A stretch of DNA of 64,000 nt. It comes from a virus. Numbering within the stretch: the first letter of the stretch is position 1; each line of letters starts with the position of its first letter. The position numbers and the translations under genes were made by a program. The notes beneath the pieces are model-generated. The model was given only the letters and a program-made list of their open reading frames with translations, had not been told where the DNA came from and searched no databases. Positions 1 to 64,000 of this stretch are shown in pieces. The stretch lies in the IMG/VR virus record IMGVR_UViG_3300021961_005592, positions 1-64,000 of that record. One strand, written 5' to 3'.

Positions 1-445
1 TGTTTGATATATCAAACACATCAGCTGCTGGTGTTTTGGGGAAATCTTTTATTGCATTAGCGTATGCCTTTACTGCTAGACTATTTGATTCAATTGCAGC
101 TTTATCTAGTTCAAGTAATTGAAAACTCTTTAACCCTGCCCAAGGACTTGTATCAACACCTATCAGTTTGGCCAGTCCCTGTTTGAATATATCAAATAAA
201 CTAGCTTCAGGTGTTGTGGGGAAATCTTTTATTGCATTAGCATATGCTTTTACTGCTAGACCATTTGATTCAATTGCAGCTTTATCTAGTTCAAGTAATT
301 GAAAACTCTTTAACCCTGCCCAAGGATCGGCATCAACACCCATCATCTTGGCCAGTCCCTGTTTGAATATATCAAACACATCAGGACCTGGCGTTTGAGG
401 GAAATCTTTTATTGCATCAGCATAAGCTTTAATTGCTTCGGCATT
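1..445 (-). repeat. 180-bp tandem repeat inside the tape-measure-like gene
   Basis: Positions 2-180, 181-360 and 361 to about 445 align as successive copies of a 180-base unit. The first two are close to identical over most of their length; the third matches only for its first 80 or so bases. The unit keeps frame, encoding a 60-residue block with the segment KDFP...FDIFKQGLAK...PWAGLKSF. The array probably continues outside the window, since it starts at the edge. In-frame repeats of this kind could change tail length by unit gain or loss if the protein is a tape measure. Confidence 0.85.
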
Positions 446-2650
446 TTGTTTTACTGCTGCTGTGTCGAATTTTTCGTTTGAAATTGCTCTTACTCTTTCA
501 AGTATTGTAGGACCTGGTAGCATTTCAAATAAATTTGCTATTGCATTACTAATTGCGCCGGCGGCTGCGCCTGCACCCATTTTAGCTATAGCACCAGCAA
601 CTCCTGCCATTCCTTCTGCGGCTTGACGTAACTTTGCTCCGTCTACATTTTCAAAGCTCTTCATGCCTTCTGAAAACTTAGGCAGAGCGGCACCCATTAA
701 CCAGGTAGCACCGGCGATTGCAGCACCAATTCCTATAATAGCACCGGCAAGAACAACAGCGCCGATTGCTACTTGAGGCGACGCAAATGCACTTAATCCG
801 GCTGCTGCACCACGCATCACGCCTGCGCCCATTTGACCTATAAAGTTGCCAATGCCTGAGCCTGCTGCTCCTCCAACTGCTCCAACTCCTCTACCACTAC
901 CGCCAATTCTGCCTCTTCTGCCGCCGCCAGCGCTGCCGCTCCCTAAAACACTACTAAACAGGGTTGCTATGCCTCCGGTAAATGCTTTAATAATAAGAGG
1001 TCCTGCAAATACTGCTGCTAATGTTCCTAAAACAGCTGGACTAGTTAATGCACTCTTAATTGCGTCTGCTAACCATGTTCCCATTTTATCAAGTGCGCCG
1101 TGTATAGCTTTACCAAGAACACCGTCCTCTGCAAACAGTTTCTTCATTACACCTTCAAAGCCAAGCTCTCTAAAATCTTTAATAATGCCATTTAGAGTTG
1201 TTTTTAAACTTTCAAGTTGTCGTTTAAACTCAGGACTGCCTATCCACTCTTGTAAATTGTTAGCTACATCTTCAAACGCAGCAGTTATAGCACCAAGTGG
1301 ACTGTTTTCGCCACCTGCTGTAAAAACATCCATTAAATTTCCACGAACTCGATTTAAAGTTTCTGAAAAGTTTTTAAGAGCTGGTTGTCTTGCTTGTTCC
1401 CTACGTTGTCTCTCTTGAAGTGCTGCATAGGCTTCCTCATCCAGGAATCGTTTGTCTGTAAGTTTACTGTATGCCATTAATGCGTCAGCCATTGGACCGC
1501 CAGCTCTAATTATAGCAGCAACACTAGTATTGTTCTTTTTAGCATATGCTTGTATATCTTGACCAACTTGAAATAGCATATTGTTTGCCATTCTAGGATC
1601 CATGTTTTTAAAGTCTTTAGCTTTTTCTCTAAAAGTAGCAGACATAGTCATTAGACCCTGTGTTATAGGTGATATTGCTTGACCTAGTGCTTGTTCGTTA
1701 AATGCTGCCTTCATTTCTTCTGGTACTGTTGCCATATTAGCTTGGAAACGTTTTTGTTGTTCCGCAGACATTCCTACCATTGCAGCCTGCATGGTAATAT
1801 TCCCAGCGTTTTGTTTTAGTTCGGCAGCTAACTGATCTCTATGCTTGCCTGTAATTGCAGAAAGCTCAGTTAATGTAGTTAGGTATTCTTTTGCTCCTTT
1901 TTCTGTAACTCGTCCTCTTCTTTGATCAAAGCTAAATTGCATTTGCATTAGCTCTGCGTAATCTATTAGCCCTTGATTTAATTCTTGTGATGTAAAGCCT
2001 AAAGCCATTAAATCTTTATTGTTTTTTCTCAAGTTCATTGACAATCTTGCAAAATTTTCTGCACCAGATGTTACATCTGATCCAAAATATCTTATTTGTT
2101 TAGAATTAGTTGCAATTAACTCAGTAAATTCGCCCAATGGCATTGCTGCTTGTGCAGATAAGTTTCTTAACCCGGTTAAACCTTCGCCAAAAATAGCACC
2201 CGATGCACTTAGTTTTCTAAACGATGATATATTTTCATCAATGAGTCCAGTAAGAACTGATAAAGGGCCGCCTACAATTGGTATTACTTTAGCAAAACTA
2301 GTTAAGTCGTTTTTTCCGTCAAGAAATTGTTTTGCTAGTTCGCCTGCTGTTCCTAATAAAGCACCTAATCCTTTTGCAGTTGCGTTGCCAACTAAATTTC
2401 CAAATCTAGATACTGCTTCTGTAGACTTGCTTACTGCTGAAGTGTTATCATTAACACCTTTTGTATGTTTAATTTCTGCAGATGTGCCTTGTTCAACTGC
2501 TTTATTATGTAATTCTTGTACTTTTGCAGCAGAGCCACTTCCGCTGCGGCCGCCCATTTTTTCTACAGCTCGTAAGAGAGCCTGAAGTGTTATTTCACTA
2601 GCAACACCGTCATTACCGCCTACATTACCAATAATTACTTCATCAGCCAC
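1..2650 (-). CDS. Probable tail tape-measure protein (partial, 3' end outside window)
   Basis: A single open frame runs leftward from a GTG at 2650-2648 to the window edge, about 880 codons, with no stop seen. The start is chosen because an AGG lies about 10 bases upstream and a minus-strand late promoter sits at 2709-2716; no ATG is nearer. The protein is helical and Ala/Gln/Lys-rich, then has a long Gly/Ala-rich hydrophobic stretch (roughly residues 530-660), then 60-residue tandem repeats. That architecture, and its place beside a gp26-like gene, suggests the tape measure that sets tail length and ends in the baseplate. It could instead be another large virion protein, since no family signature was recognised. 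One base is missing in the outermost repeat near position 7 (see findings). Confidence 0.6.
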   Translation of the reverse strand, partial: MADEVIIGNVGGNDGVASEITLQALLRAVEKMGGRSGSGSAAKVQELHNKAVEQGTSAEIKHTKGVNDNTSAVSKSTEAVSRFGNLVGNATAKGLGALLGTAGELAKQFLDGKNDLTSFAKVIPIVGGPLSVLTGLIDENISSFRKLSASGAIFGEGLTGLRNLSAQAAMPLGEFTELIATNSKQIRYFGSDVTSGAENFARLSMNLRKNNKDLMALGFTSQELNQGLIDYAELMQMQFSFDQRRGRVTEKGAKEYLTTLTELSAITGKHRDQLAAELKQNAGNITMQAAMVGMSAEQQKRFQANMATVPEEMKAAFNEQALGQAISPITQGLMTMSATFREKAKDFKNMDPRMANNMLFQVGQDIQAYAKKNNTSVAAIIRAGGPMADALMAYSKLTDKRFLDEEAYAALQERQRREQARQPALKNFSETLNRVRGNLMDVFTAGGENSPLGAITAAFEDVANNLQEWIGSPEFKRQLESLKTTLNGIIKDFRELGFEGVMKKLFAEDGVLGKAIHGALDKMGTWLADAIKSALTSPAVLGTLAAVFAGPLIIKAFTGGIATLFSSVLGSGSAGGGRRGRIGGSGRGVGAVGGAAGSGIGNFIGQMGAGVMRGAAAGLSAFASPQVAIGAVVLAGAIIGIGAAIAGATWLMGAALPKFSEGMKSFENVDGAKLRQAAEGMAGVAGAIAKMGAGAAAGAISNAIANLFEMLPGPTILERVRAISNEKFDTAAVKQNAEAIKAYADAIKDFPQTPGPDVFDIFKQGLAKMMGVDADPWAGLKSFQLLELDKAAIESNGLAVKAYANAIKDFPTTPEASLFDIFKQGLAKLIGVDTSPWAGLKSFQLLELDKAAIESNSLAVKAYANAIKDFPKTPAADVFDISN

Positions 2651-2676
2651 TTTGTTCAACCTAAATTATATGCGCA

Positions 2677-2684
2677 TATAAATA
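2677..2684 (+). promoter_or_regulatory. T4-type late promoter for the gp26-like gene
   Basis: The octamer TATAAATA is an exact match to the T4 late -10 box. A start site about six bases downstream (near 2690) would leave a leader of about 38 bases before the ATG at 2728, containing the ribosome-binding site CGGAGA. Confidence 0.7.
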
Positions 2685-2708
2685 GAATAGATACATACTT
2701 ATACAATG

Positions 2709-2716
2709 TATTTATT
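2709..2716 (-). promoter_or_regulatory. Late promoter for the tape-measure-like gene
   Basis: On the minus strand the sequence reads AATAAATA, one base from the T4 late box. A start near 2703 would give a leader of about 52 bases ahead of the GTG at 2650. It faces the plus-strand late promoter at 2677-2684, so the two transcripts would overlap at their 5' ends. Confidence 0.55.
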
Positions 2717-2727
2717 CGGAGATAGAA

Positions 2728-3612
2728 ATGGCAGAATTTAACCCTTTAACTAGTGGTCTTAACAAACCTCAAAGCAATCCTTTACAAAAATATTTTAGAC
2801 AACCAAAAGTTTATATTACGTTACCTAGTAAAGGTGAGTTTTATAAGTCGGGGTCGCTCGAATTGCCCGAAAATGGTGAACTGCCAGTTTTTCCAATGAC
2901 TGCTAGAGACGAATTAACAATGAAAACTCCAGATGCGTTGTTAAATGGACAGGCTACTGTTGATGTTATACAAAGTTGTATTCCGGCAATTAAAGATGCA
3001 TGGCAAATGCCTAGTATTGATTTAGATGCTGTACTAATAGCAATTAGAATTGCAACTTATGGCGAAAAAATGGATATATCTGCTATTGTCCCTGTAACTG
3101 ACGAAGAACGTTCTTATAGTGTTGATTGCAGGAACATTCTTAACAAATTAGTAACTGCTGAATTTGATAGTGAGCTTGCTTATAACAATATGCTTGTTAA
3201 AATACGTCCGTTAACTTATAAAGAGTTTACACAAAGCAGTATTAAAACTTTTGAAGAGCAACGTATATTTGCATTAGTTAATGATGACACTATGCCTGAA
3301 GAAGAAAAAATTAGTCGCTTTAGTCAAAGTTTTAAAAAACTAACACAACTAACTGTTGAAACAATGTCAAAAACTGTTGTTAGCATCACTGTTGACGATA
3401 ATGAAGTCACAAATACTGATCATATTCAAGAATTTGTTATGAATGCTCCAAAAGATTTCTTTGCTGCTATTATTGAACATATTGAAGCACAAAAAGATAA
3501 ATTTGCTCTAGAGCCAATAAAAGTAAGCAGCACTGATGAAGATATAGAAAAAGGTGCTCCAGAAACCTTTGAAGTTCCAATAACGTTTGATCAATCAAAT
3601 TTTTTCGCATAA
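2728..3612 (+). CDS. 26: gp26-like baseplate hub/assembly protein
   Basis: 294 residues, somewhat longer than T4 gp26 (about 208). The N-terminal third has the pattern seen in this family in marine T4-like phages: NPLQKYFRQPKVYITLPSKG, then LPVFPMTARDELTMKTPDAL and IQSCIPAIKDAW. The C-terminal part is acidic and rich in Glu, Asp and Lys. In T4 this protein is needed for baseplate hub assembly. It has its own late promoter and the ribosome-binding site CGGAGA. The gene ends in a run of T (AAATTTTTTC) just before its TAA, which looks like a -1 frameshift site into the next frame. The arrangement beside a tape-measure gene resembles the frameshifted tail-assembly chaperones of other tailed phages. 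The family call is from memory of motifs, so moderate. Confidence 0.7.
   Translation: MAEFNPLTSGLNKPQSNPLQKYFRQPKVYITLPSKGEFYKSGSLELPENGELPVFPMTARDELTMKTPDALLNGQATVDVIQSCIPAIKDAWQMPSIDLDAVLIAIRIATYGEKMDISAIVPVTDEERSYSVDCRNILNKLVTAEFDSELAYNNMLVKIRPLTYKEFTQSSIKTFEEQRIFALVNDDTMPEEEKISRFSQSFKKLTQLTVETMSKTVVSITVDDNEVTNTDHIQEFVMNAPKDFFAAIIEHIEAQKDKFALEPIKVSSTDEDIEKGAPETFEVPITFDQSNFFA
3597..3606 (+). promoter_or_regulatory. Candidate -1 ribosomal frameshift site
   Basis: In the zero frame the codons are TCA AAT TTT TTC GCA TAA. This holds two overlapping heptamers of the X XXY YYZ form: A AAT TTT and T TTT TTC. The -1 frame is closed upstream by TGA at 3588-3590, and the zero frame is closed by TAA at 3610-3612, so the site lies in the 20-base window where a slip joins the two frames. 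Reading continues CGC ATA AGG ATC and straight into the next frame without a stop. The join would give a product of about 369 residues. Confidence 0.6.
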
Positions 3613-3617
3613 GGATC

Positions 3618-3836
3618 TTGACCTGGACCCTTGACGAGATCCTAGATGAGGTCCGCAATTTTGAAAACCAACAAAAAGAAATAAAACTAGAACTTCTTAA
3701 GGTATGTTGGTACATGCGTGGTGGTGTATCCTACGAAGAAGCCATGTTCATGTCTTATGAAGATAGAGAAATTGTAGGAAGAATAATAAAAGAAAACCTA
3801 ACTACAACAAAAGAGTCAGGTCTTCCTTTCTTTTAA
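3618..3836 (+). CDS. gp51-like small frame, probably the frameshift extension of gp26
   Basis: The 72-codon frame opens only with a TTG (3618); AAGGA sits just two bases before it, too close for a normal ribosome-binding site, and the first ATG is codon 29. It contains MRGGVSYEEAMFMSYEDREI and ends LPFF, a small conserved pattern that I associate with the gene after gp26 in marine T4-like phages. In T4 the gene after 26 is 51, a hub-assembly protein. I favour expression mainly as a C-terminal extension of gp26 by -1 frameshifting at 3597-3606. Independent translation from TTG is the alternative. Its TAA overlaps the stop of the convergent gene at 3833. Confidence 0.6.
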   Translation: MTWTLDEILDEVRNFENQQKEIKLELLKVCWYMRGGVSYEEAMFMSYEDREIVGRIIKENLTTTKESGLPFF

Positions 3837-4696
3837 ATTTTGCTTATACCAAAGTAAGCGTTTGTACCTTCAACTAAGTGAATTCTTAGTCCTAGATCGC
3901 TCCAGCGAAGTCCATGCTCGCGCAACATCTTAGAAATTTCAAAATATTGGCTCTGTGTTAGGAATCTTTCACCTGCTTTAGAGTTTGCAAGCCACTTAGC
4001 TTGAATGTCTTTAACATCCATACCAAGTTTTGCAAGTTTCATAATCTTGTCTGCTGCAAACACACCGCTTTCTTTATCCCCCTTGGCCATCTTAGCTAAA
4101 TCAGCTTGAATGCCTTGGGCAATGTTAGCCGGTAATGGCTTTTCGCCCCCTTGCACACTACGAATGTTTGCTTTTGATTTTTCGTAGGTGTCATTAGCAG
4201 CAGCATTCTTACCTGTTGCAGGTGCAGTTTTTGCTCCGGGTGCTGCTGGCGCTGTTCTACTTTGTGCAGGTGCTGTGCTAGCAGCTGGTTTAGCAGTAGG
4301 TTGTCCAGGAACAGCAGGTTGACTAGCTGCTGTTTGTGGGTTAGTTCTAGCAGCTGGTTTAGCAGTAGGTTGTCCAGCTGTTGTTTGTGGGTTAGTTTGA
4401 GTGTTCTGAGATGTCTGCGGTGTTGCAGTAGCAGCTGATTTAGCCAAAGTGTCAATGTGTTTGCGTAAATCAGCTAACTGTTCAGCATTAAGTTTACTAA
4501 TTGCTGCTTTAATATCTTTTAGTGGATCTTTTGTTGAGACTCCGGCTTGTTTTCCCATAAGTCCTTGACCAAAACCTTTAGCAAAATTAGCAATGCCAGA
4601 CCCAACAGATTTAACTCCCTTACCTAGACCAGTTACTACTTCACCAGGAGAAAGCTCATCTAGTTTATTTTCAGAGACCATATCATTAAATTTCAT
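3833..4696 (-). CDS. Unknown protein with Pro/Ala/Thr-rich linker
   Basis: 287 residues, family not recognised. Residues 1-90 include a Gly-rich segment (VVTGLGKGVKSVGSGIANFA) and a short helical region. Residues about 90-170 are a low-complexity linker of Pro, Ala, Thr and Gln with an imperfect repeat around GQPTAKPAA. Residues about 175-287 form a compact Lys/Leu-rich domain. The start is supported by AAGGA about nine bases upstream and by a late promoter at 4728-4735, so it should be made late and may be a virion or assembly protein. The linker joins two folded ends, as in some tail or capsid accessory proteins, but no role can be assigned. It converges with the gp26/51-like unit, sharing stop-codon bases. 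Confidence 0.75.
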   Translation of the reverse strand: MKFNDMVSENKLDELSPGEVVTGLGKGVKSVGSGIANFAKGFGQGLMGKQAGVSTKDPLKDIKAAISKLNAEQLADLRKHIDTLAKSAATATPQTSQNTQTNPQTTAGQPTAKPAARTNPQTAASQPAVPGQPTAKPAASTAPAQSRTAPAAPGAKTAPATGKNAAANDTYEKSKANIRSVQGGEKPLPANIAQGIQADLAKMAKGDKESGVFAADKIMKLAKLGMDVKDIQAKWLANSKAGERFLTQSQYFEISKMLREHGLRWSDLGLRIHLVEGTNAYFGISKI

Positions 4697-4727
4697 CGCG
4701 ATTATTCCTTAGAATGTTCTATTGTAG

Positions 4728-4735
4728 TATTTATT
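4728..4735 (-). promoter_or_regulatory. Late promoter for the Pro/Ala-rich protein
   Basis: The minus strand reads AATAAATA, one base from the T4 late box. The predicted start near 4722 leaves a leader of about 25 bases with AAGGA before the ATG at 4696. A hairpin lies directly upstream at 4742-4757 and would separate it from the early operon. Confidence 0.6.
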
Positions 4736-4741
4736 AAAGAA

Positions 4742-4757
4742 ATGAGCTAAAGCTCAT
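4742..4757 (-). terminator. Probable terminator at the end of the early minus-strand operon
   Basis: ATGAGC-TAAA-GCTCAT is a perfect inverted repeat. Read on the minus strand it is followed by TTTCTTTAAT, a T-rich tail of moderate quality. It lies after the endonuclease gene and before the late promoter at 4728-4735, a sensible place to stop the early transcript. On the plus strand it is followed by TTAGTTTT, so it might act both ways. Confidence 0.5.
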
Positions 4758-4832
4758 TTAGTTTTCGCTATCGCTCAAACTACTCACTTCGTTTTTTAAT
4801 AGATGTGATGTAAAATGATATTAATTAAAAAG

Positions 4833-4854
4833 CAATTTTACGAATGTAAAATTG
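4833..4854 (-). terminator. Rho-independent terminator candidate
   Basis: CAATTTTAC and GTAAAATTG form a perfect 9-bp stem with a 4-base loop. On the minus strand it is followed by CTTTTTAATT, giving the usual stem plus T-run. The stem is AT-rich, so strength is uncertain. It would end transcripts coming from the endonuclease gene or from the structured stretch between. Confidence 0.5.
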
Positions 4855-5259
4855 TAATAATTTCATGTAGATCGTTTCAGTCAGATGGAACCTACTACGG
4901 TTCCATCTAATCTCAAAACTTCATGTGAGTCTTATCCAGCCGAGACTTGGAAGTAGGTGTTTTCTGCTGTACAATGGGCTCTGACCTTTCCCAACCTACG
5001 TCGACATCAAACTATAGTGCATAAACTATAAAACGCATTTATAGCTTGTACACTATACTCTTATCCCTCGCTTCGTTCCTAGTGCTAAAGGGTTTTTATG
5101 TACAATGTGCAGTGTTTCGACAGCCAACATTCCATCTATATCAACCAGTAGCCCAATTTGTCTGATGGCTTCCGCACTCTGGTGCGTCGATCAATATGTT
5201 ACGTGTCCGGCTCTCACCCCGGTTTTTCCACAGCGGTATTACAATCTGGCCCGCCAACC

Positions 5260-5700
5260 TTATGTGTTGGATTGTTTTGCCTGTTCTAGTAGTGCCTGTC
5301 GCAATTTATCTGAGCCGCCAACTCTACAATTAATAATTCCGTTATAATATTCGTCGCTCTCTAATACACGGCGGTCAAATTGCTCTCTTGCCTCTATGTA
5401 GGACATTTCTGCCTTTGATGTACAATAATAAAGTATTTGTCTTGTGAAGTTTTCTGGACCTAAGGCTGCAACATCTGCTTGTAGGCGTTCTGAAGAACCC
5501 CAATACTCGCGCCAGTCGCTTTCTACAGTGGATCGTCTTTTGAGTTTTTTGCCTTTTAATGGTGGTTTAGTACGTTTGAACTGTGCTAGTTTCTTGCCTA
5601 TGTACTTTTGTCCAGTAGTTAGATTTGTTATAAGGTAAACAAAGCCTATTTTGCCTTCAGGTATTTCATCTACTATAACATTACGGTAAGTCCACTGCAT
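5260..5700 (-). CDS. GIY-YIG-like (SegE-type) endonuclease
   Basis: 146 residues. Near residues 19-37 lies GFVYLITNLTTGQKYIGKK, which fits the GIY-YIG nuclease pattern (VYLI in place of GIY, KYIGKK for YIG). A basic patch follows (LKGKKLKRRS), then a Glu-containing segment near SYIEAREQ that could supply the metal-binding acid. Proteins of this type are common in T4-like phages as free-standing homing endonucleases, but some are conserved single-copy genes of unknown use. It is the last gene of the gp55-47-46 minus-strand run, with 8 bases between it and the next gene. The hairpin-rich stretch just downstream may be linked to its mobility. The nuclease call is from the motif only. Confidence 0.6.
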   Translation of the reverse strand: MQWTYRNVIVDEIPEGKIGFVYLITNLTTGQKYIGKKLAQFKRTKPPLKGKKLKRRSTVESDWREYWGSSERLQADVAALGPENFTRQILYYCTSKAEMSYIEAREQFDRRVLESDEYYNGIINCRVGGSDKLRQALLEQAKQSNT

Positions 5701-5708
5701 GAACTTAC

Positions 5709-5930
5709 TTATGGATTAGCTTTTTTTGCTGCCTCTCTTTTGAGTTGTTTTTCTTTTTGATGTGCCTGATGTATTTCATCCATACGAATCTTAGCTAGTT
5801 CTCGTATTTTTCGCAAACAGCGTCTTGTGTACACATGATTTCGAACAGAATTACTAGTTTCAAACCGTTCGCTAGATTTGAAATATTCTAAATATGCCTG
5901 TACAAGTTTATCGTGTGTATCTGAATCCAT
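5709..5930 (-). CDS. Small conserved-looking unknown, gp46-adjacent
   Basis: 73 residues, strongly charged and predicted helical, with a basic C-terminus (KEKQLKREAAKKANP). No family recognised. The ATG lies one base after the gp46 stop, so translation is probably coupled. Small charged proteins in this spot between recombination genes might bind DNA or the gp46/47 complex, but nothing in the sequence proves it. Confidence 0.65.
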   Translation of the reverse strand: MDSDTHDKLVQAYLEYFKSSERFETSNSVRNHVYTRRCLRKIRELAKIRMDEIHQAHQKEKQLKREAAKKANP

Positions 5931-5931
5931 T

Positions 5932-7707
5932 TTACTCTACATAGTCGATATCATTCGCGTAGCTAGTAAAACCATTTTCTTTGATTACTTTTAGAACATT
6001 GTTTACACGACCAATTAATTCGTCTTTGTGACTAATCAAATAAATGTTTTTGTTTCTTTCTCTACCCATCTTTTTAAGAATACTTAGAGAGTTTTCAACA
6101 CCTGCGGTGTCCATGCCGCTATCAAAAAGCTCGTCAATAAACAATAGGTTAACATTTTGATATAGACTTTCCCAAACATCACGGAATGCAAAAGAAAGAC
6201 CAAGGATAAGCCTGTTGCGTTCTCCTCGAGATAGATTGTCAAAATCTAGATCTTGACCTAACTGTGTAATTTCTACATTCAAGTCGTTTAAAAATACAAC
6301 TTGGTGAGGTAAGCCTAGTTTATCGAGATAATAAGTAAGCCTGTTGTTTAGATATGCTAAGTTTTGATCAATAATCTTCTTTCTAATGAAACTATCTTTG
6401 TTGGTTAACAATTTAAGTAAGAATTCTTGATGTTCTTTAACTGAATTTAAATTGTTAATTTTAGACCAGTCAATTTCTTGAATAGCAGACTTATGCAATT
6501 CGTCAATCTGTGCTTGATAAGGATCAGATTCTGCCTGTTTATCAGCTAGGCTTTTCTTTAAACTTTCAACATTATTTCGATGTTCGTATGCTTCTTTTGC
6601 AGTATCATAAAATGTTATCGGTTTACCGTTAATGTCGCCTATTTCGGTAATACCTTTAAGCACTTCTTCTAATTTATTTGACACTTCAAACTGATAAGTG
6701 TCAGCATCTTTTAACTCTAACAGTTTAGCTGACATTATTTCTTGTTTTTTATCAGCATGTAACGGTTGTCCGCAAGTATAACACAATGCTTCTTCTAAGT
6801 TTGTTATATCTGACTGTATTTTCTTAACACGTTTATCAGCTTGCAACAAGGCACTTTCTAGTGTGCTCTTTTCTTTATTGAATCCGTTAATTTTGTTGTT
6901 TAACTCAGTCCAAACAGCAAGTTTCTCGTGTAATTCTAACTCCTTGTCAATGTCTAGGTGCTCTAATTCAGTAATACCACGCTGTAATTTAGCACAGTCT
7001 TGCTCTTTTTTAGCATACCATGCTTTTTGAGTAGTTCCAAGACTATTGATAGTAGTTTCAATTTTAGAATTAGCAGATTGAATTGCATTAATTTTTAATG
7101 TTTCTTCTGTTATGGTATCTTTTGTTATTTTTACCTGTTCTTTTAGCATTTCTGCCTTTTCACTAAGGATAGTAATGCCTAATAGTTGTTCAATAATTTC
7201 TCGTTGATCATTTGTACGCATACTAAGAAACGGTTCTGTGTACGTGTTTAATGCCACAACATGTTTAAACATGTTGTGACTCATTCCTAGCAGCTCAATA
7301 ATAGTTTTCTGAGTTTCTCTACTATCACCTTGAGACTCATCAGTTAACTCTTGCTCTTCCTCGTTAATATAGAACTTCAACACGTTAGGACTTCGACCTC
7401 GTTCAATTCGGTAGCCAACACCGTCTCGCTCAAAGTGCAATGTTACTAACATTCCCTTATTATTTGTCTTGTTAATAAGGTTGTTCTTTTTGATATTGGT
7501 TAGTGCTTGGCCGTACAGTGCATAACTTAATGCATTGATTATAGTAGTTTTGCCTGTACCGTTACGAGATCCGGTGTCGTCACCTCCTTGGTCTAAGTTT
7601 TCGCCAAGCACTAGTGTTAGCTGCTCCTTATTAAAGTTAACAGCTTGGGTCTGGTTACCCACACTCATAAAGTTTTTTACAGTTAGATCTTTAATTTTTA
7701 TAGTCAT
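5932..7707 (-). CDS. 46: gp46 recombination nuclease subunit (SbcC/Rad50-like ATPase)
   Basis: 591 residues, close to T4 gp46 (about 560). Walker A is GSRNGTGKTT (Lys53); the central part is long coiled coil broken near residue 310 by CYTC, the zinc-hook CxxC; then come the ABC signature LSRGERNRL and Walker B LLFIDELFDSGMD near the C-terminus. With gp47 it forms the Mre11/Rad50-type complex that resects DNA ends for recombination-dependent replication and helps host DNA breakdown. The ATG overlaps the gp47 stop in TAATG, so the two are translationally coupled. An insertion of acidic residues (LDQGGDDT) lies just before the P-loop. All catalytic motifs are present. Confidence 0.95.
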   Translation of the reverse strand: MTIKIKDLTVKNFMSVGNQTQAVNFNKEQLTLVLGENLDQGGDDTGSRNGTGKTTIINALSYALYGQALTNIKKNNLINKTNNKGMLVTLHFERDGVGYRIERGRSPNVLKFYINEEEQELTDESQGDSRETQKTIIELLGMSHNMFKHVVALNTYTEPFLSMRTNDQREIIEQLLGITILSEKAEMLKEQVKITKDTITEETLKINAIQSANSKIETTINSLGTTQKAWYAKKEQDCAKLQRGITELEHLDIDKELELHEKLAVWTELNNKINGFNKEKSTLESALLQADKRVKKIQSDITNLEEALCYTCGQPLHADKKQEIMSAKLLELKDADTYQFEVSNKLEEVLKGITEIGDINGKPITFYDTAKEAYEHRNNVESLKKSLADKQAESDPYQAQIDELHKSAIQEIDWSKINNLNSVKEHQEFLLKLLTNKDSFIRKKIIDQNLAYLNNRLTYYLDKLGLPHQVVFLNDLNVEITQLGQDLDFDNLSRGERNRLILGLSFAFRDVWESLYQNVNLLFIDELFDSGMDTAGVENSLSILKKMGRERNKNIYLISHKDELIGRVNNVLKVIKENGFTSYANDIDYVE

Positions 7708-8717
7708 TACAATCCGTGATATATGTCTAGTAGTAACTTTTTGTCAAAGTTATCAGTGTCTAGTTGCGAAATTTCATTTGCAACAATTTCGTCTACGCTT
7801 TCAAATGCAGAAATGTCTAGGTCTGTGCTTATTTCTTCGATTTGTTTTTGTGGTATTAGTGTAATTTCTCTACAATCATACTGACTTATAAAAGTTTCTT
7901 TGATAAAACTTGCTTCTTCGTAACTGATTGGAATGTCAATTGTTACTCGAAGATACATTTTTGATTTTAACAAAGACTCTGTTTCGTTTAATAATCTAGA
8001 TAACGGTAATGAACGATATTTAGGACAGTTATCCCAATTAATGTATTCTGGCTCTTTGTTATCTTCTTTGTTAATAACCATCATGCCACGTTCGTCGTCC
8101 CACACATCGGCATAGTTATGTGGGAAAGCATTGCCGATGTAATGTATTTTACCTTGTTTTTGTCTTTTATGAAAGTGCCCACTAAACACATAGTCTTGGT
8201 TTTCAAAATGAGATGCTTGTAAATCACCATGATCTGGCATTTGTACCATTGCATTCATGTAAAAATGCGGAAGTTCAAAATGACCAAACATATATTTGGC
8301 TTTGATATTTTTTATATTTTTCCATTCGTCACCAACTAACCACGGAACGAGTGCAACATTGTCTTGTTCATAGATTCTGTCAACTAAAGTAATTCCTGGA
8401 ATGTGTTTTCCAAAAATAGTTGAAGACACATCACGTTTATCTTTGTAGTAAAGATCGTGATTTCCAACAAACATATAAAACTTATCAAATGCTTTACCAA
8501 GTTTTTCTAAGCTACGTATTGTTGCATCCATTGTGGTAAGGTTAAGACTGTTGCGATTATGATGCCAGTCACCACAAAAAATGCCAGTTTCGCAACCATG
8601 AGATTTTGCAGTTTCGATAAACCAATCTACAAATTCTTCACAGTCATCATTATGAACCTTGCTGTTGCCTTTTAGTCCAAAGTGGATATCTGTAAATACC
8701 GCCGCCTTTTTAAACAA
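7707..8717 (-). CDS. 47: gp47 recombination nuclease subunit (SbcD/Mre11-like)
   Basis: 336 residues, the usual length. Metallophosphoesterase motifs in order: DIH (Asp10, His12), GDWHHNR (Asp50), GNHD (86-88 region), and further His motifs GHFE and SGHFHKRQ. These bind the two metal ions of the nuclease. It pairs with gp46. The start is TTG at 8717, chosen because GGAG sits nine bases upstream and the N-terminus FKKAAVFTDIHFG begins the family's first strand. It has its own promoter (8743-8771) in the short gap after gp55, with TTGACA and TATATT 17 bases apart, so it should be made early by host polymerase. Confidence 0.95.
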   Translation of the reverse strand: MFKKAAVFTDIHFGLKGNSKVHNDDCEEFVDWFIETAKSHGCETGIFCGDWHHNRNSLNLTTMDATIRSLEKLGKAFDKFYMFVGNHDLYYKDKRDVSSTIFGKHIPGITLVDRIYEQDNVALVPWLVGDEWKNIKNIKAKYMFGHFELPHFYMNAMVQMPDHGDLQASHFENQDYVFSGHFHKRQKQGKIHYIGNAFPHNYADVWDDERGMMVINKEDNKEPEYINWDNCPKYRSLPLSRLLNETESLLKSKMYLRVTIDIPISYEEASFIKETFISQYDCREITLIPQKQIEEISTDLDISAFESVDEIVANEISQLDTDNFDKKLLLDIYHGL

Positions 8718-8742
8718 GATAGTTTACTCCAATGATCTTTTT

Positions 8743-8771
8743 AATATACACTATTTTTATTATTATGTCAA
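8743..8771 (-). promoter_or_regulatory. Sigma-70-type promoter for gp47-gp46
   Basis: On the minus strand TTGACA (8771-8766) and TATATT (8748-8743) are separated by 17 bases: a perfect -35 and a one-mismatch -10. The start would fall near 8736, about 19 bases ahead of the TTG start codon, with GGAG between. Confidence 0.8.
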
Positions 8772-8774
8772 GTG

Positions 8775-9596
8775 TTATTCTGATTCTGAATGCCGTCTTT
8801 GTGCAGCTTCCCATTCGCCTTGATATTGTCTAGTAAAGCTAGGGTTTAAATCGTTCATTTCGAGAATGTCGTCGCGGATGTTTTGATTGCGTTTTTCAAT
8901 GTTAATAACACGTACAAATGAGTTTGTAACTGCTGCTGTGTAGTAAGCAAAGGGGTTTTGACTTTTAGACTCATCAAACTGTAAACCAATTTGAGTAAGT
9001 TGTAGTATCGCTTGTCCTCGCATTTCGTCATTGTAGGTATATCCTCTTACATTTCCTCTAGTAGCATACCTGTCACATAATTTCATCCACATAAGTGCAA
9101 GTGTGTTTGTTGCTTTACCGTGGTCTTTGCTAAAATGTCCGTTCTCCATACCTCCGATCCAGTGACTTTTTCCAACACAAATTAATTCGTCTGCATCATT
9201 AAATCTAAAATGTTGATAAGGAGGAAAATTTAGTTTAATTTTTTTATCTGCCTCAGTTTTTGGATTCTTTTTTCTTGTTAAATCTTCTGGTATATGATCA
9301 AATGTCATAATCCTAAAAACTAAATCAGATTTTTGAATTTTTTTATAATCAATTTCGCAGTCAGCTTGCTTTATACGCTCTCCGTTTTTTCGTCGTGCTT
9401 CATAATCTTGCTGTGATAGCATTTTAGCACGATTTCGTTTTGCTTCTGCAATAGTTCTAACATTTATCTTGTCAATGCTAGATAAAATTATATCGTAATT
9501 GCTGTCTTCATCTTGTACATAACTACTAAATGTTTTTTTAGATTTATGTATTTCTGATAATATGTCCTTGTTGTTTAAATAGTTCTTCTTCTTCAT
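8775..9596 (-). CDS. 55: gp55-like late-transcription sigma factor
   Basis: 273 residues, longer than T4 gp55 (about 185), with about 90 extra charged residues at the N-terminus. The sigma region-2-like core lies in the C-terminal half: GYTYNDEMRGQAILQ, then NPFAYYTAAVTNSFVRVIN and a basic KRNQNIRDD. T4 gp55 directs host RNA polymerase to TATAAATA late promoters, which fits the many such boxes in this window. It is expressed from a perfect sigma-70 promoter at 9618-9646. A ribosome-binding GGAG lies upstream of the ATG. The sequence lacks an obvious region 4, as in T4 gp55, which relies on other proteins for upstream contacts. Confidence 0.85.
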   Translation of the reverse strand: MKKKNYLNNKDILSEIHKSKKTFSSYVQDEDSNYDIILSSIDKINVRTIAEAKRNRAKMLSQQDYEARRKNGERIKQADCEIDYKKIQKSDLVFRIMTFDHIPEDLTRKKNPKTEADKKIKLNFPPYQHFRFNDADELICVGKSHWIGGMENGHFSKDHGKATNTLALMWMKLCDRYATRGNVRGYTYNDEMRGQAILQLTQIGLQFDESKSQNPFAYYTAAVTNSFVRVINIEKRNQNIRDDILEMNDLNPSFTRQYQGEWEAAQRRHSESE

Positions 9597-9617
9597 AGTT
9601 TCTCCAACTCCAAGTTA

Positions 9618-9646
9618 ATTATAATATATGTAGATAATTTTGTCAA
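9618..9646 (-). promoter_or_regulatory. Perfect-consensus sigma-70 promoter for gp55
   Basis: The minus strand carries TTGACA (9646-9641), a 17-base spacer and TATAAT (9623-9618), matching the host housekeeping consensus at all 12 positions. Its -35 box abuts the plus-strand late box at 9646-9653, sharing base 9646, so early and late transcription diverge from one spot. Confidence 0.9.
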
Positions 9647-9653
9647 CTAAATA
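9646..9653 (+). promoter_or_regulatory. Late promoter for the baseplate operon
   Basis: ACTAAATA matches the last six bases of the T4 late box. A start near 9659 would leave a short leader with GAGGAG ten bases before the ATG at 9674. It is back to back with the gp55 early promoter. Confidence 0.55.
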
Positions 9654-9673
9654 CATAGAGGAGATTAACATCT

Positions 9674-10651
9674 ATGGGATTATTTGACGGTTTCAATATT
9701 GGTGGCGCAATTAGCAGTGCAATATCTAATTTCTCAAGCGTTACAAGTTCTATAAGTAGCGTAACAGGAGGTTTAAACACTGCACTAAGCACGTTTAATA
9801 ACACGTTCGGCGGAGCTCTTGCTGGCACAAGTATTGGAAACACAATTAACAAGGTTACTAGAGTTGCTGGCATTGTTGACAGTTTACTAGGTAATGGCGG
9901 TAAATTAACTGAAATTGGGTCAGCATTTAGATCTTTAGGTAATGCATCACAAAATGTTTTTGTAGGAGCTAACCCACCTGATCGAGGCAGTATACCAGCT
10001 ATAGCACGAGAAGACATAGCATCTAATCGAACAGATTCGCAAACCGCAGGCGACTGGCGTGTTAGTTTAAGTGTTCCAATGGAAATAGCATCAAGTCCTG
10101 TATTTGCTTCATTTACAGCAGAAGGCGGAACAAAAGGAAGAATGGTATTTCCGTTTAATCCGGTTATTTTGTTAGGCCATTCAGCAGCCTATTCTAATAT
10201 TACTCCTACTCATACTAATTATCATTATCATGCCTATCAAAGTAGCAGTATTGACAATATAACAATTACTGGAGAGTTTTTTAATGAAAATGAAGCTGAT
10301 GCGCTGTATTGGGTAGCGTGTGTACATTTCTTAAGAACTATGACTAAGATGTTTTATGGAAACGGAGCAAATGTTGGACTGCCGCCATTAGTGTCACACC
10401 TTAATGGTTACGGAAAATTTGTTCTAAACGATATTCCAGTTGTAATTACAAACTTTACAGTTGATCTACCTGCAGATGTCGATTATATTCCAGTACTTGT
10501 GCCTGGAGATAAAGATGTCAACATGGTACCAACACAGTCACAGATAGCAGTAACTTGTGTTCCAAACTATGCAAGAAGATCAGCAGCTAGATTTAATCTT
10601 ACAGAATTTGCCAATGGCAACTTTGTTGGAAGACCGGAGGGCTTTGTATAA
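9674..10651 (+). CDS. gp48/gp54-type baseplate tail-tube cap or initiator
   Basis: 325 residues, the usual length for T4 gp48/gp54 (about 360 and 320). The first 90 residues are Ser/Gly/Asn-rich. The conserved core is MVFPFNPVILLGHSAAYSNI, then IDNITITGEFFNENEADALY and HFLRTMTKMFYG, followed by a C-terminal strand-rich part ending near VPTQSQIAVTCVPNYARR. In T4 these proteins cap the hub and start tail-tube growth. It opens the baseplate operon and overlaps the next gene in TAATG. I cannot tell gp48 from gp54 by eye; marine relatives are usually named gp48. Confidence 0.7.
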   Translation: MGLFDGFNIGGAISSAISNFSSVTSSISSVTGGLNTALSTFNNTFGGALAGTSIGNTINKVTRVAGIVDSLLGNGGKLTEIGSAFRSLGNASQNVFVGANPPDRGSIPAIAREDIASNRTDSQTAGDWRVSLSVPMEIASSPVFASFTAEGGTKGRMVFPFNPVILLGHSAAYSNITPTHTNYHYHAYQSSSIDNITITGEFFNENEADALYWVACVHFLRTMTKMFYGNGANVGLPPLVSHLNGYGKFVLNDIPVVITNFTVDLPADVDYIPVLVPGDKDVNMVPTQSQIAVTCVPNYARRSAARFNLTEFANGNFVGRPEGFV

Positions 10652-10953
10652 TGAGCGATAGTAAAGCAGCAGGACCATACGGTTCAACACCAATTGCTGC
10701 CGGAGGGTACCTTGACATTATGAGGATTCGTCCAGTACCAGAAGCAAGCAACGATATTTTATACGAAATAACACCGTCGTATACTCATAGACCTGATCTG
10801 TTAGCATTTGATTTATATGGCGACAAAAATCTATGGTGGATTTTTGCTCAGAGAAATTTAAATGTATTGAAAGATCCAATATATGATTTTGTGGCTGGAA
10901 CTAAAATATATCTTCCACAAGGACAAAAAATTTCTCAGATATTAGGACAATAA
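10651..10953 (+). CDS. 53: gp53-like baseplate wedge protein (short form)
   Basis: 100 residues, about half of T4 gp53 (196). The segment from GGYLDIMRIRPVPEA through YTHRPDLLAFDLYGDKNLWW to DPIYDFVAGTKIYLPQ fits the gp53 wedge domain, whose end resembles a LysM-like fold. gp53 joins neighbouring wedges around the hub. Start ATG overlaps the upstream stop (TAATG), and the next gene begins one base after its own stop, showing coupled translation. Confidence 0.75.
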   Translation: MSDSKAAGPYGSTPIAAGGYLDIMRIRPVPEASNDILYEITPSYTHRPDLLAFDLYGDKNLWWIFAQRNLNVLKDPIYDFVAGTKIYLPQGQKISQILGQ

Positions 10954-10954
10954 C

Positions 10955-13900
10955 ATGGCATTTTCAATAGGAGGACTAACATCAGCTGTTCCATCAATTG
11001 GTAGTACAGTTCAAACTATTTCTAATAGTATTAATACTGCTAATCCTGCAGGCATATCGTCAGCCTTGTCAGCAGCTAACTCCGCATTGTCTGGAAATAC
11101 CAGCAGTTTGTCAACTGCAAACTTAACTGCTGGGGTAAACAATTTAGGTAGTCTTGCCAACAACTTATTAGGACCAGCAAACTCCATTACAAAATCTTTA
11201 GGACAAGTTTCTGGAACACTTGGAGTAATTAGTAAATTAACAGGAGCATTAGGAGGGACAACTAACCCCCTTCAAAGTCTACTTAGTAACGCATTAACAG
11301 GAACAGGACTTGAAGGACTATCAAAATCTATAGAGCAATTAACCTCAGTTGGTGCAGCAGTAGCCGGCGCTGTGTCTGTTCTTAATCCAGATACTTCAAC
11401 AACAAGAACACTACAAGAATTAGCAACATCTAGCGATAGATCTTATCTAGAATCATTTAAACCTTTACTAACTTCTATTGGAAGTTCTACATCATTTAAA
11501 GCAACTGACTTTACTACAAACAATGGCAGAGTAGTAAATCCGTTAAGAAACGCAAACAGTTTTAACTATGTTATTACATTAGGAATTGTTGATGCTGCAA
11601 CAGTTGCTAATCCTACCGGAATTTATAACGGACAAGAATTCAAACAGGTACTCCTAAAAAGCGGTGGCGGCTCTGTTGATTCAGGATATTCTAACAGAAT
11701 ACGAACAAGTCACGAAGGCCAAGAAAATGCAGAATATTACCTTGAAGATTTTGAATTATCAGCAGTAGTAGCACCTAACCCAAGTACAGGAACAACATTA
11801 GGAACAACTATTACTTTTAAAATTATTGAACCTTTTAGTCTCGGCAAAGTTATAGAAGCTATGATGGTTGGAGCAAAAGCAGCTGGTTTTAACTCTTATA
11901 CCAACGCTCCGTTTTGTTGGAAAATTGAGTTTTTAGGATGGGATGAAAGAGGTGAAAGACGAATAGTACTTGATAAGCCAAAATATGTGTTAACGCTAAT
12001 ATCTGAAATGAATATGAGCTACTCTGAAAAAGGCACAGTATATGATTGTAAAGGAGTTGCATGGTCTGACGGAGCATTATCTAACACGGCCAATAAAATT
12101 AAAGTACCAGTTACTGCCTTTGGTAAAAAGGTTCATGAAGTACTCGAAAACAGTGCAAAGTCTGTAACAAACGTAGTTAATGGACATATCGAAAAACTTG
12201 AAGAAAAGAAATTTATAGTTGGGTATGACAGATATATAATTTGTTTTCCAAAAACTAAAACAGCAATACATAAAGCAGTACAAGGACAAGGTGTTGATGT
12301 TTCTCAACTAAGAGCAACTACTGATGCGGCGGAACAGGAAAGAATACGACTGGGCTTGTATCAAAAACCAAAAATAGATGATCCAGATACTAACAATCAA
12401 GCAATTAGAATTATCCCTTCAACATCGCCTAATCAATATTTGTTTTTAAAAGCTTGGGCTACTGACACTGCAAACATAAATGAATGGGGAATGAGCGACA
12501 TTATTGATGACACTAGAGACGGCGGAAACGTACAAAACCCACCTGCAGGAGCATCTCAAGATAGCGGTACACGAGTTATAAGACGACAAATGAATGCATC
12601 TCGAACACCTGAAAAGGCTAGAAAAGCTGATTGGAACGAAGGAACTACAATAACGGCTATCATTGATCAAGTTCTTAAAACATCAGTACTGGCTAAAGAA
12701 CAAGCAACAGCCGAATCTAGAAATGGATTTAAAAAAGCATGGCGAATTGAAACACTGGTTTTTATTGAAAATGGTGGTACAGGAGTTGAAGGTCAACTTG
12801 GTCGTCCAAGAAAAACTTATGTTTATGCAGTGCATACTTTTTGGACCCACGAAGCAAGACACCTTGGTCCTGGACAAAAACCTAAAGGAATAGAACAGTT
12901 AAAAAAACTAGCTAAAAAAGAATACAATTATTATTATACTGGTAAAAACGAAGATATTATTAAATTAGACCTAAAATTTAATAACTCTTTTTTCCAAAAC
13001 ATGAGAGCAGACATTGGCCAAAACTCATCCACTACAACCGGACAGGAAGTTACATCTACAGGAAAAACACAAGGTTCTCAGCTATCTAATGCCGGATCAG
13101 ATGGATTGGAGGACTTCGAAGAGCCAAAACAGGCAATGGAACTAAGTGCTGACGACAAACAAGCATCTAAAGGTGGCTTTCAAGTTTCAACTGTAAATGA
13201 TAAGACAAAGGTTGCTATTTTTGAACAATTCTACAATAGATTAATAAACAGTCCTGCAGACATGGTTCAGGTAGAGTTTGACATATGGGGTGATCCGTAT
13301 TTTATACCTGGGGAGACAGCACAACGAGGGCAAGAACCAGCAGCCCCAGGAGTATATGCTGATGGCTCAATGGCGTATGTAACAGATGAAGTTTATTGTG
13401 TAATAAATTTTAAAACTCCGTTAGATTATTTTGTTCTTGGATCTAGAATGGATATTCCAAAAAATATTCCAGCATTTACTGGACTATATCAGATAATTGG
13501 TGTTGTTAACAAATTTAGTCAAGGAAAATTTATTCAAAGTATAAAAGCAGTCAGACTGGCCAACCAGGGGGGTGAAAATAAGTTTGAATCATCTTCGGGT
13601 TCAGTTACAGGATCAGGAGCAATACAAGCAGGTTATTCTGTAGCAAATGCTGGACCAGCAGCAAATGCTAATCCTAACCCACAAAGTTCTCCTGCGCTGC
13701 CAGCATCTATTGGACAGAATGTAGTAAGTACAATCACTAATAAAATTAATACAAATAATCTAACAGGTCTTGCTTCTAGTTTCTCACAAGAACGAATAAT
13801 GACAGGTACTGCTGGTGTAGGCACACAAGCAGTTATTAATAGTACAATTTCAACTATTACTGGAGCATTAACTAGCAAAGACGCACAAGCTGCACTTGCG

Positions 13901-14266
13901 TCATTAAGTAGTATTACGCGATTAGGCGTTGCAGCAAATGCGTCAAAAACTATATTCCCAATGCAGTTACCTAATCCAATTATGGGAACGGCTGGCGCAC
14001 AAGGTGTTATTAGTTCTGTTGGTATAGCAGCAAATCTTCTTTCAAAAGGTTTGAATGGCCCTGCAGGCTCGTCTCTTGCAGGTTTGGGTAATATTGTATC
14101 AGGCCTAGCATCAGGAAATTTACCTGCAACACTTAATCAAGTAGCTAGCAAACTCGGTAGTACAGTTAATCCAGCAGCATCAGGGGTAAGTAGTCAAGCA
14201 AGGCCTGAATCTGCAAGGCCGCCGGTAGGAGCAGATGCATTTGGTTCAAATTTCTCAGCGTTTTAA
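10955..14266 (+). CDS. Large baseplate hub protein (gp27-like core with extensions)
   Basis: 1103 residues. Residues 1-150 and about 890-1103 are low-complexity Ser/Ala/Gly/Asn-rich, like the start of the upstream tube-cap protein. The middle is folded: one domain begins near VVNPLRNANSFNYVITLGIV and continues through KVIEAMMVGAKAAGF and APFCWKIEFLGWD; a second, near residues 760-870, has GDPYFIPGE and FTGLYQIIGVVNKFSQGKF, a pattern typical of hub proteins that link tube and spike (T4 gp27, gpD-like). Its place between gp53 and the spike genes supports a hub role. It is nearly three times T4 gp27, so either domains were added or it is another structural protein. No enzymatic motif seen. Confidence 0.5.
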   Translation: MAFSIGGLTSAVPSIGSTVQTISNSINTANPAGISSALSAANSALSGNTSSLSTANLTAGVNNLGSLANNLLGPANSITKSLGQVSGTLGVISKLTGALGGTTNPLQSLLSNALTGTGLEGLSKSIEQLTSVGAAVAGAVSVLNPDTSTTRTLQELATSSDRSYLESFKPLLTSIGSSTSFKATDFTTNNGRVVNPLRNANSFNYVITLGIVDAATVANPTGIYNGQEFKQVLLKSGGGSVDSGYSNRIRTSHEGQENAEYYLEDFELSAVVAPNPSTGTTLGTTITFKIIEPFSLGKVIEAMMVGAKAAGFNSYTNAPFCWKIEFLGWDERGERRIVLDKPKYVLTLISEMNMSYSEKGTVYDCKGVAWSDGALSNTANKIKVPVTAFGKKVHEVLENSAKSVTNVVNGHIEKLEEKKFIVGYDRYIICFPKTKTAIHKAVQGQGVDVSQLRATTDAAEQERIRLGLYQKPKIDDPDTNNQAIRIIPSTSPNQYLFLKAWATDTANINEWGMSDIIDDTRDGGNVQNPPAGASQDSGTRVIRRQMNASRTPEKARKADWNEGTTITAIIDQVLKTSVLAKEQATAESRNGFKKAWRIETLVFIENGGTGVEGQLGRPRKTYVYAVHTFWTHEARHLGPGQKPKGIEQLKKLAKKEYNYYYTGKNEDIIKLDLKFNNSFFQNMRADIGQNSSTTTGQEVTSTGKTQGSQLSNAGSDGLEDFEEPKQAMELSADDKQASKGGFQVSTVNDKTKVAIFEQFYNRLINSPADMVQVEFDIWGDPYFIPGETAQRGQEPAAPGVYADGSMAYVTDEVYCVINFKTPLDYFVLGSRMDIPKNIPAFTGLYQIIGVVNKFSQGKFIQSIKAVRLANQGGENKFESSSGSVTGSGAIQAGYSVANAGPAANANPNPQSSPALPASIGQNVVSTITNKINTNNLTGLASSFSQERIMTGTAGVGTQAVINSTISTITGALTSKDAQAALASLSSITRLGVAANASKTIFPMQLPNPIMGTAGAQGVISSVGIAANLLSKGLNGPAGSSLAGLGNIVSGLASGNLPATLNQVASKLGSTVNPAASGVSSQARPESARPPVGADAFGSNFSAF

Positions 14267-14279
14267 TGTAGGATAAAAG

Positions 14280-16001
14280 ATGTCATTTACACTAACAGAA
14301 CAAGATAAATCACTTATTCACTTGGCAACAAGTAAAGAAGCCAAAACCTATGACACTGTATATGGCGGACAAAGAATAGCAAATTTAACAACAATGACCA
14401 TTGCTGAAGTTATGCGTTGGCAACAAAATAGAAGAGGTAATTCGGCTGTTGGGAAATATCAAATGATTCCTCCTGTTCTAGAAGAAGAAACAAGGAAAGC
14501 CGGCCTTAATCCCCTCACAACTAGATTTACCAAAGACACACAAGATTTTTTGATGATGGGTCGTCTAAAAAGTAAACGAGGGTATGAACAATTTAAAAGT
14601 ATGAGTTTAGGTAGCAGTGAGCTAGCAAACGCACAAGCGTTTGCATTAAAGTTGGCACAGGAATTTGCCAGTTTGCCTGTTCCTTATGCAGTTAGAGGAG
14701 CCAGAGCCCAAGTTCAAAAAGGAATGAGCTACTATTCAGGAGTTGCTGGAAATAAATCGCATCATGATCCGGATACTGTTGTTAACACTCTAATAGAAAT
14801 TAGAAAAAAAGGACCCGGTGCAGTAGTTCGCAACGTTACAGTTTCAAACGGCACACCAGCCGGCAGTGCCGCAGCACGGCCAACCGGAGAAAGTGCAAGA
14901 ACCCAAGCTCGAAACATGGGACTTGGTGGAGGTACACGACCTACAGAACGTGCAAACACTGATTCGCCAGCACAAAATATAGCAAGACAGAAAAACGGAT
15001 TACCACCAGCAGACAAAGTATATGTCTATGAACTAATACATGCGTTTGACGATAGGTATGATTTTAGAACAGGTAAAAAAGTAACTGACATTACTCTGTT
15101 AGGAACACAGTCTGTTGCTGCATATAATCAAGCAAACAGTGCAACAACTCCCACGGGAAGTACCGCTGCTGGACAAGTTGGCGTTGCACCTATAGAACCA
15201 CTGCCAGAAAATTGGACCGTACAAGACATTATTGATATAGTAAATAGACGTGATCAAGTAGCAACAAGCCCTGGAAGATATACAGATTTCTTCCAGGATC
15301 CTTATGATCCTGCTGCACTATTAACAGTTCCTGGAAGACAACCTCCAGCACAGATTCCTGGAAATGCTACAAATGTTGGAACATCTTCCTCGGGTACAGT
15401 AGGTAGCGCAACACCAAACCAAAGCATCCCTCAAGCAGTAACACAAGCTGCTGGCGCTGCTGCAATTGCAAACACAGTTGCAGGATCTGGTATAGGACCC
15501 GATGGTAACCCTGCATCAGCAGCATCAACACCTGCGCAACAGCAAGCTACTGATCTAAGAGCAATACAAATTGATCTTCAGCGTCAGTATGATGTTTATA
15601 GAAGAAATATAGCAACTTTAATAGCAAGTGCAACATCAGTATTAAACAGTCAACCTGCAAAATATTTAATAACATTGCGTACTCAGCTTGTGCAGGCAAA
15701 TGCTACACTAGAACAAGCTAAAGCTACAGGAAATTCTGAATCTATATTTGCAGCTGAAAGCGAAGTACTAAGAATACAATCTAAAATTAATCTAGGATCA
15801 CCATATGGACTTACGGCGTCTAGCAAAGAACAACTAGCTAAAAACGATCCTGAATACATAGGAATAGTTTCTCAAATACAAACCAATTTATCAGGCGCCG
15901 AAGCAATATATGAAAAAGCAAGAAGTCAAGGAGTTGATTTAGCATATCCTAATATTACTTCAAATCTAACTGCTATTCCGCCTAGAGTAGTTTTTGAATA
16001 A
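14280..16001 (+). CDS. Baseplate protein with N-terminal GH104-type lysozyme domain
   Basis: 573 residues. The first 170 resemble the lambda R/GH104 muralytic fold: a Glu at position 20 in ATSKEAKTYDTVYGGQ, then GNSAVGKYQMIPPVLEEETR and FASLPVPYAVRGA. That Glu matches the catalytic acid of lambda R in position. Residues about 190-390 are a Pro/Ala/Gly/Thr-rich linker and the C-terminus is helical, possibly for attachment to the hub. It would cut peptidoglycan glycan strands during injection, the job done by the gp5 lysozyme domain in T4. It sits between the hub and spike genes, with AGGA before its ATG. No signal peptide, so not a secreted lysis enzyme. Confidence 0.65.
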   Translation: MSFTLTEQDKSLIHLATSKEAKTYDTVYGGQRIANLTTMTIAEVMRWQQNRRGNSAVGKYQMIPPVLEEETRKAGLNPLTTRFTKDTQDFLMMGRLKSKRGYEQFKSMSLGSSELANAQAFALKLAQEFASLPVPYAVRGARAQVQKGMSYYSGVAGNKSHHDPDTVVNTLIEIRKKGPGAVVRNVTVSNGTPAGSAAARPTGESARTQARNMGLGGGTRPTERANTDSPAQNIARQKNGLPPADKVYVYELIHAFDDRYDFRTGKKVTDITLLGTQSVAAYNQANSATTPTGSTAAGQVGVAPIEPLPENWTVQDIIDIVNRRDQVATSPGRYTDFFQDPYDPAALLTVPGRQPPAQIPGNATNVGTSSSGTVGSATPNQSIPQAVTQAAGAAAIANTVAGSGIGPDGNPASAASTPAQQQATDLRAIQIDLQRQYDVYRRNIATLIASATSVLNSQPAKYLITLRTQLVQANATLEQAKATGNSESIFAAESEVLRIQSKINLGSPYGLTASSKEQLAKNDPEYIGIVSQIQTNLSGAEAIYEKARSQGVDLAYPNITSNLTAIPPRVVFE

Positions 16002-16012
16002 GGAATTAATGA

Positions 16013-18772
16013 ATGCCACCACCTAATGTAGTATCAAGAACTAGACTAAGTGATAATCCAATAACTGATGCAGGCCCGTACGAAGCAGTGGTAGTAAGCC
16101 ACTTAGATCCTAGAATGATGGGAAGCCTTGAAGTTGAAATCTTGCGTCATACTAAATCAGGATCTACGCCTTTGAGATCTGGACAGATAGTAACAGTAAG
16201 ATACCTAAGTCCGTTTTATGGTACAACTCCAGTAAACGGTTTAACACCTAACGAAGGATTTCAGCACACTCAAAAAAGCTACGGTATGTGGATGGTACCT
16301 CCTGATGTAGGCACTAGAGTTCTTGTAATATTTGCAGAAGGTAATAACGCATATGGTTATTGGATAGGTTGTATCCCTGAACAAGGTATGAACTTTATGA
16401 TACCTGGCGGCGGTCAAGCCGCAACAGAACTTCATAGAGATGATACACCAGCAAATTTAAAACAAAATAAGTTACCAGTTGGCGAGTACAATAAACTTAT
16501 TGAAAAAGGCGAAAAAGTAGATCCAACTTTGTTTAAAAAGCCGTATAACAAAGACTTTACAGAAGTACTAGAAGTGCAAGGCCTTTTGGGTGACGAACAT
16601 AGAGGAACAACAACTTCTAGCGCCAGACGTGAAGTACCAAGCAGTGTTTTTGGTATCAGCACACCTGGCCCGTTAGACAAGCGAAATAAACATCCTACTG
16701 CAAAATACGGCGCAGAAAATGAACAAATAGACCATCCGTTTAATAGACTAGGCGGTTCTAGCTTCGTTATGGATGATGGCGATGACAAATTTGTTCGTGC
16801 GACGAGTGCAGCAGATGGCCCTCCGATCTATATTAACAAAGAAAAAGGTGAAGCCGGCGGCGACGAAACAATTCCGCAAAATGAACTTATTCGTTTTAGA
16901 ACAAGAACCGGTCATCAAATTCTAATGCATAATAGTGAAGATTTTATCTACATTGCAAACAGTCGAGGAACAGCATGGATAGAATTAACGTCAGATGGCA
17001 AAATCGATGTATACGCATATGACAGTATTAGTATCAGTTCAGATGAAGATATTAATCTTTGTGCAGAAAGAGATATTAATATAGATGCCGGCAGAAATCT
17101 TAACATGCGAGCACAAGCACGTTATTCAGACGGTAAAGAATCTGAGAACGGCATTCCGAGCGGTCGTGTTCAAATTGAAAGTGCATTCTCTACTAATGTT
17201 TCGGCTGGTAAAGATCTTGCATTGTCTATGAAAAATAACATGCATCTAGCACCAGATGAAAATTTTTACATACATGTTAAGGGCGATATAACATTAGTAT
17301 CGGATGCTAGTATAGAATTACATGCAAAAGACAGTATACATCAAAGAGCAGAAAATGGTAGTTTTTATAGACAAGCACTAAGAAGTATTCATGATATTGT
17401 TATTGATCCCGACGATGAAAAGAAAGCAATGGGCTACTACTTAACTGCCCCGTCAATTGATTTTAAAGCAGGACGTTATATTCATTCTACTGCTGGTGCA
17501 GAAATTATTGAAAATGCTGGCGCTAGTATCAACAATAACGCTGGAACAGGAATTCATCTTTCAGCAGCCGCAGGAGTACATTTACTAGGAGGAAGTATTG
17601 TTGCAGGCGACGCCGGCGTAATACATTGGAACAGTGGAGAAGCTGTAGATGGTACTAAAACTAATGCAATACAAGCATTAAAAGTTAGAGCGTCTAATAG
17701 AACTGGTGATGGCACAAGCGGTACTAAAAAAGGCGGCAACGTTTCAAGACCGTCTACTTCTGAAGCACCTACAAAATTAAGACAAATTACATTGCCTTGT
17801 ATTATACCAGGTGCGCAAAATGCTACTACGTTTGATACTATTTGTTCAAGAGTTCCACAACACGAACCTTGGCCTCATCATGAAAATCTAAATCCACAAG
17901 GGTTTAAACCAGACAAAACGGATAGAGAAGCAGCAAATGGACTAGGACTAGTAAATCGTGTGTTAACTCCTGATACTTTCCGCAAGAATTTAGATGGCCG
18001 TGCATCTAGTGTTTATGTTAACATAATTGGTCCATTAAATATACAAGCGTTTGGGAATAACGGCTGTTTAGATCCTGCAGGATTAACAGCAAATCTTGGT
18101 GCTACTCCTGGCGGAGCAAGCGGTGGCGGCACAGGTGGCGCCCAAGGTGCACCTAGTAGTGGTCAAGTTAATGGGTATGGCGGAACTCCTGGAAGTGCAG
18201 AATACAGCGGTCAAGGAGCATTAGCTACTATTACTGGCGGCGGCCGGTCAGTACAGGTTGCAAAAGTATTTCAAAAATACTTCCAAGGATTTATTAATGA
18301 TCTTGAAGCAACAGGATATAAAATTACATCACTTGGCGGCTATTGCAGACGTACAACTTCAAAAGGTCGTTGGAGTTATCATGCTAGCGGCGCAGCTATT
18401 GACATTAATCCTAGAAAAAATCCCATGATCGAGCCAAAACCTGCTAGTGGCCCTGTTACTGATATGCCAATTGATACTGTAAGAGCACTATGTAAGAAAT
18501 GGCATCTTGGATGGGGCGGCGACTGGCGATCAATGACTGATGCCATGCACTTCTCTGCAGCCAAGAAAGAGTACGGCGGTTGGGATATTCCAGCTGATGG
18601 TAGAATACCAACAAGTATAACAGAAAAAGATGTTCCGGGAACAATAACTGAAGGAGCACCAAAAAAAGAAGATGGCGCAGAAAACGACAAAGAAGGAATT
18701 AAGGAAGCAGAAAAAGCAGAAGACGAAGCATGGGATCCACCTCCCTTTACTGAAGATGACTTTAGTGGCTAA
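16013..18772 (+). CDS. 5: gp5-like central spike with C-terminal M15 peptidase domain
   Basis: 919 residues (T4 gp5 has 575). Residues 1-140 fit the OB-fold: VVVSHLDPRMMGSLEVEI, then MWMVPPDVGTRVLVIFAEG and YWIGCIPE. Residues about 320-530 show short repeated strands (DINLCAERDINIDAGRNL), typical of the triple beta-helix needle. After a Gly/Ser linker (about 690-740), residues 745-860 form an M15 (D-Ala-D-Ala carboxypeptidase/endopeptidase) domain: SYHASGAAIDIN supplies His790 and Asp797, and DAMHFS supplies His846, the three zinc ligands. The T4 lysozyme domain is absent, and glycan cutting seems to have moved to the preceding gene. The C-terminal tail is acidic. Confidence 0.85.
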   Translation: MPPPNVVSRTRLSDNPITDAGPYEAVVVSHLDPRMMGSLEVEILRHTKSGSTPLRSGQIVTVRYLSPFYGTTPVNGLTPNEGFQHTQKSYGMWMVPPDVGTRVLVIFAEGNNAYGYWIGCIPEQGMNFMIPGGGQAATELHRDDTPANLKQNKLPVGEYNKLIEKGEKVDPTLFKKPYNKDFTEVLEVQGLLGDEHRGTTTSSARREVPSSVFGISTPGPLDKRNKHPTAKYGAENEQIDHPFNRLGGSSFVMDDGDDKFVRATSAADGPPIYINKEKGEAGGDETIPQNELIRFRTRTGHQILMHNSEDFIYIANSRGTAWIELTSDGKIDVYAYDSISISSDEDINLCAERDINIDAGRNLNMRAQARYSDGKESENGIPSGRVQIESAFSTNVSAGKDLALSMKNNMHLAPDENFYIHVKGDITLVSDASIELHAKDSIHQRAENGSFYRQALRSIHDIVIDPDDEKKAMGYYLTAPSIDFKAGRYIHSTAGAEIIENAGASINNNAGTGIHLSAAAGVHLLGGSIVAGDAGVIHWNSGEAVDGTKTNAIQALKVRASNRTGDGTSGTKKGGNVSRPSTSEAPTKLRQITLPCIIPGAQNATTFDTICSRVPQHEPWPHHENLNPQGFKPDKTDREAANGLGLVNRVLTPDTFRKNLDGRASSVYVNIIGPLNIQAFGNNGCLDPAGLTANLGATPGGASGGGTGGAQGAPSSGQVNGYGGTPGSAEYSGQGALATITGGGRSVQVAKVFQKYFQGFINDLEATGYKITSLGGYCRRTTSKGRWSYHASGAAIDINPRKNPMIEPKPASGPVTDMPIDTVRALCKKWHLGWGGDWRSMTDAMHFSAAKKEYGGWDIPADGRIPTSITEKDVPGTITEGAPKKEDGAENDKEGIKEAEKAEDEAWDPPPFTEDDFSG

Positions 18773-18793
18773 AAATAAACAGGTAAATACAGT

Positions 18794-19228
18794 ATGAGTA
18801 CTTTAGAAAAAAATCTTTATAAAAGAGTTACAGTATCAACTGGACCTCAGAGGGGATCTGTAGGCCGAGCCTACAGAGGTTTCTCTACAGTAAACGAAGA
18901 ATCAGAAGGATTTGCACTATATGATTTTGCTCTAATAAAGCAAGATATCATCAATCATTTTCATATACGTCAAGGCGAAAAGCTATCTGATCCTGCGTTT
19001 GGGACCATTATATGGGATTTACTGTTTGAACCTTTTACAGCACAGGTAAAAGCAGCAATTATTCAAAATGTAACAGAGATAGTTAACTACGACCCTCGTG
19101 TACAAGTAGAAGAAATAATCGTAGATACTTATGAATCTGGAATAACAATAGACTGTACTTTATCATATTTGCCTTATAACATTTCTGAACAAATGCAGTT
19201 CCGGTTTGATCAAGCTGCAATAAAGTAA
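18794..19228 (+). CDS. 25: gp25 baseplate wedge protein
   Basis: 144 residues, near T4 gp25 (about 132). The pattern from RQGEKLSDPAFGTIIWDLLF through NVTEIVNYDPRVQVEEI is the standard gp25/gpW-like wedge domain, which with gp6 and gp53 forms the core wedge that starts sheath assembly. A TAAATA sequence lies at 18784-18789 but its expected start would fall in the ATG, so I do not call it a promoter; AGG about 10 bases upstream is the likely ribosome site. It belongs to the upstream operon and precedes gp6, as in T4. Confidence 0.9.
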   Translation: MSTLEKNLYKRVTVSTGPQRGSVGRAYRGFSTVNEESEGFALYDFALIKQDIINHFHIRQGEKLSDPAFGTIIWDLLFEPFTAQVKAAIIQNVTEIVNYDPRVQVEEIIVDTYESGITIDCTLSYLPYNISEQMQFRFDQAAIK

Positions 19229-19244
19229 GCAGTTAATTCAAGCA

Positions 19245-19252
19245 GATAAATA
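19245..19252 (+). promoter_or_regulatory. Late promoter for gp6 and the giant gp7-like gene
   Basis: GATAAATA differs from the T4 late box by one base. A start near 19258 leaves a leader of about 19 bases containing GAGGAAA before the ATG at 19277. Confidence 0.65.
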
Positions 19253-19276
19253 TCTAATATAAGCGAGGAAACAGAA

Positions 19277-22200
19277 ATGTCTTCAACTGACAGGCAATCG
19301 AGACTATTAGCAACTGAAGATTGGAAAACAATATACCAATCTTTCCGTAATGCAGACTTCCAGAGTTACGACTTTGACAATCTTCGTCGTACAATGATTA
19401 ACTATCTGCGTCAAAACTATCCCGAAGATTTTAATGACTACATTGAATCGAGCGAATATCTTGCACTAATAGACCTTATTGCTTTCCTTGGCCAGAATTT
19501 AAGTTTCCGTGTCGATCTGAATGCAAGGGAAAACTATCTAGAAACTGCTGAACGCAGAGAATCAGTATTGAGATTAGCACGTTTAATTTCATATAATGCT
19601 ACTAGAAACCAAGCAGCTAATGGTCTTTTAAAAATTGACACTATAAAAACAACTGAGTCTGTATATGACAGTACTGGATTAAATTTAGCTGGTGCTGTTA
19701 TATTATGGAATGATAGAGCTAATTCAAATTATTTTGAACAGTTTATTAAAATTTTAAATTCAGCACTTCCTGTGAACGGTACATACGGCCGCCCAGTCAA
19801 AAGTGAAACAATAGCTAACGTGTTAACGCAACAGTATAGACTTAATACTGCTAACACTGACATTCCGGTTTATCCTTTTACAAAAAATATTGAAGGAATT
19901 AGCACTCGTTTTGAAGTTGTAAGTTCTGATATTTTAAATGGAGCAATCGTTGAAGAGCCGCCGTTACCTGGTAATAATACAGCATTGCTATATCGTGACG
20001 ACGGAGTTGGTGCAGGATCAAATAACACCGGCTTTTTTATGCATTTTCGTCAGGGACGGTTAGATCAAGGCGATTTTACAGTAACTAACCCAGTACCTAA
20101 TCAGGTTATTTCAATCGATGCAGTTAACATTAATAACACAGACGTTTGGCTTTATAGAACTGATTCTAACGGCATAGAATCAGAATTGTGGAATAAATTA
20201 GAAGCAGTTGAAGGTAATAATATTATTTACAACAGTATGTTTAGAGGTGTACGTAATGTATATGCAGTACAAACACGTATAGAAGATAGAATCAATTTAA
20301 TTTTTAGTGACGGCATGTTTGGTAACTTGCCTGCTGGTAATTTTAAAGTATATTATAGAGTAAGCGACAATAAAAACAGTGTTATTAATCCAGGAGCACT
20401 AAACAATATTAATATTGAAATACCCTATATTAGTAGAGCAAATGTTCAAGAAACGTTAACAATTGGACTTAGTTTAAACTATACAGTTATTAACGGATCT
20501 GTTTCTGAAACTAACGAAGAAATCAAAGCCAATGCCCCTGCAACATACTACACACAAAATCGCTTAATTACCGCAGAAGATTATAATATTGGGCCTCTAG
20601 GTATCAGTCAAGACATTATAAAAACAAAAAGTGTAAACAGGATTGCTAGCGGCATTAGTCGTTATTATGATTTAAAAGATGCTAGCGGAAAGTACTCTAA
20701 TACTAGTATTTTTTCTGAAGATGGGGTTATTTACAAAGAAGAATTTAAAAAGAAAACTTCTTTTTCTTTTACAACACAAAGTGATGTTGAAGGAGTAATA
20801 TATAATTTAATAGAGCCAATACTAGCTAGTAGTAATACAAAGAATTTTTACCTAGCAAATTATAGTAGAAGCTTGCTTTCAGATCTCAATTTAACATGGG
20901 ATCAGATATCGTATAGTACAAATAGATGTAGTGGCTTTTTTATTGATTCTGATTTAAGAAGGCAAAAAGTTGGATCATTTACTGCAAACGCATTGCGTTT
21001 TATAGAACCTGGTGCAATGGTAAAATTTACTGCACCTGCTGGCTACCATTTTATGTCCGATAACACCTTAATGGTAGGAGAGCCTGATCATTTTGGCTCA
21101 TCTACATATAAATGGGTTAAAATAGTTAGCGTGTTCGCAGATGGAAGTAGTTATACCGCAGATGGCAATGCTCCAATTACTATAAACGATCTAATACCCA
21201 GTGGTGCTATAATAAGTGAAGTTATTCCAAAACTTTCTCGAGTATTAATTGATGATATTAAATCACAAGTTATTGATCGAGTATTTGCCTATAAAGATTT
21301 TGCACTAAGGTATGATAAAGAAGCCCGCCAGTGGAAGATTATTATAGCAGAGAACATTAATACAGTTAATAATTGGTCTATTGGCAAATCTGGCGACACT
21401 AGCGGTCAAAATCTTGATTCAAGTTGGTTATTACATTTTAAAACAAATGGGGAAGTATATACTATAACTTACAGAAATTTGAGATATATATTTGAAAGTG
21501 CTGACGAGGTAAAATTCTTCTTTGATAGTGCAGATAAAATATATGATCCTAAAACAGGAAAATTAATAAAAGATAAGATATCTGTATTAAATTTAAATAG
21601 AGCGCCTGACTCATTAATTCCCCTGACACACGATTATGACTGGACAATTTCTGATGCTTATCGTGATAAAGACGGATATATTGATGCTAGAAAAATACAA
21701 ATAGAATTTTTTGACAGCGATGATGACGGAATAATAGATAATCCTGATATATTTGAAGATATTGTTAATACTGACGTAAATCCATTAACAAAACTGGTAT
21801 TTCAAAAAAAATATATAACAACTGATAATATTGAAGATTTTAAATATTTTGATAATTCTGCTGGAACAATTATTGTTAAAACAAATGAAACAACAATAGG
21901 TTCGCCTAGCAGTTATAATGACGGACAGATATTTTATCTAGTAGAAGAAGGTGTGTTTAAAGTTTTAAATAAAGAAAATAATAGCATATCTATTACTGTT
22001 GATTACAAAGCATTCTACGGTCGAGATAAATTAAAGTTTCATTATTTGCATGTTGCAGATAGCAATTATAGAATAGACCCAAGTTCAACAAATATAATAG
22101 ATACCTATCTGTTAACTAAAGGGTATGATACGCAAATGAGACAATGGGTAAATGGTGCAGTTGGTACAATGCCTTCTCCGCCTAGCAGCGACCAACTCTA

Positions 22201-22714
22201 CATAAGCTACGGACAAGAGTTAAACAAAATTAAATCAATAAGTGATGAGATTGTTTATCACCCGGTTAAGTATAAATTGTTATTTGGGTCAAAATCAAAA
22301 GAAGATTTGCAAGCTAAGTTTAAAATTGTAAAAAATCCAGGATTAACTATCAATAACAATGAAATAAAATCAAAAGTTATTGAAGCAATTAATCGATTCT
22401 TTAGTATAGAATATTGGAACTTTGGAGACACTTTTTATTTTTCTGAGCTTAGTGCATATATTATGAATACGTTATCACCACAACTAGTTACAGTTGTTAT
22501 TGTACCTGTACAAGATCAACAAGGCTTTGGCAGTTTATATGAAATTAAGTCAGAGTCCGATGAAATTTTCTTATCAACTGCAACAGTTGCTGATGTTGAA
22601 ATAATAGATGAAATAACGGCAACAAACTTAAAAGCATTAGGAAAAGTTGTAACTAGTGTATCATCATCTAACACAGGAGTTCAAAGTGCATCTACTAGCG
22701 GGAGTTCTTATTAA
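19277..22714 (+). CDS. 6: gp6 baseplate wedge protein (long form)
   Basis: 1145 residues; T4 gp6 is about 660. The N-terminal 200 are clearly gp6: NLRRTMINYLRQNYPEDFND, then SSEYLALIDLIAFLGQNLSF and NARENYLETAERRESVLRLA, the part that dimerises around the baseplate ring. Further on are the gpJ-like strands and GMFGNLPAGNFKVYYRVS. The extra length lies mostly between residues 450 and 1000 and contains two acidic loops of the DxDxDG type (RDKDGYIDAR near 800, DSDDDGIIDNP near 815) that could bind calcium. The stop overlaps the next ATG (TAATG). The role is structural, holding the wedges together and moving on sheath contraction. Confidence 0.88.
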   Translation: MSSTDRQSRLLATEDWKTIYQSFRNADFQSYDFDNLRRTMINYLRQNYPEDFNDYIESSEYLALIDLIAFLGQNLSFRVDLNARENYLETAERRESVLRLARLISYNATRNQAANGLLKIDTIKTTESVYDSTGLNLAGAVILWNDRANSNYFEQFIKILNSALPVNGTYGRPVKSETIANVLTQQYRLNTANTDIPVYPFTKNIEGISTRFEVVSSDILNGAIVEEPPLPGNNTALLYRDDGVGAGSNNTGFFMHFRQGRLDQGDFTVTNPVPNQVISIDAVNINNTDVWLYRTDSNGIESELWNKLEAVEGNNIIYNSMFRGVRNVYAVQTRIEDRINLIFSDGMFGNLPAGNFKVYYRVSDNKNSVINPGALNNINIEIPYISRANVQETLTIGLSLNYTVINGSVSETNEEIKANAPATYYTQNRLITAEDYNIGPLGISQDIIKTKSVNRIASGISRYYDLKDASGKYSNTSIFSEDGVIYKEEFKKKTSFSFTTQSDVEGVIYNLIEPILASSNTKNFYLANYSRSLLSDLNLTWDQISYSTNRCSGFFIDSDLRRQKVGSFTANALRFIEPGAMVKFTAPAGYHFMSDNTLMVGEPDHFGSSTYKWVKIVSVFADGSSYTADGNAPITINDLIPSGAIISEVIPKLSRVLIDDIKSQVIDRVFAYKDFALRYDKEARQWKIIIAENINTVNNWSIGKSGDTSGQNLDSSWLLHFKTNGEVYTITYRNLRYIFESADEVKFFFDSADKIYDPKTGKLIKDKISVLNLNRAPDSLIPLTHDYDWTISDAYRDKDGYIDARKIQIEFFDSDDDGIIDNPDIFEDIVNTDVNPLTKLVFQKKYITTDNIEDFKYFDNSAGTIIVKTNETTIGSPSSYNDGQIFYLVEEGVFKVLNKENNSISITVDYKAFYGRDKLKFHYLHVADSNYRIDPSSTNIIDTYLLTKGYDTQMRQWVNGAVGTMPSPPSSDQLYISYGQELNKIKSISDEIVYHPVKYKLLFGSKSKEDLQAKFKIVKNPGLTINNNEIKSKVIEAINRFFSIEYWNFGDTFYFSELSAYIMNTLSPQLVTVVIVPVQDQQGFGSLYEIKSESDEIFLSTATVADVEIIDEITATNLKALGKVVTSVSSSNTGVQSASTSGSSY

Positions 22715-25700
22715 TGGCTAATGAATATCAAAACGAGAACGCACTTCCAATTCCGGGCTCGGACAAAAGAACAGTTTCAGATTTATTACCACGCTTTTTT
22801 AGAACCGAAGCGAACAGAAAATTTTTACAAGCAACACTAGACCAGCTAGTACAGCCAGGCGTTGCTGAAAAATTAAGCGGATATATAGGTCGTAAGAATG
22901 CAAAAGCGTTTAATGCAGCAGACAATTATATAGGTGATGTCACCAAATCAAGAACATCATACCAATTTGAGCCTGCTACTGTTATTAAAGATGAATTAGA
23001 TAACGTTACATTTTATAAAGATTATAACGATTATATATCTCAGCTAAAAATATTTGGAGCCAACGTAGACAATTTAAGTAGGCTTAATAGTCAAGAAACA
23101 TACGCTTGGAACCCAAATATTGATTGGGACAAGTTTACAAATTTCCGTGAGTACTATTGGTTGCCATCTGGTCCCAAACCTGTAAGAGTTGCCGGACAGT
23201 CAAAAGAGGTTGTTAGTACATATACCGTTACTTTAGTTGATAACGGCGATAATACAACATATCTATTCACCCCAGACGGTTTTACAGCAAATCCAACACT
23301 AAAGCTATATAGAGGACAAACATACAGATTTGAAATTAATTGCCCCGGCCATCCGATGGCATTTTCAATTTCTAGAACATTTACTCCGGGCAATGCTGTT
23401 GTAGTTGCAGGTAGAGAAGGAATTCGCGGTGAAGGATTATTTGATGCTCAACTATACGGCAACGATTACGACCTAGGAGAATATATTATTCTTCCAAGTA
23501 GTGGTAGTGTTACGTTTGAAGACGATGCAAACGTTTCAACACTATTTCCTGATGGTATTAGAAAATTAGGAGAAGAAGGGGAAGAAATTGCCAACGTATA
23601 CATTGAAAAAGGAACTATAGAATTTACAATTCCAGAAAACGCACCAGATAGGCTTTATTATATATCAAAGAATAATATCGATACTAGCGGACTAGTTAGA
23701 ATCTATGATATTGAAGAAAATACTGAACTTGATGTTGCTGCTGAGATAGTTGGTAAAAAAACTTATACTAGTGCAAACGGTGTAGAATTTACAAATGGAT
23801 TAAAAATTGAATTTATAGGAGACGTTACTCCAACAAACTATGCTGAAGGATTTTTTTATATCGAAGGCGTTGGTGAAGAAATACAATTAGTACCTGCAAA
23901 AAATTTAGATTTATCAGCACCGTATGCACAAGTTCAGCCAGTGGCATATGATTCGGATCAATTTGATACACTACCGTTCCAAAGTGCAGATGCTTATGCA
24001 GCAAATAAAGACTATATTACTATTAACAGGTCTAGCCCAGATAAAAATTCTTGGTCTAGATACAATAAATGGTTCCACAAAGATGTGTTAGTTAAATCAG
24101 CTGAGTATAACAATAGTCCGTTAGACATTGATGAAAATGCAAGAGCTAAACGTCCAATCATTGAATTTGTTTCTGGATTAAAACTATATAATTTTGGAAC
24201 CTCTGCAAAGAACGACGTATCAGTAGTAGATACAACTACTACTGATGTGTTTTCAACAATTGAAGGAAGTTTAGGGTATAACATTGACGGAGTTGATCTT
24301 GCTGAAGGAATGCGAGTTTTGTTCTTAGCAGATCCTGATCCGCTAGTCAGTGGTAAAATTTTTAGAGTAACTTATATTACTAAAGGAGCAACTAGGCAAA
24401 TAAGTCTAGTTGAAACATTTGACTCCAACCCTAAAGAATTAGAAACTGTTGTTGCATCAAACGGTCAAACTCTACGAGGTAGAGCATTTTATTACGAGCG
24501 CGGCGCTTGGCAACTTGCACAACAAAAATATACTGTAAATCAAGAACCTCTGTTTGATTTATGTTGTCCTCAAGGAAACGCTTATAGTAATTTAGATATT
24601 TTTGGAGAGTCATCTTTTAGAGGTACTAAAGTTTTTAGTTATGCGCTTGGAACTGGAGAAAATGATTCTGAATTAGGATTTCCTTTAAAATATAAAAATA
24701 TTGAAAACAGTGGAGATATATTATTTAATTTTGATTTGTTAAACGATACTATCAAATATATTAATAATAACGAAGTTGTTAGTGTAAACGCATCAGTTGG
24801 AAATTTAAGGAAATATAGAACTAGAACTAATTTTAAATGGGTTAACGGTTGGGCGTCAACGCCTATTATTTCCAAGCAAAAAGTTCTAAGGCAATATGTT
24901 GTTACGGCGGGATTAAATAATAATTTTGAAATTGATGTTTATAACACACCTGCTCTACTCACAGACCTTAGAGTTAACGTATTTGTTAATAATAAAATTA
25001 AAAAAGAAGAGGTTGACTATACACTAGATAGAATTAATAAACGAATTCTTATAAGATTTTTTAACAACTTAGCATTAAATGATGTTGTTTTAATTAAAAC
25101 GCACTCTTCTGAACCTAAAAACGATAATGGTTGGTATGATTTTCCAATTAATTTTGAGCGTAATCCTCTTAATGAAGAAATAGGAAATTTTACACTCGGT
25201 GAAGTTATTGATCATGTTGATAGCATGATTGAAGATTTACAATTATTTGAAGGAGCATTTCCTGGACCTAGTAATTTACGAGACCTCGGAAATGTAAACA
25301 GTTATGGTAAACGATTTGTAAAACATAGCGGTCCTATAAATCTTCCATTGTATCATATTACTGATAAAAATTACAACATTGTTAAAGCTATACAACATAG
25401 CTCAAATGAATATGCAAGGTTTAAAAGAATTTTTGTTGAAACCGCAACAAATCTAGGATATGACGGTCCCGTTCGCGAGCATGTTAACAAAGTTCTAAAA
25501 GAGATTAATTCAGATAAAGTTAAAACCCAACCATTTTGTTATTCAGACATGCTAGAAACTGGAACAACTAGTACAGTTCTAGAATATGAAATTTTAGACC
25601 CTCGAAACCCATACTACCCAATAACTAAAGCATTTAATTTAGATAGTTTAAGCCAACGTGCAATAACAGTTTATCTTAACGGTGAACAACTTATCTATGG

Positions 25701-28700
25701 AAGAGATTATACTTTTTCTGAAACCTATCTACTGCTAGTAAGCCGTCAACAAGAAGGCGATATTTTGCAAATATATGAATCAACCTCTACAGACGGTTCG
25801 TATATACCACCTACTCCAACTAAACTAGGGTTATACCCAAAGTTTCATCCTGTAATTGAGTTTGATGACACAGTAATTGCTACTGAACCAACATCAAACG
25901 GCCCTTTTAAAATTTATGGAGCAGAAGAAACAACAGAAAAACTAGGATGGTTCTATCCTATATATACAAGCCGCCGTGCAGCACAAAACGCAGATTCATC
26001 TAATTCAGCAGAACAAATTTCGTTTCCTGGCTTAAACAGAATATTATATATTCCAACAAATACAAGAACAGTTGCTGGATATGATAATATTGACTATGAA
26101 GAATATCCAGTTGGTGTTGCATTTATTAAAGGACACGACGGGAGCCTAGTTAAAGTATTTAAAGATTACAGAGATAGTTTAATACTTGAACTAGAAAGAA
26201 GAATATTTAACAACATTAAAGTTTCTTATGATGATAGTCAACTTGATATACACAGTTTTGTTCCAGGTAAATTTAGAAAAACAGGTTTTACTAAACAAGA
26301 AATTGATGCTACTTTAAGAAGCAGGTTTGTTATGTGGTCGCAGTTTGTTGAACTCGAATTTTCTGAGCATAACTTCCACGATAGAAATAATCAATTTACA
26401 TTTAATTACTCTGAAATGACCAGTCCTGTTGATAATGCCAAGTTACCTGGATTCTGGAGAGCAGTATACAAAGAACTATATGACACTGACCGTCCTCATA
26501 GTCATCCATGGGAAATGTTAGGATTTACAATTAAGCCGGTATGGTGGAATGAAGTATATGGTCCTGCTCCTTATACTAATAACAATCTTGTTTTATGGTC
26601 TGACTTAGAGAATGGTTATATTCGTGAACCTAATAAGCAACTAAAAATTAAAGATAAATTTGTTCGCCCTGGATTGATAAACTTTATTCCTGCCGACGAA
26701 CATGGTCGCCTACGTTCTCCTATTGCATCAGGTGCAGCTGAAAACTTTTTCTTTAGGTACACACCACAAAGTTGGAAGTTTGGAGACGAAGCACCAGTTG
26801 AAACAGCATGGAGAAGGAGTAGCGATTATCCGTTCGCATTGTTAGAAGCATGGTTAGTTAATCAGCCTGCTCACGTAATGGGTATAGGATTTGATATATC
26901 AAGAACTTTTAAAAATCTAGCTGGACAATATGTTTATGGTCCTACATTAAAAGCAATTACACTTAAAGATTTAGAATTACCTAACACTTATGCCGATACA
27001 ACAAGAATACAGACTTCTGGATTAGTTAATTACATTTATAATCTTGTTGCTGGTAATATTTTAACAGTTTATGATGACTACAAGTATAACTTATCTAGTT
27101 TAACAAATCAACTAGGATTTAAACTAGGAGGGTTTACTGACAAGGAAAAATTAAAATTAGTTTTAGAAAGTAGAACACCTAAAGCAACCGAATCAGATGG
27201 TGTTTTTGTTCCTAATGAAAATTATAAAATTTTCTTAAATGTAAGTTCTCCTATAGAACAATTAAACTACAGCGCCATAATTGTAGAAAAAGTTCCAAGC
27301 GGATTTGTAATTAGAGGTTACAACAGCACTCGGCCTTATTTTGAGTATTTTCCTTATGTGGAAACTAATAATGATCCTGTAGTTAATATTGGCGGAATAG
27401 AAGAAGTCTCAGTTGAATGGGCAGAAGGTAGAGATTATATTAAAGGACAATTAATAGTTCATAATTACAAATACTATAGAGCTACTGCTAATTTTACATC
27501 AGGTAGCTCCTTTATAACTGATAATTTAGCTGTTCTGCCTGAAGCTCCGGTTGTTGGAGGAAAACGAGCTGTTTTTAGAAGAAATTTTAACAAAAAGAAA
27601 TTATTATCTATAGGATACGGAACAAAACTATCTAACTCGCAAGAAGTTGTTGATTTTATTTTAGGCCATAATGCTTATATGAAATCAATAGGATTTTCCT
27701 TTGAATACTTTAACCCTCAAACAGAGTTTGTAGAAAACTGGGATCATGCAGCAAGAGAATTTTTGTTTTGGACCACCCAAGGTTGGGCAGCAGGAACCAC
27801 AATAGCAGTAAGTCCAGGCGCAACACAGTTTACATTAGAAAGCAAATACTCTGTTGTAGACGACATCTTTGATGATTTTTATTCTTATTCGTTAATTAAA
27901 CAAGACGGATTACCGTTGCCTAAAACGTTTATATCTGTATATAGAAATTTAAACACATTTGAAATTAAAACAAAAAACACAACAGATGGTATCTACAGTG
28001 TCGCTTTACCTATTGTACAAAAAGAACATGTAGTGCTATTAGATAATACTACAGTTTTTAATGATGTAATATACGAGCCATCAACAGGTTACAGAAAAGA
28101 AAGAATAAAAGTAATCGGATATCGTTCTGATAACTGGCATGGTGGCTTAGATATCCCAGGATTTATATTTGATCAAGCTGAGGTTACACCTTGGAAATCT
28201 TGGGTTGACTACAATATAGGTTCGTTGGTCAAATATAAAGAATTCTATTATGTTGCCTTATATCCAACTCCAGGCAGTGATGATTTTAATAATTCTTTCT
28301 GGTATAGGCTAGCTGAAAAACCTGAAACAAAACTTTATACAAATTTTGATTACAAAATTAATCAATTTGCTGATTTCTATGATCTTGATTCAGGAAACTT
28401 TGACGCTGAACAGCAACGACTTGCACAACATTTAATAGGATATCAAAAAAGAGAATACCTAAGCAATATTATTACTGATGACATTAGTCAATACAAGTTC
28501 TATCAAGGATTCATTCAAGATAAAGGTACAAAAAATGCATTGACAAAATTGTTCAATCCTTTAAGTACTTCTCAGAAAAACAGTTTTGAGTTTTACGAAG
28601 AGTGGGCAGTACAAGTTGGACGATATGGTGCAGTTGATAATGTAAAGCAAGTTGAATATGTTTTAGACGAAACTAAAATTAAAGAATCTCCGCAGTCTAT

Positions 28701-31700
28701 AGAGTTGGTTGAAACATTACCTACAGACAAGTTTGACGATATATATCGTATTAGACCGTTTGAGGTCTACGATAAGCCGGAAGGGTATAATCACGCACCG
28801 TTTCCAGTAGCTACAGTTGATCCTAACTATTTAATGAGCAGCGGATATGTACACGAAGACGATGTTGAATATAAAACAGGAAAAACAGAAGATTTAGAAA
28901 CAGCTGATATTAATCAACTTAGTATAGGTCAGTACATTTGGATAACTAGAACCAGTAATGATGGATGGAATGTTTATCAACTAGATGACACTATTGCTCA
29001 TGTAGTGGCTGTTGCAAACACTGAAACATTTACAGATAGAAATAAGCCCATTTTTGAATTGACTTTAGACAGATGGTCAAAAAATATTTTAAATGCAGGT
29101 GACTTAATATCTGTTAAAGGAGCAGCTAATTTTTCTCTAGCAGGTATATACTCGGTTGATTCTGTAAGTGGCCTAGCTGTAAATATTTCAGCACCAATAG
29201 ATAACGAAATTCAAATTTTTGATACGCAAAATTTTCCTTTAGTAAAATTAAGACCTGTGCGTGTTGAAACCCTTAATGGATTAAATTCATTAATACAGGA
29301 GCGTGTTTATAAAGATCAAAAGGTATGGGTAGACAACTATAAAGACGGAAACTGGGCTGTTTATAAAAACAACCCTGTATACAACGAACAACAGGCATTA
29401 TTAAATCCAGCCGAGTTTGACAGTAGTGAACACAACTACGGTCGTTCAATGACAGTCACTGACAATAATAATACATTGTTTGTTTCTGCACCTAATTATG
29501 GAAATGGATCTGTATACCATTATAGAAGAACACGAGATGTAAACAATCTAATACAAGATCCTGATATTATTCTACCTGATCATTTAATGGATGTAACTGA
29601 ATCAAGGTTTGGTGATAGTATATCTGTTAGCCCTGATGGAGAATATCTTGCTGTAGGAATACCCCATGCAAGTTCAGTTAAAACCAAATTTACGGGAAAC
29701 TTTGACTCTTCTATAACATATAACAAAAATGACATTATTAGATATAGAGAAAGTTTGTGGAAAGCTAATAGACAGATTCTGCCAACTACACTAAGTCAGC
29801 CTTTTACTACATTTGACAGTTACATAAATTTAGTTAATAATACTGATGCAGATTCTACATCAGTTAAGTTATTAGTTTCAGGAAATCCTGGATTAGAAAA
29901 CAGTATTAGTTCTCACTTTTTGGTTAGGGCGCCGTTAGACATGTATCTCGGCACTTTAGCAGGAGATAGAGTTAAGTTAGCGTGGAATGTTAGAAGTTTT
30001 GCATACCCAACAGCTAATCAAAACCCGTCTGCGACAGAATTAGAAAATATCTATCCGTGGAACGGTATGCATTCAGAAGTAACAGATTATATTAATAACA
30101 CACATGTAATTGATGCTAAAATTGACCACATATTATTTGTAGATACATTTGTAGGATTGCCAGTAGTTGGTGATCGTGTAACAACAGATACTGGTTCGGG
30201 AATAGTACACTATGTTGATATTAAAGATGATAGTGCAGTAATTTATATAAAAGAAACTAATGGTATTATTGATATAACTGGTGAGCTATACATTAATGAT
30301 ATTGATTTTATTGGTTCTTATACTGAAGAAAATACATATACTACTGCTGATAACTTAGGCGGTTTTTGGATGTTTAACCTTCCATTTAGCTATAATAATC
30401 ATATGGAATGGTATGATATTGGTCGAGGACTAGTATATGTTGATGTGCTACTAGCATCAGAATCTAGAAATGAAAGTAACTATTATAATATACAAACCAC
30501 TATAGCACAAATTGGTCCATATGTTTATAAAAGGAACAATGCTAGTTTTATTGGAGCATTAAGTTACCACGGCGATCCAGGCGGAATTGAAGGTGATTAT
30601 TACTCAACTAAGTGGGTAGTAAGGGGAGCAAAATCCTATACTGATATTATTGGAGCATTACCTAACAACGGGTTTGGTTATCAAACTGAATTCAGAGTTT
30701 ACGACTCGGATAATAGAACAGTTGATTTAGCCACAGCAGGCCTTTCTTATAGTATTACAAATAAGAATCAAACTGTGGTTGATTTGTGGGACGGCTATAT
30801 TGATTTTGAATACACTCGTTTTGATTTCCAAGGTAACGTTTTTGAACCTGTTATTGGAGATATACTTCAGGATGTACAGACACCGTTTGACGAGTTCGGG
30901 GGATTAGCTTTAACGTCATATTCAACAAGTACTGCGGAAGTGGTATTTTATCAACGCAACTTTAACTTTGTTAGAGTGTATGTCAAAAATAAAACAGGCA
31001 ATTGGACGAAACTCAACAACATCGGACGTATAGAAGTACGAAGAAAAGCAAATACACAAGCAAGGGGAGCAAGCGATGTTGATCGTGTGATTGGAACCAT
31101 TAATGATTTCAATAACGATGTTGCACTAGGAACCAGTTTAATTGGTAAACTAATAGTATTTGAAAACATTGATGTGCTACCAATAGTAGAAAATCCGTAC
31201 ATTTATGACGAGGAATATTACTTCTTTACTGAGCGCACTACAGGCGGCGCAGCGCGAGACGAAAACCCTCCTAATAAACTGAATAAAGACTATACTCAGA
31301 TATATCGTATTCCAGTTGACGAGTATGGCGAACCGGGACCTGCAAATGCAGGCGCAGTAGCATTGTACGAAAAGTACGGTAATGGCTCATACAGATTACA
31401 TAATGTAATTTACAGTGAGCTATTTGAAGAAAATAGAAGGTTTGGTAAGCTAGTTAAACTTTTAAAACATAATGGCCAATACATTCTTCTAGCCTCGAGT
31501 ATAGGAGATAGTACTCTAGAAAATTATGGATCAATAGAAATTTTTAGACACGGTTATAAAGATTCAGAAATATTTGCAGGCACATGGAACCAAGTAAACG
31601 ACTATTTGAGAGATAATGTTGTTGTTTATAGAAACAATTACTATAAAGCAATGAAAGATATTTCAAACGGTACTACCAGTATATATGATACTACTGCATG

Positions 31701-34700
31701 GAATAATATCAGCTGGAGGCAAGGCAAAGACGAAAACTTTAGAGGTGCGTTAGATACAACATATCCTTATGCTAAAAATTCTGTAGTAAGCTACAACGGT
31801 AGTTTATTTAGAGCAAAAACAAATATTGCTGCTGGCGCATCTCTTACATTATCAAACTGGGAACTAGTAACTGGTAATTTAGATTACTTAGGAATTCTTC
31901 CTAACAGAACCGGAAACGCTTTTTACAGCGAAGATATATACCAACCGTCAACTGATTTTATTGAACAATTTGCAACTGACTTTGAAGTAAGTTCAAATGG
32001 TGCAGTTCTAGCAGTAATGTCAAAACAAATTGGGTCCGATAGTGCAGTTAATGTAAAACTTTTAGTTTACAGATTAATTGGTGAAAAATATAATTTAGAT
32101 CAAGTAATAGACCTTGACAAAAATGCGGCAAAATTGTCATTAGCACCTTTGGGTAATATTATTGCAGTATCAGTTCCAGAAAATGATTCTAAAAAACGTG
32201 ATCAAGGAAAGGTAGATGTTTACAGATTTACAAACGGATTATTTACACTAACACAAACTCTAACGCCGCCTCAAAATGAAGAGTCAGAAAAATTTGGAAC
32301 TAGCATGTCATTTAGTAATGACAATCTAGTTGTGACTAGCCTAAATGGCGATATGAAATTACCTACAACATTTGATGTTAACAATAAAAATGAAACAACA
32401 TTTGATAACGGGTTTACTTCGTTTAGAAATATTATTAGAGATACCGGAGTTGTTTATATATTTGAAGACATTGAAGATAGCTTAGTATTTGCAGAGTCTT
32501 TTAGATACGACAATAAGGTTGTTAGCTTTGGTGAGTTTTTATTAGCTAAAGGAAATCATGTATATGTTGGAATGCCACGTGTTGGGACAGACATGTTTAA
32601 AGGTACTGTCTTGGAATATAGAAAATCAAAAAATTCGTTTGCATGGCAACGAATTCGAGAACTTGTACCAGCAGCTGATCTTTCTAAAATTAAAGGAGCA
32701 TTCCTTTATAACAAGCGTACCAATCAAATAATAACCTATCTAGATTATATTGATCCTATTCAGGGAAAAGTTGCTGGACCTGCTGAGCAAGAACTCACGC
32801 ATAAAGTTCCATTTGATCCAGCAACATATAATGTTGGCGTATTTACTGGTGTCGATACAGATGTATTTTGGGCAGATGAACATGTTGGAGAATTATGGTG
32901 GAATATAAAAACAGCAAGATTCACATATCCATACCAGGGTGATATAAAATACCAACGAGCAAATTGGAACGAATTGCAACCGGGTGCAAGTATAGATGTA
33001 TATGAATGGGTAGCTAGTGACGTTCTACCTAGCCAGTGGGATCTATTAGCAGATACTACCGACGGTGTACAACGAGGTATAAGTGGAACATCAGTCTACA
33101 ACGATAGTCTTTACAGTCAAAAGTTTTTATACAATGAAGAAACAAAGACTTTTGCAAACAAATACTATTTTTGGGTAGAGCGTAAATTAACAGTACCTAA
33201 TGTCGAAAATAGAAAATTGAGTGCATTTGATGTTGCAAGATTAATTGCGCAACCGCGCCAACAAGGATATAGATTTATTAGTTTCTTATCAAAAGATAGA
33301 TTTCTTCTTAACAACTGCGAAAGTTTAATTTATAATACTGATGTGGTTTTAAACATTAAGTACTCAACGTTTGATGACAAAGAAAGAAATGCTCACAGTG
33401 CATACCAAATACTATCAGAAGGTTTAGAATCAAGTGTTATACATCCCGACATAGAACGTAAATGGTGGGATAGTTTAGTAGGTTATGATGAACAGGGGAG
33501 GACAGTTCCTGGAGAACATTTAACAGTTAAACAAAAATACGGAGTACAAAATAGACCAAGACAGAGTATGTTTGTGAACCGTACAGAAGCGTTAAAGCAA
33601 TACGTAGAAAGAGTAAACCGTGTATGTAAAGATAATATTTTAGTTGACTCTTATGACTTAACGTTGCTAAATGATAAAGAACCGTTGCCATATGAGGCGA
33701 GCGGCTTATATGATGTTACTGTAGATACATTTGACGAGTTAAAATTTGTAAGCACAAACAAAATTGAACAAGCAGCACTAACACCAATTGTACAAAACGG
33801 AAAAATCGTTCGTGTAGATATAGATAATCCTGGTCGAGGTTATAAAATAGCACCGTCTTATACTTTAGTTGGTGCTGGTACAGACGCTGAATTTAAATTA
33901 ACTATTAATAATATTGGACAAGTTACTGACGTTAAAGTGTTAAGTACTGGGTCTGGCTATGGTTCTAATACTAAGATATTTGTAAGACGTTATAGTACAT
34001 TAGTAACTAGTGATATCTCAATTAACGGAAAATGGTCAATTTACAGTTGGAATAACACTTCAAAATTATGGGAAAGAACAAGCGTACAAGATTATAATGT
34101 TTCTGCTTACTGGAATTACCTTGATTGGTACGCTACTGGATATAACAGTCTTACACCTATTACGTTTGAAGTAGAGCAAACTAGTGATGTACCTGCATTG
34201 CCAATTAATGTTGGAGACATAGTTAAAATTAATTCAGTTGGCTCTGGTGGTTGGTTATTGCTAGAAAAAATAGCCAACGAATCTACAGAAGATTTCACTG
34301 TTAATTTTAAAACAATTGGTAGAGAAAACGGAACTATTGAATTTAAAGACACATTATATAATTACGAAAAAAGCTACGTAGGGTTTGATAATAGAACCTT
34401 TGACGTTAGTTCATATGATAATAACCCAATAACAGAGTTAAGAATTATTCTTAACCTAGTTAAAAATAAGTTGTTTGTTGGTGAATTAAAGGTAGAATAT
34501 AATAAGTTGTTCTTTGCTAGTTTAAGATATGTTCTTCATGAACAAAATTATGTTGATTGGATGTTTAAAACCAGCTTTATTAAGATCAAACATAATGTAG
34601 GAACATTAGAACAAGACATTACATTTAATACTGATACATTACCAAGCTACAAGTCATATGTTGAAGAAGTAAAGCCTTACAAGAGTGTTATTAGGGAGTT

Positions 34701-37700
34701 CGTTAGTGCATACGACACAGTTGATAATACTAATAGTGTTATAAGCGACTTTGATGTGCCACCTTATTATAATACTTTAAAGAAGGAAATTACCCCAGTT
34801 GAGGCAGTATTGATTGGAAATAATATTGTTTCTGATGATAATGTTTTACAACAATATCCAAGAAAAAATTGGCTTGATAATCATGGATATGAAGTAGTAG
34901 ATATACAAGTTAAAGACGGCGGCTCTGGATTTACTACTAAGCCTATAGTTAAAATTACTGGTGGCGGCGGATCCGGCGCAACAGCTGAGGCATATTTAGG
35001 ATATGGAAAAATAACTAGAATTAAAGTTACTAATACTGGGTCTGGTTATATAAAATCTCCTACAATTACAATTGAAGGTTCACAAGTTAACGGAAGCCCG
35101 GCCAAGGTCAGTGCAGTACTTGGCAATGGCGTTGTTCGTACTCCGACAATTAAAATTAAATTTGACAGAGTTTCCGGAACATATTTTATTAGTACGTTAT
35201 TGACCACTGAAATCTTTACAGGAACAGCATTGACCACAACCTTTAATTTAGAATGGCCAATAGATACTATACCTTCTAAAATAAAAGTTTTTATAAACAA
35301 TGTTGAACAACTGAGAAGTACATATACCTATAAAAATATATCTAATATGACAGTTGGGTATCAAAGACTGCAAGGACAGCTAAAATTTAACAATCCACCA
35401 GCTAACGGATCAGTTATTAAAATTGAATACTACAAGCCGTTGTCAATGCTGACAGCAGCTGATAGAATTAAATTGTCTGAGATAGATAACATGCTAGGAA
35501 AAACCTTAGCATATCTAATGGATGGCATTGATTACGGCGGCGTTGAAGTAACAAGTTTTGACTTTGGAACTGAGGCTGGATGGGATACAAAAGGATGGTA
35601 TGTTGATACCTGGGATGTGTTCGATAATACATATGAAGATGAAGTGTTTACATTTGATCAATCGACGCTTGCTGTTGAACTGTCTGCACCTTTAGAAACT
35701 GGTATGATTTATAACCTGTATTTAAAACGTGCAGGAACTACTACACCGATAAGAATTGACGATCCAAATTTTGGAAACAATAATCAAGGTAACCCAAACG
35801 CATTAATGCCAAGCATTTTGGGAGACGGTGTAACAACAGTTATTAATTTAGGAGATTATGACTTCTTTGCAAACGACGGAGATGTTTTAATTGTTAGGAA
35901 GCATACTAGCGATGGTTCATTTATTCCTGATCCTGAAAGTTACGACACTGAACTAATTGGTGGCGATCTTCCGTATGCTACTGCTAAGGGAATTCGCGCT
36001 GAAGAAATAATTGTTGATGGTGATGGGTTTGTAACACCAACAACAAGCAAAGGTCCAGAAGAATTAGTTCCAGGACAAGTATTAGATTCATTAGATATTA
36101 AAGTTTACACCAGAGATACTATTGGCCAAGGATTAATTACCTGTCAGAATTATATAATGAATTCAGCCGTTGATACTTATAGTTTAGGAGTAGTTCCCGG
36201 AACAACTGCATCAGTATTTGTTAAACTCGACAATATTTTACTAGCTGACGACGAATATACAATTGATTGGGATGAACTTACAGTAACTATTCACAATCCA
36301 GTTGAAGGTGTTGAACTGAATATTATAGCAGTTGAAAGAGGCGGCCAGGGAATTCTTGATTACGGAAAAATAGTTATTGACAACAGTGTTGAAGAGGTAG
36401 TTATACCGAGAACATATATTGCAGGTGAAACACTATTTGTAACTGTTAATGGTGTAAGGAACGAAGTAACTTCTGTTGCCGATGAAACTACAGGACATCA
36501 TTTAATAACTTTTGATAGATATTTAGAAGTTGGAGATGTAGTACATTGGACAGTATTCCGATATGACGGCAATGAAATAAACTATAGCCAAATTACTAAA
36601 GATGCGTTTACAGGTGACGGCAACACTACTGCATTTGTACTATCTGAGGTGCCATTCTACGCTGAACCAACTGCGTATAATGTACTTGTTAAAGTTGGTA
36701 ATAGAATACTCTACCCAGGTTATAATATACAGTACACAATACCTGAAAATAGACAGAGAGAATTTACTTTGGAATCTTTCCAACAACCTGGAAATGCACT
36801 AACTACCGAAGATGTTAATGTTTATATTAACGGAGAAAAAATAGAACCGCCTGTGCAATGGCGTTTTGATATTTTTAATAGTAGTATTGTGCTAGCTGAT
36901 GCATACGGAAATGTTGGAGACACAGTTGACATATACGTTATTACTGACGGTGAGTATTCAATTAATGGTACAACTTTAATTCTTAATAATGCTCCGGCAG
37001 ATGGGGAAAGTGTTGAAATCTTTAAATATAGTAACCATAATATAGTTGGTATGGAAAGAATTAACTATGATGTTGTTTCTAGAGTTGCAGTTTTAACAAG
37101 CGACGTTGAACAAGTAACATTCCAACGTTTAACTGTTGGCGAAATTACTCTTAGAAATCCAGCAGTCGATGTCCAGTATGTTTGGGTAAGTGTTAACGGA
37201 GAACTATTATCGCCAAGCGTAGACTACTATCTAACTGATAACAAAACAAAAGTTAGATTAGTTAGACAGCCACATGCTGACGACACTATTGACATTATAC
37301 ATTTTTCAAAGTATTCGTCAACTCCTCGTTTTGCGTACAGACAGTTTAAAGATATTCTAAACAGGACTCACTTTAAGAGACTAGATTCTCCGGCTACTGT
37401 TCTTGCAGCTCCGTTGCTGGAAACTGATTTACGAATTGAATTGCAAAATGCTAACTCGTTGCCAGAACCTAATAGAGGAGCAAGACAACCAGGAGTAATT
37501 TTTATAGACGGTGAGCGCATTGAGTATTTTATGAAAGAAGGAAATACATTGCGTTTGTTGCGTCGAGGCACATTAGGTACCGGAACAAAAGCACGTTATG
37601 ATATAGGAACAGATGTATACGATCAGTCTGCTAAGAAAACAGTACCATATAAAGATGTGACTCAAGTGCAGAAAATTATTGCTCCTGGCAATATCAGTAC

Positions 37701-38052
37701 TTTTGAGCTTAATTTTAAAGCTCAAAGTGTAGACGAATTTGAAATTTTTGTTGCAGGTAAGAGACTAAGAAAAACTGCAATCTCAGTGTTTGATCCGTCT
37801 ATTGCATTAGATAGTCCCAAAGGCGATGTAGTTACTCCTGCAGAGTTTACAGTAAGTACAGATATAGATGAAGTTACAGGTAAAATTTTAACAAGTTATG
37901 TAAATCTCTTAGAGGCACCATTAGAAGGACAACATATAGTTATTACCCGTAAGATGGGTAAAACTTGGACAGAAAATGGAGTTCCTCTTGCTGAAACGCA
38001 AACAGATATAGGGTTTTTCTTGAGAGCAGGAACAACCAAGCTACCCGAATAA
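22714..38052 (+). CDS. 7: Giant gp7-like baseplate/adhesin protein, 5112 residues
   Basis: One unbroken frame of 15.3 kb. T4 gp7 has about 1030 residues; the position after gp6 and the N-terminus (LLPRFFRTEANRKFLQATLD) suggest gp7 with very large additions. Visible modules: a cupredoxin-like beta-sandwich (about 160-340; LYRGQTYRFEINCPGHPMAF); at least five aromatic modules resembling chitin-binding CBM5/12 (about 1570, 1830, 2330, 2960, 3010; e.g. NNYYKAMKDI, NGSLFRAKTNI); FG-GAP/beta-propeller-like blades from about 2230 to 3320 (FGDSISVSPDGEYLAVG), broken by inserts; two Gly-rich GSGY modules (about 3700-3760, 4065-4150); and strand-rich repeats to the end. It probably bridges baseplate and fibres and may bind glycans. 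It could include gp8 functions, since no separate gp8 was recognised. Confidence 0.7.
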   Translation: MANEYQNENALPIPGSDKRTVSDLLPRFFRTEANRKFLQATLDQLVQPGVAEKLSGYIGRKNAKAFNAADNYIGDVTKSRTSYQFEPATVIKDELDNVTFYKDYNDYISQLKIFGANVDNLSRLNSQETYAWNPNIDWDKFTNFREYYWLPSGPKPVRVAGQSKEVVSTYTVTLVDNGDNTTYLFTPDGFTANPTLKLYRGQTYRFEINCPGHPMAFSISRTFTPGNAVVVAGREGIRGEGLFDAQLYGNDYDLGEYIILPSSGSVTFEDDANVSTLFPDGIRKLGEEGEEIANVYIEKGTIEFTIPENAPDRLYYISKNNIDTSGLVRIYDIEENTELDVAAEIVGKKTYTSANGVEFTNGLKIEFIGDVTPTNYAEGFFYIEGVGEEIQLVPAKNLDLSAPYAQVQPVAYDSDQFDTLPFQSADAYAANKDYITINRSSPDKNSWSRYNKWFHKDVLVKSAEYNNSPLDIDENARAKRPIIEFVSGLKLYNFGTSAKNDVSVVDTTTTDVFSTIEGSLGYNIDGVDLAEGMRVLFLADPDPLVSGKIFRVTYITKGATRQISLVETFDSNPKELETVVASNGQTLRGRAFYYERGAWQLAQQKYTVNQEPLFDLCCPQGNAYSNLDIFGESSFRGTKVFSYALGTGENDSELGFPLKYKNIENSGDILFNFDLLNDTIKYINNNEVVSVNASVGNLRKYRTRTNFKWVNGWASTPIISKQKVLRQYVVTAGLNNNFEIDVYNTPALLTDLRVNVFVNNKIKKEEVDYTLDRINKRILIRFFNNLALNDVVLIKTHSSEPKNDNGWYDFPINFERNPLNEEIGNFTLGEVIDHVDSMIEDLQLFEGAFPGPSNLRDLGNVNSYGKRFVKHSGPINLPLYHITDKNYNIVKAIQHSSNEYARFKRIFVETATNLGYDGPVREHVNKVLKEINSDKVKTQPFCYSDMLETGTTSTVLEYEILDPRNPYYPITKAFNLDSLSQRAITVYLNGEQLIYGRDYTFSETYLLLVSRQQEGDILQIYESTSTDGSYIPPTPTKLGLYPKFHPVIEFDDTVIATEPTSNGPFKIYGAEETTEKLGWFYPIYTSRRAAQNADSSNSAEQISFPGLNRILYIPTNTRTVAGYDNIDYEEYPVGVAFIKGHDGSLVKVFKDYRDSLILELERRIFNNIKVSYDDSQLDIHSFVPGKFRKTGFTKQEIDATLRSRFVMWSQFVELEFSEHNFHDRNNQFTFNYSEMTSPVDNAKLPGFWRAVYKELYDTDRPHSHPWEMLGFTIKPVWWNEVYGPAPYTNNNLVLWSDLENGYIREPNKQLKIKDKFVRPGLINFIPADEHGRLRSPIASGAAENFFFRYTPQSWKFGDEAPVETAWRRSSDYPFALLEAWLVNQPAHVMGIGFDISRTFKNLAGQYVYGPTLKAITLKDLELPNTYADTTRIQTSGLVNYIYNLVAGNILTVYDDYKYNLSSLTNQLGFKLGGFTDKEKLKLVLESRTPKATESDGVFVPNENYKIFLNVSSPIEQLNYSAIIVEKVPSGFVIRGYNSTRPYFEYFPYVETNNDPVVNIGGIEEVSVEWAEGRDYIKGQLIVHNYKYYRATANFTSGSSFITDNLAVLPEAPVVGGKRAVFRRNFNKKKLLSIGYGTKLSNSQEVVDFILGHNAYMKSIGFSFEYFNPQTEFVENWDHAAREFLFWTTQGWAAGTTIAVSPGATQFTLESKYSVVDDIFDDFYSYSLIKQDGLPLPKTFISVYRNLNTFEIKTKNTTDGIYSVALPIVQKEHVVLLDNTTVFNDVIYEPSTGYRKERIKVIGYRSDNWHGGLDIPGFIFDQAEVTPWKSWVDYNIGSLVKYKEFYYVALYPTPGSDDFNNSFWYRLAEKPETKLYTNFDYKINQFADFYDLDSGNFDAEQQRLAQHLIGYQKREYLSNIITDDISQYKFYQGFIQDKGTKNALTKLFNPLSTSQKNSFEFYEEWAVQVGRYGAVDNVKQVEYVLDETKIKESPQSIELVETLPTDKFDDIYRIRPFEVYDKPEGYNHAPFPVATVDPNYLMSSGYVHEDDVEYKTGKTEDLETADINQLSIGQYIWITRTSNDGWNVYQLDDTIAHVVAVANTETFTDRNKPIFELTLDRWSKNILNAGDLISVKGAANFSLAGIYSVDSVSGLAVNISAPIDNEIQIFDTQNFPLVKLRPVRVETLNGLNSLIQERVYKDQKVWVDNYKDGNWAVYKNNPVYNEQQALLNPAEFDSSEHNYGRSMTVTDNNNTLFVSAPNYGNGSVYHYRRTRDVNNLIQDPDIILPDHLMDVTESRFGDSISVSPDGEYLAVGIPHASSVKTKFTGNFDSSITYNKNDIIRYRESLWKANRQILPTTLSQPFTTFDSYINLVNNTDADSTSVKLLVSGNPGLENSISSHFLVRAPLDMYLGTLAGDRVKLAWNVRSFAYPTANQNPSATELENIYPWNGMHSEVTDYINNTHVIDAKIDHILFVDTFVGLPVVGDRVTTDTGSGIVHYVDIKDDSAVIYIKETNGIIDITGELYINDIDFIGSYTEENTYTTADNLGGFWMFNLPFSYNNHMEWYDIGRGLVYVDVLLASESRNESNYYNIQTTIAQIGPYVYKRNNASFIGALSYHGDPGGIEGDYYSTKWVVRGAKSYTDIIGALPNNGFGYQTEFRVYDSDNRTVDLATAGLSYSITNKNQTVVDLWDGYIDFEYTRFDFQGNVFEPVIGDILQDVQTPFDEFGGLALTSYSTSTAEVVFYQRNFNFVRVYVKNKTGNWTKLNNIGRIEVRRKANTQARGASDVDRVIGTINDFNNDVALGTSLIGKLIVFENIDVLPIVENPYIYDEEYYFFTERTTGGAARDENPPNKLNKDYTQIYRIPVDEYGEPGPANAGAVALYEKYGNGSYRLHNVIYSELFEENRRFGKLVKLLKHNGQYILLASSIGDSTLENYGSIEIFRHGYKDSEIFAGTWNQVNDYLRDNVVVYRNNYYKAMKDISNGTTSIYDTTAWNNISWRQGKDENFRGALDTTYPYAKNSVVSYNGSLFRAKTNIAAGASLTLSNWELVTGNLDYLGILPNRTGNAFYSEDIYQPSTDFIEQFATDFEVSSNGAVLAVMSKQIGSDSAVNVKLLVYRLIGEKYNLDQVIDLDKNAAKLSLAPLGNIIAVSVPENDSKKRDQGKVDVYRFTNGLFTLTQTLTPPQNEESEKFGTSMSFSNDNLVVTSLNGDMKLPTTFDVNNKNETTFDNGFTSFRNIIRDTGVVYIFEDIEDSLVFAESFRYDNKVVSFGEFLLAKGNHVYVGMPRVGTDMFKGTVLEYRKSKNSFAWQRIRELVPAADLSKIKGAFLYNKRTNQIITYLDYIDPIQGKVAGPAEQELTHKVPFDPATYNVGVFTGVDTDVFWADEHVGELWWNIKTARFTYPYQGDIKYQRANWNELQPGASIDVYEWVASDVLPSQWDLLADTTDGVQRGISGTSVYNDSLYSQKFLYNEETKTFANKYYFWVERKLTVPNVENRKLSAFDVARLIAQPRQQGYRFISFLSKDRFLLNNCESLIYNTDVVLNIKYSTFDDKERNAHSAYQILSEGLESSVIHPDIERKWWDSLVGYDEQGRTVPGEHLTVKQKYGVQNRPRQSMFVNRTEALKQYVERVNRVCKDNILVDSYDLTLLNDKEPLPYEASGLYDVTVDTFDELKFVSTNKIEQAALTPIVQNGKIVRVDIDNPGRGYKIAPSYTLVGAGTDAEFKLTINNIGQVTDVKVLSTGSGYGSNTKIFVRRYSTLVTSDISINGKWSIYSWNNTSKLWERTSVQDYNVSAYWNYLDWYATGYNSLTPITFEVEQTSDVPALPINVGDIVKINSVGSGGWLLLEKIANESTEDFTVNFKTIGRENGTIEFKDTLYNYEKSYVGFDNRTFDVSSYDNNPITELRIILNLVKNKLFVGELKVEYNKLFFASLRYVLHEQNYVDWMFKTSFIKIKHNVGTLEQDITFNTDTLPSYKSYVEEVKPYKSVIREFVSAYDTVDNTNSVISDFDVPPYYNTLKKEITPVEAVLIGNNIVSDDNVLQQYPRKNWLDNHGYEVVDIQVKDGGSGFTTKPIVKITGGGGSGATAEAYLGYGKITRIKVTNTGSGYIKSPTITIEGSQVNGSPAKVSAVLGNGVVRTPTIKIKFDRVSGTYFISTLLTTEIFTGTALTTTFNLEWPIDTIPSKIKVFINNVEQLRSTYTYKNISNMTVGYQRLQGQLKFNNPPANGSVIKIEYYKPLSMLTAADRIKLSEIDNMLGKTLAYLMDGIDYGGVEVTSFDFGTEAGWDTKGWYVDTWDVFDNTYEDEVFTFDQSTLAVELSAPLETGMIYNLYLKRAGTTTPIRIDDPNFGNNNQGNPNALMPSILGDGVTTVINLGDYDFFANDGDVLIVRKHTSDGSFIPDPESYDTELIGGDLPYATAKGIRAEEIIVDGDGFVTPTTSKGPEELVPGQVLDSLDIKVYTRDTIGQGLITCQNYIMNSAVDTYSLGVVPGTTASVFVKLDNILLADDEYTIDWDELTVTIHNPVEGVELNIIAVERGGQGILDYGKIVIDNSVEEVVIPRTYIAGETLFVTVNGVRNEVTSVADETTGHHLITFDRYLEVGDVVHWTVFRYDGNEINYSQITKDAFTGDGNTTAFVLSEVPFYAEPTAYNVLVKVGNRILYPGYNIQYTIPENRQREFTLESFQQPGNALTTEDVNVYINGEKIEPPVQWRFDIFNSSIVLADAYGNVGDTVDIYVITDGEYSINGTTLILNNAPADGESVEIFKYSNHNIVGMERINYDVVSRVAVLTSDVEQVTFQRLTVGEITLRNPAVDVQYVWVSVNGELLSPSVDYYLTDNKTKVRLVRQPHADDTIDIIHFSKYSSTPRFAYRQFKDILNRTHFKRLDSPATVLAAPLLETDLRIELQNANSLPEPNRGARQPGVIFIDGERIEYFMKEGNTLRLLRRGTLGTGTKARYDIGTDVYDQSAKKTVPYKDVTQVQKIIAPGNISTFELNFKAQSVDEFEIFVAGKRLRKTAISVFDPSIALDSPKGDVVTPAEFTVSTDIDEVTGKILTSYVNLLEAPLEGQHIVITRKMGKTWTENGVPLAETQTDIGFFLRAGTTKLPE

Positions 38053-38055
38053 ATA
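38048..38055 (+). promoter_or_regulatory. Late promoter for the fibre-protein block
   Basis: AATAAATA differs from the T4 box by one base and overlaps the stop codon of the giant gene. A start near 38061 would leave only about 10 bases before the first ATG at 38071, which favours the next in-frame ATG at 38083 as the main start. Confidence 0.55.
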
Positions 38056-38070
38056 CAGTATGGAAAAGGA

Positions 38071-38682
38071 ATGAGTGGAATTATGCAAGATCAAAACGGA
38101 GTACTAATACAAGGGCATATTAAAATATTTGACCCTGTATCAAAAGAAGTATACGTTAATAAACGTAACGCCATACATTACGAAAATATGAGTATAGCAC
38201 TAGCTGAAAGTTTAAGTAATGCAGGGCAAGGGTTTATTTACGAAATGAGTTTTGGGAATGGCGGAACGTCAGTAGATCCAACTGGCATTATTTCCTACTT
38301 AACACCTAACTCAACGGGAACTAATGCAAGTTTGTATAATCAAACCTATACAAAGATTGTTGATGACAGAAGTGTTAACAACACAGATCCTGCACGTAAC
38401 TTTATTGAAACCCGTCATGTAACCGGTACTAGCTATACTGATGTAGTGGTAAGCTGTTTACTAGATTACGGAGAACCAAACGGACAGGATGCGTTTGACA
38501 CAGCGTCGGATACAAATAATTCGTATGTGTTTGACGAATTGGGTTTGAGAAGTTTTTCTAGTTCGGGAACAGGACGATTAATTACTCATGTCATTTTCCA
38601 CCCTGTACAAAAATCCTTAAACCGATTAATACAAATAGACTATACTGTTCGTGTACAAAGTTTATCAGGTAGCGGGGTATAA
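38071..38682 (+). CDS. Virion structural protein of unknown role
   Basis: 203 residues. The N-terminus contains IKIFDPVSKEVYVNKRNAIH and then FIYEMSFGNGGTSVDPTGI, a pattern I associate with baseplate or fibre-linked proteins in marine T4-like phages, but I cannot name the family. Strand-rich, no transmembrane part. The first ATG has AAGGA immediately against it, so ATG codon 5 (38083) may be used. It lies between the giant gp7-like gene and the fibre paralogues, two bases before the next gene, so it may link fibres to the baseplate. Confidence 0.65.
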   Translation: MSGIMQDQNGVLIQGHIKIFDPVSKEVYVNKRNAIHYENMSIALAESLSNAGQGFIYEMSFGNGGTSVDPTGIISYLTPNSTGTNASLYNQTYTKIVDDRSVNNTDPARNFIETRHVTGTSYTDVVVSCLLDYGEPNGQDAFDTASDTNNSYVFDELGLRSFSSSGTGRLITHVIFHPVQKSLNRLIQIDYTVRVQSLSGSGV

Positions 38683-38684
38683 CA

Positions 38685-40739
38685 ATGGCATACGAAGTAA
38701 ATTATACTGACAATGTAAACAAGGGTGTTATTGTTGTTGAAGACGGTGCAATAAACACAGAAACTTCGTTGTCCTTTCCGGGCAGATCGAGTACCGCGTA
38801 TGGACAGATTATAGCAGAAAATTTCTTACATTTATTAGAAAATTTTGCTAATACTACTGCTCCATTAAGACCTGTTGAAGGACAGTTATGGTACGATAAC
38901 ACAGACGGTGTTGATCAGCTAAAAGTTTACGATGGAACTACTTGGGTAGCTGCCGGTGGCCTTAAAAAAGCAACGTCACAACCCGCAGTTTCAAATTCTG
39001 TAGCTGGAGATTTATGGGTTAACACTGATAGTCAACAACTGTATTTGTTTACAGGAACGTCGTGGCTACTAGTTGGTCCTAGCTTTTCGGATGGTTTGCT
39101 GACAGGTGCTCAATCTGAAGCTATTGTTGGAACCGACGATAACACGTATAGTGTATTAATTATTAAAGTTGAAGATAAACCAGTTGCAATTATTAGTACA
39201 CAGGAATTTATTCCTAAAAGTGCTATTCCAGGATTTAGAACAGGTATCAAGGCAGGTTTTAATATATCATCAACACCAATTATTGGTACTCAGTACCTAA
39301 AGTACTATGGGACAGCAGAAAAAGCTGAAGCACTAGTAATAGGTACAGAGCCAATTGCTGCTAGCAACTTTTTACGTGGTGATGTAGTATCGACTACTAG
39401 TTATCCGTTAAAAGTAAAGGCTAATGATGGTTTAGTGGTAGGCACAGGTGAACAGATAAACCTAAAACTAGTAGGAGAGGCTGGCGTTATTCAACATAAT
39501 ACCCCTGGTGCTAATTTTGATTTCGTGCTGCGTGAGGGCAGCACAAACTATACCGTTATGCGTATAGACAGTACACAAAAAGTTGGTATTAACAACACCG
39601 CTCCAGATGAAGATCTTGACGTGGTTGGTAATGTGCAGATTAGTTCAAAACCAACTGATTCAACTACTGGTGTTTTAAAAATAGAAAGCACGATTGAGTC
39701 TGATGATATTAATGCAGGTTCATTAATTGTAAAAGGCGGTGTCGGCATTGCTTTAAATGTAAACATTGGAGGCAATGTAGATGTTGGCGGCATTATTACA
39801 ACAGGGAATATTGTTCCAGATGGAAACAGTGTACGTAATATAGGAAACGCTTCGACAAAATATGATCAAGTTTATGCAACAACGTTTTATGGAAATTTAC
39901 AAGGAAATGTAAGCGGTACAGTAACTGGTCGTGCTGGAAGTGCAGACAAACTAGCAAGTGCTACAACATTTGGTATTAATGGTGATGTTGAAGCAAATAG
40001 TTTTGCTTTCGATGGACAGTCCGGTGGCTCAATTAAAACGTTTGATGTTAGGATTAGAAACAGTTTTATTTCAAATAAAGACGTTGTATATGATGTTGAT
40101 AACGCTGATGAAATATTAGTTAACAAAGTTATTGGTGAAACAGGACTCTATAGAGTTACAAAAAGAAACCTATTAAAATCAATTCCGCTAATTCCGGCTG
40201 GAGCAATTATGCCATTTGGCGGCATAGAAGCACCTGCAGGATGGTTATTATGTGACGGGTCTGAAGTTAGAAAATCTGATTACACAATTTTGTGGGAATC
40301 AATTGGGTTTAACTTTAGAGATGCTTCACTAATTAGTGACGGCGGCGTAAACTTTTTCTGTTTACCAGACCTAAGAGGAAGATTTGCTCTTGGTGCTGAT
40401 AATATGGGAGGACCTAGTGCAAACAGAGTAACTAGTTCAGCAGCTGATGCAGTAGGTAACAGTTCGGGTGAAGAAACAAAGACGATTGGTCTTGACAATT
40501 TACCGGAACATGAACACGATTTAGAAGGTCCAAGTGGTACACAGTATTATGCTATGCGAGTTGGAAGCGGTGAACCGCTTGACGAACAGGCTATTAATCT
40601 ACCAATTGAACCAGGACTAGGTGGGACACAAGGTCTTGCATCAAGTGGAGGTATTTCAACAGCTACTGAGTTGGGTGCTCCTTTAGATGTTATGAATCCT
40701 TACTTAGTAGTTAATTACATAATTTATACTGGACAATAA
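38685..40739 (+). CDS. Tail fibre protein with collar domain (paralogue 1)
   Basis: 684 residues. Residues 1-130 are a domain shared with the next two genes: NENFL-type segment (AENFLHLLENFANTTAPLRP), EGQLWYDNTDG, then VYDGTTWVAAGG and AGDLWVNTDSQQLYLFTG. The middle is beta-rich with KIESTIESDDINAGSLIVKG-type strands. The end, from about residue 500, is a phage tail-collar domain: GAIMPFGGIEAPAGWLLCDG and FCLPDLRGRFALGADN, then EHEHDLEG. The collar domain occurs in T4 gp12 and many fibres and helps bind the receptor or trimerise. The N-terminal domain probably docks to the baseplate. Confidence 0.85.
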   Translation: MAYEVNYTDNVNKGVIVVEDGAINTETSLSFPGRSSTAYGQIIAENFLHLLENFANTTAPLRPVEGQLWYDNTDGVDQLKVYDGTTWVAAGGLKKATSQPAVSNSVAGDLWVNTDSQQLYLFTGTSWLLVGPSFSDGLLTGAQSEAIVGTDDNTYSVLIIKVEDKPVAIISTQEFIPKSAIPGFRTGIKAGFNISSTPIIGTQYLKYYGTAEKAEALVIGTEPIAASNFLRGDVVSTTSYPLKVKANDGLVVGTGEQINLKLVGEAGVIQHNTPGANFDFVLREGSTNYTVMRIDSTQKVGINNTAPDEDLDVVGNVQISSKPTDSTTGVLKIESTIESDDINAGSLIVKGGVGIALNVNIGGNVDVGGIITTGNIVPDGNSVRNIGNASTKYDQVYATTFYGNLQGNVSGTVTGRAGSADKLASATTFGINGDVEANSFAFDGQSGGSIKTFDVRIRNSFISNKDVVYDVDNADEILVNKVIGETGLYRVTKRNLLKSIPLIPAGAIMPFGGIEAPAGWLLCDGSEVRKSDYTILWESIGFNFRDASLISDGGVNFFCLPDLRGRFALGADNMGGPSANRVTSSAADAVGNSSGEETKTIGLDNLPEHEHDLEGPSGTQYYAMRVGSGEPLDEQAINLPIEPGLGGTQGLASSGGISTATELGAPLDVMNPYLVVNYIIYTGQ

Positions 40740-40740
40740 G

Positions 40741-42687
40741 ATGGCGTATCAATTAAACAGAACAAACGGAACAATTTTAACAGAGCTAATTGATGGTCAG
40801 ATTGATATACAAAGCACTAACCTTACCCTAGTAGGCAGAAACTACTCTGGATACGGTGAAGCCTTTAATGAAAATTTCATCAGACTGTTAGAAAACTTTG
40901 CTAATACCGCTGCTCCAAGCAACCCATTAACGGGTCAAATATGGTGGGATACTAGTGAAGAACGTTTGAAAGTTTATGATGGTACGATATGGAAAGCTAG
41001 TGGAGGTCCATACGTACAAGACAGTCGTCCTCAAATGGTTGCAGGCGATTTATGGATAGATAACTTAAACAACCAAGTTTATGCATACGACGGCGCTGAC
41101 ACTATTTTAATTGGTCCAGGTTATACACAGTCTCAAGGCAAAAGCGGATTTGAAGTTGTTAGTATATTAGATAATCAAAGTCGTTCTCGTACAATAGCAA
41201 AGTTTAATATTGGCGGAACACTAGTAGGAGTATTTAGTGCTGTACAATTTACACCAATCTATGCTGCTCGTATTACTGATTTAGTAACTGACGATAACCC
41301 AACAGGAATTATTTATGAAGGGTTTAATATAGTAAATTCTGCTACATTTAAATTCCACGGAATCGCTAACAGCTCTAATGCACTAGTAACCAATGCTGGA
41401 GAAATTAGAACTGCTGACCAGTTTTTACCTTCCGACTCAAACGGTATTACAGTTGGTACATTAACAATTCAAAACTCCGGCGGTTTAACAATAGGAACTT
41501 CGCAGAATAACGTACAAAAAGTTGTTGGTCCTCGTTTCTATATTGAAAACCAGCTTAGAGATCATGATATAAGTTTGCGTGTTAGATCTACCGTTTACGA
41601 ATCTCTTATTGTAGATGCGCTTTATATAGATGCAAGCGAAGCTAGGATAGGTATTTTTACAACTAATAGGCTTCCAGAATACACTCTTGATGTTGAAGGC
41701 GATTTACGAGTAACCGGAAATCTTTTAGTTGAAGGTGATACAACTACTATAGAAGTGGGCGTGTTAAGAGTTGAAGATAAAAATATTGAGCTTGGATCAC
41801 TTAACGATAGTTCAATAGGCGGAAATTCAGCAATAGACGACGGCGGCGTAATATTACTATCAAGCGACGGTAATAAGACGATTTTATGGAAAGAAGCAAC
41901 ACAGTCTTGGAAATTTAACCAAAATATTGATCTAGTAACAGACGATACATATTTAAAATATTATGCCATTCAAGGTGTTCCTAAATTAACAGAAGATTCG
42001 TTAATGAACGTCTTGTTTGCAACTGACTTAATTCAGGTTGGTCAGCTACAATTTTTAGATGTTGATCAAATTAATATCAACGACACTACAATTAAAGCAG
42101 GCACTGCTGTAGCACTAGGTGATGATAATGATAACTTGTTACCTTTAAATCTAATTTCAACAGCAGAAATTAATATTACAGCATCTGGGGCAATTACACT
42201 TGTAAATCCACAACAAATTAAAAATGTTACAGATCCGGTTGATGATCAGGACGCTGCAACTAAATTTTATGTAGACAGAGAAATTCTTACTACTCCAATT
42301 ACGTTCAGCTTAGATGTTACTGGTCTAGGATCAGGAACTGCATTAGAAAATGCAGTAGCAGGTTATTTGAACGATTTATACCCTGCTACCTCTGAAAACA
42401 GTGGAAAAATTGCAAGAATACACACAACTTCATACGCAGGAGCAACTGTAAGTGGCATCACTGTATCAGTATCTGAATATCCTGATACGACTGGTGTTTT
42501 GGTTAAGTCTAAAATTGGGGTAGATGCAAACGGCACACTAAATGAATCAGTAGTTGAAGATATAGTTTTTTCTAATACAGCATCAGGTGTTGCTGTATTA
42601 GCGCCTTCGAGGGCATTAATGGTATATGAAAGTAGCGGTTCTAGCTGGGTTTATCAGCCTTTAGACTCAATTGCAGTATATCCGTAA
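40741..42687 (+). CDS. Tail fibre-like protein (paralogue 2)
   Basis: 648 residues. The N-terminus matches its neighbours (NENFIRLLENFANTAAPSNP, GQIWWDTSEERLKVYDGTIW, AGDLWIDNLNNQVYAYDG). The middle contains GDLRVTGNLLVEGDTTTIEV, a shaft-like pattern frequent in marine phage fibres. Near residues 495-515 lies DPVDDQDAATKFYVDREI, the QDAATKxYVD motif common in tail fibres. The C-terminal 130 residues are a distinct beta-rich domain (YLNDLYPATSENSGKIARIH) of unknown specificity. It starts one base after the upstream stop, so it is coupled to paralogue 1. Likely a second baseplate-attached fibre or spike. Confidence 0.8.
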   Translation: MAYQLNRTNGTILTELIDGQIDIQSTNLTLVGRNYSGYGEAFNENFIRLLENFANTAAPSNPLTGQIWWDTSEERLKVYDGTIWKASGGPYVQDSRPQMVAGDLWIDNLNNQVYAYDGADTILIGPGYTQSQGKSGFEVVSILDNQSRSRTIAKFNIGGTLVGVFSAVQFTPIYAARITDLVTDDNPTGIIYEGFNIVNSATFKFHGIANSSNALVTNAGEIRTADQFLPSDSNGITVGTLTIQNSGGLTIGTSQNNVQKVVGPRFYIENQLRDHDISLRVRSTVYESLIVDALYIDASEARIGIFTTNRLPEYTLDVEGDLRVTGNLLVEGDTTTIEVGVLRVEDKNIELGSLNDSSIGGNSAIDDGGVILLSSDGNKTILWKEATQSWKFNQNIDLVTDDTYLKYYAIQGVPKLTEDSLMNVLFATDLIQVGQLQFLDVDQININDTTIKAGTAVALGDDNDNLLPLNLISTAEINITASGAITLVNPQQIKNVTDPVDDQDAATKFYVDREILTTPITFSLDVTGLGSGTALENAVAGYLNDLYPATSENSGKIARIHTTSYAGATVSGITVSVSEYPDTTGVLVKSKIGVDANGTLNESVVEDIVFSNTASGVAVLAPSRALMVYESSGSSWVYQPLDSIAVYP

Positions 42688-42692
42688 AATGC

Positions 42693-42700
42693 GATAAATA
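42693..42700 (+). promoter_or_regulatory. Late promoter for fibre paralogue 3
   Basis: GATAAATA, one base from the T4 box. A start near 42706 leaves a 25-base leader with TTAGGGG before the ATG at 42731. Confidence 0.65.
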
Positions 42701-42730
42701 ACTTAAAGCACTATTAGGGGTTAAACAAAA

Positions 42731-44224
42731 ATGGCTTATCAAATTGATAGATATAATAATACAACTTTAACAATAGTTGAAGATGGTACCGTAGATCAAA
42801 CCACAGACCTTAAATTTATAGGTAAAAACTATGCTGGTTACGGTGAAATTCAAAACGAAAACTTTCTGTTTTTGCTAGAAAACTTTAGTGGAGCCAATGC
42901 TCCGCCTAGAGCACTTAGCGGACAGTTGTGGTTTGATAGTGCAAATAGCAAACTAAAGTTTTATGATGGTACTCGATGGAGAACAACAGGTGGCTCTTCA
43001 GTACAAACACTAGAACCAACTGGTTTAACTGATGGCGATTTTTGGTGGGATAGTGCAAATGATCAGCTTTATGTATACAATGGTGCAAATTATGTACTAA
43101 TTGGTCCTCAAAACGCCGGCGAAGGCGTAACACAAATGATAAGTCTTGAGGTACTAGACAATACTGGAACTACAAGAAGTATTATAGCATCAACTATTGA
43201 AGACGAAGTTATATCCGTCATTAGTCCTTTAGAGTTTACCCTTAGCTCAAATGAGGTACTGTATGGACAGGGATTTGATAGAATTAAGAAAGGTGTTACA
43301 CTTGTTTGGACTAGAGCCAGCGATAACGGCATAACTAACTCAGCTGGATCGTCAGGTAAAGATTTTCGTTTTTGGGGAACTGCATCTAATGCAGACAAAC
43401 TAGGCGGCCTTGATGCATCAAACTATATTACTACACAAACCGGCGTTCCAACTGTGTTTACTACTTTAGTACAGTTTCCAGATAACGGAGTTTCTGTAGG
43501 TGATTCATTAGATTTTAAATTTTATGTTGAAAACGGTGACGAAGGCATTATTGAAAATCAAACTGGTATTGGCAGTGAGGTTAAATTTAAGACAACAGAT
43601 CAAGTAGGAACTGTTGTCCATTCTATAACAGTTAACCATACTGGGCTAGTTCCTGCTGCTGATAACACATTTAGTATAGGTACTGAAAGCCTTAGATTCG
43701 GTACTATAAATGCTGTTACTTTTACAGGTACATCTAATAAAGCAGAGTCGTTAAGAGTAGACTCTAACTACAGAACTGCAAGTGTTAGTGCAAATGCAAA
43801 TACCATAGTATGTAGAACTACATCTGGAGATATTGCAGCAAACTTGTTTCAAGGTATTGCTACACAAGCACGTTATGCTGACTTAGCTGAAAAGTATCTC
43901 ACAGACCAAGATTATCCAGTTGGTACAGTTGTCGCGGTAGGCGGTGAAGCAGAAGTTAGAGCAGCGAAAGTAAGTGACCTAGCAGTTGGTGTTATAAGTG
44001 ACAAGCCTGCATATTTAATGAATGCAGAGGCCGACGGACAAGCTGTTGCTCTAAAAGGTAGAGTGCCAGTAAGAATTTCTGGTCCTGTTTCAAAAGGAAT
44101 GCCAGTATATGCTTGGCAAGACGGTGTTGCTTCAACTATAGCATCGAACGGCTTAGTTGGCATTGCACTTGAGACAAATAACGAGGAAAGCGAGAAGTTA
44201 GTTGAATGCGTATTAAAGGTCTAA
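42731..44224 (+). CDS. Tail fibre-like protein (paralogue 3) with C-terminal processing-type domain
   Basis: 497 residues, third copy of the shared N-terminal domain (NENFLFLLENFSGANAPPRA, GQLWFDSANSKLKFYDGTRW, DGDFWWDSANDQLYVYNG). The last 120 residues run QARYADLAEKYLTDQDYPVG, then VRAAKVSDLAVGVISDKPAY and VALKGRVPVRISGPVSKG. This end is widespread in marine phage fibres and loosely resembles peptidase-G2-like intramolecular chaperone domains, so it may fold or trim the trimer. That assignment is tentative. It has its own late promoter and a good AGGGG ribosome site, so it may be made in a different amount from paralogues 1 and 2. Confidence 0.78.
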   Translation: MAYQIDRYNNTTLTIVEDGTVDQTTDLKFIGKNYAGYGEIQNENFLFLLENFSGANAPPRALSGQLWFDSANSKLKFYDGTRWRTTGGSSVQTLEPTGLTDGDFWWDSANDQLYVYNGANYVLIGPQNAGEGVTQMISLEVLDNTGTTRSIIASTIEDEVISVISPLEFTLSSNEVLYGQGFDRIKKGVTLVWTRASDNGITNSAGSSGKDFRFWGTASNADKLGGLDASNYITTQTGVPTVFTTLVQFPDNGVSVGDSLDFKFYVENGDEGIIENQTGIGSEVKFKTTDQVGTVVHSITVNHTGLVPAADNTFSIGTESLRFGTINAVTFTGTSNKAESLRVDSNYRTASVSANANTIVCRTTSGDIAANLFQGIATQARYADLAEKYLTDQDYPVGTVVAVGGEAEVRAAKVSDLAVGVISDKPAYLMNAEADGQAVALKGRVPVRISGPVSKGMPVYAWQDGVASTIASNGLVGIALETNNEESEKLVECVLKV

Positions 44225-44233
44225 GGAACAAGC

Positions 44234-45184
44234 ATGGCAGACGTAAGTGCAGAACGACTTAATAATCTACAAGGTAGATTAGCACTAATACTCGGAAATG
44301 GTGCAGGTCAAAACGGATACGGTCAAACTTTAGAAAGTTATCCTGTTTCTAAGACAGATGGTAGCGTTATCCGAGCGGCTGACATTAATGCAATTTATGC
44401 TGACATGGTTAAAGTTAGAATACACCAAATAGGTACAAGTCCAACAGAAATTGCCGAACTAGTATCAAATCTAAATATTATTGCAGAAGAAACTAGTTTT
44501 TACATAAATGAACAAGGTATTAGCGTAACTGACGAGTACGGTGAGCTAAAAGGTATTTTAGATTACGAAGAATTGATGTCAGTAATTGAAGCTAATAAAA
44601 TGTTAGCAGCGAGTTCTCAGGTTACATTAGAGTCAGGAATAACTAGTTCACGAACAGCTCAATGGAACGGACTAATAACTCATGAATTTACAGTTAATTT
44701 TACAAATGGTGATCATAGACGGCACTTTTTTAACTCAGGCGGCTCTATAAGAATTTCTGGTTCTAATAGCGGCGCCAATGGAGAAAAGGGAAAAGACTGG
44801 AATCAGCTATTACTTAGAACAGGCGGAGTTACATTTAACTGGAATTCAACGGTGCCTGGAAATGAAGGCTCTGGCTCTCAAATAGGAAACTATGCATTAA
44901 CTTCCTCTTATCAAGAAATTTATAGGAAGCAAGGCTCTTCTATTGGCTCTACCTATTCTCAGCTTTATGGAAACAACCTTTATACTATCGAAGCTAGATC
45001 AGCAAGCACTAGTTCTATACAGTTTAAAGTAAAATTCAATGATCTTTCAACAGATTATAATCCCAGTGTTGACAATAACGTTGATGGAAGACTGTATAGT
45101 GTAGTACAACATACTAGAGCAGCTGGTTCTTCTACTGTTGACGTTCTTGCTCCTACTTACACAAATAACGTATCTCTTTCTTAA
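44234..45184 (+). CDS. Virion-associated protein, tandem paralogue A
   Basis: 316 residues. It begins MADVSAERLNNLQGRLALIL and has GYGQTLESYPVSK, a helical N-terminal part containing KVRIHQIGT, and a C-terminal beta domain with HEFTVNFTNGDHRRHFFNSG and SIRISGSNSGANGEKGKDWN. The same order occurs in the next gene. I know this pattern from structural genes of marine T4-like phages but not its function. It sits at the end of the fibre block with AAGGA upstream, so a minor tail or fibre-tip component is plausible. Confidence 0.65.
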   Translation: MADVSAERLNNLQGRLALILGNGAGQNGYGQTLESYPVSKTDGSVIRAADINAIYADMVKVRIHQIGTSPTEIAELVSNLNIIAEETSFYINEQGISVTDEYGELKGILDYEELMSVIEANKMLAASSQVTLESGITSSRTAQWNGLITHEFTVNFTNGDHRRHFFNSGGSIRISGSNSGANGEKGKDWNQLLLRTGGVTFNWNSTVPGNEGSGSQIGNYALTSSYQEIYRKQGSSIGSTYSQLYGNNLYTIEARSASTSSIQFKVKFNDLSTDYNPSVDNNVDGRLYSVVQHTRAAGSSTVDVLAPTYTNNVSLS

Positions 45185-45204
45185 GAGATGCGGTCTTTAG
45201 AGTT

Positions 45205-45212
45205 AATAAATA
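45205..45212 (+). promoter_or_regulatory. Late promoter for paralogue B
   Basis: AATAAATA, one base from the T4 late box. A start near 45218 is followed by the strong ribosome site AGGAGAGGAG and the ATG at 45234. Confidence 0.65.
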
Positions 45213-45233
45213 CTCTTAGGAGAGGAGTAAACT

Positions 45234-46223
45234 ATGCCAACAACGGTTACTGCAAGTAGATTCAATGCAATAAAAACTCGCATACAATCTGTTCTTGGCG
45301 CATCTACGACCGTTAGTCCAACCTTTGGTTACGGTCAAACAGTTAATACTCCTACAGTTGTCGGTAACTATAATACTAATACATCTAGTACAAGTAAAAT
45401 TGACGATCAGCAGTACCGAAATTTATATATTGATTTAGCTAGAGCAAGAATACATCAAGTTGGATCATCGGCTTTTTCACAAACACCGTTTGTTGTAGGC
45501 GACTTTGAAACTAATACTACAAATACTGATGTAGTTGAAGAAGCATATATTCTAGGTCTTGAAAGTTTAATGACACAAATAGAAACTGATAGATTTTTAA
45601 TACATGAATCTACGCAAGGTTCATTAGAAACTTTAAAAAATAGTGCTGGTTTTTCGCTACAAGGTTCTCGACTACAGTCTTCTAGCGGTACATGGAACAG
45701 GACTCTTTCTTATATTTTTACAGTAACATTTGCTGATGCAACATCTAGAAGAAACTTTTTTAATGCTGGCGGCCAAATTAGAATATCGGGTAATAGAGTA
45801 GCTACAACTTCTAGTAATTCTAAGTCGCTGGACTGGTCTAGCCTATTCAGTTCTGTGGGTAAAGTATCGTTTGCAGCAAACTCTGTATATAGCACAAATA
45901 GTTTTGGTTCTGGGTCAGTTTATGGTAATTACGATTTGATAAGCTCTTATAGAACAATATATACAGGAACATCTAGTGTCTATTCTGGAAACTATTTTAG
46001 AGTATATGCGCTAGAAAACTCAGCAACAGAGATACAATTTCGAGTATATTTTGCGGACGTACATAGTGAAAATATAGACGAACCTATATACGGTGATTTT
46101 TATGTTAATGTTGAGCTTCTTCGCCCTGAAGGAACAGCAACAGTAAATGGAGTGTCAACTAATACTGTTACTATTTCAACTCCTCCTGTCGGTTCAGCAG
46201 TAACCAATCTCATTCAAATTTAA
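45234..46223 (+). CDS. Virion-associated protein, tandem paralogue B
   Basis: 329 residues and clearly related to the preceding gene: FNAIKTRIQSVLG then FGYGQTVNTP, ARARIHQVGSS, and YIFTVTFADATSRRNFFNAG followed by QIRISGNR. The helical N-terminal half and beta C-terminal half are kept, but surface loops differ, as expected after duplication. It has its own late promoter and the best ribosome-binding site in the area, suggesting high expression. Function unknown; no enzymatic motif. It is the last virion-type gene before the sigma-70-controlled island. Confidence 0.65.
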   Translation: MPTTVTASRFNAIKTRIQSVLGASTTVSPTFGYGQTVNTPTVVGNYNTNTSSTSKIDDQQYRNLYIDLARARIHQVGSSAFSQTPFVVGDFETNTTNTDVVEEAYILGLESLMTQIETDRFLIHESTQGSLETLKNSAGFSLQGSRLQSSSGTWNRTLSYIFTVTFADATSRRNFFNAGGQIRISGNRVATTSSNSKSLDWSSLFSSVGKVSFAANSVYSTNSFGSGSVYGNYDLISSYRTIYTGTSSVYSGNYFRVYALENSATEIQFRVYFADVHSENIDEPIYGDFYVNVELLRPEGTATVNGVSTNTVTISTPPVGSAVTNLIQI

Positions 46224-46224
46224 C

Positions 46225-46252
46225 TTGACTTCTTTGTCATTGGTGCTATAAT
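46225..46252 (+). promoter_or_regulatory. Sigma-70-type promoter of the accessory island
   Basis: TTGACT (46225-46230) and TATAAT (46247-46252) are 16 bases apart: one mismatch at -35 and a perfect -10. It begins two bases after the virion block ends. The start near 46259 gives a leader of about 65 bases that contains a short CTTCC/GGAAG hairpin (46269-46287) before CAGGAG and the ATG at 46325. Confidence 0.8.
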
Positions 46253-46324
46253 TTAAGCATAGTCGGATCTTCCTGTTCTCACGGAAGCACTTGCATATAT
46301 AAAATAAACATACAGGAGTTTTAT

Positions 46325-46687
46325 ATGGACGAACGCTTAGAAAAAGCTTTAAAGTTTAGCAATTTTATGGTAACGCTAAACAATCAAAAACGTATGCTTA
46401 AAGAAAAATATTATGAAGACTTGTTATATTTTTCAAATGGATGTCAGTTTTCTGTAACAAAGGAATTAATCACATTTGTTGGACTGTTAATTGACAAAGG
46501 CAACGATACAGATATTGTACTTACTGACGATAACGATATCCCTGCTAAGATTTCCGATCTAACCAAATTTTATGATAACATTCTAGACTTATACTTTAGT
46601 GCAGCCAATGAGTATTTTACAAATTACGAAAAATTAAAACAAAGTAGGAAAATAGAGTCGCTGGTAGATTATGACGAAGCAAACTAA
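46325..46687 (+). CDS. Unknown small acidic protein, first gene of the island
   Basis: 120 residues, helical and acidic, with LKFSNFMVTLNNQKRMLKEK near the start and FSVTKELITFVGLLIDKGND in the middle. I recall similar small proteins in marine T4-like phages but no function. It overlaps the next gene by 17 bases. As the first gene after a strong early promoter it may be abundant early in infection. No membrane segment or metal motif is visible. Confidence 0.65.
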   Translation: MDERLEKALKFSNFMVTLNNQKRMLKEKYYEDLLYFSNGCQFSVTKELITFVGLLIDKGNDTDIVLTDDNDIPAKISDLTKFYDNILDLYFSAANEYFTNYEKLKQSRKIESLVDYDEAN

Positions 46688-47534
46688 AGGCGTAATTGTT
46701 TTTGCTCGCAATAACGGTCAGCTTGATTACGTTAAGCAGGCAGTGTTTTTTGCTAAACGAGTAAAAGAATATCTAGGATTACCGGTATCTATAATTACAG
46801 ACAGTACTGACTATCTAGTATCTAGTTTTGACTTTAGTTTATTTGATAAAATAATTACAGTTGACTACCAAGAAACACGTAATAATAGAGCATACTTTGA
46901 CGGATCTTTATATCATAAAACAGCCCCATTCAAAAACGATATGCGTGACGGAGTATACGATATGTCTCCATATGACGAAACGTTGCTAATGGATGTTGAC
47001 TATATTGTATCTAACAACACTCTATTAAAATGTTTTGACTCTCAGCACAATTTAATGTTGTACAAAGAGTCAAGCGATATTTCAGATTGGCGTGACGCTA
47101 GAGAATTTAATTATATAAGCGATTATACTGTTGACTTTTATTGGGCTACAGTAGTATTTTTTAGAAAAACTCCTGAAAATGAAGTGTTTTTTAGCCTAGT
47201 TAAACATATTAAAGAAAATTGGCATCATTATAGACGAGTTTACCAAATTAAATCAGGATTGTTTAGAAATGATTTTGCATTTAGCATTGCTGTTCATATC
47301 ATGAATGGCTTTAACAAAGGTACATTTGTTGCTCCTTTACCAGGCAAGCATTATTATTCATCTGACAGGGATGTCTTACAAAATATTGACGGAGATAAAA
47401 TAGTTTTGTTAGTAGAAAAAAAAGACTATCTCGGAGAATACACACTAATAAAAGCCAATAAACAGAATATCCATATTATGAACAAATTTAGTCTAGAGCG
47501 TATAATTGACAAGTTAGGAGCAAGCAATGGATAA
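46671..47534 (+). CDS. GT-A glycosyltransferase-like protein (paralogue 1)
   Basis: 287 residues. The N-terminus GVIVFARNNGQLDYVKQAVF with a later LLMDVDYIVSNN (Asp108, Asp110) fits a GT-A fold with a DxD motif that binds a nucleotide-sugar through a metal ion. The next gene has the same plan. In many marine phages such proteins are annotated as glycosyltransferases, sometimes GT8-like; donor and acceptor are unknown. It is cytoplasmic by sequence. Overlaps on both sides (17 and 8 bases) show it belongs to one operon. The DxD region is the only clear catalytic sign, so the exact reaction is open. Confidence 0.6.
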   Translation: MTKQTKGVIVFARNNGQLDYVKQAVFFAKRVKEYLGLPVSIITDSTDYLVSSFDFSLFDKIITVDYQETRNNRAYFDGSLYHKTAPFKNDMRDGVYDMSPYDETLLMDVDYIVSNNTLLKCFDSQHNLMLYKESSDISDWRDAREFNYISDYTVDFYWATVVFFRKTPENEVFFSLVKHIKENWHHYRRVYQIKSGLFRNDFAFSIAVHIMNGFNKGTFVAPLPGKHYYSSDRDVLQNIDGDKIVLLVEKKDYLGEYTLIKANKQNIHIMNKFSLERIIDKLGASNG

Positions 47535-48372
47535 AACTAGAGGTGTAGTAGTACTTGCTCAAAACACCGATGAACATGATTATGTTCTACAAGCCTGTTT
47601 GCTAGCAATGAGTCTAAAAGTTACAAATCCAACTACGCTTATAAGCGTTGTAACAAATAACACAGTTAACGAAGAATACATAAATTTGTTTGACCAAATT
47701 ATTCCAATACCGTTTGAAGATGATGCAGCTGATAGCAATTGGAAAATTGAAAATAGATGGAAAATCTATTATGCAAGCCCGTATGATCAAACCTTAGTTC
47801 TTGATACAGATATGCTAGTGCTACAAGATATATCTAGTTGGTGGAAATTCCTATCAAATTATGAATTATTTTTCACTAGTAAAGTTTTTACCTATAGAAA
47901 CGAAGAGATATCTAGCGATTATTATCGAAAGACATTTACAGCAAACAACTTGCCTAACTTATACAGTGGTCTTCATTACTTTGAAAAGAGTAAATTTGCA
48001 ATTGAATTTTACAAATGGCTAGAACTAGTAATGCAAAACTGGCAATTGTTTTACGGATCTTATGCAAAGGAATTTTATCCTAAACGTCCTAGTATTGACG
48101 TGAGCGCAGCAATTGTAGCTAAACTTTTAGACTGCGATGCTAAGATTACTAACAAGATTAGTAGTTTTCCAACATTTACTCATATGAAACCATATGTTCA
48201 AAATTGGTCTGAACCTAGGAACCGATGGCAAGATTGCGTTGGTACTTACATAACTAGAGATTGTAAAATCAAAATAGGAAACTACGAGCAGCTTGGAATA
48301 TTACATTATACGGAAAACGATTTTGTAACACCTGAAATAATTGAACGTTATAGGAATTATTTAAATGTCTAA
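47527..48372 (+). CDS. GT-A glycosyltransferase-like protein (paralogue 2)
   Basis: 281 residues, same layout as the upstream gene: GVVVLAQNTDEHDYVLQACL at the start and LVLDTDMLVLQDISSWW with Asp93 and Asp95 as the DxD pair. The middle has LYSGLHYFEKSKFAIEFY and the end THMKPYVQNW with a His late in the chain (ILHYTEND), which in GT8-type enzymes helps hold the metal. This copy keeps more of the family signals than paralogue 1. Likely tandem duplication followed by divergence, so the two may add different sugars in sequence. Overlaps its neighbours by 8 bases each. Confidence 0.68.
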   Translation: MDKTRGVVVLAQNTDEHDYVLQACLLAMSLKVTNPTTLISVVTNNTVNEEYINLFDQIIPIPFEDDAADSNWKIENRWKIYYASPYDQTLVLDTDMLVLQDISSWWKFLSNYELFFTSKVFTYRNEEISSDYYRKTFTANNLPNLYSGLHYFEKSKFAIEFYKWLELVMQNWQLFYGSYAKEFYPKRPSIDVSAAIVAKLLDCDAKITNKISSFPTFTHMKPYVQNWSEPRNRWQDCVGTYITRDCKIKIGNYEQLGILHYTENDFVTPEIIERYRNYLNV

Positions 48373-49759
48373 TTTTCAAAACTTTTTAAAAAGTTTAAAT
48401 GTAAACATTGATGTTGATATTGAAACTTCTTATGTTGTTTTTGATAAAGAACTAGGAACTGTTGATAGAATATCTAATGTTAAGCCATTAGTTTTAGAAG
48501 ATACTCAAGACGTACTAGAAGTAAAGCATGACGAAGTTGCTAGTATTCTTGAAGGTAAAAGTAATACTAATGAGTTTTTAGTTGCATATGATGTTGTTTT
48601 AAAACAACTAGTACTGAAAAAACTCAGCATAGAAGATGAATTAGAATCAATTGAATCACAACTATATAGATTACCTGTATATAGAAGTAGTTCTAGGTCA
48701 GAAAGACGTACATTACTTTTTGAAAACATCTATGACGGTGTTAATGTTTATATTTGGTCTCCTTTACGTAGTTACAAGAAGGATGACATTATTTGGTATC
48801 AGGGCAATGTTTATATTGTGCAATCAGATATGGAGTCTGCAGACGAATTAGATTTAGAAAAAGTAACTTTGTACATATCTGATGTATTTCTATCTGATGT
48901 AGAAACAAATGTAGACATTCAGATTGTAAATAAAAATTTTAAACCTATCTACGAAGGAATACATGTAGATGTCTGGTATGATGAATTAGATCATTTATCC
49001 GGACAACACGTATGGATTAATAACAGTGTATATAGACTACTGTTAGACCAAGAGGCAGGAACACCGTTTAATATTGAGAATGCAAAACTAGTTGTGTCTA
49101 ATATACAGCTATACGACGATGAAAATAAGTACTTAAAATTTACTGAAAAACTCCAAAACGGAAACAAGGTTTTAAAATTTAATAAAATGTTTATGTATAG
49201 TAGTGAGGTTTCATTACTGGCAGAAAATTCTGCGATAGTGTTTTACCTTGATGATCAGACACCTTGCTATTTTGATGAACCTTCAAAAATGTTAGCAACC
49301 TTAGCTATTAGCTCTCACAATATAAATGAAGAACCACAAGCAACCTTTACTAGTGTAAAAACAAAAGTCGATGTGTACGATCCGTTAACACTTGAATCTG
49401 GTTCTAAGGTATTGATAGGAAAATCATTATCGTTGGTCAGATCAAAAGAAGTCTTTGACAGCGATATAAATCTTGTTCAGAATAATGCAAAAGGTTCATG
49501 GAACATTTATTTAGGTAAAAAAACAGCAAAAGCACTACAGAATACTAATTGGATAGGTATAGACACTATGTATTTTAGTGTAACATCTAAATTTGATCCA
49601 AACGTTCTTTATCGTACACTTGAATTTTCATTAAATGATTTAGTTGCTGGTGCAGAGTATGTGTTTCCGTTCAAGTATGCATGGGAACATTCTAAAGAAG
49701 ATATTAGCGTTTATGCAACAAAATATTTTGAAACTTATGCACATGAGATTGTAGAATGA
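48365..49759 (+). CDS. Unknown protein with a CBM5/12-like aromatic module
   Basis: 464 residues, family not recognised. Residues 1-110 are helical and charged. Near residue 128 lies VYIWSPLRSYKKDDIIWYQG then NVYIVQSD, which resembles the aromatic carbohydrate-binding modules seen in the giant gp7-like protein; a second similar segment is VDVWYDELDHLSGQHVWINN. The C-terminal half is beta-rich. It could be a glycan-binding virion protein that was placed inside the island, perhaps the acceptor of the neighbouring glycosyltransferases. That is inference from gene order only. It overlaps both neighbours (8 and 4 bases). Confidence 0.6.
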   Translation: MSNFQNFLKSLNVNIDVDIETSYVVFDKELGTVDRISNVKPLVLEDTQDVLEVKHDEVASILEGKSNTNEFLVAYDVVLKQLVLKKLSIEDELESIESQLYRLPVYRSSSRSERRTLLFENIYDGVNVYIWSPLRSYKKDDIIWYQGNVYIVQSDMESADELDLEKVTLYISDVFLSDVETNVDIQIVNKNFKPIYEGIHVDVWYDELDHLSGQHVWINNSVYRLLLDQEAGTPFNIENAKLVVSNIQLYDDENKYLKFTEKLQNGNKVLKFNKMFMYSSEVSLLAENSAIVFYLDDQTPCYFDEPSKMLATLAISSHNINEEPQATFTSVKTKVDVYDPLTLESGSKVLIGKSLSLVRSKEVFDSDINLVQNNAKGSWNIYLGKKTAKALQNTNWIGIDTMYFSVTSKFDPNVLYRTLEFSLNDLVAGAEYVFPFKYAWEHSKEDISVYATKYFETYAHEIVE

Positions 49760-50682
49760 CAAAATTTAAAGTTATTGATTATGATATCATCTATCTCAGC
49801 TATGATGAACCAAACGCTGAAAAAAACTACGCAGACTTGTGTAAAAAAATTCCATGGGCTAAACGTGTACATGGTGTTAAAGGTAGCGACGAAGCGCACA
49901 AGGCTTGTGCTAGATTAAGTGAAACAGATCGTTTTATTACTGTAGACGGAGATAATGTCGTCCGCGCCGAATTTTTAAATCAAGAAATTGATTTCAACGA
50001 ACATGCAGGCCTCGATAACGCTGTTATTAGTTGGTGTGGAAGAAATGCAATAAACGGTTTGATGTATGGCAATGGCGGCTTAAAATGTTGGCCAAAATCT
50101 TATGTGCTTAATATGAGAACACATGAGGCAGCTGATCCTAAAAATAAACAAGCTCAGGTAGATTTTTGCTGGGACGCACATTATATACAGATGAACAGTT
50201 GTTGGTCTGATGTTTACAATAATGCGACACCTGCACAAGCATGGAGAGCAGGGTTTAGAGAAGGTGTTAAATTGTCTTTAGATAGGGGAGTAAAACCTAG
50301 TAAAGAAAATTTTTTAAAAAATCATTGGCGCTGTTTACATTGGTTGTATATTTGGACTATGGTTGGCTCTGATGTAGAAAATGGTATATGGGCTATCCTT
50401 GGCGCAAGAGAAGGAATTTATAAAACAATGTTAACTGATTGGGACTATGTTAATGTACGAGATTTTTCTTACCTTGACGGAATGTGGGCTGAAGAATTTA
50501 AAAACATGAACGACACTACAGTTCGAGAAAGAACATCAGAACTAGGAAAAATTTTAGTTAAAGATTTAGAATTACCTATAGGCGAAATGCTAACCCCTGA
50601 GCAGAGTATTTTTTTTAAGACAGTATATGAACAACCTGCAAGAACTGATCATCAGCGATTTATTGAAAAGTTAGGACAATAA
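49756..50682 (+). CDS. GT-A-like glycosyltransferase, phage type
   Basis: 308 residues. Its N-terminus YDIIYLSYDEPNAEKNYADL then CKKIPWAKRVHGVKGSDEAH and FITVDGDNVVRAEF follows the GT-A order (nucleotide-binding strand, then a DGD pair at Asp64 and Asp66). The rest is aromatic and Trp-rich (FLKNHWRCLHWLYIWTMVGS). Proteins like this occur in many large phages beside glycan genes. The substrate is unknown. Its ATG overlaps the upstream stop in ATGA, and the next ATG follows its own TAA directly. I am fairly sure of the fold class but not of catalysis. Confidence 0.6.
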   Translation: MTKFKVIDYDIIYLSYDEPNAEKNYADLCKKIPWAKRVHGVKGSDEAHKACARLSETDRFITVDGDNVVRAEFLNQEIDFNEHAGLDNAVISWCGRNAINGLMYGNGGLKCWPKSYVLNMRTHEAADPKNKQAQVDFCWDAHYIQMNSCWSDVYNNATPAQAWRAGFREGVKLSLDRGVKPSKENFLKNHWRCLHWLYIWTMVGSDVENGIWAILGAREGIYKTMLTDWDYVNVRDFSYLDGMWAEEFKNMNDTTVRERTSELGKILVKDLELPIGEMLTPEQSIFFKTVYEQPARTDHQRFIEKLGQ

Positions 50683-51894
50683 ATGCAAATTCCTTTATAT
50701 ACAAGATTAGACGGCGACCCAAAGTATAAATTCTGTTGTGGGTTCCCTCTTGAAAACTTAACTGATCAATATTTTGTAAAAACAGATGACCCTACAGGGT
50801 ACTTTGGTTTATATGGCGATCCTTTCAAAGTTGTTTTTAAAGAGTACTCTAATGATAAAAAATACTATTTTCCTATAATTGTAAGTTTTGAACATTCTTT
50901 AGAAATTATAAAAAATATACAAATACCTAAGAATGTTGAACAAGACATTTTAAATAATAATTGCAAAATTTTTGTTACTAACCCATTTGAAGGATGGAGT
51001 TGGGATTTCTGGATAGAAGTAGCGGATGTTATTATTGCAAATAATACTTGGCTTACTTTAGATAAGTTTGTATTTTCTTGCGCAAACGTGCATCCTATAG
51101 ATGAAATACAGACAGTCTATTATAGTTTTTGGGAGAGACAGCCTAGATATGAAAATTTATCTTTCTTCCAAGAAAAGGCACATGTAGAAAAGATTGGTCC
51201 GCGTGTTTCGAGGCCTCACAAGTTTATCTGTTTAAATAGGCGCCCACATGCAGGAAGACTGGCATTAGTATCAGAACTATTTGATTATAAAGATCAAGGA
51301 CTATTGAGTCTTGGACGAAGTGGTCAAATGTATAAAGGATATTATGAAGAACAAGAAGAATTGTTTATGAAAGGGTATCCTACATCATTTGACAAGTATA
51401 TTGAAAAAGATATAAGATCTCATATACCTTTACGTATTAATGATGGAAGAAATCCTGAGTTTGAAAATCCTGTTCATGACTGGGCTACCGAAAAGTTTTT
51501 TGACAGTTATTTACACATATGTCCTGAAACCTATCAATATACTTGTAAAAACAGAACATTTTTCAGTGAGAAAATTTTTAAACCTATCATGTTCTTACAG
51601 CCTTTTGTAATTGTAGGAGAACCGTATGCATTACGTGCATTAAAAAATATGGGATACAAAACTTTTAGTAATTGGATTGACGAAAGTTATGACGGCATTG
51701 AAAACAATGATATGAGATTACGTGCAGCGGTAAGAGCATCTATAGAATTTTTTACAAAGCCTGAAGAAGAATTAAAAGATATTATTTCTGATATGTCTCA
51801 TGTGTTGAGTCATAATTCATCTATGCTTGTTTATAGATCTCTTATGATTGATTTTGAATTAAAAGAATCACTATGGAGATTCTTAAATGACTAG
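50683..51894 (+). CDS. GT10-like glycosyltransferase (paralogue 1 of 3)
   Basis: 403 residues. The C-terminal half has RPHKFICLNRRPHAGRLALV, YLHICPET, then FFSEKIFKPIMFLQPFVIVG near residue 296 and NMGYKTFSNWIDESYD. The SEKIFKP...PFVIVG stretch looks like the donor-binding part of GT10 (fucosyltransferase) and exostosin-type GT-B enzymes, where a TEK motif binds the nucleotide-sugar. Two relatives lie at 52518 and 62794. An alternative is a non-catalytic GT-B fold. Role would be to add a sugar such as fucose or a related 6-deoxyhexose to a glycan, but the sugar cannot be read from sequence. Confidence 0.6.
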   Translation: MQIPLYTRLDGDPKYKFCCGFPLENLTDQYFVKTDDPTGYFGLYGDPFKVVFKEYSNDKKYYFPIIVSFEHSLEIIKNIQIPKNVEQDILNNNCKIFVTNPFEGWSWDFWIEVADVIIANNTWLTLDKFVFSCANVHPIDEIQTVYYSFWERQPRYENLSFFQEKAHVEKIGPRVSRPHKFICLNRRPHAGRLALVSELFDYKDQGLLSLGRSGQMYKGYYEEQEELFMKGYPTSFDKYIEKDIRSHIPLRINDGRNPEFENPVHDWATEKFFDSYLHICPETYQYTCKNRTFFSEKIFKPIMFLQPFVIVGEPYALRALKNMGYKTFSNWIDESYDGIENNDMRLRAAVRASIEFFTKPEEELKDIISDMSHVLSHNSSMLVYRSLMIDFELKESLWRFLND

Positions 51895-52528
51895 ACTGGT
51901 TACCTTTGGATGTTCATATCCCTATGGTCACGGGTTAAAAGACTGTTACAATTCTAAAGATAAAGGATACGGGCCTACACCAAGCAATTTTGCATTTCCA
52001 GGATTAATTGCGCAACACTGTAATTTTCAAGATGTTAATTTGAGCAGACCTGGAATTAGCAACAAGGGAATAGTGCATAAAATAATGCAATTTGATTTTG
52101 TTAAAGGTGATATATGTTTATTAGCATGGACTCATGTTGATAGGACTTCTCAGATAACTAAAGACGACGATATTGTTTTTATAGGTCCGTGGCAAACTGA
52201 CTCACTTTCAAAAAGTTATTATAAGTATTTTTATGAACATTATGATAATTTGTGGAATACAAAATTGTACATAAACTATGCAAATTTATATTTAAAAAAC
52301 AAAGGCGTCCAGGTTATTAATATACAAGGATACAATGCATCTGAACATATAGAATGGAAAGAATTAGTTGATAAAGATATGATTATGACTTATGAAAATG
52401 TACATTCAGAACCTCTTGATCGTGCATTAGACAATGCACATCCGGGAGAAAAAACTCATAAAAGATTTGCAGAATACATGTTAGTTAGATACGGTTATAT
52501 TTTAAGGAAAAATAAAGTTGAAAATTGA
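51887..52528 (+). CDS. SGNH-type hydrolase/acyl esterase
   Basis: 213 residues. VTFGCSYPYGHGL near the N-terminus places a nucleophile Ser10 in a GCS block (GDS-like), and DNAHPGEKTHKRFAEYM near the C-terminus gives Asp182 and His185 in the DxxH pattern. ISNKGIVHKI could supply the glycine/asparagine block. SGNH enzymes in glycan loci remove or add acetyl groups on sugars. It overlaps GT10-like paralogue 1 by 8 bases and paralogue 2 by 11 bases, so the three are tightly linked. No signal peptide, so it acts in the cytoplasm or, if packaged, on the virion. Confidence 0.65.
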   Translation: MTRLVTFGCSYPYGHGLKDCYNSKDKGYGPTPSNFAFPGLIAQHCNFQDVNLSRPGISNKGIVHKIMQFDFVKGDICLLAWTHVDRTSQITKDDDIVFIGPWQTDSLSKSYYKYFYEHYDNLWNTKLYINYANLYLKNKGVQVINIQGYNASEHIEWKELVDKDMIMTYENVHSEPLDRALDNAHPGEKTHKRFAEYMLVRYGYILRKNKVEN

Positions 52529-53753
52529 TTTGTATTTTGAAAACGATGGAAATAGTTACACTGTTGAAAATAGAAAGCCGTTTCTAAACGGAATACCAAA
52601 AAATCTAGTATCTAAAGTTATTATTACACCCAAAGGTAGCCCAGCCGAATGTTATTTTGGAATGTTTGACGGTAGTTTTAGAAAAATTTTTTCAGTTAAT
52701 ACAAGTATTCCTGAAAATAAAAAATTTTTTTATCCTATAATTTTTAGTTTATCTGCATTAGGGGATTATGCTAAACAAATAACAATACAACCAGAAATAG
52801 TAAAATTAATTAACGAAAATTGGTGTAAAATTTTATTAGTATGTCCTTATGAAGGATGGCCGTGGAGACTTTATGATAAAGTAATAGATGGTATAATAAA
52901 AAAATATAAGATAAAACATTCGCATATTGTCTTAATGACAGCTAAGTTGAATGATCACCCTAAATGCAAAGTAGTCTATTATAACAATTGGGAAGTAGCA
53001 GCATCTAATAGACGCTTCGCCGAAGATCGATTACTAGGTAGAACAGCAGTTTTGTCTAGTAGTATTAGACCTTATAAGTTTATATGTTTAAATCGTCGAG
53101 CAACTGTACACAGATATGGCACAGTGTCACAATTATGGCCTTATAGAGATCAAGGACTACTTAGTTTTTGGCAGCACGGCTTCCACCAAAACGATACTCA
53201 GTATATTCGAGAACAAAAAAATCAATTCTATCATAATATGCCAATTTTAGCACAGTCTTGGATAACGCAGAGGATAGACAATCATATGCCTTTAGCATTG
53301 CCTGCTGACCTTGATCCGTACGATAGCACAGACAATGAAAACAATCCAACATCTGATCCGCATTCTAAAAAGTTTTACAACAGTTATTTGCATATAGTAA
53401 CTGAAACAACAATGTCTGACGAGGGATTTTTTAGCGAAAAGATATTTAAGCCTGCTATTTATTTCCAGCCATTTGTATTAATAGGACAAAAACACGGTCT
53501 TGAAAATCTAAGAAAAATTGGATATAAAACGTTTTCTAATGTAATAGATGAAAGTTATGATCTAGAACCGGACAATCAAACTCGACTTATAAAGGCTACG
53601 AATGCGGCAATTGAGTTTACTAAAATTGTCAATAACGATTTGATGCGTAAACTTTTGCCAATACTCGAGCATAATGCAGTCAACTTTATGAATAGAGCAA
53701 AAACAATTATTAGCACACTGCAAAATGATTTAGCATCATCTTTGGAAAACTAG
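52518..53753 (+). CDS. GT10-like glycosyltransferase (paralogue 2 of 3)
   Basis: 411 residues, starting at TTG (52518), chosen because AAGGAA lies eight bases upstream. It shares with paralogue 1 the segments YKFICLNRRATVHRYGTVSQ, YLHIVTETT, FFSEKIFKPAIYFQPFVLIG (about residue 303) and IGYKTFSNVIDESYD. The N-terminal halves are more distant. The duplication flanks the SGNH gene, so a unit of transferase, esterase and transferase may build and trim one structure. It ends the first transcription unit of the island; a second promoter follows at 53742. Confidence 0.6.
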   Translation: MKIDLYFENDGNSYTVENRKPFLNGIPKNLVSKVIITPKGSPAECYFGMFDGSFRKIFSVNTSIPENKKFFYPIIFSLSALGDYAKQITIQPEIVKLINENWCKILLVCPYEGWPWRLYDKVIDGIIKKYKIKHSHIVLMTAKLNDHPKCKVVYYNNWEVAASNRRFAEDRLLGRTAVLSSSIRPYKFICLNRRATVHRYGTVSQLWPYRDQGLLSFWQHGFHQNDTQYIREQKNQFYHNMPILAQSWITQRIDNHMPLALPADLDPYDSTDNENNPTSDPHSKKFYNSYLHIVTETTMSDEGFFSEKIFKPAIYFQPFVLIGQKHGLENLRKIGYKTFSNVIDESYDLEPDNQTRLIKATNAAIEFTKIVNNDLMRKLLPILEHNAVNFMNRAKTIISTLQNDLASSLEN

Positions 53754-53771
53754 CTTAAAAGTTTGTATAAT
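53742..53771 (+). promoter_or_regulatory. Internal sigma-70-like promoter of the island
   Basis: TTGGAA (53742-53747) and TATAAT (53766-53771) are 18 bases apart: -35 matches four of six, -10 is perfect. It overlaps the 3' end of GT10-like paralogue 2 and precedes a strong AAGGAG ribosome site for the gene at 53804. Confidence 0.5.
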
Positions 53772-53803
53772 TAATTAAAACACAGTTTATTTAAGGAGAA
53801 GAT

Positions 53804-55033
53804 ATGAAAGTAGCAATGATTGGTTGCGGAAAACTCGGGCTACCTTGTGCTGAGGTAATGAGCCAACATTATGATGTAGTAGGGTACGATGTAGTAAAAG
53901 ACCCTGACGCACAAATTCTGCTGTTAGATTCTATTGAAGAGACTGTAAAAGATAGAGACTTAATTTTTGTAGCAGTTCCAACTCCACACGATCCTAAGTA
54001 TGGCGGAAGCAAGCCTATAGCTGAAATGCCCCCAAAAGATTTTGACTATTCAATTGTGCAAAAAGTTTTAAAAGAAATTAATCCGCACGTTAACAAAAAT
54101 CAATTAGTTGTGCTAATCAGCACAGTACTACCTGGTACAGTTCGCGCACACTTAGAACCATTAATTACTAATGCACGTTTTATCTACAATCCCTATCTAA
54201 TTGCAATGGGATCTGTTAAGTGGGACATGGTAAATCCAGAGTGCTTAATTATTGGTACAGAAGATGGCACTGAAACAGGTGATGCGCAATTACTAGTTGA
54301 CTTCTACAAGCCAATTATGGAAAACGATCCTACAGTTAATATTGGTACTTGGGACGAAGCTGAGTCTATTAAAATTTTCTATAATACATTTATTAGCGCA
54401 AAAATTGGTCTTGTAAATATGATACAAGATGTTGCCGAAGCTAATGGAAACATTAATGTTGATGTAGTTACCGATGCACTTAAAAAAGCAACACAACGTA
54501 TTACAGGGCCACGCTATTTAACAGCAGGCCTAGGTGACGCTGGAGCATGTCATCCTAGAGACAATATTGCTCTACGTTATCTTGCCGAAAGACTTGATTT
54601 AGGTTACGATTTATTTCATGCAATTATGCACAGCAGAGACATACAAGCAAACCGTATGGCAAATAAATTAGTTAAAATTGCTAAAGAACGTAGCCTACCA
54701 GTAGTTATACACGGTCGTGCATACAAGCCTTACGTTCCTTATACTATAGGAAGTTATAGTGAACTAGTAGGGCATTTTGTAGAAGAAGCAGGAGTGCAGC
54801 TAACGTATTCAGATCCTTTAACCGGAGACACAGATCCAATAACAGAACCTAGCGTAATACTATTAGCACACAATGCTAGAGTCACTTATGAAGGCACCGG
54901 AGTTGTTGTAAATAATGATAGTTTCTATTTTATAATACCAAACGGAAGTGTTCTTGTAGATCCTTGGAGAACCACACCTCAAATGGAAGGCATTGAAGTA
55001 ATACACTATGGAAATACAAGACAAACAAAATAA
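53804..55033 (+). CDS. UDP-glucose/GDP-mannose dehydrogenase family protein
   Basis: 409 residues. The N-terminus MKVAMIGCGKLGLPCAEVM holds the NAD-binding GxGxxG (Gly7, Gly9, Gly12). Next come LISTVLPGTVRAHLEPLI, ESIKIFYNTFISAKIGLVNM and, in the active site, AGLGDAGACHPRDNIALRYL with the nucleophile Cys249. These enzymes oxidise a nucleotide-sugar C6 alcohol to the acid, making UDP-glucuronate or a related uronate for surface glycans. The middle-domain Lys and Asn residues (KIFYN) are kept. The C-terminal domain is shorter and more divergent than in bacterial forms. Strong ribosome site AAGGAG and its own promoter. Confidence 0.85.
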   Translation: MKVAMIGCGKLGLPCAEVMSQHYDVVGYDVVKDPDAQILLLDSIEETVKDRDLIFVAVPTPHDPKYGGSKPIAEMPPKDFDYSIVQKVLKEINPHVNKNQLVVLISTVLPGTVRAHLEPLITNARFIYNPYLIAMGSVKWDMVNPECLIIGTEDGTETGDAQLLVDFYKPIMENDPTVNIGTWDEAESIKIFYNTFISAKIGLVNMIQDVAEANGNINVDVVTDALKKATQRITGPRYLTAGLGDAGACHPRDNIALRYLAERLDLGYDLFHAIMHSRDIQANRMANKLVKIAKERSLPVVIHGRAYKPYVPYTIGSYSELVGHFVEEAGVQLTYSDPLTGDTDPITEPSVILLAHNARVTYEGTGVVVNNDSFYFIIPNGSVLVDPWRTTPQMEGIEVIHYGNTRQTK

Positions 55034-56108
55034 ATTTTGTAAAGCAATGAGTAATTCCTTAAGTTTTAGAATTCCTGGCGACTCTAATACATTAACATTT
55101 AATCCTTGTTGTCTTTACGACGATTACATACCGTTTCACCCAACCCTCTTTAAAAAAACTAGAGACATGTTTATTGCTTCTGATAAAGATTTTTTGCCTG
55201 GTTGCAGCAAGTGTAAACTAAAAGAAAAAACACATAATACAAGTCATAGGCTTTTAATGAACAGAGATATACCAGACGGCATTGGCACTGATATACACAA
55301 ATTAGAACTTGTACTTGATACAACATGTAATGCTGCTTGCATACAATGCGGAACCTTTCAAAGTAGTTTATGGAGGAACGAAGTTGCCTTGCGCGACAAA
55401 AATTACAAACATATCCAACCAGAATTACAAATAGACGCTAAAGTTAAAATGATTAAAAATAGTATAGACTTTAGCAAAGTTAAAGAGTTTCATTTTTGGG
55501 GCGGAGAGCCTTTACTTACTGACACACATTTAAAATTTTTAAATGAAATTGAAGATCCATCAGATGTTGTTGTTAGATACACAACTAATGGAAGTATATT
55601 CCCATCTGATGATGTTTTAAAATTATGGGAAAAATTTAAAGAAGTAAAAATTGGCATAAGTACAGACGGTATTGGAGATAGGTTTCATTACATAAGATGG
55701 CCATTAAGTTGGGACAAAGTTTCAAAAAACATAATAAAATTCAAAAATGAAACTCCCTTAAATATAGAATTTTTTGTTAATTGTTGTACAATTCCATTAA
55801 ATGTTTATTATACTAATGAACTTTCAGAATGGTTAGATATTAACTTTAGCAGACATTTAAACGGAACAAAAATTAATTGTAATTATATTAGAGGTGAAGG
55901 TATACTAGATCTTGCATGTACTCCAGAACCGTTGAGAGAAGTAGTAATAAAAAAATTAGGTGATGATCATGTAATTAGTAAGTTACTAACTGAATTACCA
56001 GTATTAGATTCTAAACATATGTTAAATCATATTAGGCAATGGGATCCAGTAAGAAAATTAGATTGGAAGAAAACGTTTCCAGAGATAGTGGAATATTTTA
56101 ATGTTTAA
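55008..56108 (+). CDS. Radical SAM protein
   Basis: 366 residues. LELVLDTTCNAACIQCGTFQ carries the CxxxCxxC motif (Cys107, Cys111, Cys114) that binds a 4Fe-4S cluster and cleaves S-adenosylmethionine. FHFWGGEPLLTDTHLKFL is the GGEP motif that binds the SAM amine. Upstream, CSKCKLKE supplies extra cysteines that may bind a metal. Proteins of this type are linked to peptide or sugar modification, or to glycan loci. Two starts are possible: ATG at 55008, inside the upstream gene's end, or ATG at 55047 just after that gene; both keep all motifs. It overlaps the PP-loop gene by 8 bases, so they likely act together. Confidence 0.85.
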   Translation: MEIQDKQNKFCKAMSNSLSFRIPGDSNTLTFNPCCLYDDYIPFHPTLFKKTRDMFIASDKDFLPGCSKCKLKEKTHNTSHRLLMNRDIPDGIGTDIHKLELVLDTTCNAACIQCGTFQSSLWRNEVALRDKNYKHIQPELQIDAKVKMIKNSIDFSKVKEFHFWGGEPLLTDTHLKFLNEIEDPSDVVVRYTTNGSIFPSDDVLKLWEKFKEVKIGISTDGIGDRFHYIRWPLSWDKVSKNIIKFKNETPLNIEFFVNCCTIPLNVYYTNELSEWLDINFSRHLNGTKINCNYIRGEGILDLACTPEPLREVVIKKLGDDHVISKLLTELPVLDSKHMLNHIRQWDPVRKLDWKKTFPEIVEYFNV

Positions 56109-57225
56109 CCCTGATAGACTAGGTTATTATAGAGTTGGCTGGAAAAAATTTTACAACAAAACACTAGCACTACTAGAAAGTAAACAAACAGGATATGATG
56201 TTGATTGGATATTCAACAACGATGTCTACGGAAAAATTAACTGGACTGTTCCTGTTAATGAAACTCTAGAACAATTATATTTGCGTAGAGCATTACAACT
56301 ACGCAATGACTACGATTACCTTGTTTTATATTTTAGTGGTGGTGCTGATAGTACAAATATCTTAAAGGTATTTGTTGACAACAATATCTTTTTAGACGAA
56401 ATTGTCATGCAATACCCTGAACCAACAGTTAAAACATTCAATGAACAAGACAGGTCAAATAAAAATATTTACAGCGAAATTAAATACCAAGCAATCCCAA
56501 CCATAAACAATTTAAAAATAAATCCTAAAACACATATACGGTATCAAGATTTTGCAAAACCATTGCTTGAACTATTAGATAAAGACGATTGGTTTGATCA
56601 AATACCTATGGGTACTAACATAAGCCCGTCGGGTATTGGTAGGCAAATATCTCAGGTAGTTGAACCTCACATATTAGAACTATGTAGTAAAGGTAAAAAT
56701 ATTGCACAAATACTCGGAGTTGACAAACCGTTAGTGTATTCTGATGGTGTCAATTATTTTGCTTATTTTTCAGATGTAAGTGCCATGCATTCGCCCCCGG
56801 TAGATTTTACACAAAGCGAAGTTTTTAACAATCTGTATCATACTGAATTTTTTTACTGGACACCAGACCTTCCTGAGATTGTAGTCAAGCAAGCACAACT
56901 TATTAAAGCCTATTGTGAAACAAGTGAAGATGCCAAGTTAAAAATTATGTCGTCGATGAAAAAACACATTGGAACATTTAGGCCTTTGCTACATTCAATA
57001 ATATATTCACCAAGCCTTGTAATAGCATGGGATCCTGAGAAACCAAATTCAAAAGTAGTAAGACCAATGGACCAATGGTTTTGGGAGACGGGAACCACAA
57101 ATCAGGTAGGAAACTATCGTGCAGTGATAAAATACTTACGAGAAAATACAAATACCAAGCACATGATTGACAATGATATTGAAAACGGACTTTCTGCACA
57201 TACAACAGGATTTTACAAATTATAA
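56101..57225 (+). CDS. PP-loop ATPase 1 (asparagine-synthetase-like, no glutaminase)
   Basis: 374 residues. LYFSGGADSTNILKVF holds the PP-loop SGGxDS (Ser79-Gly81) that adenylates a substrate and releases pyrophosphate. No N-terminal Cys glutaminase domain is present, so ammonia or another amine must come from elsewhere. Two more PP-loop genes lie at 60139 and 61613. Such enzymes make amides, thiolate tRNA or modify sugars (for example amidotransferases of O-antigen loci). Substrate is unknown. It follows the radical SAM gene with an 8-base overlap. The rest of the chain (aromatic C-terminus) is not alike to a known family by eye. Confidence 0.75.
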   Translation: MFNPDRLGYYRVGWKKFYNKTLALLESKQTGYDVDWIFNNDVYGKINWTVPVNETLEQLYLRRALQLRNDYDYLVLYFSGGADSTNILKVFVDNNIFLDEIVMQYPEPTVKTFNEQDRSNKNIYSEIKYQAIPTINNLKINPKTHIRYQDFAKPLLELLDKDDWFDQIPMGTNISPSGIGRQISQVVEPHILELCSKGKNIAQILGVDKPLVYSDGVNYFAYFSDVSAMHSPPVDFTQSEVFNNLYHTEFFYWTPDLPEIVVKQAQLIKAYCETSEDAKLKIMSSMKKHIGTFRPLLHSIIYSPSLVIAWDPEKPNSKVVRPMDQWFWETGTTNQVGNYRAVIKYLRENTNTKHMIDNDIENGLSAHTTGFYKL

Positions 57226-57238
57226 GAGGAACCATAAT

Positions 57239-57676
57239 ATGGGAAAAATGAACGAAGTACAAAAAAGAAGTATAGCAAAAGCACTTACAGCAAGAGTAAT
57301 GTTTACATGTAGTCATTTAGTAAATGGGTTCATTGTTACTGGTTCTTGGGTTATTGGTGCGCAGATTGTAGGTATTGCAGCAGTTGTGAATCTACTGTTG
57401 TTTTGGTTGCACGAAAGAGTATGGAATTGGGTGCAATGGAACCGTAAACCAGCAGATAACCTATTCTTTTCAGACGGACATCCAAGAACTGTTAGCAAGT
57501 CAGCAACATGGAGAGCAGTAATCACAATAAACAATTTTGTTATTCCGTACATTACAACAGGATCATGGAAGGCAGCAGCAGCCTTTTTAACTATTGCAAC
57601 GGTAATGAATATTGTACTGTATTACACACATGAAAGAGTGTGGAATAGATTTGCATGGGGGAAAGAAGCAGTATAG
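57239..57676 (+). CDS. Duplicated DUF2061 small membrane protein
   Basis: 145 residues from ATG 57239, chosen because AGAGGA lies nine bases upstream; an earlier ATG at 57167 would overlap the PP-loop gene. Two copies of the same unit follow: SIAKALTARVMFTCSHLVNG...TGSWVIGA...HERVWNWVQW (about 11-68) and SKSATWRAVITINN...TGSWKAAA...HERVWNRFAWG (about 84-143). Each unit has two hydrophobic helices and the HERVWN end. DUF2061 proteins are predicted inner-membrane proteins of unknown function. It may be a membrane anchor for the neighbouring enzymes. Confidence 0.75.
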   Translation: MGKMNEVQKRSIAKALTARVMFTCSHLVNGFIVTGSWVIGAQIVGIAAVVNLLLFWLHERVWNWVQWNRKPADNLFFSDGHPRTVSKSATWRAVITINNFVIPYITTGSWKAAAAFLTIATVMNIVLYYTHERVWNRFAWGKEAV

Positions 57677-57677
57677 A

Positions 57678-58022
57678 ATGAAAGCGTATTGTAAATCTAA
57701 AATTCATAGGGCTACTGTTACTGACGGTAGCCTAAACTACTCTGGTAGTATTACTATTGGCAAAAATATGCTAGATGCTGCTGGTATTGACCTTTATGAA
57801 TTTGTGCATGTTAACAACATTAATAATGCTGCTCACTGGGAAACATATGTTATTGAAGGAAAAGACAATGAAATTATTCTTAACGGAGCACCAGCAAGAT
57901 TATTTCAACCGGGCGATTTAGTAACAATAATGTCCTTAGAGTACAGTGATAAGTTTAAGGAACACACAGTAGTTCTTGTCGATAACAAAAACAACGTAAC
58001 AGAAATTAAAAAAATTAGTTAG
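57678..58022 (+). CDS. panD: PanD-like pyruvoyl aspartate 1-decarboxylase with an altered active site
   Basis: 114 residues from ATG 57678, one base after the upstream stop. The pattern KSKIHRATVT, then SLNYSGSITI, LDAAGIDLYE, NGAPARLFQPGDLVTI fits PanD closely. Gly23-Ser24 is the self-cleavage site that makes the pyruvoyl cofactor; Lys8 and Tyr in TYVI are kept. PanD converts aspartate to beta-alanine, the precursor of pantothenate and coenzyme A. One odd point: by alignment with E. coli and M. tuberculosis PanD the substrate-binding Arg54 is replaced (NNAAHWETY against NGARLVTY), so a His stands there. It may use another amino acid or make beta-alanine poorly. Confidence 0.85.
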   Translation: MKAYCKSKIHRATVTDGSLNYSGSITIGKNMLDAAGIDLYEFVHVNNINNAAHWETYVIEGKDNEIILNGAPARLFQPGDLVTIMSLEYSDKFKEHTVVLVDNKNNVTEIKKIS

Positions 58023-58023
58023 A

Positions 58024-58896
58024 GTGTTTAAATGTAAGTATCCAATAATCGCAGCACCTATGAATCAGGTGTCTGATCTAAACCTTGCTATTGCGGTGCA
58101 TAAAGCAGGCGGGTTTCCTTCCATTAGCGGATACTGCTACAAGAATGCAAATCAATTAATTAACGCTTTAGAGGATTTTGTAAAAATTACAGGATCATCA
58201 AATTTAATTCTTGCTATAGATGAGCACTGGCTACTAAATCCCAACATAATTTCTACTATTAAACGTTTAAACATATCTCACCTTTTCAAATACTTTAATG
58301 AAAATCCAAAATTTCCTTTAGAAACTAAATTAGCATGGCGAGAACCAATTGATAAACTACTAGAAAAATTAGATAGTCAGTTAATTGGAATACTACCTAA
58401 TTTTAATGACATACAAGATTTAGATAAGATATATTTTCTTAAAGGAAATGATGGCGCGGGCAGGCCCGGCGCCGCCACTACAAAAGAATTATTTGACTAC
58501 CATATACAGCAAACTCCAAACGCAAAATTAGTTCCAATGGGTGGAGTAGGTACAGCAAGTCAAGTAAAATACTATATAGATAACGGTGCAATTGCAGTTA
58601 GTGTTGGCACACTATTAGCAGCATCAAAAGAAAGTTGTTTAACAGAAGCAGTTAAACAAGCAATGGTTGCAGCTAGTAATTCTAATTTATCTATATTGGA
58701 TACAAATCTAAAGCAGCAAGGGTTAGTTTTTAAGGAGTTTTCTGGATATGATACAGCTAATCACACCAATTCTTTAAAATTGGGTATTAATTCTAACGCA
58801 GATGCTGGGCATATATTTGCTGGTCATGGAATTAACTTTATTAATACAATTGATGATGTTGCGTCTATTATACTGAAGTTAGCAGACAAAATATAA
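58024..58896 (+). CDS. Nitronate-monooxygenase-like FMN TIM-barrel protein
   Basis: 290 residues from GTG 58024, two bases after the PanD stop. Family signs: YPIIAAPMNQVSDLNLAIAV and KAGGFPSI at the start, then GNDGAGRPGAATTKELF, VPMGGVGTASQVKYYIDNGA and SVGTLLAASKES, and GHIFAGHGINFINTIDD at the end. These fit the 2-nitropropane dioxygenase / enoyl-reductase FMN group, with the GG phosphate-binding turn. The usual GHxGGH-type loop is changed to GNDGAGRP, so the reaction may differ. It sits directly after the PanD-like gene, which hints that it oxidises or reduces a product of that step. Substrate unknown. Confidence 0.7.
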   Translation: MFKCKYPIIAAPMNQVSDLNLAIAVHKAGGFPSISGYCYKNANQLINALEDFVKITGSSNLILAIDEHWLLNPNIISTIKRLNISHLFKYFNENPKFPLETKLAWREPIDKLLEKLDSQLIGILPNFNDIQDLDKIYFLKGNDGAGRPGAATTKELFDYHIQQTPNAKLVPMGGVGTASQVKYYIDNGAIAVSVGTLLAASKESCLTEAVKQAMVAASNSNLSILDTNLKQQGLVFKEFSGYDTANHTNSLKLGINSNADAGHIFAGHGINFINTIDDVASIILKLADKI

Positions 58897-58899
58897 ATA
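58892..58899 (+). promoter_or_regulatory. Exact T4-type late promoter inside the island
   Basis: TATAAATA is an exact late box overlapping the stop of the NMO-like gene. A start near 58905 leads into GAAAGG and the ATG at 58926. Cupin and following genes would therefore be expressed with the virion genes. Confidence 0.7.
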
Positions 58900-58925
58900 T
58901 ATTCATATAATGAAAGAAAGGTATA

Positions 58926-59537
58926 ATGCTAAATTATAAGGTATTTAATATTGATGCCCCACACATGACTGAAAGCAGTATATTTGATTTATATCAATAC
59001 AAAGTGTACATAGGGAAAAACAGTGTAAGTACTAATAATAAAAATAGCTATTGGTACATTGAAGATAACACAGTAATTTCTAAATCAGGTGACGATAGTA
59101 TTATTGATAGTGGAATATTGTGTATAGAAATATTTGGATATACACCAGAGACTAGAACTAGCACCTACAGTAGGTATACAGATTTGCCCTACATTAACGG
59201 TTGTAGTAGCAAACAGTTAATACCACCCAACAGGTTAGGTGATCCTACTTGGCAACTTTTACTACTGCCTCAGCATACTAGTGAACAGTCACATCATATT
59301 CATTCAACTGCACGGATAGTATATGTAGCAGAAGGAGAAGGTAAGAGCATCATTGGACAAGATGGTCATACAACTGAAATTAATTTAACTCCAGGCACTG
59401 TTATTATTTTAGATAAAATGGTGCCGCATCATTTTGTCACAACTGACAGCCATTTATTAGTTTTACCTCTGCATGTTTACAGTAGTGTAGCAGGCGAAAC
59501 AACTCATCCAATGCGAAGCGGAACACACGAAATATGA
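58926..59537 (+). CDS. Cupin-domain protein
   Basis: 203 residues. The C-terminal half is a cupin barrel: SHHIHSTARIVYVAEGEGKS gives His123, His124 and His126, then NLTPGTVIILDKMVPHHFVT gives a second His pair. These residues can bind a metal ion. The N-terminal 100 residues are beta-rich and unknown. Cupins include isomerases, dioxygenases, epimerases and small-molecule sensors. No substrate can be named. It has an exact late promoter and overlaps the next gene by 4 bases (ATGA). Confidence 0.7.
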   Translation: MLNYKVFNIDAPHMTESSIFDLYQYKVYIGKNSVSTNNKNSYWYIEDNTVISKSGDDSIIDSGILCIEIFGYTPETRTSTYSRYTDLPYINGCSSKQLIPPNRLGDPTWQLLLLPQHTSEQSHHIHSTARIVYVAEGEGKSIIGQDGHTTEINLTPGTVIILDKMVPHHFVTTDSHLLVLPLHVYSSVAGETTHPMRSGTHEI

Positions 59538-60142
59538 CATCAGAAACAGTATTAGTTGTTGATAGAGAGATTCAACGTATAGCATGTTCTACACCAGAAC
59601 TTCATCAGGCAGTAGCATTAGCTGAAGGATTAATTAATTGTGGTGTAAGAGTAGTTTCGTTAGAAAATAATACTTACAATTTTAATGATATTAATATTCA
59701 CTATCAGTATAGTGATGGTAAAATACGGATTTTAAGTCCATATCAAATTCCTAATAATTGGATGGCGTTTCGAACACAGGTAATAGATCGAATAGAACCC
59801 TTGCAGATATTAATTAATCAAGCAAAAAGTAGAACAAGCGATCTTGATAATTACTACAATACACCAATGTTTACAGCAATTTTAGCAGTTGAATTAGAAA
59901 AATGTAAACCTAATGAAAATAGGTATTCTTTGGCTATAGAAGAGTGGGCATTGATGCAAGATGTATCTGTTGAAGTTGCGTATAAAGAGTTAAAAATTAA
60001 ATATGAAGATATATCATTAACATACATGAGGAACAACGCACTTTACTCTAGATTTGTAAGAAAAATTAATCAAACTGTTGGGAAAGATAATTTGAAACAA
60101 GTTATTAATGAGTTTAGTCGTAAATTTGGAATTTTAATATGA
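59534..60142 (+). CDS. Unknown protein paired with PP-loop ATPase 2
   Basis: 202 residues, not recognised. It begins MTSETVLVVDREIQRIACST and has helical segments LHQAVALAEGLINCGVRVVS and FTAILAVELEKCKPNENRYS; the C-terminal third is charged. It overlaps the cupin gene and the next PP-loop gene by 4 bases each (ATGA), so it is made in step with both. It may be a partner or substrate carrier of the PP-loop enzyme, but the sequence gives no direct sign. Confidence 0.65.
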   Translation: MTSETVLVVDREIQRIACSTPELHQAVALAEGLINCGVRVVSLENNTYNFNDINIHYQYSDGKIRILSPYQIPNNWMAFRTQVIDRIEPLQILINQAKSRTSDLDNYYNTPMFTAILAVELEKCKPNENRYSLAIEEWALMQDVSVEVAYKELKIKYEDISLTYMRNNALYSRFVRKINQTVGKDNLKQVINEFSRKFGILI

Positions 60143-61251
60143 CAAAACAACTCTATATTTGTAATATTGATGTTTTAGAAAATTCAAATAAGCCTGACGT
60201 AGCACTATGGTCAAACATGCATTCGATAGCATCGACCTGGGCTCCGTATATTGACAGGTGTGAATCAATACAAATGCCGTATCGTTTGAAGTTATATGAT
60301 AAGTTTAAAATGCCTAAAGACCTTTCAGGATTTAATTTATCATATGAAGAATGTTGCAATATACAAGCTCAAGAATTTATAGATTTAAGTAAAAAACTAG
60401 ATAAAAAAATTACTATAATGTACTCCGGAGGCATTGATAGCACACTAATAGTAATATTTTTTTTAAAACTACTAGGTGAAAGTGAATTTAAAAATAGAAT
60501 AGATATTGCACTAAGTCAACACAGCATTAGTGAAAATCCTAATTTTTATTATAGATATATTAGACCAATTGGAAACATTATTTCAAGCAATCATTTAACT
60601 AATATGTTTACTGGTTCAACTATTATAGTAAGCGGCGAACACAATGACCAATTATTTGGAAGTGATCTAATATGTCACGCATCAAATTATTCTGGTTTTG
60701 CTGAGATGCATAAACCGTATTCGAGAAAACATTTTGTAGGTTTTCTTACTCAATATAAAAGACAAGAAATGACTGAAAAAACTGCTAATTTTTTCTTTGA
60801 TCTCATTGATAATCATATTAAAACTCAAGCACCGTGTGAAGTAACTACTAATTATCACCTATGGTGGTGGCTAAATTTTTCATTCAAATGGCAAAATGTA
60901 TTTTTTAGAATGTTACTTAGAGCTAATAAACTTAACTTTGCAGATATAAATCAATCTTTTGTTGACAATTATTATCATTGTTTTTTCTCTGGAACAAATT
61001 TTCAAAAATGGAGCATGTTAAACCATAATCTCAAAGTTGTAAACAGTTGGGATACATATAAGTGGGAAGCCAAACGCCTAATTTATGATTTTACCAAGGA
61101 TAAGGATTATCTTAATAAAATTAAAATTGGAAGTTTAGTAGAGATTTTTAGACAACGAGATGCACCAGCTGGGATTACATCTAATTATGAATTTTTAGAA
61201 AATCTTAATCTTGATGAATTTTATGTTCCTGATAATAGTTTCAGAATATAG
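60139..61251 (+). CDS. PP-loop ATPase 2 (asparagine-synthetase-like)
   Basis: 370 residues. ITIMYSGGIDSTLIVIFFLK contains the SGGIDST PP-loop (Ser96-Gly98, Asp100). Further on, VSGEHNDQLFGSDLI fits the asparagine synthetase GxGGDELFGGY region, giving the strongest link to that family among the three. The glutaminase domain is absent. It would activate a carboxylate as the adenylate for amide formation. It shares the general plan of the PP-loop genes at 56101 and 61613 but is not a close copy. Late promoters before (58892) and after (61258) suggest late expression. Ends just before a hydrophilic small gene. Confidence 0.78.
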   Translation: MTKQLYICNIDVLENSNKPDVALWSNMHSIASTWAPYIDRCESIQMPYRLKLYDKFKMPKDLSGFNLSYEECCNIQAQEFIDLSKKLDKKITIMYSGGIDSTLIVIFFLKLLGESEFKNRIDIALSQHSISENPNFYYRYIRPIGNIISSNHLTNMFTGSTIIVSGEHNDQLFGSDLICHASNYSGFAEMHKPYSRKHFVGFLTQYKRQEMTEKTANFFFDLIDNHIKTQAPCEVTTNYHLWWWLNFSFKWQNVFFRMLLRANKLNFADINQSFVDNYYHCFFSGTNFQKWSMLNHNLKVVNSWDTYKWEAKRLIYDFTKDKDYLNKIKIGSLVEIFRQRDAPAGITSNYEFLENLNLDEFYVPDNSFRI

Positions 61252-61257
61252 TTTTAG

Positions 61258-61265
61258 CATAAATA
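61258..61265 (+). promoter_or_regulatory. Late promoter for the last island genes
   Basis: CATAAATA, one base from the T4 late box. A start near 61271 leaves a leader of about 38 bases with AAAGGAA before the ATG at 61309. Confidence 0.6.
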
Positions 61266-61308
61266 TATTAAAGATTAACTAACACTGTTAACATAAAGGA
61301 ATAATAAC

Positions 61309-61593
61309 ATGAGTATTACACTTAAAATGTCTAAGGTTAGACCTTCAGAAAACGTACCTTTTTACACTTTCAGTAAAGAGTATATTGATCTCCAACGTTC
61401 AAATCCAAATATTACTAGAACGATAAATGCAGTTGACCCAACTACTGTAGAAGTTACATTAACTTTTTCTAATAAGGATGTATTTGATGCATGGAAAACA
61501 AATCCTATTGTAGTTTCAGAAATATCAAAATCAAAAGAATATTCTAACTTAATAGGAATTACTAGAACTATAGAAAAAGTAATAACACCATAA
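61309..61593 (+). CDS. Small unknown protein, late-expressed
   Basis: 94 residues, mixed alpha/beta, with a TINAVDPTTVEVTLTFSNKD stretch and a Lys/Glu-rich end. No family recognised. AAAGGAA lies 7 bases upstream of the ATG and a late promoter at 61258. Its position between two PP-loop genes suggests a small partner, possibly a carrier, but it lacks an obvious carrier Ser motif or C-terminal GG. Confidence 0.65.
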   Translation: MSITLKMSKVRPSENVPFYTFSKEYIDLQRSNPNITRTINAVDPTTVEVTLTFSNKDVFDAWKTNPIVVSEISKSKEYSNLIGITRTIEKVITP

Positions 61594-61612
61594 ACGTGGG
61601 TTAGGTTGCGAT

Positions 61613-62797
61613 ATGGCAGGAAAGTTCTATCACATTGAACAAACAAAAAATCAGTTGCCGTTACTAGCAACTGATTTTTATTTTATAAACCCACAAATGA
61701 TTTTAAATACTTCTCAACATAGAGAAGCTATTTTAGAATCTTTAGATAGCAGTACAAAAACAAGCTTATTGTTTGGCTTACATATGAATCCGGGTAGCGT
61801 ATATCCTCGATTTAACAGGAATAACTTTTTTTATAAAGTCTCAACTATTCCTACATATAGTTTTTTACCTAATTTACATAATAAAAGAGTTTTAGACTTT
61901 TCTGATATTACAGATGCTAGGGCATTAGAGTTGGAAAGAAAGTCAAACAATGTTGACAATGTTTACCTTTTTTGGAGCGGCGGTATTGATTCTACAGTAA
62001 TACTTGCTGCGATACTAAAAAACTGGAAGAATGAAAATCTTGAAAAGCTAGTAGTTGTACTAAATCAATACAGTATTGACGAAAACAAAAACATGTATGA
62101 AAATTATATACATGCTAAACTAAAAACAGAATCAACGGATAAATTTTTTAACGGAGAATTAAATTTTTCTGATGAAAATATCTATGTTGACGGTAACGTT
62201 GGTGATACTGTTTCTTATTTGATGTTAGAGCATTTTGATTCTAAGTATCCGGGATATTATAACAAGCCGTGGAAAAAACACATAAACATTTTAATAGAAC
62301 ATTTTAGTGAATACGAAACTATTGAACATGGTAGAGATACATACAAGAAAATTGTTAGATCATTAAGTGAAAACAAGTTTGAAGTTGAAACAATTTATGA
62401 TTTTTTATGGTGGATGACATTTAACTGGTTACATGATAAATTATTATACAATATACTTTGGCAATACACTCCTTGCTTTAATAGAAATACAGACATTAAA
62501 AAGTTTTTAGAAGAAAACATGTTCCAATGGTTTAACAGTAACGATTACCAAGATTGGATGGTATCATCAATTAGTACTAGTTTAAGAATAGGCGACAATA
62601 TAACAACTAATAAATTGGCATACAAGAAGTATATATTTGATTTTGACAAGAATTTGGAATATTTTAAATACAAACAAAAAGAGTACTCGACACCAAAGAA
62701 TAAAGTTAAGGACAGTCATATCATACTGTGTGGAATAGACACAGAGTATAATTACTATTATAGGTACACTCATGAGAAAATATGGCCTCCTAAATGA
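61613..62797 (+). CDS. PP-loop ATPase 3 (asparagine-synthetase-like)
   Basis: 394 residues. YLFWSGGIDSTVILAAILKN holds SGGIDST (Ser122-Gly124, Asp126). GNVGDTVSYLML near residue 200 replaces the GxGGDE-type motif. Its N-terminal 100 residues do not show a glutaminase fold. It resembles PP-loop ATPase 2 more than 1 in the region after the motif (LNQYSIDENKNMYENYIHAK against LSQHSISENPNFYYRYIRPI). The stop overlaps the next ATG (ATGA). Likely a second amide- or adenylate-forming step in the same pathway. Confidence 0.75.
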   Translation: MAGKFYHIEQTKNQLPLLATDFYFINPQMILNTSQHREAILESLDSSTKTSLLFGLHMNPGSVYPRFNRNNFFYKVSTIPTYSFLPNLHNKRVLDFSDITDARALELERKSNNVDNVYLFWSGGIDSTVILAAILKNWKNENLEKLVVVLNQYSIDENKNMYENYIHAKLKTESTDKFFNGELNFSDENIYVDGNVGDTVSYLMLEHFDSKYPGYYNKPWKKHINILIEHFSEYETIEHGRDTYKKIVRSLSENKFEVETIYDFLWWMTFNWLHDKLLYNILWQYTPCFNRNTDIKKFLEENMFQWFNSNDYQDWMVSSISTSLRIGDNITTNKLAYKKYIFDFDKNLEYFKYKQKEYSTPKNKVKDSHIILCGIDTEYNYYYRYTHEKIWPPK

Positions 62798-63960
62798 GTA
62801 TTTTAAAAAGACCCCCCGGTGACTTATTCACTTTTAGATTGTTTTTTAATTTAACGTCTAAAATAAAAATTCCACACGATAAGTTTTATTTTTGGTCAGT
62901 ATGCATTGATCCAAACTTTAAAAAAATTTCTTATTTTATAGGATCGCAACAATTTTACGAAGACGAAATATTATATAGAAATATTATAATGTCTTCAATA
63001 AATACCGATTTAATCATTTTAGGAATAAAAGATCATCTCACTGGAAGTGATTTTAATCCATTGACATCTAAATATACAGATATGTCGGTGTGGTTAAAGC
63101 AAATGGCTCAATATTATAGACATAAGAAAATTATATTGTTTACTAGTTTAGAAAATCTTAATCTTGATGAACCTAACATTATAGTTATTCCATGGGGCGG
63201 CGATATTACCAATCATCAATATGAATATCAAAAATTAAACCCCGTGTTAGAAAAAAATTTAGACAGCAAAAATACTTTTTTAAGTCTTAATAGAAATAAA
63301 AGAACACATAGAGCTATGCTAGTTTCGTTGTTGTATGGTCTTAACCTACAGAATAACGGATTAATATCTTGTATGTTTAAAGATAATCTAGATAACTTAT
63401 TTGAGTATACAAAATGGCAGGTATTAAATTCTAATGTGTACTTAACAGGGTTTAATGATTTTAAAACGTCAACATTACCAATAAATGATGGCCCAGACAT
63501 ATATCATAATCATAATAATGACAACGTGTCTAATTTTAAAAATAGTTTAACAAAATATTATGAAAATACATTTGTAGAAATTGTAAGTGAAACTAGCTAT
63601 ACAGAACCATGCTATAACTTAACTGAAAAAACTTTGAATAGTATCTATGGATGCTGTTTTCCAATATTGTTATGCAGTAAAGGCAGTGTTAAATTTTTAA
63701 GAGAAATGGGTTTAGATGTTTTTGATGACGTTGTAGACCATAGCTATGATGAAATAGACGATCCTGCCCTTAGGCTAGAAACAGCAATTAAAAACAATAT
63801 CGAGTTGTTAACTAACAATACAAAAACTAAACAGTTATGGATTCAAAATAAAGATAGATTTTTAAAAAATGTTGACTTTTGCAAAGAAAGAATGTATAAT
63901 TTTTATTATAATAGAGCCAAAGATCTATTTTTGGAGTTAATACCTCATGATAACATATAA
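62794..63960 (+). CDS. GT10-like glycosyltransferase (paralogue 3 of 3)
   Basis: 388 residues. Shared features with the copies at 50683 and 52518: FLSLNRNKRTHRAMLVSLLY, FVEIVSETSYTEPCYNLTEK (about residue 270), GCCFPILLCSKGSVKFLREM and VFDDVVDHSYDEIDDPALRL. It carries the TEK motif of GT10 enzymes in its canonical form, where the other two have SEK. Its N-terminal half is the most diverged. It lies some 9 kb from the others, at the far end of the PP-loop genes, so the transferases bracket the chemistry genes. Confidence 0.6.
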   Translation: MSILKRPPGDLFTFRLFFNLTSKIKIPHDKFYFWSVCIDPNFKKISYFIGSQQFYEDEILYRNIIMSSINTDLIILGIKDHLTGSDFNPLTSKYTDMSVWLKQMAQYYRHKKIILFTSLENLNLDEPNIIVIPWGGDITNHQYEYQKLNPVLEKNLDSKNTFLSLNRNKRTHRAMLVSLLYGLNLQNNGLISCMFKDNLDNLFEYTKWQVLNSNVYLTGFNDFKTSTLPINDGPDIYHNHNNDNVSNFKNSLTKYYENTFVEIVSETSYTEPCYNLTEKTLNSIYGCCFPILLCSKGSVKFLREMGLDVFDDVVDHSYDEIDDPALRLETAIKNNIELLTNNTKTKQLWIQNKDRFLKNVDFCKERMYNFYYNRAKDLFLELIPHDNI

Positions 63961-64000
63961 AGATGACGATTCATTTTTTACAACTGTTTTTCCTCCGTTT
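63947..64000 (+). CDS. Start of a gene cut by the window edge
   Basis: ATG at 63947 overlaps the end of the GT10-like gene by 14 bases and stays open for 18 codons to the edge (MITYKDDDSFFTTVFPPF). Too short to identify. The overlap matches the style of the island, so it is probably another operon member; GGAG about 10 bases upstream supports the start. Confidence 0.45.
   Translation, partial: MITYKDDDSFFTTVFPPF

Follow-up and report, generated by a model that had tools for sequence, protein, structure and literature searches.

A very probable -1 programmed ribosomal frameshift at a conserved poly-T site in the T4-type tail assembly chaperone gene of an uncultured marine phage

Two overlapping reading frames and their predicted products

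The window (the whole 64,000-nucleotide stretch of viral DNA analysed here) contains an open reading frame, TAC-N, whose 3' end overlaps a second frame on the same strand in the -1 register (Table 1). The zero frame terminates as TCA AAT TTT TTC GCA TAA; the -1 frame is closed by a TGA at 3588-3590 and is then open from 3591 to a TAA at 3834-3836. The original prediction had described two slippery heptamers in the overlap of these frames, and the coordinates and register of both were confirmed. Since both are in register for a -1 move, a slip on either would give the identical fusion, TAC-NC, with a predicted length of 369 aa, a junction of SNFF-RIRIL and the sequence ...DQSNFF-RIRILTWTLDEIL... 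across it. The second frame had also been said to lack a proper start codon, in agreement with our finding that the earliest ATG, GTG or TTG past the slippery site in the -1 frame is the TTG at 3618.

Table 1. Positions of the chaperone frames, the recoding signals and the divergent neighbour in the window
Feature	Position	Strand	Remarks
Partial long ORF, divergent; probably the tape-measure gene	2..2659	-	Runs off the window; assigned from synteny and the RaK2 annotation
TAC-N, gp26-like ORF, 294 aa	2728..3612	+	PF12322/phrog_150; ATG 2728, stop TAA 3610-3612
Slippery site AAATTTTTTC	3597..3606	+	A AAT TTT 3597-3603 overlapping T TTT TTC 3600-3606
TAC-C, gp51-like extension, -1 frame	3606..3836	+	76 codons after the slip; kept from FFR onward in relatives
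Probable stimulatory hairpin	3612..3643	+	AGGATCTTG 3612-3620 paired with CGAGATCCT 3635-3643; 5-nt spacer GCATA past the heptamer

The first ORF matched PF12322 with 38.4 bits, against a curated cut-off of 24.5 (E=1.4e-9), and phrog_150 (E=6e-13), which bears out its description as gp26-like. AlphaFold2 models of TAC-N and TAC-C were confident, with pLDDT values of 92 and 91, the latter model being all helical. In a structure search the TAC-N model had matches at E 3e-22 among predicted T4-like baseplate hub assembly proteins, and a fold search of the PDB found no solved relative. Weaker matches to the same model were seen among uncharacterised proteins of ~450-690 aa from the large phages Erwinia Special G and phiEaH2, Ralstonia RSF1 and RP12, and Klebsiella Eowyn, and the modelled similarity raises the possibility that these large-phage proteins are distant chaperones.

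Assignment of the extension was less direct. The fold search with TAC-C gave no significant match, named tail or tape-measure chaperones appearing among the matches at E of at least 7, and a profile of the -1 product from the window, set directly against T4 gp51, yielded nothing usable. The TAC-N profile was also weak against single T4 sequences, and it is PF12322 that links the two. The -1 products of cyanophages and phiM12 matched phrog_634, 'baseplate hub assembly catalyst', and aligned to the C-terminus of T4 gp51. The window TAC-C and its cyanophage counterparts agree in position, in the FFR start and in an MS/MP..ER-like motif, and hhalign gave their similarity a probability of 19%, which is a weak link. 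The proposed gp51 likeness is supported for the counterparts in cyanophages and phiM12; the window's own connection to the cyanophages is weak by sequence. TAC-C appears to match the gp51 C-terminus by way of the cyanophage extensions, with a weak final link.

A long minus-strand frame lies beside the chaperone gene in 68 of 70 relatives, and the RaK2 gene at the corresponding place is annotated as similar to tail tape measure protein. The neighbour at 2..2659 had no match in PHROGs, in Pfam or, by tblastn, in phages, and it resembled the 121Q neighbour only marginally (E 0.023). The earlier suggestion of a tape-measure-like gene on the opposite strand stands as to the divergent arrangement, but its identity was not confirmed by PHROGs, Pfam or tblastn; going only by synteny and the RaK2 annotation, it is probably the tape-measure gene. 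Elsewhere in the window, a SegE-type GIY-YIG endonuclease (PF19835, E 7e-34) is encoded on the minus strand at 5263-5700, near gp46/gp47-like recombination genes at 5935-8717. Taken together, the PF12322 and gp51-like parts, the match of the TAC-N model and the divergent neighbour make a tail assembly chaperone with a short and a long form the best reading of the locus.

Conservation of the slippery site and selection in the -1 frame

Of the 48 window ORFs that reach 100 aa, 3 have a heptamer of this kind within the final ten codons, so its occurrence in a single genome is weak evidence. Two other window ORFs, 47527-48369 and 10955-14263 (+), have TTTAAAT and AAATTTC heptamers there, probably by chance. 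Relatives of the PF12322 ORF with ~29-35% identity were found in Atu_ph07, Phosso, PA5oct, 121Q, CBB and others, and all six that were first examined had TTTTTTC at the ORF end with a -1 ORF across it. The sample was drawn from five viral-contig scans and named phages and comprised 255 readable junctions, which fall into 98 clusters below 70% identity and 27 clusters below 50% identity.

T TTT TTY was present in the zero-frame register at the ORF end of 251 of the 255 junctions (TTTTTTC in 249), and TTTTTTCG was present at 242. The codon preceding TTT TTC always ends in T, eight different codons being used. Codon usage predicts the motif at ~0.1 per locus, and these ORFs contain 44 further Phe-Phe pairs, none of which has T TTT TTC. 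Conservation of the site across relatives exceeds chance by far; the product of chance over clusters, ~10^-27, is only indicative because clusters were treated as independent and two TTTTTTT loci were counted as TTTTTTC. The remaining four junctions (L216, L223, L226 and L244) read AAATTTTTC, with one T fewer and hence a run of five. A AAT TTT is their sole in-register heptamer, and it leads to the same -1 product, which keeps KFF. The zero frame of these four loci ends in NFS*, and their slippery site is a naturally occurring variant.

Two other explanations of the motif can be weighed against these data. The invariance of FF in the protein alignment would suit a heptamer kept solely by a need of the protein for Phe-Phe, but TTT TTC after a T-ending codon is fixed against codon usage and is found at none of the 44 control pairs. 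Since, in addition, the four exceptions read Asn-Phe-Ser in the zero frame and retain Phe-Phe only in the -1 frame, we regard this need as refuted as the sole cause and give it practically no weight. Slippage of the transcribing polymerase on the T run, rather than of the ribosome, could also make the fusion, and the conserved run of six T would suit it. Six T is short for polymerase slippage, and the four relatives with only five T nevertheless keep an in-register ribosomal heptamer; these points, together with a hairpin placed 5 nt downstream in the manner of ribosomal signals, render transcriptional slippage very unlikely.

The -1 frame was open at every junction, with no intervening stop in any relative, and begins with a conserved Phe-Phe-Arg that lies upstream of any start codon. 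Its third codon is CGN (Arg) in 242 of 251 loci, with all four third bases in use, and the zero-frame codon at the same position is variable (Ala, Gly, Val, Glu and others). Among marine relatives, differences are enriched at third positions of the -1 reading, beginning with the earliest codons after the slip. A strong ATG start for the second gene was sought and rarely seen: ATG with an SD-like sequence occurred within the first 20 codons of the -1 frame in 4 of 94 representatives, and ATG, GTG or TTG was among the first five in 19 of the 94. Comparison of the relatives shows that the -1 frame is under selection from the slip codon onward, without a start of its own.

These observations bear on whether the second ORF is instead translated on its own with no frameshift, either through re-initiation coupled to the first ORF or from a weak start such as TTG 3618. 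In some relatives an ATG does overlap the stop codon (ATGA, TAATG), and annotators have called separate genes in 121Q, P-SSM2 and KVP40. Against separate initiation stand the scarcity of early starts, the Arg codon conserved upstream of any start, and the position of the window's TTG within the stem of the probable hairpin. The zero-frame stop, moreover, lies mostly one codon past the heptamer, but four codons past it in 34 of 251 loci and 11 codons past it in 10; this drift is consistent with frameshifting rather than with overlapping stop and start codons. We therefore consider a separately initiated protein improbable. The relatives thus keep a slippery run, leave the -1 frame uninterrupted and in general offer no strong ATG for the second gene, and the original reading of the locus as a -1 programmed frameshift is supported.

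The downstream hairpin and the predicted mechanism

The window hairpin has a predicted folding energy of -12.6 kcal/mol, with a z-score of only -1.1 for the single sequence, which is modest. Using 50-nt windows, z-scores in the marine clade were -1.2 and -1.9 at 0 and +4 nt past the heptamer. The signal was -5.1 in cyanophages, and in both groups it peaked only at 0-4 nt past the site; elsewhere along the gene z was ~0, and outside the marine and cyanophage groups the average signal was weak (about -0.5 to -0.9). When registers were scanned in 69 marine-clade sequences, at least 7 of the 8 outer pairs could form in 64% in the register of the window hairpin, as against 0-1% in other registers. 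Changes in the stem fall on both sides, at third codon positions, and include compensatory ones; the pairs observed numbered 510 compared with 478 +/- 5.5 in column shuffles, which ignore relatedness. RNAalifold gave no consensus structure for the whole marine set, and an Rfam search at the site found no family. A hairpin a few nucleotides downstream of the heptamer is supported by comparison in the window's clade, and its predicted role is stimulatory.

In P-SSM2 and S-PM2 (cyanophage loci such as L098 and L099) a GGAGG-like sequence precedes the slippery site by ~10 nt. In cyanophages it is possibly a second stimulator, of the Shine-Dalgarno type; it is absent upstream of the window's slippery site.

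We conclude that a -1 programmed ribosomal frameshift at AAATTTTTTC very probably produces a T4-type tail assembly chaperone in a short and a long form. In the predicted scheme, the majority of ribosomes would stop at the TAA at 3610 and release TAC-N. A minority would be held up by the hairpin, 5 nt past the heptamer, move back by one base on either U UUU UUC or A AAU UUU, and read on to 3836 to yield TAC-NC. Frameshifting itself and its efficiency are what we infer from sequence comparison. By analogy with lambda G and GT, the short and long forms may then cover the tape measure protein while the tail is being assembled.

Named phages, T4 and comparison with known systems

PF12322 occurs as a single copy in the window's record and in eight of ten named phages searched, and as two copies in T4 and Campylobacter CP81. 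P-SSM2, S-PM2, phiM12, phiW-14, HTVC008M, Aeh1, KVP40 and RaK2 have a T-run site followed by a -1 extension; the site is T TTT TTT in phiM12 and HTVC008M and T TTT TTC in the other six. In T4, the domain spans residues 1-206 of gp26 and 1-201 of gp51, which keeps a 48-residue C-terminal extension, and gp26 ends GAG TTC TTT GAG, the slippery site having been lost. The two PF12322 genes of CP81 (L107 and L109) are adjacent and the second carries a C-terminal extension, so that CP81 represents a second lineage, like T4, in which the short and long chaperones have separate genes. We somewhat favour the view that U UUU UUC before an Arg codon is ancestral and nearly unchanged in the T4-type chaperones of cyanophages, KVP40/Aeh1-like phages, RaK2-like jumbo phages and marine phages, and that T4 and CP81 escaped from frameshifting independently, their gene pairs being the derived state. 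The site bears on the origin of T4 genes 26 and 51 as a separate pair.

The annotation of KVP40 had already noted the similarity of the extension to the T4 gp51 C-terminus. In the existing annotations the extension is a separate small gene in 121Q, P-SSM2 and KVP40, is truncated in Atu_ph07 and is missing in RaK2 and PA5oct. The long form of the chaperone is thus routinely split or lost by annotators, and the occurrence of TTTTTTCG where a PF12322 ORF ends is a simple signature for finding it.

Phage lambda G/GT and P2 E/E' each comprise a short protein and a longer one, made by -1 frameshifting and carrying a small C-terminal domain, encoded near the tape measure gene. The layout of two forms predicted for the window is alike, but the heptamer is different, no sequence homology was shown, and the window's tape-measure-like gene is divergent, on the opposite strand. 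Among T4-like phages, frameshifting is reportedly conserved in several groups, T4 itself being said to use genes 26 and 51. These two genes belong to the same Pfam family as the window TAC-N and supply two forms from two genes without a frameshift; their products are hub assembly chaperones (PMC3004832). The TAC of Pakpunavirus Adele, from another phage group, has a -1 frameshift at the site GTTTTT (PMC12846349), T-rich like that of the window.

Frameshifted chaperones were correctly taken to be known from other tailed phages: Vladimirov, Gautam and Davidson (2022, Virology 566:9-15) are cited in PMC12846349 for poly-T signals of -1 frameshifting in the TAC-N genes of T4-like phages, and in PMC10885494 for T4-like phages in which one gene is short and another is longer and fused. 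As far as these citing papers describe them, such chaperones have the PF12322 TAC-N and the poly-T -1 signal in common with the window gene. The phage of the window is a member of an uncultured marine group, with Atu_ph07, RaK2 and PA5oct as relatives of that group, and its TAC-N is larger, 294 aa compared with 208 in T4 gp26. As poly-T sites in T4-like chaperones have already been reported, the window gene adds a case to a known class. At the level of sequence comparison, the present analysis contributes the breadth over which one site is conserved, a hairpin confined to one register in marine-clade phages, four exceptional loci with A AAT TTT, and the mis-annotation of the gene in jumbo phages.
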